Virus record (IMG/VR): IMGVR_UViG_3300035188_000861
Coordinates: 1 to 23,337 of that record
From: a virus
Length of the DNA: 23,337 bases
Direction: 5' to 3' (one strand)
The position numbers were made by a program, and so were the translations under genes. Below, piece by piece: positions 1-23,337 of the stretch (position 1 is its first letter; every line of letters begins with the position of its first letter). The notes under the pieces were generated by a model. The model had not been told where the DNA came from. It was given only the letters and a program-made list of their open reading frames with translations, and did no database searches.

Positions 1-423
1 GTCCGCGCAAAGCTGGCCGCCGAGCAGCGAGAGGACCGCCGTGCGCGGCGAGAAGCGGCATTGGCTGTCGTCGTGCAGCGGGCGGCGAGGAATGTCGCAG
101 CGGCAGAGCGCGAGCGGCTGACGGCGGCTGTGGAGACTGCTGTCGCTGCGCGGGATGCGCTAGTGGCCGAGAGGGCCGCCGAGATCGTGAAGCGCGATGC
201 AGCCACCGCGTCGCTGTCGGGGCTGACTGGCGCGGCTCGCATCCCGTTCGTCGCGGCGCGTGACGCAGCGACCACCGAGATTCAGCGCCTCGCGCCGCTC
301 ATCACCACGGCCACCGCGCAGGTCCAGGCGGTGCAGGCCGAGCGGGCGGTCGCGGGCGATGCGACGGTGGCGGCCAATGTGGAGTTGGTGCGGCTGCGGG
401 CTGTGGCAGACGCGCTCAGATAA
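1..423 (+). CDS. Coiled-coil phage protein, C-terminal part (5' end outside window)
   Basis: The frame is open from base 1 to the TAA at 421-423, so about 140 C-terminal residues are visible. The first in-frame start codon (TTG at 61) lies inside a region already coding in style, so the gene most likely begins upstream. The protein is made almost entirely of Ala, Arg, Glu, Val and Leu in heptad-like runs, which predicts a long alpha-helical coiled coil, with a short break around the Gly-Leu-Thr-Gly segment. No enzymatic motif is seen. It ends just before a strong terminator, so it closes the transcription unit to the left. It could be the helical tail of a portal or neck protein, or an independent structural protein; the visible part does not decide this. 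Confidence 0.6.
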   Translation, partial: VRAKLAAEQREDRRARREAALAVVVQRAARNVAAAERERLTAAVETAVAARDALVAERAAEIVKRDAATASLSGLTGAARIPFVAARDAATTEIQRLAPLITTATAQVQAVQAERAVAGDATVAANVELVRLRAVADALR

Positions 424-440
424 CCGGCACCAAGCCATAC

Positions 441-466
441 AAGCCGCCTTCGGGCGGTTTTTTTTC
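441..466 (+). terminator. Rho-independent terminator with UUCG tetraloop
   Basis: CCGCC (444-448) and GGCGG (453-457) form a stem closed by a TTCG tetraloop and followed by eight T residues. Flanking AAG/TTT pairs extend the stem. It starts 18 bases after the stop of the upstream gene and precedes the tailspike gene, separating the two. Confidence 0.88.
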
Positions 467-507
467 GTTCACTTGTCAGATGCGTCGCGTGTGGTTCGGA
501 GTCTGAG

Positions 508-1914
508 ATGACCAAGCTAGCCGGAACGAAGTTCACCCTTGGGCAGGACTTCCGCATCACCGACCGCCAGGTGATCGAGCTGTCGCAGAGCGCGACCGGC
601 AGCGTCAGCGTGCTGGACTACGGCGCCGTGGGCGACGGGGTGACGGACGATACGGCGGCCCTGCAAGCGGCGGTCGCGCAGATTGCGATTAGCGGCGGAA
701 CGCTTGTCGTAGACGCGCCCGTGGCGGTATCGACGACGCTTGTGCTTAAAGACAACGTTGATGTGCGTTTTGGGCCGAGCGGCAAGATTGTCTGGATTGG
801 ATCTCGCAGTGGCATAGCCGTACAAACCGACCCGGCGGATGTGGTCAAGAGCGTGCGCTGGGAAGGTTTGACGATAGACACCGGAGCAAGCTTCACGGGC
901 ACCGCTCTGGCAATCCATTCAGCCCACAATATATGGGCCGACGCGATTACGCTCATCACGACCGGGACAACTAGCAAAGCGCTGACGTTTGCAGCAGATT
1001 CGACCGGCGGAGATTCCGCACTGACCAAGCGCAACATTACGCAATGCTGGTTCGGCGCAATCGTGCAACAAGGTACCTGCGGTACCGCGATAGAATTTTC
1101 GGGCGTTTCGTCAGGGTATGACTCGACCCCGCAGGTTGTGACGCTGAACACGTTTGCGAGCGTGTTTGTTGAAAACGCTTACGCTTACGGAATCAATTTC
1201 AAGAACTGGACAGACAATAATACGTTTAGCGGCTACACGCGGCTGTCGATTGTAGGAAATAACTCTATTGGCGTTCAGATTGGCGGCACCAGTGACACGA
1301 CGAATCTGGGCGTTTACTCAAATACCTTTGTACAGCTTGCGGTTGACGCATTTGGTACATATACCGGCCGCCAAGGTGTAGTGCCATCTCGGTCAAAACT
1401 GACCAAGATTGTAACTTTGTACGCAAATCCGGAGCCCGAGGGCGGCGTATTAGTGCCTGATGCGTACGCGCAAAGTTACGAGGTCGATCATCAGATTGAT
1501 TCAAGCGCGTCGGTTGTCAAATATCAGCGCGGGGTGTCGCACGTCCAAGGTTTCGGTTTCAATAGCAGCGCGCTAATCACGCTCAATGACGACGCTGCTG
1601 CATCAATCACGGTGTCTGACCCGTCGGCGGCCGGAAGCAACATTTGCGGAATTGTCAGCATTGCGACCGACAGCGCAAACGGAAACGGCAGCGGGTGGTT
1701 TAAGGTAAAACCGTCGGGCGGCGCTGGCGCGTCTACAGTGAAGCATTCTGGCGACGTCTACTTCGAAATGACAACCGGCGCACTGTCTGGGACAACCGGG
1801 ACGGATGTGCGAGTAACGGTTTCCGCGCATAACGACGGCAAGTTGTACATTGAAAACAGAATCGGCTCGGCAATCAATGCGCGAATTACTATTTTCGCGC
1901 TGACGCAAACGTGA
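508..1914 (+). CDS. Tailspike / receptor-binding protein, pectate-lyase-like beta-helix
   Basis: The 468-residue product has a short N-terminal region (residues 1-32) followed by the hallmark opening of phage beta-helix spikes, VLDYGAVGDGVTDDTAALQ (about residues 35-53). This is the Pectate_lyase_3 signature. The rest is rich in Asn, Thr, Gly and Ser with alternating hydrophobics, as expected for a right-handed parallel beta-helix and a beta-rich trimerising C-terminus. Such proteins bind, and often cleave, surface polysaccharide; no catalytic pair can be assigned by eye. A CGGAG ribosome site lies six bases before the ATG. Base composition is odd: the first 210 bases are about 67% GC like the rest of the phage, whereas most of the body is about 45-55% GC. 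That points to a swapped receptor-binding domain. The stop overlaps the GTG of the next gene. Confidence 0.85.
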   Translation: MTKLAGTKFTLGQDFRITDRQVIELSQSATGSVSVLDYGAVGDGVTDDTAALQAAVAQIAISGGTLVVDAPVAVSTTLVLKDNVDVRFGPSGKIVWIGSRSGIAVQTDPADVVKSVRWEGLTIDTGASFTGTALAIHSAHNIWADAITLITTGTTSKALTFAADSTGGDSALTKRNITQCWFGAIVQQGTCGTAIEFSGVSSGYDSTPQVVTLNTFASVFVENAYAYGINFKNWTDNNTFSGYTRLSIVGNNSIGVQIGGTSDTTNLGVYSNTFVQLAVDAFGTYTGRQGVVPSRSKLTKIVTLYANPEPEGGVLVPDAYAQSYEVDHQIDSSASVVKYQRGVSHVQGFGFNSSALITLNDDAAASITVSDPSAAGSNICGIVSIATDSANGNGSGWFKVKPSGGAGASTVKHSGDVYFEMTTGALSGTTGTDVRVTVSAHNDGKLYIENRIGSAINARITIFALTQT

Positions 1915-2201
1915 CGCCGTTGCCTCCCATCCGCCGCGCCGAACAGGCCACGCGCCTGCTCGAGCACGACCTTGTGCGCGAGGCCCGGGAGCACATGCGC
2001 GAGAGCCTCACGCGCGCCATGTGGCGCCGGCACACGTACACCGAAGCGGACCAGGCGAAGCTTGACGCCTACGTGCGGCACTACAGCGACTTCTTCGCGT
2101 GGTTCGACCGCGTACTGGCCGACGGCAAGGTAGCCGAGGCTGATCTACAGGCCAAATCGCGCATCCGGCAGATCGCCGAGCGCGCACGCAGCAAGTTCTA
2201 G
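1911..2201 (+). CDS. Small helical phage protein, unknown function
   Basis: Starts at GTG 1911, whose last two bases begin the stop codon of the tailspike gene (GTGA overlap), the same coupling used at several other junctions here. The 96-residue product is predicted mostly helical, highly charged (many Arg, Glu, Asp), with no membrane segment or signal peptide. Its GC content jumps back to about 73% right at the gene boundary, so it belongs to the core phage genome rather than to the swapped spike body. I do not recognise the family. By position, between spike and scaffold, it may be a small virion or assembly protein. Confidence 0.75.
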   Translation: MTPLPPIRRAEQATRLLEHDLVREAREHMRESLTRAMWRRHTYTEADQAKLDAYVRHYSDFFAWFDRVLADGKVAEADLQAKSRIRQIAERARSKF

Positions 2202-2229
2202 CGGTTCACGCGCCGCCGCAATGAAACAG

Positions 2230-2257
2230 AGCCGCCCGCGAGGCGGCTTTGTCATTT
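2230..2257 (+). terminator. Terminator-like hairpin before scaffold gene
   Basis: AGCCGCC (2230-2236) pairs with GGCGGCT (2242-2248) around a 5-base loop, followed by TTGTCATTT. The U-tract is interrupted, so termination may be partial. It separates the spike pair from the head genes. Confidence 0.65.
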
Positions 2258-2282
2258 CTGGCGCGGGCATTCAAGGCACTCC

Positions 2283-3287
2283 ATGAATCAAGACACGACC
2301 ACGCCTGCGGAACCGCAGGAAGTCGCGTATCACACGACCGAGGACGCCGCACAGGCGCTTCTGGCGCGCTGGAACAGCAGGGCGGACACGCCTACGGCTG
2401 ACGACAGCGAGTCCGAGGCGCAAGACGCGGATGAGCCCGCAGACGAACCCGTTGCAGAGCAGGCCGACGAGGCTACGGCAGACGCAACGGGCACCGAGGC
2501 GCGCGAAGTTGACGAGGTCGAGATCGACGTCGCAGGCGAGAAGTTCAAGCTGCCCAAGACGTTGCAGGAACAGGCGCAGCGAATCCAGCAGAAGGCCAAA
2601 GACCTCGAGGCTGGCACGACGCGCAAGTTCCAGGAGGCCGCGGAGATTCGCAAAGCCGTCGAGGCCGAGCGCGAGCTGACGTCGTTCATCGGCAAGCTCG
2701 CGGTCCAGCAGACCGACGCACTGGCGGATCTACGGTCGACGGTGCGGGAAGTCGAGCGGCTGCAGGGGATGGACCTGCAATCGCTGCACGACACCGATCC
2801 GGTGACCGCGTCGAAGGTGACGGCACGGCTCGTCCAGTTGCAGGCCGCTCAACGGCAGATTGAACAGCAACTCGCGCAGGCGACGCAGCAGATCAAGCAG
2901 GCCGAGCAGCAGCACCGCGCGCAGATGATGGAGCGCGGGCAAGCGCAGCTGGCGAAGCTCGTCCCGAACCTCACCGACGCAACCAAGCAGGAACTCGCGC
3001 AGTACATCGCGCAGCGGTCGCTGACGCCCGAAGGGCAAGCGGCACTGTACGACCCCGAGGTTGTCGCGGCGTTTCACGACGCTAAGCGATATCGGGACGC
3101 GATGGCCGCGAAGCCTGTTGCCAAGCGGACGATCGAACCGTCCAAGACGCTGAAGCCTGGCACGGCTGCAGCACCGTCAACGAGCGCGAAAGCGCGCGTC
3201 GAGGCTCTGAAGACCCGGGCGTTCAAGACCGGATCGACGGAGGACATCGCCGCTGCGTTGCTCGCGCGAGCGAATCTTAGGAAGTAA
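2283..3287 (+). CDS. Capsid scaffolding protein
   Basis: The 334-residue product has the usual build of a podoviral scaffold. There is a very acidic, low-complexity N-terminal third (Asp/Glu/Ala-rich, about residues 30-85), then a long Gln/Ala/Glu-rich coiled coil (about residues 95-220). A basic Lys/Arg/Ala-rich C-terminus (about residues 270-334) would contact the inside of the capsid shell. It lies directly upstream of the major capsid gene with a two-base gap, the standard order. Scaffolds guide procapsid assembly and are then released. No protease motif is seen. The ATG follows an AAGG motif about eight bases upstream. Identification rests on composition and position; scaffold sequences are poorly conserved. 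Confidence 0.85.
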   Translation: MNQDTTTPAEPQEVAYHTTEDAAQALLARWNSRADTPTADDSESEAQDADEPADEPVAEQADEATADATGTEAREVDEVEIDVAGEKFKLPKTLQEQAQRIQQKAKDLEAGTTRKFQEAAEIRKAVEAERELTSFIGKLAVQQTDALADLRSTVREVERLQGMDLQSLHDTDPVTASKVTARLVQLQAAQRQIEQQLAQATQQIKQAEQQHRAQMMERGQAQLAKLVPNLTDATKQELAQYIAQRSLTPEGQAALYDPEVVAAFHDAKRYRDAMAAKPVAKRTIEPSKTLKPGTAAAPSTSAKARVEALKTRAFKTGSTEDIAAALLARANLRK

Positions 3288-3289
3288 TC

Positions 3290-4285
3290 ATGGCCGAATC
3301 GGCTACCAAGACGTTTGACCTTGAAGGCATCGCAGAAGACTTCGAGGACATGATCTTCAACATCTCGCCTATGGACACTTGGATGCTGTCCAACGCCAAG
3401 CGAGTGAAGGTCACCAACACCACGCATCAATGGCTCACCGACTCGCTCGCGAGCGCGTCGGCGAGCAACGCTCAACTCGAGGGCGACGACGCCACCTTCA
3501 CGACCGCCACCACCGCGGTGCTGTACAGCAACCAGAGCCAGATCGCCCGCAAGACGATCGACGTCTCGCGTACCGCCGACACAGTGAGGAAGCACGGTCG
3601 CGGCGAGACCTTCGCCTACGAGATGGCGAAGAAGATGAAGGAGATCAAGCGCGACGTCGAAGCGACGCTGCTCTCCAACAACGCGTCGACCGCCGGCTCG
3701 GTAGCAACCGCCCGTGTGGCGGCCGGTCTCGCGGCGATGATCGGTGGCCCGCTCGGCGCCGGCAATCGCGTGATCGCTGGCAGCGGCACGACCAGCACCG
3801 TCCCCGGCTACGCGTCGGGGCAGTGGGCGGCGTCGGTGGACGGCACTGCTGCGGCGCTCACCGCGCTGACGGAGACGCACCTGAAGTCCGCGCTAGAACT
3901 GGCGTGGACGGACGGCGGCGACCCGTCGGTGATCCTTGTGTCGCCGTTCCAAAAGGCTCGCATCGCGACCTTTGGCGGTGCGCAGGCGTTCGCTGGGTTT
4001 TACAACCCGCAGGCAAAGGCGGTGCAAGGCGCGGTGGTCGGCGCGGTCGACGTGTACGTGAGCGACTTTGGTAACCACAAAGTCATGCTTTCGCGGTACA
4101 TGCCGGCGGGCCGAGTGTTCTGTGTCGACCCCGACTACGTCGCGGTGGGCTTCCTTGACTCGTTCAAGGTCGAGCAGCTCGCGAAGACCGGGGACGGCAC
4201 GAAGGGCATGATCGTCTGCGAGTTCACGACCGTGGTGCAAAACCCGGACGCGCACGCGCAGATCATCGGCGCGACGACCTCGTAA
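3290..4285 (+). CDS. Major capsid protein, SU10/DUF5309-like HK97 fold
   Basis: The 331-residue product begins with a segment (about residues 9-35) carrying the pattern G-I-x-E-D-x-x-D-M-I-x-N-I-S-P-x-D-T. This is typical of the DUF5309/SU10-type major capsid family, whose members adopt the HK97 fold. The following H-x-W-x-T-D motif also fits, as does the conserved late region around VILVSPFQKARIATF. The length is normal for the family and no N-terminal prodomain is visible, consistent with a separate scaffold just upstream. AGGAAG sits seven bases before the ATG. A terminator behind the gene would help make this the most abundant late product. Confidence 0.9.
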   Translation: MAESATKTFDLEGIAEDFEDMIFNISPMDTWMLSNAKRVKVTNTTHQWLTDSLASASASNAQLEGDDATFTTATTAVLYSNQSQIARKTIDVSRTADTVRKHGRGETFAYEMAKKMKEIKRDVEATLLSNNASTAGSVATARVAAGLAAMIGGPLGAGNRVIAGSGTTSTVPGYASGQWAASVDGTAAALTALTETHLKSALELAWTDGGDPSVILVSPFQKARIATFGGAQAFAGFYNPQAKAVQGAVVGAVDVYVSDFGNHKVMLSRYMPAGRVFCVDPDYVAVGFLDSFKVEQLAKTGDGTKGMIVCEFTTVVQNPDAHAQIIGATTS

Positions 4286-4297
4286 GCAGTAACCACG

Positions 4298-4325
4298 GCG
4301 GGCGGGCTTCGGCTCGCCCGCTTTT
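4298..4325 (+). terminator. Terminator with UUCG loop behind major capsid gene
   Basis: GCGGGCG (4298-4304) pairs with CGCCCGC (4315-4321). The inner GGC/GCT pairs extend it to about ten base pairs closed by a TTCG tetraloop, followed by TTTT. Terminators or attenuators directly behind the capsid gene are common in podoviruses and set high capsid-to-tail transcript ratios. Confidence 0.85.
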
Positions 4326-4328
4326 CAC

Positions 4329-4658
4329 ATGAAAACTATCCACACCGAAACCGATCCGCATACCGGCCTGCGCCGCGAGGTGCAGACCGACGGCCGCGGC
4401 GTGCGCGAAGTCACAAGCTCAAACGCGGCGACCACGCAGCAGACGCTCGACCATCTGCAGCGCCTGCGCAGCGACGAGAGCTACGCGAAGGAAGGCATCC
4501 GCGAAGGCTGGCATCACGCCGCCAGCGTGCCGGCTGAAGTCTGGCTGCAGTGGAAGAACGAGGGCTTCGACATCTTCACAGCCCACCCGAGCGAGATCAT
4601 CAAGCGCCTGCGGGCGCGAGAGTACGAGAAGCTGCGTGCAACCAGCGGACGCATCTGA
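4329..4658 (+). CDS. Small phage protein downstream of capsid, unknown function
   Basis: 109 residues from ATG 4329, only a few bases after the capsid terminator; no strong ribosome site is seen. The N-terminus is polar (Thr/Arg/Glu). The C-terminal half has the pattern VPAEVWLQW...GFDIF...EIIKRLR, ending in LRATSGRI. That ending recalls small conserved proteins found near head genes of many podoviruses, but I cannot name a family. There are no membrane segments or cysteines. The end overlaps the next gene's GTG start by 23 bases. A role in head completion is a guess from position. Confidence 0.75.
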   Translation: MKTIHTETDPHTGLRREVQTDGRGVREVTSSNAATTQQTLDHLQRLRSDESYAKEGIREGWHHAASVPAEVWLQWKNEGFDIFTAHPSEIIKRLRAREYEKLRATSGRI

Positions 4659-6135
4659 CCGCCTGCTGCAGCGCGCCGCCGCGCTGATCGAGTCCGACCC
4701 GGACGAGGCGCATCGGCTGCTGCTGGAGCGCCTGCATAAAGATCCGGACGACGCGAAAGTCCTGTTCTTGATCGCGCGCCTGTACGTACACAGCGGACGG
4801 TTCGCGATTGCGCTGCATTTGCTGCGCCAGGTCGTGCGGCTCGCACCGCACCGTGACCACGCGTGGAACGACCTCGGCATGGTGCTGTCGTCGCTGCAGC
4901 GGTTCCGCGAAGCGCGGGACGCGTTCCTCGAGGCGGTGAAGCGTGCGCCGCGCGAGGCCGGGCACATCGCCAACGTGGCGATGACGTACCTAGAAGAAAG
5001 CAACTGGCGCAAGGCGCTGGAATGGGCCGACAAAGCGCTTGCGATCGACTCGCAGCAGCGCGGCGCACTGCAGACGCGCGGCTTTGCGTGTCTTGCGCTC
5101 GGCGACTGGTGCGAGGGCTGGGCGGGCTACGAGAAGGTTCTGGGCGGCCCGTATCGCAAGATCGTGAAGGTGCGCGACGAGCCGGTGTGGGACGGCAAGC
5201 GCGTTGAAAAGCTGTTCGTCTACGGCGAGCAGGGCATCGGCGACGAAGTGATGATGGCGTCGTGCCTGCCGGACGTGATGCGCGACGTCGGGCACGTCGT
5301 GCTGGAGTGCGACGAGCGGCTCGAGGGTCTGTTCCGCCGCAGCTTCCCGCAGGCGAGCGTCTACGGCACGCGTAGAGCCAAGGGCACGCCCGTGTGGGTC
5401 GATGAGCACCAGTTCGACGCCGGCTGCGCGATCGGGCAACTGCCGCAATACTACCGGCCAACGCCCGCGAGCTGCCCCGGCACGCCGTACCTAGTGGCCG
5501 ACCCGGAGCGCCGCGTGCAGTGGCGGGCGCTGCTGGACTCGCTGGGGGCGCGGCCGAAGATCGGCCTCGCGTGGAGCGGCGGCAGACGGGTGACGAACTC
5601 GGCCGGCCGTGCGATCGGGCTGGAAGCGTTCCGGCCGCTGATTGAGTCGGTGGACGCGGACTTCGTGAGCCTGCAGTACAGCAAGGGCACCGAGGACGAG
5701 ATCGCCGCCTCGGGCCTGCCGGTGCGCCACTGGCCGCGTGCGGTGGCGAGCAACGATTACGACGACGCCGCCGCGCTGGTGGCCGAGTTGGACTGCGTGG
5801 TGGGCGTGCATACCGCCGCCATGCATTTAGCGGGCGCCTTAGGGACGCCTGCGACGGTCCTGGTGCCTAGCAAGACGCTATGGATCTGGTCAACGCCGGG
5901 AGACGCCCCCGGCGACATGCCCTGGTATCGCTCGGTGCGCCGCTTCAATCAGCGCCCTGACGAGCCGTGGGACAAGACGGTACGGCGGTTGCTGAGTGAT
6001 CCCGAACATCTTCATTGGATTCGACCAGCGCGAGGCGGCAGCGTTCCACGTCTGCGTGCAGAGCATCCTAGAGACGGCGACGGTGCCGGTGGCGATCACG
6101 CCGCTGACGCTTTCCTCGCTGACTTGGTTTCCTAA
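4636..6135 (+). CDS. TPR protein fused to GT9/heptosyltransferase-like glycosyltransferase
   Basis: Starts at GTG 4636 inside the end of the previous gene. Residues 7-140 hold about four tetratricopeptide repeats, with G/A-L-x-x-A and A-x-P spacing and 34-residue periods. Residues about 190-450 form a GT-B type domain. It includes the conserved FVYGEQGIGDEVMMASCLPD stretch (194-213), and a VVGVHTAAMHLAGALG motif (about 387-402) typical of the nucleotide-sugar pocket in heptosyltransferase-like TPR proteins. A PWYRSVRRF segment near 430 follows. The natural protein seems to end near residue 450. The last 47 residues run out of frame across the start of the next gene and look like shadow translation (Arg/Gly/His-rich). 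It heads a four-gene sugar-modification cassette. Confidence 0.85.
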   Translation: MQPADASDRLLQRAAALIESDPDEAHRLLLERLHKDPDDAKVLFLIARLYVHSGRFAIALHLLRQVVRLAPHRDHAWNDLGMVLSSLQRFREARDAFLEAVKRAPREAGHIANVAMTYLEESNWRKALEWADKALAIDSQQRGALQTRGFACLALGDWCEGWAGYEKVLGGPYRKIVKVRDEPVWDGKRVEKLFVYGEQGIGDEVMMASCLPDVMRDVGHVVLECDERLEGLFRRSFPQASVYGTRRAKGTPVWVDEHQFDAGCAIGQLPQYYRPTPASCPGTPYLVADPERRVQWRALLDSLGARPKIGLAWSGGRRVTNSAGRAIGLEAFRPLIESVDADFVSLQYSKGTEDEIAASGLPVRHWPRAVASNDYDDAAALVAELDCVVGVHTAAMHLAGALGTPATVLVPSKTLWIWSTPGDAPGDMPWYRSVRRFNQRPDEPWDKTVRRLLSDPEHLHWIRPARGGSVPRLRAEHPRDGDGAGGDHAADAFLADLVS

Positions 6136-6718
6136 CCACGCGGACGGCACGAACGCGTTCATCACGTCGCGTTATCTCGTGCCGGCGCTGCAAGACTTCC
6201 GGGGCTGGGCGCTGTTCATCGACTCGGACACGCTGTTCCGAGAGGACATCGCCAAGCTTTGGGGCTTGCGGGACGACCGATACGCGGTGCAGTGCGTGCG
6301 GCACGAGTACACGTCGAAGGCGCGCAGGAAGTACAGGGGCTCGCCGATTGAGGCGGACAACCTTGATTACCCGTTCAAGAATTGGTCAAGCGTGATGCTG
6401 CTGAACTGCGGGCATCCGGCGATGCGCAGGCTCACGCCGGACTACGTGGCGCGCAGTACGTCGCAGCACTTGCATCGATTCGAATGGCTGGACCACTCGC
6501 TGATCGGCGGGTTGTGTTCCACGTGGAATCATCTGATCGGCGAGTATCCGCGGCGCGACGACGCGAAGCTTGTGCATCACACGCTGGGCATCCCGGGTTT
6601 TGGAAACTACGTCGATTGCGAACACTCGCGCGAGTGGCACCAGACGCTGCTGCGAGCAAACGAAGTGATCGGCGAGTCGCCCGCCGAGATGCTGCGCCGC
6701 GCTGAGGTGCGGGCGTGA
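5996..6718 (+). CDS. GT8-like glycosyltransferase (GT-A fold, DxD motif)
   Basis: GTG 5996 gives a natural N-terminus, IPNIFIGFDQRE, typical of this glycosyltransferase group. The 240-residue protein has a metal-binding DSD motif (residues 76-78, in FIDSDTLF). It also has a YLVPAL segment before it, an NWSSVMLLNC acceptor-site segment (about residues 124-133), and a late HHTLGIPGF motif whose His could be the third metal ligand. These are features of GT-A retaining enzymes such as family 8. It would move a sugar from a nucleotide-sugar to an unknown acceptor in the cytoplasm. The start lies 140 bases inside the preceding reading frame. The end overlaps the next GTG by four bases. Confidence 0.85.
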   Translation: MIPNIFIGFDQREAAAFHVCVQSILETATVPVAITPLTLSSLTWFPNHADGTNAFITSRYLVPALQDFRGWALFIDSDTLFREDIAKLWGLRDDRYAVQCVRHEYTSKARRKYRGSPIEADNLDYPFKNWSSVMLLNCGHPAMRRLTPDYVARSTSQHLHRFEWLDHSLIGGLCSTWNHLIGEYPRRDDAKLVHHTLGIPGFGNYVDCEHSREWHQTLLRANEVIGESPAEMLRRAEVRA

Positions 6719-7536
6719 AGTCGGTGACGTTTCGGGTGTTTAACCTTACCTGGCCGTCGTCACGTCTGCGTGCTGCCATTCCGCAGCGTGCGCTGGCCGA
6801 TGTGGGCGTGCGGCAGGGCCGGGACGTGCTGGTGATCGGCAAGCACGGCTGGGACTGGGACGTCGAGACGTGCGGCTATAAGCGCATCGTCTACGACGTC
6901 TGCGACTCGCACTGGAGCGATCGCTGGCGCGATGAAGTCATCGACTACTGCGGGCGGGCGGACGCGGTGACATGCAACTCGCACGTGATGGCCGACGAGA
7001 TCAAGGCGCACACGGGCCGCGATGCGTGGATCATCCCCGATCCGTACGAAGCGCCCGAGGGCGAGCCGCGCATTAATGAGCGGCTGTTGTGGTTTGGCTG
7101 GCATTGGAACGCGCAGGCGCTGCAGCCGTGGGCGCCGAAGTTGGTGGGGCGCGACGTCACGATCCTGATCGACAACGTCGATGCGCACGAACTGGCCCCG
7201 GGCGTGCGCGTCGTGCCGTGGTCGCCCGAGGCGATGGACGCCGAGTTTGAGCGCGCAGGGCTCGTGATTCTGCCGACCGACATGCGGCCGAAGGCCAAAA
7301 GCGGTAACCGCGCGATCGAGAGCATCCGGCGCGGCGTGTTCCCGATCTGCGGCCCGCTGCCGGCGTATGCGGACCTGGGCGTGTACATCGGCGACATCGA
7401 TCGCGGCGTCGACTGGGCGCTGGCGAACCGCGGCGAGGTGCTCAAGCGCATTCGCGCGGCGCAGGAATACGTGCGGGCCGAGTACAACCCCGCGCGAATC
7501 GGGCGGCTGTGGCGGGCCATGCTGGACACGCTGTAA
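6715..7536 (+). CDS. GT-B glycosyltransferase, GT4-like
   Basis: Starts at GTG 6715 (GTGA overlap with the previous stop). The 273-residue protein opens with a beta-strand and an SSRLRAAIPQRAL segment. It continues with a nucleotide-fold pattern (DVLVIGKHG, then IVYDVCDSHW). In the second half is KSGNRAIESIRRGVFPI (about residues 199-215), which fits the E-x(n)-E donor-sugar region of family 4 GT-B enzymes. It is somewhat shorter than usual GT4 enzymes (350-400 residues), so the N-terminal acceptor domain is reduced. The target is unknown. Within the cassette it probably acts after or beside the GT8-like enzyme on the same glycan. Confidence 0.8.
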   Translation: MKSVTFRVFNLTWPSSRLRAAIPQRALADVGVRQGRDVLVIGKHGWDWDVETCGYKRIVYDVCDSHWSDRWRDEVIDYCGRADAVTCNSHVMADEIKAHTGRDAWIIPDPYEAPEGEPRINERLLWFGWHWNAQALQPWAPKLVGRDVTILIDNVDAHELAPGVRVVPWSPEAMDAEFERAGLVILPTDMRPKAKSGNRAIESIRRGVFPICGPLPAYADLGVYIGDIDRGVDWALANRGEVLKRIRAAQEYVRAEYNPARIGRLWRAMLDTL

Positions 7537-7538
7537 GC

Positions 7539-8060
7539 GTGCTGCGGCTGAATCTAGGCAGCGGCAAGAAGCGCCCTCAGGGCTACGTAAACGTCGACCT
7601 GCCGGGCAGCGGCGCGGACGTCGAGTGCGACATCCGCGCGCTGCCGTTCGCCGATGGTGTCGCCGACGAGGTGATGGCGATTCACGTGCTTGAGCACATC
7701 CCGGTGGCCGACGTGGCGGCGGTCGTTGCCGAGTGGGCGCGGGTGCTGGCGCCGGGCGGGCAGATGGTGCTCGAGCTGCCCTGCCGCGAGAAGGTGTTCG
7801 GGTTGATTGCGCAGGGCGTCACCGACCCGCGCCTGGTGCTGTTTCCACTGTACGGCGACCCGCGCACGCACCGCTCGGTCGCTGATGTTCACCGCTGGCT
7901 GTGGTCGAGCGTCGAGGTCGCGCTGCTGATGCGCGACGCGGGGCTGGTCGACGTCACCAGCGAGCAGCCGCAGTTTCACGTCCCGATGCGCGACATGCGA
8001 ATCACCGGAGTCAAGAGTGCCGATCAACACGAAAGCGACGCTACGAACGGCGGTTGCTGA
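7539..8060 (+). CDS. SAM-dependent methyltransferase (class I)
   Basis: I choose GTG 7539, three bases after the previous stop, because it gives the standard N-terminus LRLNLGSGKK...GYVNVDL. This is motif I of class I methyltransferases, here at residues 2-21. An upstream in-frame ATG at 7509 would overlap the previous gene and add ten residues of no visible value. Further motifs are DVECDIRALPF (motif II-like), ADEVMAIHVLEHI (motif IV) and LAPGGQMVLELP (the post-motif strand typical of Methyltransf_11). It has 173 residues, short but complete for the core fold. It closes the glycosyltransferase cassette, so a sugar O-methylation or capping role is plausible but unproven. It overlaps the next gene by 44 bases. 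Confidence 0.85.
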   Translation: MLRLNLGSGKKRPQGYVNVDLPGSGADVECDIRALPFADGVADEVMAIHVLEHIPVADVAAVVAEWARVLAPGGQMVLELPCREKVFGLIAQGVTDPRLVLFPLYGDPRTHRSVADVHRWLWSSVEVALLMRDAGLVDVTSEQPQFHVPMRDMRITGVKSADQHESDATNGGC

Positions 8061-8613
8061 CTACCTGCAGCGCGGCGACTTGAACGTGCACATCGACACG
8101 TTCATCGAACTCGCCACCGCGCGGTTCAGCGACGAGTTGCGCACGCCCGAGATGGAGACGGTCGCAACCACGACGCTTACCGGCGAGTGGACCGCGCTGC
8201 CGACGGACTTTCGCGCGATGCGGCTGCTGGAAGCCGGCGGGCAGATCCTCGAGTACCGCACGGCGTGGCAGCTTCAGCGCATGATCCAGAACGCCGCGCG
8301 CCCGCATGTGCCGGTGTTCAGCATCCAAGACATGCAGTTTCGCGTGTACCCGTTCCCGACGAACTCCACCGTCGAACTCACCTACTACGCAGCACTGCCG
8401 GCGCTGTCGCTGGATGCGTCGAGCAATTGGCTGCTGCTGAAGCGCCCGGACGTCTACCTGCACGCGGCCATCGCTCAGGCGCGGATCTTCCTGCACGACG
8501 ATCAGCGCGTCGTGCTCGCGCAGGGGATGACAGACAAGTACATCGCTGAAGCCAATCGTTCCGCGCGCCACATCGCGATCGGTGCGGCGCCGCTGCAGGT
8601 CAGGGCCGCCTGA
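8017..8613 (+). CDS. Head-to-tail adaptor protein, SU10-like
   Basis: Starts at GTG 8017 with GGAG eight bases upstream. The 198-residue protein has the layout of podoviral adaptors that sit under the portal. An N-terminal helical bundle (LRTAVADYLQRGDLNVHIDTFI, then ATARFSDELRTPEME) is followed by a beta strand with W-x-A-L-P-x-D-F, a recurrent pattern in this family. A second beta region (FRVYPFPTNSTVELTYYAALP) and a helical C-terminus (DVYLHAAIAQARIFLHD) follow. This matches the SU10-type adaptor group found with DUF5309-like capsids, consistent with the capsid gene here. It resumes the structural operon after the sugar cassette. The assignment rests on pattern and context. Confidence 0.8.
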   Translation: MPINTKATLRTAVADYLQRGDLNVHIDTFIELATARFSDELRTPEMETVATTTLTGEWTALPTDFRAMRLLEAGGQILEYRTAWQLQRMIQNAARPHVPVFSIQDMQFRVYPFPTNSTVELTYYAALPALSLDASSNWLLLKRPDVYLHAAIAQARIFLHDDQRVVLAQGMTDKYIAEANRSARHIAIGAAPLQVRAA

Positions 8614-11600
8614 TGGCTACGTACTACTTCGACAGCATCTCGGGCAACGACTCGAATACGGGTGCGTCGTGGGCTCAGGCGTGGCAGGGCGACACCAAGC
8701 AGATCGCAACGTACATCGCCTCGGGCAACATCATCTGGCTACGCGGGTCGTGGTCGAACCAGGTCGGCGGCACGTTCACGGGGCTGTCAGGGTTCGAGCT
8801 GCGCGTGCATCCTGACGACGGCGCGCTGCTGGATTGTCGGACTAGACATAGCTCGGGATGGTCGAACGTCAGCAGCAGCAAGGTCTGGAAGAAGTCATTC
8901 AGCTACCAGACGCACCGGCTGTTCCTTGGCAACGGGCAGGCAACGGGGTTCACGGAAGGCTCGGACGTCGCCAAGCGGCAACTAGTTTCGACGTCGGGGT
9001 CGTGGACGACTACGGCCGCAAGCGACGGGCAAGTGGTGACGGTGCTGGATGCCGGTTCGGTGAACCAGGCGCAATTCTGGTATTGGGACGGCGTGTCGGG
9101 CACGCTGTACGTGCGCTCGACGAACAACAGCACGAACCCCGACACCGCTTATGGCGGGGTATGGACGTGCGACGGGCGCGATACCGGGTATGCGGATCGC
9201 CGCCGCTGGACGCCGTTCGAGTTCGTCAGTTGCACGAGCCTGTACATCGGCGCGGTTGAAATCCGCGGCGCGGTGCGGCCGATGCGGTTGGTCAATTGCT
9301 CGGGGACGGTGAGCCCGTTCGTGACCGACTTCCCGCATTACCAGTGGGAGACCCTTGCGCTGTACGGCTCCAGCAGCGGCTCACGCCCAACGCTGACTGT
9401 CGAGTCGCCCCAAGTGCTGATGCGCCGTCCGAACTTCACGGACGACATCATGCAGTCCAACAACGGCGGCAACTTTGACGACGGGAACGGGCAGCGCCAG
9501 CAAGGCGGCGCGGATTGTGTGGTGCTGGCCGATCGCTGGCAGTCGCTGTCCATTTACGGCGGCACGGTGCAAGGCAGCGTCCACGGCGCAATTGCGTCGC
9601 AGTGGTATCACGGGCTGGACGTGGCCGGCACGGTGCTGATCCGCGGCACGTACATCGATTCAAGGCTGGGGCGCTATGCGCGCGGGCTGAATCTGCAGCA
9701 CGCGTCCGGAAAGACGATCAACGCGATCACGTTCGAGCGCATCACTGTCGACGCGCAGAACATTAGCTCGCAAGTGAATATGTCGAACCTGACGATACGG
9801 GACTCGGTGTTCCGCAACGGCAGGCTGGGTTGGTTCTCGACTGACGGCTCGACCCCGACGTACATCGACAAATACGACCCGACGTTCAACAGCGCCTCGA
9901 GGTGGCGCAACTCGCACGCGCTTGACGTGTCTCGAATCGACGGCAATGCGATCTTCGGCGGGCCGATGACGTTCGATAACATCGTGTTCGCGGGACAGCA
10001 CGATGCAGTATTCGCGTATGTGCATTACGGCAGCGGCCAGAACTCGCTCGACACGCGGGTTCGCAATTGCTGGTTCATCCGAAACCCGGCGCTAGCGGGC
10101 GCACTGCTGGGCGATCGCGTGTTCTGGAACGACAACGAGCCGTATAGCATCACGTTCGAGAACAGCAACAAGCACAGCGGCTACTCGACGGTGCCTAGCG
10201 GCACGACGACGATGAGCGCGGCCGAGGTGACGCTGTACAGCGCTCGTGCGCAGGTCTCCTCGTTCACGTTTGCGCCGACCGCAGCGACGGTGACGGCGGG
10301 CGGATCGCAGGCGGTGACGGTGACCGCGCGCAACAACGTGGGCGCGGCAGTAGCGGACTTCGCGGGCCTAGCGACTACCTCGTCTGCGTCCGGAGTGGCA
10401 ACGGCCACGGCGCCGACGACGCCGACGGGTGCGACGGGCCAGGTCGCGATGACGGTCGACGGTGTCGCGAACGGCACCGCGACGATCACGCTCAATGCGC
10501 TGATGGGCGCGGCGTCGTCCACGCTTCCGGTAACGACGGGCAGCGGTGTCCCGACTGGCGTGCGGGTGCTGCAGTCGGCCATTGCTACGGCCGAGGCGGC
10601 GGCGTCGGTGTCGTGTTCGATGTCGGCGCTGTCGACGAACAGCAAGCTCTACGCGTTTGCTGGCGGCTATCTAGACGGGGCGACCGGCGTGACGATCACC
10701 GACTCGCGCAGCCCCGCAGCGACATGGACGGCCATCGACGGCGGGTTTCATACCGGCGGCACATCGACCAGCATCGGCATCTTCGCGCTGTCCAGCCCGA
10801 TATCTTCCGGCACGCCGTCGATCACGGTAACCGCGACGCCGACAAAGTCGCCAGCCGCGACGAATGCGTATATGTCGCTCATCCTGGTCGAAGTGGCCGA
10901 CGCGGGGACGGTGCAGGCAAATGCCTTTGCGATCGGGCAAAGCGCGACGCCGACGGTCGATCTGCCGTCGATCACTGCGCCCGCGCTCGTACTGGCTGGC
11001 ACGGGGCAGTCTGGCGTAGGAGCGCCCATCATCGCGCCCGGTACCGGCTTTACCCTGCTGCAAGTCAAGTACGCCAACGCCGGCATTGGCGTGCAGTCGA
11101 AGAAGGTGAGCGCCACCGGCCAGAACGACCCAACGTTCTCGCTGATCTCGACCGTCGATGGGGTCGCGTCGTCTACCATCGAATGGCCGGCCGTAGCGTT
11201 TGCGCTGAACGAATCGATCCTGACGGCGCCTGCGATCACGACGAACACGCTCGCGGGCGCGACGACCGGGGTGGCGTACTCCGCGACGCTGACCGCGACT
11301 GGCAGCGCAACGATCACGTGGGCGGTGACGGCTGGGGCCTTGCCCGCAGGGTTGTCGCTGGCCGCCAGTACGGGCGTCATCAGCGGCACGCCGACGACAG
11401 TCGAGACAGCGTCGTTTACGGTGAGCGCTACAAACGGCGCGGGCGTTGCGGTCAAGGCGCTATCGATTGCGGTCGCGGTTCCGACGACCGCGCCTGCCAT
11501 CACGACCGCCTCGCTGCCTAACGGGCAGGTTGGCGTGCTGTACACGCAGCCGCTTGCAGCGACGGGCACCGCGCCGATTACCTGGGCAATCACTAGCGGC

Positions 11601-11855
11601 ACGCTGCCGCTCGGGCTGGCGCTGAACACCAGCACCGGGGTTATCAGCGGCACGCCGACAACGGCTGGCACGTCGCCGTTTACGGTGCAGGCGTCGAACT
11701 CGGTTTCTACTGCGGCAGCCGTGCTCTCAATTGCGGTCGCTGCCGCGCCTGAGCCACCGCCGCCGACGCCCGAGCCGCCGCCGTTACAGGGCCAGTGGAC
11801 CCGTGTGCCGCGTGACGCCGAGGTGTGGATTCGAGTGCCGAGGGACGAGCCGTGA
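8613..11855 (+). CDS. Large tailspike/fibre: beta-helix, Ig-like domains, tandem C-terminal motif
   Basis: The ATG overlaps the preceding stop (TGATG). The 1080-residue product starts directly with a beta-helix opening (YYFDSISGNDSNTGAS, residues 4-19). This runs to about residue 535 with short strands and many Asn/Ser/Thr. A bacterial Ig-like segment follows (about 547-645: FTFAPTAATVTAGGSQAVTVTA). Next is a beta-sandwich-like region (about 648-865). Two tandem putative-Ig (He_PIG) domains (about 872-958 and 960-1045) come next, then a Pro/Glu-rich linker (about 1048-1060) and a duplicated 10-residue motif at the C-terminus. Unlike most spikes there is no separate N-terminal anchor, so the C-terminus may attach it to the virion. 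It probably recognises host surface glycan or carries several adhesion modules. Confidence 0.85.
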   Translation: MATYYFDSISGNDSNTGASWAQAWQGDTKQIATYIASGNIIWLRGSWSNQVGGTFTGLSGFELRVHPDDGALLDCRTRHSSGWSNVSSSKVWKKSFSYQTHRLFLGNGQATGFTEGSDVAKRQLVSTSGSWTTTAASDGQVVTVLDAGSVNQAQFWYWDGVSGTLYVRSTNNSTNPDTAYGGVWTCDGRDTGYADRRRWTPFEFVSCTSLYIGAVEIRGAVRPMRLVNCSGTVSPFVTDFPHYQWETLALYGSSSGSRPTLTVESPQVLMRRPNFTDDIMQSNNGGNFDDGNGQRQQGGADCVVLADRWQSLSIYGGTVQGSVHGAIASQWYHGLDVAGTVLIRGTYIDSRLGRYARGLNLQHASGKTINAITFERITVDAQNISSQVNMSNLTIRDSVFRNGRLGWFSTDGSTPTYIDKYDPTFNSASRWRNSHALDVSRIDGNAIFGGPMTFDNIVFAGQHDAVFAYVHYGSGQNSLDTRVRNCWFIRNPALAGALLGDRVFWNDNEPYSITFENSNKHSGYSTVPSGTTTMSAAEVTLYSARAQVSSFTFAPTAATVTAGGSQAVTVTARNNVGAAVADFAGLATTSSASGVATATAPTTPTGATGQVAMTVDGVANGTATITLNALMGAASSTLPVTTGSGVPTGVRVLQSAIATAEAAASVSCSMSALSTNSKLYAFAGGYLDGATGVTITDSRSPAATWTAIDGGFHTGGTSTSIGIFALSSPISSGTPSITVTATPTKSPAATNAYMSLILVEVADAGTVQANAFAIGQSATPTVDLPSITAPALVLAGTGQSGVGAPIIAPGTGFTLLQVKYANAGIGVQSKKVSATGQNDPTFSLISTVDGVASSTIEWPAVAFALNESILTAPAITTNTLAGATTGVAYSATLTATGSATITWAVTAGALPAGLSLAASTGVISGTPTTVETASFTVSATNGAGVAVKALSIAVAVPTTAPAITTASLPNGQVGVLYTQPLAATGTAPITWAITSGTLPLGLALNTSTGVISGTPTTAGTSPFTVQASNSVSTAAAVLSIAVAAAPEPPPPTPEPPPLQGQWTRVPRDAEVWIRVPRDEP
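11228..11753 (+). repeat. Tandem He_PIG-type Ig-like repeats in the large spike
   Basis: Two coding repeats with an 88-codon period each contain the pattern PAITT...G..Y...L.ATG...ITWA...G.LP.GL.L...TGVISGTPTT. An identical 17-base core (11379-11395 and 11643-11659, exactly 264 bases apart) encodes the ISGTPT part. Such domains are common, easily exchanged decorations on phage surface proteins. Confidence 0.85.
11796..11852 (+). repeat. Duplicated W-x-RVPRD motif at spike C-terminus
   Basis: Residues 1062-1071 and 1072-1080 read WTRVPRDAEV and WIRVPRDEP. This is a 10-residue tandem repeat placed after a proline-rich linker at the very end of the protein. It looks like a short docking tag, but that is inference. 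Confidence 0.8.
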
Positions 11856-13309
11856 CGCCGAACATTTCCCTTGTTGCGTGGGCGCCGGATGCAGACCCGA
11901 CGCAGCCGGGCGTGCTGACCGATGTCGAGAACATGCTGCCGACGCGGCGCGGGTATGCGTCTGAGCCGGGCCTAGACGACTCGTCGTCCTACTCGCTGTC
12001 GCTGGGGACTGCGCCGGCCGGAGCGGCAACGCTCACGTACAACGCCGGAACGGTGCCGTTCGTGGCGACGTCGCTGACGCTGACGGGGTTTGTCGGCGGC
12101 ACGTGGTCGACGCTCAATCGCACGACGCCGGCGTACACCGCTGCATCGGCCGACACCCCGTGGCAATTTGCGTCGTTCTCGACGCCGTCGAACGGAATCA
12201 TCGCGCTGGCCGTGCAGGCGCAGAACATCCTGCAGGCGAAAGCGGATTCGACGGCTGGGCCGTTTGCAAACGTGACGGCGGCCCCGTCTGCAAGCTGCAT
12301 CGCCACGCAGCGCGGCTTTGTGCTGCTCGCGAACTACACAACGGGCGGCACGACCACGACCGACGGCTGGATCTGCTCGGCGCTAGAGGACCACACCGAC
12401 TGGACGCCGGACATTGCTACGCAGTCTGCGTCGGGGCGTCTGACTGCAACGCCGGGCGAGATCGTGCGGTTGGTGCCGTTCCGGGACTATGTGGTCGCCT
12501 TCAAGCGGTACTCGATGTATCGCGGTACGTACGTGGGAGCGGCCGACAACACGTGGTCATGGCCGGTGGTGAGCCGCTCGGTTGGGCTGGTGTGGCATGA
12601 CGCTGTGTGCGAAGCCGATGGGGTGCTCTACTGGCTCGGGTTCGACGGCTTCTACCGGTACGGTGGCGGCGAGGTGCTGCCCATCGAGTCGGCCCCGTGG
12701 GAATGGCTGCAAGCGACGTTCTCCAATACGGCGTTCTTGGATTACCGACAGCAGTGCGTGTACGACGGCGCGCAGCGTGTCGTGCGGTGGCAGTTGTACT
12801 ACCCCATCGCGGGCACTACGCAGAAGCTGCAGCTTACGTATCACCCCGACACCGATCGGTGGGGTAAGCGCCTGACGCCGGATCTTGGCGCGATGTTCGC
12901 GTTGCCTAACGTGAGCGTCTTCACGTCGCCGAAGGGCGTGAAAGTCTGGACGCCTGGTGTCGGCTACTTGCTCAAGGACGGGGCGAATCACGTGCTGTCG
13001 ATTGCGCGTGAGACCGCAGACCCGGGCGTGTCGTCGGTGACGACCGGCGACATTGGCGACGATGAGCAGGTGTTCGCGCTGACTCGAGTGCGCGCCCGGT
13101 ACACGACCTTTAACGGCGCCGGCGTCGCGACGCATTACTACCGGATGAATCTGGACGAGCCGCTGACGACGGGTGCAACGTCTTTTCGGATCGACGGCAA
13201 ATTTGACTTCACGCATTCCGCGCGCTGGCATCGGGTGAAGTTCTCGCATACGGACTTGAGTGAGATTACGGGCTTTCGAGTTGAGACACCGCAGGCGGGC
13301 AAGCGATGA
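11852..13309 (+). CDS. Tail nozzle / DNA-stabilisation-like protein
   Basis: I choose GTG 11852, which overlaps the spike stop (GTGA). The in-frame ATG at 11825 would sit inside the spike's C-terminal repeat. The 485-residue product begins VTPNISLVAWAPDADPTQPGVL, the usual opening of podoviral nozzle or packaged-DNA-stabilising proteins. It continues with repeated beta-propeller blades: GWICSALEDHTDWTPDIA, FRDYVVAFKRYSMYRG, then CEADGVLYWLGFDGFYRYGGG at about residues 250-272. Proteins of this type form a six-fold propeller ring under the adaptor. The gene lies three genes behind the adaptor in the late operon, consistent with that role. Confidence 0.8.
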   Translation: MTPNISLVAWAPDADPTQPGVLTDVENMLPTRRGYASEPGLDDSSSYSLSLGTAPAGAATLTYNAGTVPFVATSLTLTGFVGGTWSTLNRTTPAYTAASADTPWQFASFSTPSNGIIALAVQAQNILQAKADSTAGPFANVTAAPSASCIATQRGFVLLANYTTGGTTTTDGWICSALEDHTDWTPDIATQSASGRLTATPGEIVRLVPFRDYVVAFKRYSMYRGTYVGAADNTWSWPVVSRSVGLVWHDAVCEADGVLYWLGFDGFYRYGGGEVLPIESAPWEWLQATFSNTAFLDYRQQCVYDGAQRVVRWQLYYPIAGTTQKLQLTYHPDTDRWGKRLTPDLGAMFALPNVSVFTSPKGVKVWTPGVGYLLKDGANHVLSIARETADPGVSSVTTGDIGDDEQVFALTRVRARYTTFNGAGVATHYYRMNLDEPLTTGATSFRIDGKFDFTHSARWHRVKFSHTDLSEITGFRVETPQAGKR

Positions 13310-13551
13310 GCCGCATCAGCGTCGAGGGCCGGATTGAGAGCCTGCCCGTCGAGGTGCAAGAGGTTCTGCGCGACATCGTGCGCGAGTTGAACGACATCCG
13401 CCGTCGCGTGCAGCGCGGCGAGGGCGATCCGGACGGCGTCATCACTGGGGTTCGCGGCGACATCTGGCAGCGCACGGACGGGGGTGGTGGCACCACGTTG
13501 TACGTGTTTGAAGGGACAGACGGGGCGCTTACCGGGTGGACCGCGCTCTAA
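13306..13551 (+). CDS. Small tail-associated protein with fibre-type C-terminal domain
   Basis: Starts at ATG 13306 in an ATGA overlap. Residues 1-36 form a charged helix (RIESLPVEVQEVLRDIVREL, likely coiled coil). Residues about 39-81 have the pattern GDPDGVITGVRGDIWQRTDG, then GGTTLYVFEGTD...TGW. This is a short domain I recognise at the C-terminus of many phage tail-fibre and tail-associated proteins. Alone with a coiled coil, it could be a trimeric tail component or a fibre tip/adaptor. The TAA (13549-13551) overlaps the stop codon of the opposing HNH gene. Confidence 0.8.
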   Translation: MSRISVEGRIESLPVEVQEVLRDIVRELNDIRRRVQRGEGDPDGVITGVRGDIWQRTDGGGGTTLYVFEGTDGALTGWTAL

Positions 13552-14216
13552 TGGTTCAGCCGGCCGATACGAGTGCGCGTCGGGCGAAACAGCCGCTCGC
13601 CGGTGTCTCCGCGTCGGATGCGGTTTTCCAGTGTCGCGTACGTGACGCCGATCAAGTCCGCAACGTCTGCCATTGGAAGTTGCTGGCCTTTGTACTCAAG
13701 ATAAAGTGTCCCTCTCTTGTTCCTTGCTTGCTGCGCTCGCGTCGCCCAACGACAGTTCCCGGGCGCGTAGTCTCCGTTAACGTCGATGCGATCAAGGGTG
13801 TGAGCGGCACTCGGGCGTGGACCCATGTCGGCGTAGAAGTTTGCGAATTGCTGCCAGCGTTCGCAGATGGCAATGCCTCGCCCGCCGTAGTTTTGAAAAT
13901 CTTGGTAGGACGCTTTTGTGCAGCGTTCGCGCATCTTCGCCCAAATGTTGTACTCGGGCGCATTTCTCATGCCATGCGTGGTATTCGCTGCCTTCAGGAT
14001 CTCGGCGATAGCGCAGCCGCACGACTTGATGCGCCCGGCTCGCAAGCTGGTGCCGAGGACGCGCTTTTCGGTGCCGCAGTCGCAGCGAACTCGCCAGCAA
14101 AACTCGGCTCGATACTTGCCTTCGGTGTGGAGCACGACGAGGCGGCCGAAACGCCGGCCCGTCATGTCGATGAATCGGTGGTGCGGCTTCTTGCCGCTAT
14201 GATTCGAGTCAGCCAT
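13548..14216 (-). CDS. HNH-like endonuclease with zinc finger and C-terminal HTH
   Basis: The true start is the ATG at 14214-14216, with GAGAGG seven bases before it. The open frame further upstream is antisense of the next gene. The 222-residue protein has an N-terminal GRRFGRLVV segment and a four-cysteine zinc site (C45, C47, C66, C68). A central nuclease-like domain contains NYGGRGIAICERW (109-121), LDRIDVNGDYAPGNCRWAT (141-159) and Q-x(3)-NKR, the pattern of phage-borne HNH-type intergenic nucleases. A C-terminal helix-turn-helix (MADVADLIGVTYATLENRI, about 182-200) would bind DNA. It runs against the structural operon and is less GC-rich (about 53-57% in lines I counted) than its neighbours, suggesting independent acquisition, perhaps as a homing-type element. 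Confidence 0.85.
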   Translation of the reverse strand: MADSNHSGKKPHHRFIDMTGRRFGRLVVLHTEGKYRAEFCWRVRCDCGTEKRVLGTSLRAGRIKSCGCAIAEILKAANTTHGMRNAPEYNIWAKMRERCTKASYQDFQNYGGRGIAICERWQQFANFYADMGPRPSAAHTLDRIDVNGDYAPGNCRWATRAQQARNKRGTLYLEYKGQQLPMADVADLIGVTYATLENRIRRGDTGERLFRPTRTRIGRLNH

Positions 14217-14248
14217 TGCCGAACCTCTCAACAGGTTGGTGGTGGTCA

Positions 14249-14291
14249 GAGGCCCGACAGCGTTGGCGCGCTGATCGGGCCTCGTCATTTT
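14249..14291 (+). terminator. Long hairpin, terminator-like, between HNH and ejection genes
   Basis: GAGGCCCGACAGCG (14249-14262) pairs with CGCTGATCGGGCCTC (14269-14283), giving 14 pairs with one bulged A and a 6-base loop, followed by GTCATTTTAC. The downstream GTCATTT resembles the tail of the hairpin at 2230. On the plus strand it could end transcripts coming from the tail genes. On the minus strand it would form a structured leader just upstream of the HNH gene. Confidence 0.7.
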
Positions 14292-14330
14292 ACAACGGGT
14301 AATTGGGACTCTTTCGGGATGGGTAGCTAA

Positions 14331-15848
14331 ATGACCAGAGACGAATTGCTGGCGCTCTACAACCAGCGGTTGGCGGCCGGCGCGACGCTGTACGACCCGG
14401 AGCAAGGTTCCTTTACGGACTCGGGGCAGTACGTCGCCAACCCAAACGCGCCAAGCCCGGGCGTCTATCTGGACGACGGTAGGTTCATCAGTCGCGGGCC
14501 GGATGGGACGCTGATGCTGGGCCAACTGGACGGCGACAAGCGCACGGTTGGCACGACATACAGTCCCGATGGCACGACCGCGCCGTATGACTTCACGGGC
14601 CGGGGGTTGGACTACACCGTGCCGCTGATGATTGCGGCGTTCGGCGCTGGTGGGTATGGGCTCGATCAACTCGGGCTGCTTGGCGGGAGTGCCGCCGGAG
14701 CAACCAGCGCAGCACCAGCGGCTGCCGCGGCTACTGCGAGTCCGGCGGCTGCTGCGCCGGCCGCGGCTGCGGCACCGACTGCGGCGGGAGCGGCTGGGGC
14801 TGCGGGAGCGGCCACGCTGCCGCTCGTGGACGACTGGGCGGCGAACAACAGTCTGCTGTCTACCAACCCGCTGGCGATTACGCCCGGCGCGCCGTTCTCG
14901 CTTACCGGCACTGGCGGTGGCATCGACTACGCGCGCTTGCTGTCCAATCCTGCGCTGCTTGCTGCGGGCGCAGGCGCGCTTGCAGGCATTGCCGGCAATG
15001 GCGACATCACCAGTTCGCAGATGCAGACGGGCACTTCGTCGGGCAGCGCGAACACGACGGGCGGGCAGGCGGGCACGACGGCCACGCAATCCATGCAGGG
15101 ACTTGCGCCGTGGCTGCAGGGCTACGCGCAGGACTACGTCGGCCGCGCGCAGCAGCTCGCCAACGCGCCGACGAGCAACCAGTACCTGGACCGCGCCGGA
15201 AGCCTGCTGATGGGCTCGGCGGATGATCCGCTGGTGCAGGCGGCTCGCGCGCAACAGCAGGCGGTGATCGGCGGCGGGATGCTCAACGCGAACCCGTACG
15301 TCGACCAAGTTGCGCGCGGGATCGGCGAGCGAATGGGCGATGCGTACGCGGTCGGCACCCGCGCAAACACCGCGGGCCGGTTTAACAACGACGGCAACAG
15401 CGTGGCGGCCAAGTCGGCGTACGGCCAGACCAACTTTCTGAACGACCGCGCGTTCGGCGACTCGCTCGGGCAAGCGATGTCGGGCTTGTACATGGGCAAC
15501 TACAACACCGAACGCGCGGCGCAGGACGCGGCGTCGCGTAACTCGCTGGCGTTCGGCAGCTACGGCCAGCAGGCGGCGAACAGCTTGTCGAACTTCGGGC
15601 AGCAGGACTGGATGCGGCCGATCCTGCAGAACCAAGCATACGGGCAGGCGATCAACCCGGCGTTTGGCTCGCAGTCGAACGCGACGGGTAACACCGCGCA
15701 GAACAGTTGGCAGAACCTGCTGTCGAACAACCAGACGGCCAACCAGACGACGTCTACCGTGCAGGCTCCCAACAATTGGATGGCCGGAACTGGCGGGGCG
15801 CTGTCGGCGCTGTCGATCTACAACATGCTGCAGCCCCGGAGGCCGTGA
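14331..15848 (+). CDS. Internal virion / ejection protein candidate, Ala-rich
   Basis: 505 residues from ATG 14331; the ribosome site is weak. The N-terminal 90 residues look like a small beta-rich domain (GVYLDDGRFISRGPDGTLM). Residues about 95-168 form a long hydrophobic, Ala/Gly/Pro-rich segment starting YTVPLMIAAFGAGG. A second short one follows (LLAAGAGALAGIAG, about 208-221). The rest is Gln/Asn/Ala-rich and helical. Proteins of this type, encoded after the nozzle gene, are carried in the head and ejected into the host envelope with the DNA. No lytic transglycosylase motif is seen. Function is inferred from composition and position, followed by two similar genes. Confidence 0.7.
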   Translation: MTRDELLALYNQRLAAGATLYDPEQGSFTDSGQYVANPNAPSPGVYLDDGRFISRGPDGTLMLGQLDGDKRTVGTTYSPDGTTAPYDFTGRGLDYTVPLMIAAFGAGGYGLDQLGLLGGSAAGATSAAPAAAAATASPAAAAPAAAAAPTAAGAAGAAGAATLPLVDDWAANNSLLSTNPLAITPGAPFSLTGTGGGIDYARLLSNPALLAAGAGALAGIAGNGDITSSQMQTGTSSGSANTTGGQAGTTATQSMQGLAPWLQGYAQDYVGRAQQLANAPTSNQYLDRAGSLLMGSADDPLVQAARAQQQAVIGGGMLNANPYVDQVARGIGERMGDAYAVGTRANTAGRFNNDGNSVAAKSAYGQTNFLNDRAFGDSLGQAMSGLYMGNYNTERAAQDAASRNSLAFGSYGQQAANSLSNFGQQDWMRPILQNQAYGQAINPAFGSQSNATGNTAQNSWQNLLSNNQTANQTTSTVQAPNNWMAGTGGALSALSIYNMLQPRRP

Positions 15849-17329
15849 TGTCGCTGCTTGATGGTAACTACACGCCCGACCCGCTCTCAATGGGGCTGCT
15901 CGCGCTCGGCTCGTCGATGATGACCCCGCGCGCACTCGGCGGCGGCATCGGCCCCGGCATGAACGCGTTCGCGCAGCAGGCGATGGCCGCGCAGCAGATG
16001 CGGCGGCAGCAGGAGCAGGATGCGCTGCAGCGCAAGCTGTTCGACCTGCGGCTCGGCGAGGCGGCGGAGTCGGCGGAGGAACGCAGGCGAAAGCGCGATA
16101 TGGACGCGGCGCTGCAGAAAGCCGCGCGGGACGCCTACACGCCCGCGTCGCCGGGTTCGCTCGGCGGTGGCGTGACGCCCGGGAGCGAGCAGGGCCGGAT
16201 GCTGCTGTCTCAGGCAAGCGGAGACCCGGAGTTCGACGCGGCGATGCTGGGCGCGACGAACTCGGCGCTGAACACCGTCGGACCGCAGCAGCCGATCAGT
16301 GCGCCGACGGCGGGTGGGTTCAGTAGGCAGCGGTTTGTGAACAACTTGTACGGCGCGGGGCTTGCGGGCGAGGCGATGAAGGTTGAGGACTCGATGGCGA
16401 AGGATTCGCCGTTCGGGAAGGTCGACGCCAAGGACTTCACGCCCGAGTCGATCGCCAAGTTTTCGATGACGCGCAATTACGCCGACCTGGTGCCGGTTCG
16501 CGAGCGCAAGTTTGTCAACGGCACGGCGGTCGATCCGACGGCGATCGAGCCGGGAACCGTCGTGCCGCAGCAAGCGCCGTGGGAGTACGAGATCGGCCCC
16601 GATGGGCGACCCCGGATGCGCCCCGAGGTGTTTGCAGCAAAGCAGAGGATTGCGGCGGCCGGCGCGTCGAATATCGGGATGCCGCGCGTCGAGGTGAAGA
16701 TGGGCGACAGCGTGGGCGGTCAAGTCGGCCCGATTCTGAAGGAAAGCATGACGGCTGTCGGCGGCGCAGTGAAGATGGCCGACGCAGCAGAACGCATCAT
16801 CACCGCCGTCGATCAAGGTGGCGTGATCGCTGGCCCGGCGGCGTCGCTGCGGTTGAAGGGCGCGCAGGTTGCGTCGTTGTTCGGCATCGGCGGCAAGGAT
16901 GCCGTCGCGCAGACCCGCCAAGTGATTCGGGGGCTTGCCGAGTCGTCGGTCGAGGCCCGCAAGGAACTGGCCGGACAGGGCCAGGTCACCGACAACGAGG
17001 CGAAGGCGGTCGACAAGGCGCTGTCCGGAAACATCGACGATCTGACCGTCGATGAGATCCGCGACATCGCGCGACTGAACCTGCGGCACGCCGCAATGCG
17101 CGCTCGCCAGCACCAGCAGTACCTGTCGGCCATGCCCGAGTCGATGTCGGCGGCGCGGCCGTTCTACACCGTGCCGGGCATGGAGCGGCTGCTAAACATG
17201 GACCCGGCTCGGTACGAGATCCGCCGGCCGGCCGGCGCCAACGTCGCGCCCGACGGACAGTCGGCGCGCGGAACGATCGGGCAGCCGACGGTGGACGATC
17301 TGCTGCGCAAGTACGGCGGGGGTCGGTGA
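15848..17329 (+). CDS. Internal virion / ejection protein candidate
   Basis: I choose ATG 15848 (TGATG overlap with the previous stop). The upstream in-frame ATG at 15707 adds residues that are only shadow translation of the previous gene. The 493-residue product opens with a short hydrophobic stretch (MGLLALGSSMMTPRALGGGIG, about residues 13-33). It continues with a strongly helical Gln/Arg/Glu region (about 37-85: AQQMRRQQEQDALQRKLFD). After that are mixed Ala/Asp/Arg segments, including KESMTAVGGAVKMADAAERI and DNEAKAVDKALSGNIDDLTV, and a basic C-terminus. No enzymatic motif is recognised. Position between two other large helical proteins supports a role in the injected core complex. Confidence 0.72.
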   Translation: MSLLDGNYTPDPLSMGLLALGSSMMTPRALGGGIGPGMNAFAQQAMAAQQMRRQQEQDALQRKLFDLRLGEAAESAEERRRKRDMDAALQKAARDAYTPASPGSLGGGVTPGSEQGRMLLSQASGDPEFDAAMLGATNSALNTVGPQQPISAPTAGGFSRQRFVNNLYGAGLAGEAMKVEDSMAKDSPFGKVDAKDFTPESIAKFSMTRNYADLVPVRERKFVNGTAVDPTAIEPGTVVPQQAPWEYEIGPDGRPRMRPEVFAAKQRIAAAGASNIGMPRVEVKMGDSVGGQVGPILKESMTAVGGAVKMADAAERIITAVDQGGVIAGPAASLRLKGAQVASLFGIGGKDAVAQTRQVIRGLAESSVEARKELAGQGQVTDNEAKAVDKALSGNIDDLTVDEIRDIARLNLRHAAMRARQHQQYLSAMPESMSAARPFYTVPGMERLLNMDPARYEIRRPAGANVAPDGQSARGTIGQPTVDDLLRKYGGGR

Positions 17330-18975
17330 TGGCGACGATGGCCGAACTGGAGACGGCGCTGCGCAACGCGGACGCCGCTGGCGACGCCGACGGGGCTCGG
17401 GTGCTTGCCACCGAGATCATGCGGATGCGGCAGATGCCGCTTGAGCGCCCGGGCGCACTTGAGCGCGGCGCCCGCGGTGTCGTGCAAGGGCTGCGCGACC
17501 CTCTGGACGCCACTAAGCAAATGTTCTCGCGCGTCGGCGCGGCAATCGGACTGCCGGGCGCCGATGATGCGGTGAAATATTGGGACTCGGACATTCGGTC
17601 GCGTAACGAGGCATACAGGCGCGACGTGCGCGGCGGGCAGGACGACCTTGACGTCGGGCGCATGGCCGGCAACATGCTCGCGACCGCGCCTATCTCGGCG
17701 GCGATGCCGACCGGCGGCACGATGGCGCGGGCGGCGCTTGGCGGCGCAGTCGGCAGCGGCATCGCGGGCGGTTTGCAGCCGGTCATGCGGGGCGACTTCT
17801 TGACCGAGAAGATGAAACAGATCGGCTCGGGCGCTGCGGCCGGTGCTGCGTCGGGTGCTGCCGCCAACATGCTCGGCCGAGCGATTCAGCCGCGCGTGTC
17901 CGATGAGGTGCGGATGCTTCGCAGCGAAGGCGTGACGCCGACGCCGGGGCAGATTCTTGGCGGCGGTTTCAAGTCAGCCGAGGAAAAGCTCTCAAGCGTG
18001 CCGGTGCTTGGCTCGGCGATCCGGGTCGGGCAGCAGCGCGCCACCGAGCAGTTCAACGAGGCGGCGGTGAACCGCGCGCTGGCGCCGATCAATGCGGCGC
18101 TGCCCAAGGGCACGACGGGTCGCGAGGCGATCGACTACGCCGCGACGCAACTTGGCAAGGCGTACGACGACGCGCTGTCGGCGGTCGGCCCGATCCGGCT
18201 GGACCGGCAATTGTCTGTCGATCTGCGTGGCGTGTACGGCAACGTCGCCACGCTGCCGAAGGACAAAGCCGATCAATTCGTGCGGATCGTGCAGACGGAG
18301 ATCGGCAGCCGCGCGCAGAACAACGTGCTGACGCCCGACGCAATGAAAGCGGCCGAGTCCAACCTCGGGACGCTTGCGCGCGGGTACATGCGCAGCCAGG
18401 ACTTCGATCAGCGCCAGCTCGGGTCGGCGATCCTTGAGGCGCAGAGTGCGCTGCGGTCGGCCGTCGAGCGGCAGGCGCCTCAGGGCGCAGCCGATGCCGT
18501 GCGTGCCGCGAATGCCGGCTGGGCGAACTTCAAGCGGGTGCAGCGCGCGGCCAGCTACGTTGGCGCCGAGGACGGCGTGTTCAACGCCAGCCAGTTGCAG
18601 TCTGCGGTGAAGGCGCTCGACGCGTCGAAGGACAAGGCTCGCTTTGCCCGCGGCGACGCGGTACTGCAGGACTTGTCTGAGGCGGGGAAGAAGGTACTGA
18701 GCAACAAGGTTCCGAACAGCGGCACCGCGGATCGGACGCTTGCGGCGCTGCTTGCGGGTGGTCCGCTCGCGGCGGGCGGACTAGTCAGCCCATCAATCGC
18801 GCTGGGGGCGCTGCCGGGGCTGATGTACACGCCCGTCGGTCAGTCCGCGATGGCGGGGCTGCTTGCTGGCCGGCAGGGCGCGACGGCGGGCCTGCTGTCA
18901 GACGCGGCGCAGCGGCTTGCCGTCCCTGGCGGTCTTGCGCTCACGCCTGCGCTTCAGAGCCTTGTCTCCCAATGA
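17329..18975 (+). CDS. Internal virion / ejection protein candidate with membrane-active segments
   Basis: ATG 17329 is preferred over GTG 17326 because it gives the TGATG overlap used elsewhere and has GGGGGT upstream. The 548-residue product starts with LETALRNADAAGDADGARVLATEI, a short repeat-like motif seen at the ends of many podoviral internal virion proteins. Gly/Ala-rich hydrophobic segments occur at about residues 110-150, 166-187 and 468-515 (LLAGGPLAAGGLVSPSIALG). They are candidates for insertion into the host membrane. The middle is helical and mixed charged. The last 78 bases are overlapped on the other strand by a small membrane-protein frame. Confidence 0.72.
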   Translation: MATMAELETALRNADAAGDADGARVLATEIMRMRQMPLERPGALERGARGVVQGLRDPLDATKQMFSRVGAAIGLPGADDAVKYWDSDIRSRNEAYRRDVRGGQDDLDVGRMAGNMLATAPISAAMPTGGTMARAALGGAVGSGIAGGLQPVMRGDFLTEKMKQIGSGAAAGAASGAAANMLGRAIQPRVSDEVRMLRSEGVTPTPGQILGGGFKSAEEKLSSVPVLGSAIRVGQQRATEQFNEAAVNRALAPINAALPKGTTGREAIDYAATQLGKAYDDALSAVGPIRLDRQLSVDLRGVYGNVATLPKDKADQFVRIVQTEIGSRAQNNVLTPDAMKAAESNLGTLARGYMRSQDFDQRQLGSAILEAQSALRSAVERQAPQGAADAVRAANAGWANFKRVQRAASYVGAEDGVFNASQLQSAVKALDASKDKARFARGDAVLQDLSEAGKKVLSNKVPNSGTADRTLAALLAGGPLAAGGLVSPSIALGALPGLMYTPVGQSAMAGLLAGRQGATAGLLSDAAQRLAVPGGLALTPALQSLVSQ

Positions 18976-19044
18976 GATGAGCAGGCTGATGATCGCGCCG
19001 CCGATCGCCACGCCAATGATCCGCATTTGCTGTTCTGCATCCAT
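18898..19044 (-). CDS. Small single-pass membrane protein, antisense to ejection gene end
   Basis: A 48-residue frame on the minus strand, ATG at 19042-19044, TGA at 18898-18900. It has an acidic short N-terminus (MDAEQQ), one clear hydrophobic segment (residues 9-26, IIGVAIGGAIISLLISLG) and a strongly basic tail (KALKRRRERK). The ribosome site is unusually good: AAGGTGAT two to nine bases before the ATG, fitting the 16S rRNA 3' end over seven bases. Product properties, an ideal ribosome site and position at the edge of the lysis region all argue for a real gene. I know no family. It could be a holin, antiholin, or a membrane protein made at another stage. The strand opposite to the lysis genes is unexplained. 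Confidence 0.55.
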   Translation of the reverse strand: MDAEQQMRIIGVAIGGAIISLLISLGDKALKRRRERKTARDGKPLRRV

Positions 19045-19047
19045 CCA

Positions 19048-19055
19048 ATCACCTT
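19048..19055 (-). promoter_or_regulatory. Strong Shine-Dalgarno for the antisense membrane ORF
   Basis: On the minus strand AAGGTGAT precedes the ATG at 19044 by three bases, with AGG core spacing of seven. It matches the extended anti-SD better than most start sites in this window and is the main non-compositional support for that small gene. Confidence 0.6.
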
Positions 19056-19108
19056 AGCACGCCCGCCACCGCTATGAAAGCCGACTTCGCCCCGTCCAGA
19101 GGTCCGAC

Positions 19109-19351
19109 GTGACCGAAGACCACGCAGAGCGCTTGCGCACGCTCGAGGCCACCGTGTCGGAGATCCGCGTGCGCCAAAGCCAGATGGAATCGCTCCTAGA
19201 GCAGCAGATTGTGGCGGCCGGCCAGATCAAAAGCGATACCGAGGAGATTGTCGCGTTGATAAAGGGCGCGAACGCGCTCGCGCGGCTGATGAAGTGGGTC
19301 ACCGCAATCTTAGCGGGCTACTTGGCCGGGAAGGGCATGAAATGGTGGTGA
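19109..19351 (+). CDS. Membrane protein with coiled coil, XhlA-like lysis protein candidate
   Basis: Starts at GTG 19109 with AGAGG seven bases before it. The 80-residue product has an N-terminal coiled coil (residues about 5-50, heptads such as LRTLEATVSEIRVRQSQMESL). One C-terminal membrane segment follows (about 61-74, WVTAILAGYLAG) and a KGMKWW end. This topology, helix bundle then a single membrane anchor near the C-terminus, resembles XhlA-type hemolysin/holin accessory proteins. It is the first of four head-to-tail genes around the endolysin. Function is inferred from topology and place. A 12-codon frame at 19074-19112 ends in its start. Confidence 0.65.
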   Translation: MTEDHAERLRTLEATVSEIRVRQSQMESLLEQQIVAAGQIKSDTEEIVALIKGANALARLMKWVTAILAGYLAGKGMKWW

Positions 19352-19455
19352 CCTGGGGCGATACCGAGCCCATCATGGCCGCGCTGTTTGACCTTGGCGT
19401 GCTGCTCGCGCTGCTGGCGGGCGTGTTCGCGATACATCTCATTCGCCGGCTGTGA
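19348..19455 (+). CDS. Tiny membrane protein in lysis cassette
   Basis: Starts at GTG 19348 in a GTGA overlap with the previous stop and ends in a GTGA overlap with the endolysin start. An ATG six bases upstream (19342) is an alternative. The 35-residue product has a short polar N-terminus, one hydrophobic segment (about residues 9-30, IMAALFDLGVLLALLAGVFAIH) and a basic end (LIRRL). The exact overlap on both sides argues that it is translated. It could be a pinholin-like, antiholin or spanin-like component; no lipobox cysteine is present. Confidence 0.68.
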   Translation: MTWGDTEPIMAALFDLGVLLALLAGVFAIHLIRRL

Positions 19456-19835
19456 AGTTCCAGCTATCGGCGCGCTCGCGCGAACGACTGCGCGGCGTGC
19501 ATCCCGACTTGGTGAGGGTCGTCGAGCGGGCGCTTGAGTTGACGCCGGTCGACTTCGTGGTGGTCGAAGGGCTGCGCACGATCGAGCGCCAGCGCCAGCT
19601 CGTCGCGCAAGGCGCGTCCCGCACGCTGAACAGCCGGCACCTGACCGGCCACGCGGTCGACATCGCGCCGTGGATTGACCGCCAAGTGCGCTGGGACTGG
19701 CCGGCGTTCCGGCCGCTGATCGCAGCGATGCGCGAGGCGGCGCGCGAGCTTGACGTGCCAGTCATCCACGGCGCGGACTGGAAAACGTTTGTCGACGGCC
19801 CGCATCACGAACTCGACCGCAAAAGGTATCCATGA
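19452..19835 (+). CDS. Endolysin, M15-family peptidase (VanY/L-Ala-D-Glu type)
   Basis: Starts at GTG 19452 in a GTGA overlap. The 127-residue product has the M15 zinc motif SRHLTGHAVD (residues 61-70), with H63 and D70 as metal ligands and H118 in PHHEL as the third; E120 follows. The GLRT-x-x-RQ segment (40-47), also conserved in M15 peptidases, is present. It has the single-domain size of M15 endolysins such as that of T5 and no signal peptide, so export should depend on a holin. Members cleave peptide bonds in the peptidoglycan stem; the exact bond cannot be read here. The position between membrane-protein genes fits lysis. Confidence 0.9.
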   Translation: MKFQLSARSRERLRGVHPDLVRVVERALELTPVDFVVVEGLRTIERQRQLVAQGASRTLNSRHLTGHAVDIAPWIDRQVRWDWPAFRPLIAAMREAARELDVPVIHGADWKTFVDGPHHELDRKRYP

Positions 19836-19836
19836 C

Positions 19837-20229
19837 ATGGACCCAATCACAACCACGATCCTAGCCGCCGGCGTGCCGGTCGTCGCCGAGATGATCAAAA
19901 GCATCGGCGGCGCGATCGGCCGCCGGTTCGCTGGGCTCAGTGTCGACGACCAGATCCGGCTGCAGCAGGCCGACGTGGCGAGGCTGCAGGCGCTCGCGCA
20001 ACTGGACGCGCCGACCGGCACGCCGAGCGCGTGGGTCGTGGATCTGCGCGCGTCGTTCCGCTACATCGCGGCCGGCGGGTTGGTCGCTGTAGGCTGCGCG
20101 GCGATGCTCTACGGTTTGGCTCAGAACGATGCCGACATCATCGACATCGGCGCCCAGGTCGCGGGCTTTCCGTTCGCGTTCGTGTTCGGCGAGCGCATGG
20201 TGCTGTCGCTGCGATCGCGGGCCAAGTAA
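19837..20229 (+). CDS. Holin-like membrane protein (3TM type candidate)
   Basis: I choose ATG 19837, one base after the endolysin stop, with AAAAGG upstream; the longer frame from 19750 overlaps the endolysin. The 130-residue product has a weakly hydrophobic N-terminal segment (residues 7-25, TILAAGVPVVAEMIKSIGG) and a polar, helical middle. Two good membrane segments follow, YIAAGGLVAVGCAAMLYGL (about 73-91) and IGAQVAGFPFAFVFGERMV. This layout is like the GTA/phage holin group with three hydrophobic segments. In the lysis cassette it is the best holin candidate. Confidence 0.75.
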   Translation: MDPITTTILAAGVPVVAEMIKSIGGAIGRRFAGLSVDDQIRLQQADVARLQALAQLDAPTGTPSAWVVDLRASFRYIAAGGLVAVGCAAMLYGLAQNDADIIDIGAQVAGFPFAFVFGERMVLSLRSRAK

Positions 20230-20301
20230 CCCGCGCCGGCCCGGCGGCGAACAGGGCTACCGCTCCTCACGTCGTCGCCCGGATGACGGTGCGTCTTGTT
20301 G

Positions 20302-20332
20302 GCCCGCCGGGCACGCGCTCGGCGGGCGTTTT
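20302..20332 (+). terminator. Terminator at end of late operon
   Basis: GCCCGCC (20302-20308) pairs with GGCGGGC (20321-20327) and is followed by GTTTT. It lies about 70 bases behind the holin-like gene and closes the late transcription unit. Confidence 0.8.
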
Positions 20333-20551
20333 GCCCCGGCCAAGCTGTCAAAAACTACCCCGGCGCACCCCAAATTCCCCGGCGTTTTCGTGCCTGTTTC
20401 TTGTGCAGCGTATTGGACAGCAAAACGCGGAGAGCGGCTATCCATGAGGGTTTCCGGGCGTTTGGGCAACGAATGACCGAGTACCTGATATAGCGAAAAA
20501 CGCCTGGAAAAACCGCGATTGTCTAAAAGCTCCGGCCCAAGTGTCTAATAT
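20333..20551. other. Non-coding region between lysis genes and integrase, candidate attP
   Basis: No convincing gene is seen in 20230-20551. After the terminator there are short repeats typical of recombinase binding regions. CCCCGGC occurs at 20334, 20358 and 20377. GAAAAACGCC (20495-20504) is followed by GAAAAACCGC (20507-20516). TGTCTAA occurs at 20520-20526 and 20542-20548, just outside the integrase stop. GC content is lower than in the genes. A TGATAT/GATATA element near 20486 could be a promoter -10, but its -35 is poor. The att core itself cannot be located without the bacterial site. Confidence 0.45.
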
Positions 20552-21553
20552 TCAACCCACTTTCGGTCGCTTCATCACCGGCCCCGCGACGATCGGCACG
20601 ACCCGGTCGCGCAGGTAGATGCGGGTCGTCTTGGCGTCGGTGTGCCCGAGCAGCGCTTGGGCGTCGATGCCCTGCGCGCGGGCGTCGGTCGCGGCCATCG
20701 CGCGAATGTCGTGAACCGTGGCGTCGGGAATCTTCGCTGCCGTGCGGGCCTTGACCCAGCGTTTGCGGATCATCGCGTACGTCAGCGGCTTGAACCCGAA
20801 TAAGTAAGACGGACGTAACGCGTTCGGCTTCAGCGCACGGGCCGCTGCGACCGCATCGCGCAGTTCGGTCGTCCACGCGACCAGCAACTCGGCGCCGGTC
20901 TTTTGCTGCCGGAACATGATCCCGTCGTCGCTGATGTCGGCCGTCTTGATGCCGGCCACGTCCATGACGCGCTGGCCGGTCGCGTAACACAAAAGCATCA
21001 CCGCTCGCAGCAGCGCGTCCGCGTTCGCGTGGATGCGCTGGAACTCGGCGGTCGTGAGCCTGCGCGTGCGCGGCGGCATCGGGATTCGGTCGATGTCAGC
21101 GGCGACGTTCGTCTCCAGCAGCTCGTCTTCTACGGCTTCGGCCAGGATCAGCTTCAGCACGGTCAACGTGCGATTGGCGACGCCCGGTGTGTCCTGCAAG
21201 TCGCGCCGAAGCTGCTTTACGTCGCGCGGCGTCAGGTCGGCCGGGTCGAAGAGTTTCAGCATCTCGCGCAAGATGTCCGCGCACGCGCGGTACTGGCGCT
21301 GCGTCTCGGCGGCTTTGGGCTTTCCGGTCTGCCGGTCTTTCAGCACGCGCGGCAGCATCGTATCGATCAGCGCCGGCATCCCGCGCGCCGTGGCGGCGGC
21401 AGGCGCTGCGATCAGCCGCGCGTACTCACGCAGCGCCGGCTGTAGTTCGGTCCCGAGCCTGCGCCACACGCCTCGGCGGACGAGGTAGTACGCGCCGTGC
21501 TTGTGGTACATGCACCCCGGTAGGTGCCGATCCTTTTTGCGCGGGCGGTTCAT
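20552..21553 (-). CDS. Tyrosine-family integrase
   Basis: The 333-residue product has all catalytic residues of tyrosine recombinases: R195 (GQRVMDV), K218 (RQQKTG), H281 and R284 (HDIR), H304 (LLGHTD) and the nucleophile Y313 (RIYLR). Residues 1-45 (KKDRHLPGCMYHKHGAYYLVRRGVW) match the arm-binding N-terminus of phage integrases, with the core-binding domain at about 58-155. AGGAGG seven bases before the ATG is an optimal ribosome site. It is translated from inside the end of the DUF4224-like gene, and its 3' end faces the lysis genes and the candidate attP. It would insert and excise the phage genome, with helper factors. Confidence 0.93.
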   Translation of the reverse strand: MNRPRKKDRHLPGCMYHKHGAYYLVRRGVWRRLGTELQPALREYARLIAAPAAATARGMPALIDTMLPRVLKDRQTGKPKAAETQRQYRACADILREMLKLFDPADLTPRDVKQLRRDLQDTPGVANRTLTVLKLILAEAVEDELLETNVAADIDRIPMPPRTRRLTTAEFQRIHANADALLRAVMLLCYATGQRVMDVAGIKTADISDDGIMFRQQKTGAELLVAWTTELRDAVAAARALKPNALRPSYLFGFKPLTYAMIRKRWVKARTAAKIPDATVHDIRAMAATDARAQGIDAQALLGHTDAKTTRIYLRDRVVPIVAGPVMKRPKVG

Positions 21554-21692
21554 CTACATCCCTCCTAAACACCACGAGCGACCCGTCCGGCCGCACGCGA
21601 TAGGGTACGCCGATCGCGTCCAGCACTCGCCGCTGCGCGCGATGCTTCACTCGCGCGGTGAGCGTGGCGAGCTCGGCGGGCGACAGGATCAT
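21426..21692 (-). CDS. DUF4224-like small protein, possible excisionase/integration accessory
   Basis: I choose the ATG at 21690-21692 with GGAG seven bases upstream; the longer frame from 21827 is antisense-like extension. The 88-residue protein opens MILSPAELATLT, with RRVLDAIGVPYRVRPDGSLVVFRRDV at about residues 21-46. This is the layout of DUF4224 proteins, small winged-helix-like factors regularly encoded just upstream of tyrosine integrases. The first 46 residues are the conserved part; the remaining Pro/Arg-rich end overlaps the integrase start by 128 bases and may be dispensable. A role as recombination directionality factor or regulator is inferred from context. Confidence 0.75.
   Translation of the reverse strand: MILSPAELATLTARVKHRAQRRVLDAIGVPYRVRPDGSLVVFRRDVDEPPAQKGSAPTGVHVPQARRVLPRPPRRVAQARDRTTAGAA
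21561..21566 (-). promoter_or_regulatory. Consensus Shine-Dalgarno of integrase inside upstream gene
   Basis: AGGAGG on the minus strand, seven bases before the integrase ATG and lying within the DUF4224-like coding sequence. It fixes the integrase start at 21553 despite the 128-base overlap. Confidence 0.85.
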
Positions 21693-21708
21693 GCCGACTC
21701 CACGATCA

Positions 21709-22551
21709 TCAGTCGGTACACGCGCAGTCTTGCAGCGCGTCGTCGAAGTCGAACAGTTCGCCGTGGTGGGTCGCCATGCGATGCATCTCGGCGTAGCCGG
21801 GGCGGTCTGAGCGGAACATGCCGCCATTCACGACCGACGCATTCGTGATGCTTTTCTCCATTTTTATCCACCATGTCGCCCGACTTGGGCTCTCGCGAAT
21901 CAGCGACAGGATCTGCGCCCCACCCTTGAGGAAGCACAAGTCACAGTTCCCGTGCGCCGTCTTGCCGTTGTGGTTCGGCAGACGAAGGTCAAAGCTATTC
22001 CGCATCCAAAACTCGCTGATGTCCGCAACGCTAATTCCAGAGTCAGCCAGCGGCACGACTCGATCAACGCCGCCTGACCCGCCCGACGGGTCCGCGCGCA
22101 CCTTTGCGACGCGACGCTGCTCATCGGCGCGCAGGCCGACGGCACATTGATACTCCGGCATCCCAGCCGACCGCATGTACCGCATGATCGTTTTGATCTT
22201 CATCTCTGCGGTGCAGAATCGAGCGACTGGGTTCGGCAGAAAATTCCGGTCTTTGATTACGGCGGCGAAGGGCTCGCCGTCGCGGCTCGCGGTGTCGTAG
22301 CTCACGACTTCAAACTGCGCCTTAGAGCGGTATTCCAGCCACGTAATCGGCACCGACCACCGATCACTGCACTCCTGCACGAAATCCAGCGTTTCGGGCA
22401 TCTCCTTTCCCGTATTCGCGAACACCACCACCACGTCGTCGGGCAGCGTCCCGCCGTGCGCCTGCAGAATGCGCCAGAGCATGTAGCCGCTCGTGCGACC
22501 GCCCGAGAACGAGATGCACGCCGGGCCCTCGATGCGAAACGGATCGCGCAT
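21709..22551 (-). CDS. PAPS-reductase-like PP-loop protein
   Basis: The true start is ATG 22551, overlapping the previous stop (TAATG); upstream frame is shadow. The 280-residue product has the PP-loop SGGRTSG (residues 16-22), FANTGKEMPETLDFV (44-58), the RFCTAEMKIK motif with C113, and a CDLCFLKG motif (C203, C206). It ends with CACTD (C276, C278). These are features of the phosphoadenosine phosphosulfate reductase superfamily (CysH, DndC). The CxxC pair with C113 could bind an iron-sulfur cluster. Temperate phages often carry such genes near early functions. Whether it acts in sulfate assimilation, nucleic-acid thiolation or something else is not known. Confidence 0.88.
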   Translation of the reverse strand: MRDPFRIEGPACISFSGGRTSGYMLWRILQAHGGTLPDDVVVVFANTGKEMPETLDFVQECSDRWSVPITWLEYRSKAQFEVVSYDTASRDGEPFAAVIKDRNFLPNPVARFCTAEMKIKTIMRYMRSAGMPEYQCAVGLRADEQRRVAKVRADPSGGSGGVDRVVPLADSGISVADISEFWMRNSFDLRLPNHNGKTAHGNCDLCFLKGGAQILSLIRESPSRATWWIKMEKSITNASVVNGGMFRSDRPGYAEMHRMATHHGELFDFDDALQDCACTD

Positions 22552-23234
22552 TACACCGTCCACCAAGTGCGCGGTGAGCGTGGCGCGCTCGGCTTCTCCC
22601 GCTGCGCCTTTGCCCGCGCCTCCAGCGCCGCCCGCAGCGCGTCGATCGCCTGTCTTCCAAACAGAGCGTCGGACGGGCGTGGGCTGTCGTCCATAAAACG
22701 GCTCAGTGCCTCCAGCGCCAGCCGCATCGCCTTGCGCATCCTGTCGCGGTCGTCTCGGCACCGCCGATACATAGCAATCGACTCGGCGTCGCTGGCCTCT
22801 GCCGCCGCGAGCGCCTCGCGGGCGTCGGGCGGGGTGGTGTAGAGCGGCTCTGCCCATTCTTGCTCGGGTTCATAGCCCGGCGCGTACAGCGGCGCTTCGA
22901 TATGGCCGTACTTGCGCAGGGCGTCGATCGAGCCCTTGAGAATCAGCGCCACCGGCTCCGTAGTCAGTGCGGGCGGGGCCGTATAGAGGGGCACATCATC
23001 AGCCGCCCGTGGCTCGCAGTAGACCGGCGACAGCCTCTCGCCTGCGTCCCAGTCGGCACGCGACATCCACACCACAGGGTCCGCGCCCAGTGCATCCCGT
23101 TGCGCCCGATCCGCCTCAACGGCGGCGCGGGCATAGTCACGAATTGCGCGCAGTGCCCTGTCTGACCAGCGCATCGTGTGCGGGTCGGGGTGGTCATGCG
23201 CGTGCAGCGGCGGCAAGGTGATGTCGTCACTCAT
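22551..23234 (-). CDS. Early phage protein with PLYTxPP motifs, unknown function
   Basis: Starts at ATG 23232-23234 in an ATGA overlap and ends overlapping the PAPS-reductase-like start. The 227-residue product has an N-terminal acidic/aromatic segment (HPDPHTMRWSDRALRAIRDYARAAVEADR). Two copies of a VPLYTAPP / EPLYTTPP motif (about residues 80-87 and 130-137) follow, then a helical C-terminus ending AIDALRAALEARAKAQ. This PLYTAPP pattern is common in proteins from phages and prophages of proteobacteria; its role is unknown. No catalytic motif or membrane segment is seen. Confidence 0.8.
   Translation of the reverse strand: MSDDITLPPLHAHDHPDPHTMRWSDRALRAIRDYARAAVEADRAQRDALGADPVVWMSRADWDAGERLSPVYCEPRAADDVPLYTAPPALTTEPVALILKGSIDALRKYGHIEAPLYAPGYEPEQEWAEPLYTTPPDAREALAAAEASDAESIAMYRRCRDDRDRMRKAMRLALEALSRFMDDSPRPSDALFGRQAIDALRAALEARAKAQREKPSAPRSPRTWWTV
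22622..22641. repeat. 20-bp direct repeat, copy 1 (copy 2 at 23245-23264)
   Basis: An identical 20-base segment (CCAGCGCCGC...AGCGCG on the plus strand) occurs here and at 23245-23264, 623 bases apart. Each copy encodes the AxALRAAL end of one of two consecutive minus-strand genes. Confidence 0.8.
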
Positions 23235-23335
23235 TTGTCTTCCCCCAGCGCCGCCCGCAGCGCGCTAATTGCCGATGCCGTCTCCTGCACATCTCGATCA
23301 AGTGCGGCGTGCTTGTGCGGCCGGTATCCAGCCAT
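23231..23335 (-). CDS. Small early protein, start near window edge (possibly partial)
   Basis: From ATG 23333-23335 the frame gives 34 residues (MAGYRPHKHAALDRDV...) ending AISALRAALGEDK, with the TGA overlapping the next ATG. Its C-terminus repeats the ALRAAL end of its neighbour. The frame stays open through the right edge of the window, so the true start may lie outside. Confidence 0.5.
   Translation of the reverse strand: MAGYRPHKHAALDRDVQETASAISALRAALGEDK
23245..23264. repeat. 20-bp direct repeat, copy 2
   Basis: Second copy of the repeat at 22622-22641, at the 3' end of the small gene near the right edge. It suggests that a shared C-terminal module was duplicated between neighbouring genes. 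Confidence 0.8.
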
Positions 23336-23337
23336 TG

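Follow-up and report, generated by a model that had tools for sequence, protein, structure and literature searches.

What are three glycosyltransferases and a methyltransferase doing between the capsid gene and the head-tail adaptor gene of a podovirus? The question is raised by an IMG/VR record that is present here in full (23,337 bp); it was analysed over its whole length and is called the window. The original prediction held that four coupled genes, all starting with GTG, encode a TPR-GT9-like enzyme, a GT8-like enzyme with a DxD motif, a GT-B enzyme and a class I methyltransferase, and that their late expression suggests glycosylation (with sugar methylation) of a virion protein, or else a late remodelling of host surface glycan. 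The features on which the argument turns are the following.

508-1914: spike
2283-3287: scaffold
3290-4285, plus strand: SU10-type major capsid protein, the upstream anchor of the slot (PF17236, SU10_MCP, 9.4e-87; phrog_1328, 1.9e-87)
4329-4658, plus strand: g109, a small conserved gene of unknown function (109 aa), the left border of the slot (phrog_3982, 1.7e-7)
4636-6135, plus strand: TPR-GT, a candidate protein glycosyltransferase (Pfam TPR_2, 1.7e-13; PF01075-like; predicted model)
5996-6718, plus strand: GT-A-type, GT8-like glycosyltransferase with a DxD motif (phrog_28018, 5.9e-33)
6715-7536, plus strand: glycosyltransferase with a predicted GT-B fold, GT4-like (model and Foldseek)
7509-8060, plus strand: class I SAM methyltransferase, a candidate sugar-capping enzyme (PF08241, Methyltransf_11, 8.4e-11; phrog_6636, 1.9e-10)
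8017-8613, plus strand: SU10-type head-tail adaptor, the right border of the slot (PF24175, SU10_adaptor, 5.3e-26; phrog_2941, 5e-45)
20552-21553, minus strand: integrase

The open reading frames, domains and model bear out the four predicted genes, and the SU10_MCP and SU10_adaptor matches confirm their position just after the capsid gene, in the order small gene, enzymes, adaptor. The four enzyme frames are open and consecutive, each begins with GTG, and neighbours overlap or abut. The TPR-GT and GT8-like genes share a 140-bp out-of-frame overlap, and the methyltransferase has an alternative in-frame GTG at 7539 that is possibly the real start. The same four-gene block is present in a 35.6 kb contig that is 99.9% identical to the window. 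Further virion genes and an endolysin lie downstream of the adaptor, and given its integrase the phage is probably temperate. The closest genome-collection match comes from a Pyrinomonadaceae MAG, in a contig that is short and is not relied on here for naming a host. The gene upstream of the block had been described as a small head gene, a label that it loses, its family phrog_3982 being one of unknown function.

The lead enzyme, TPR-GT, joins an N-terminal TPR superhelix (residues ~6-168) to a C-terminal GT-B/GT9-like domain (~170-462). Its high-confidence structure model (pLDDT 87.1, pTM 0.81) has helices up to residue 168, and the residues after ~465, which correspond to the overlap with the next gene, are modeled with low confidence. 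Of 18 family members, 13 match PF01075 (GT9) at E <= 1, the best at 1.1e-4; the window protein scores 19.2 bits, under the gathering score of 22. The top PDB matches of the model in Foldseek are SPINDLY and OGT, although whole-chain TM-scores are low (0.3-0.4) and generic TPR domains account for part of the match. These two are GT41 protein O-fucosyl and O-GlcNAc transferases, a family that includes the bacterial XcOGT, and its architecture of an N-terminal TPR superhelix followed by a C-terminal GT-B domain is found in TPR-GT, the TPRs by Pfam and the model, the GT-B domain by the model and Foldseek. The catalytic domain differs and leans toward GT9: there is no GT41-type Pfam match, and its profile retrieved no PDB chain at E <= 1 despite the many OGT chains there. 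Given these modest whole-chain TM-scores and a catalytic sequence unlike that of GT41, we describe the enzyme, on the strength of its model, as resembling OGT and SPINDLY rather than as a GT41 member. SPINDLY and OGT attach sugar to proteins and choose their acceptors via their TPRs. In the flagellin transferase Maf-1, TPR domains fix both acceptor and site specificity (PMC13317340). Across 21 phage loci, the TPR part diverges much faster than the GT9 part (mean distances of 0.64 and 0.47, respectively), a pattern that would suit a specificity domain.

The GT8-like protein has no match in Pfam, so that its GT8 character is not a Pfam assignment; against the PDB, its profile reaches WbbM at 4.6e-4 and a GT8 entry (5gvv) at E = 0.63 only. 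Its residues D76 and D78 are invariant by alignment column in 17 sequences, with some members reading DGAD. The sequence of the third enzyme gave nothing significant in Pfam, PHROGs, NCBIfam or the PDB, and its model is of moderate confidence (pLDDT 72.7). In Foldseek this model matches SenB, PimA, Gtf3/GtfC and others with E-values down to 6e-7 and has a GT-B fold close to the GT4 enzymes. No strong transmembrane-like segment was found in the four proteins (the methyltransferase peaks at a borderline 1.69), nor any match to a flippase or a polytopic glycosyltransferase family, and serotype conversion of the Gtr type was rejected on these grounds.

Is this arrangement peculiar to one phage? 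The original prediction called it uncommon and proposed looking for it in related podoviruses. IMG/VR was searched with the capsid protein, and the stretch from capsid to adaptor was catalogued in the best 80 matches. Wherever a surveyed relative reaches ~46% capsid identity and offers enough sequence, a TPR-GT stands between g109 and the adaptor, whereas in a sister clade at ~37-44% nearly all have a single unrelated Anp1/GT2-like glycosyltransferase of ~210 aa in the slot. A reverse search used the GT9-like catalytic domain alone; like the capsid search it covers the best 80 matches and stops short of remoter relatives elsewhere. Of these loci, 71 extend far enough upstream to be judged and 70 of them have g109 just before TPR-GT, and the adaptor lies downstream in 70/70 testable cases; in L177, a GT8-like gene separates g109 from TPR-GT. 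Clustering the TPR-GT sequences gathered yields 55 groups at 95% identity and 37 at 70%. The cassette is a lineage-wide trait, and the view of it as uncommon is not supported. The exact four-gene order of the window accounts for 8 clusters at both thresholds, and further variants exist.

What accompanies TPR-GT is much less constant. In other lineages, most of the companion genes encode additional glycosyltransferases (GT9, GT2 and GT4-type), methyltransferases of the FkbM and class I kinds, or radical-SAM enzymes, while three slots (L013, L138 and L142) also hold a pectate-lyase-like spike that by eye resembles that of the window at 508-1914. Some sister-clade relatives have an empty slot (L045, L046, L048 and L049). 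Comparing L003 with L048 shows ~71% on both flanks, with the glycosyltransferase gene seamlessly absent from the latter. Slots such as those of L045 and L048 are genuinely empty, and the wider family can therefore do without the glycosyltransferase. Distant prophages sometimes have nothing in the slot, or other large proteins. None of four cultured relatives has a slot glycosyltransferase: in the Pseudomonas phages tf and Venkman, g109 is followed directly by the adaptor, and HTVC106P and phiM5 also lack the gene, with an SGNH hydrolase separating capsid from g109 in phiM5. The glycosyltransferase-bearing lineage is thus not represented among these cultured phages. Because the companions vary, some relatives are empty and cultured relatives do without the glycosyltransferase, the slot is seen to be a site for accessory virion-related genes, in which one lineage has fixed TPR-GT. 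RHph_X2_30 and cyanophages, which are not related to this group, have distant matches to TPR-GT; that of RHph_X2_30 lies outside any capsid-adaptor slot.

The cassette genes are intact and under purifying selection. Between the window and L011, whose capsid is 91% identical and which has the GT8-like gene without the methyltransferase, the GT9 domain has a dN/dS of 0.14/0.74, GT8 one of 0.19/1.10 and GT-B one of 0.28/1.00, which amounts to ratios of ~0.15-0.3. The GT9 domain also diverges along with the capsid protein: their distance matrices correlate with a Mantel r of 0.87 (n=21 loci, p 0.001), compared with 0.81 for adaptor and capsid. A random cargo insertion with decayed genes had been named as the finding that would overturn the original prediction. 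The dN/dS values, the near-fixed slot and the co-divergence with the capsid protein all speak against it, and it was rejected.

Cellular relatives of the lead enzyme give some indication of what it may act on. Proteins of the same family by profile, with ORFs of ~500-900 aa, occur in 33 of 60 Burkholderiaceae genomes; unlike the phage gene, theirs are chromosomal and present in several copies per genome. Such a gene lies <=8 kb from a flagellin gene in 6 of the 21 flagellin-bearing genomes, against 0.63 expected at random (p ~1e-4, a value that ignores the kinship of these related genomes and depends on an 8 kb cut-off set after the coordinates had been viewed). Most cellular TPR-GT9 genes are not adjacent to flagellin, and the proximity of the others may be taken as supportive of a protein acceptor. 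In the phages, g109 is found 3' of the capsid gene in relatives with and without the glycosyltransferase. Its homologue in phiM5, recognized by a g109 profile built here, is gp15. Several neighbour products are marked as found in the particle proteome of that phage; gp15 is not. Enrichment in Ser/Thr was considered as an acceptor mark and gave no signal in glycosyltransferase-bearing lineages, either for g109 (0.111 vs 0.104) or for the capsid protein (MCP, 0.177 vs 0.169).

Since TPR-GT resembles SPINDLY and OGT, some of its cellular homologues lie near flagellin, Maf-1 sets a precedent and the cassette would be co-expressed late, a protein acceptor is favoured, most simply a virion protein. 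At a probability of roughly one half, what the slot holds is a virion-linked module for protein glycosylation, specific to a lineage of probably temperate SU10-type podoviruses, with a virion protein as its most likely acceptor. The virion-glycosylation reading of the original prediction is thus kept in part: there is a multi-enzyme glycan cassette in the head/tail operon, and its likeness to SPINDLY and OGT, its co-divergence with the capsid and its flagellin-near homologues make protein glycosylation plausible, while its rarity and the presence of a head protein upstream of it are not supported. The acceptor, its place in the virion, the order of enzyme action and the benefit are what we infer in the following scheme. 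Judging from the operon, the cassette would be translated late, along with capsid and adaptor. By analogy with OGT/SPINDLY and with TPR-bearing flagellin glycosyltransferases, the TPR superhelix would bind a protein acceptor, to which the GT-B domain of TPR-GT would attach the first sugar. Going by their classes, the GT-A and GT-B enzymes would lengthen the glycan from host nucleotide sugars, and the methyltransferase would cap it. The acceptor would most likely be a virion protein produced alongside the enzymes in time and place: the capsid protein, the g109 product, the adaptor or a spike. With variable companions, the glycan would differ by lineage, for example with varying antigenicity, stability or adsorption. 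More tentatively, a whole uncultured podovirus lineage may coat its virions with lineage-specific, multi-sugar, methyl-capped O-glycans by means of a fixed OGT/SPINDLY-like TPR-GT in the head operon.

The main rival places the target on the host: the enzymes would remodel a surface glycan or a surface protein (flagellin, pilin or adhesin) late in infection, blocking superinfection or the loss of progeny by re-adsorption. The flagellin-near homologues serve this explanation too, as host flagellin or pilin may be the acceptor. Surface-related genes are among those found in the slot (the spike in L013 and L138 is an example), and a change of host surface pays for a temperate phage, which this one probably is. 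There is a parallel in the Gratiaviridae, where a glycosyltransferase, a kinase and an ATPase adjoining the capsid gene are proposed capsule modifiers (PMC8008677). However, the cassette has no membrane anchor, flippase or polymerase, and host remodelling requires neither a position in the head module rather than among lysogeny genes, nor co-divergence with the capsid. We consider it less likely than a virion protein as target, yet well worth keeping in mind. A target within the phage that never coats the virion is less probable still. The enzymes would then act on an assembly factor with a brief lifetime, or on a small peptide of the phage, and so regulate head-tail joining, which would suit the constant adjacency of g109, whose counterpart in phiM5 is not among the marked particle proteins, and the radical-SAM proteins (two with SPASM) in the slots of L023, L028 and L169. 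Yet the radical-SAM genes are found in only these three lineages, and cultured phages without slot enzymes are viable while retaining both g109 and adaptor.

It is quite improbable that the target is DNA, with the glycosyltransferases acting on modified phage bases as a protection against restriction. Phage glycosyltransferases are known in that role (Pyle et al., 2024, as reported in PMC12619734), and in the subclade L036-L038 a Tet/JBP oxygenase is encoded upstream, beside a separate ORF with its own GT-A-like DxD motif. Against this, no Tet/JBP or thymidylate-synthase-like protein was found in the window's clade, as represented by the near-identical 35.6 kb contig and by clade contigs of 40.4 and 45.6 kb, all of them perhaps incomplete. 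The slot cassette occurs both with and without Tet/JBP, and the architecture of TPR-GT is unlike that of base transferases. Lastly, the variable companions and the seamless presence or absence of the gene between L003 and L048 might suggest a random moron with no virion-linked role, but the nearly invariable position and order, the purifying selection and the co-divergence with the capsid leave this the least credible of all.

How does a putative virion-glycosylating cassette compare with known systems? Virion glycosylation by phage enzymes has been described in mycobacteriophages, whose capsid and tail-tube proteins are glycosylated by phage glycosyltransferases (PMC12619734; PMC12363180). 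Those of Che8, Corndog and Myrna are thought or shown to modify the phages' own proteins (PMC12363180). The window also encodes glycosyltransferases by its domains and models, but these are other phages and hosts, and the glycan proven there is only predicted here. In Maravista, an F1 relative, the glycosyltransferase genes are placed close to the genome's 3' end (PMC11256854) and not in a capsid-adaptor slot. Two uncultured Manatee Spring phages have glycosyltransferases in the same slot. MW202512.1 has a TPR-GT, an FkbM methyltransferase and a GT8-like gene, but its cassette includes an HNH gene and no GT-B, whereas the one glycosyltransferase of MW202711.1 is unrelated and GT-A-type; no discussion of these slot genes was found beyond their annotation. 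The gut Gratiaviridae also carry a glycosyltransferase inside the head operon, but as a single gene with an ATPase and a HipA kinase, in a portal-capsid position and with the host capsule as its proposed target (PMC8008677). In the literature searched, whose coverage is incomplete, no description was found of a glycosyltransferase cassette in an SU10-type capsid-adaptor slot or of an OGT/SPINDLY-like phage TPR-GT.

Within that same literature, demonstrated virion glycosylation is limited to a few mycobacteriophages. With its near-fixed place in the capsid-adaptor slot of a widespread uncultured lineage, and its co-divergence with the capsid protein, TPR-GT yields a precise prediction as to which phages glycosylate proteins and by which enzyme, and the relatives with empty slots offer natural comparators. 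If our reading is true, a set of protein glycosyltransferases that are guided by TPRs and come with varying sugar tool kits would be gained, and the consequences would extend to the wider biology of phage particles, including their antigenicity, stability and adsorption. Glycosylation of virion proteins would then be the rule rather than the exception in a lineage that lies outside the known phages.

In the window, the genes for the TPR-containing glycosyltransferase (TPR-GT) and the GT8-like enzyme share 140 bp (positions 5996-6135), which are read out of frame. The long overlap recurs in window-type lineages, where it spans roughly 120-155 bp as measured to the start of the GT8 domain. The tail of the TPR-GT encoded by this overlap is predicted to be disordered in the structure model.

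Three other window ORFs lie outside the enzyme block:

8613-11855: 1080-aa ORF following the adaptor gene, with apparent Ig-like repeats judged by eye
about 13548-14210, minus strand: putative HNH/AP2-type homing endonuclease, the C-terminal part of a long ORF, assigned by eye
21709-22857, minus strand: PAPS-reductase-like gene near the integrase (phrog_424, 7.2e-49)

A PHROG search with the 1080-aa ORF returned no match. The candidate HNH/AP2-type region is antisense within the late operon.

Upstream of the terminase in the related loci L036, L037 and L038, a Tet/JBP oxygenase gene sits beside an ORF carrying a GT-A-like DxD motif, and this pair is likely a DNA-hypermodification cassette, distinct from the slot between the small gene g109 and the adaptor. 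A GT8-like relative is also found upstream of the terminase genes in these three loci, as well as in L028 and L031. In the early region of L217, the longer contig nearly identical to the window, a minus-strand ORF (376-1281) resembles by eye a C5 cytosine DNA methyltransferase.

The slots of L023, L028 and L169 contain radical-SAM enzymes amid the glycan enzymes, adjoining the capsid gene, and SPASM is present in two of these radical-SAM enzymes. In L013, L138 and L142, a pectate-lyase-like spike gene is found within the slot itself, between the methyltransferase and the adaptor. Since this spike resembles, by eye, the window gene at 508-1914, it seems to have two alternative places in the late operon and to be mobile between them.
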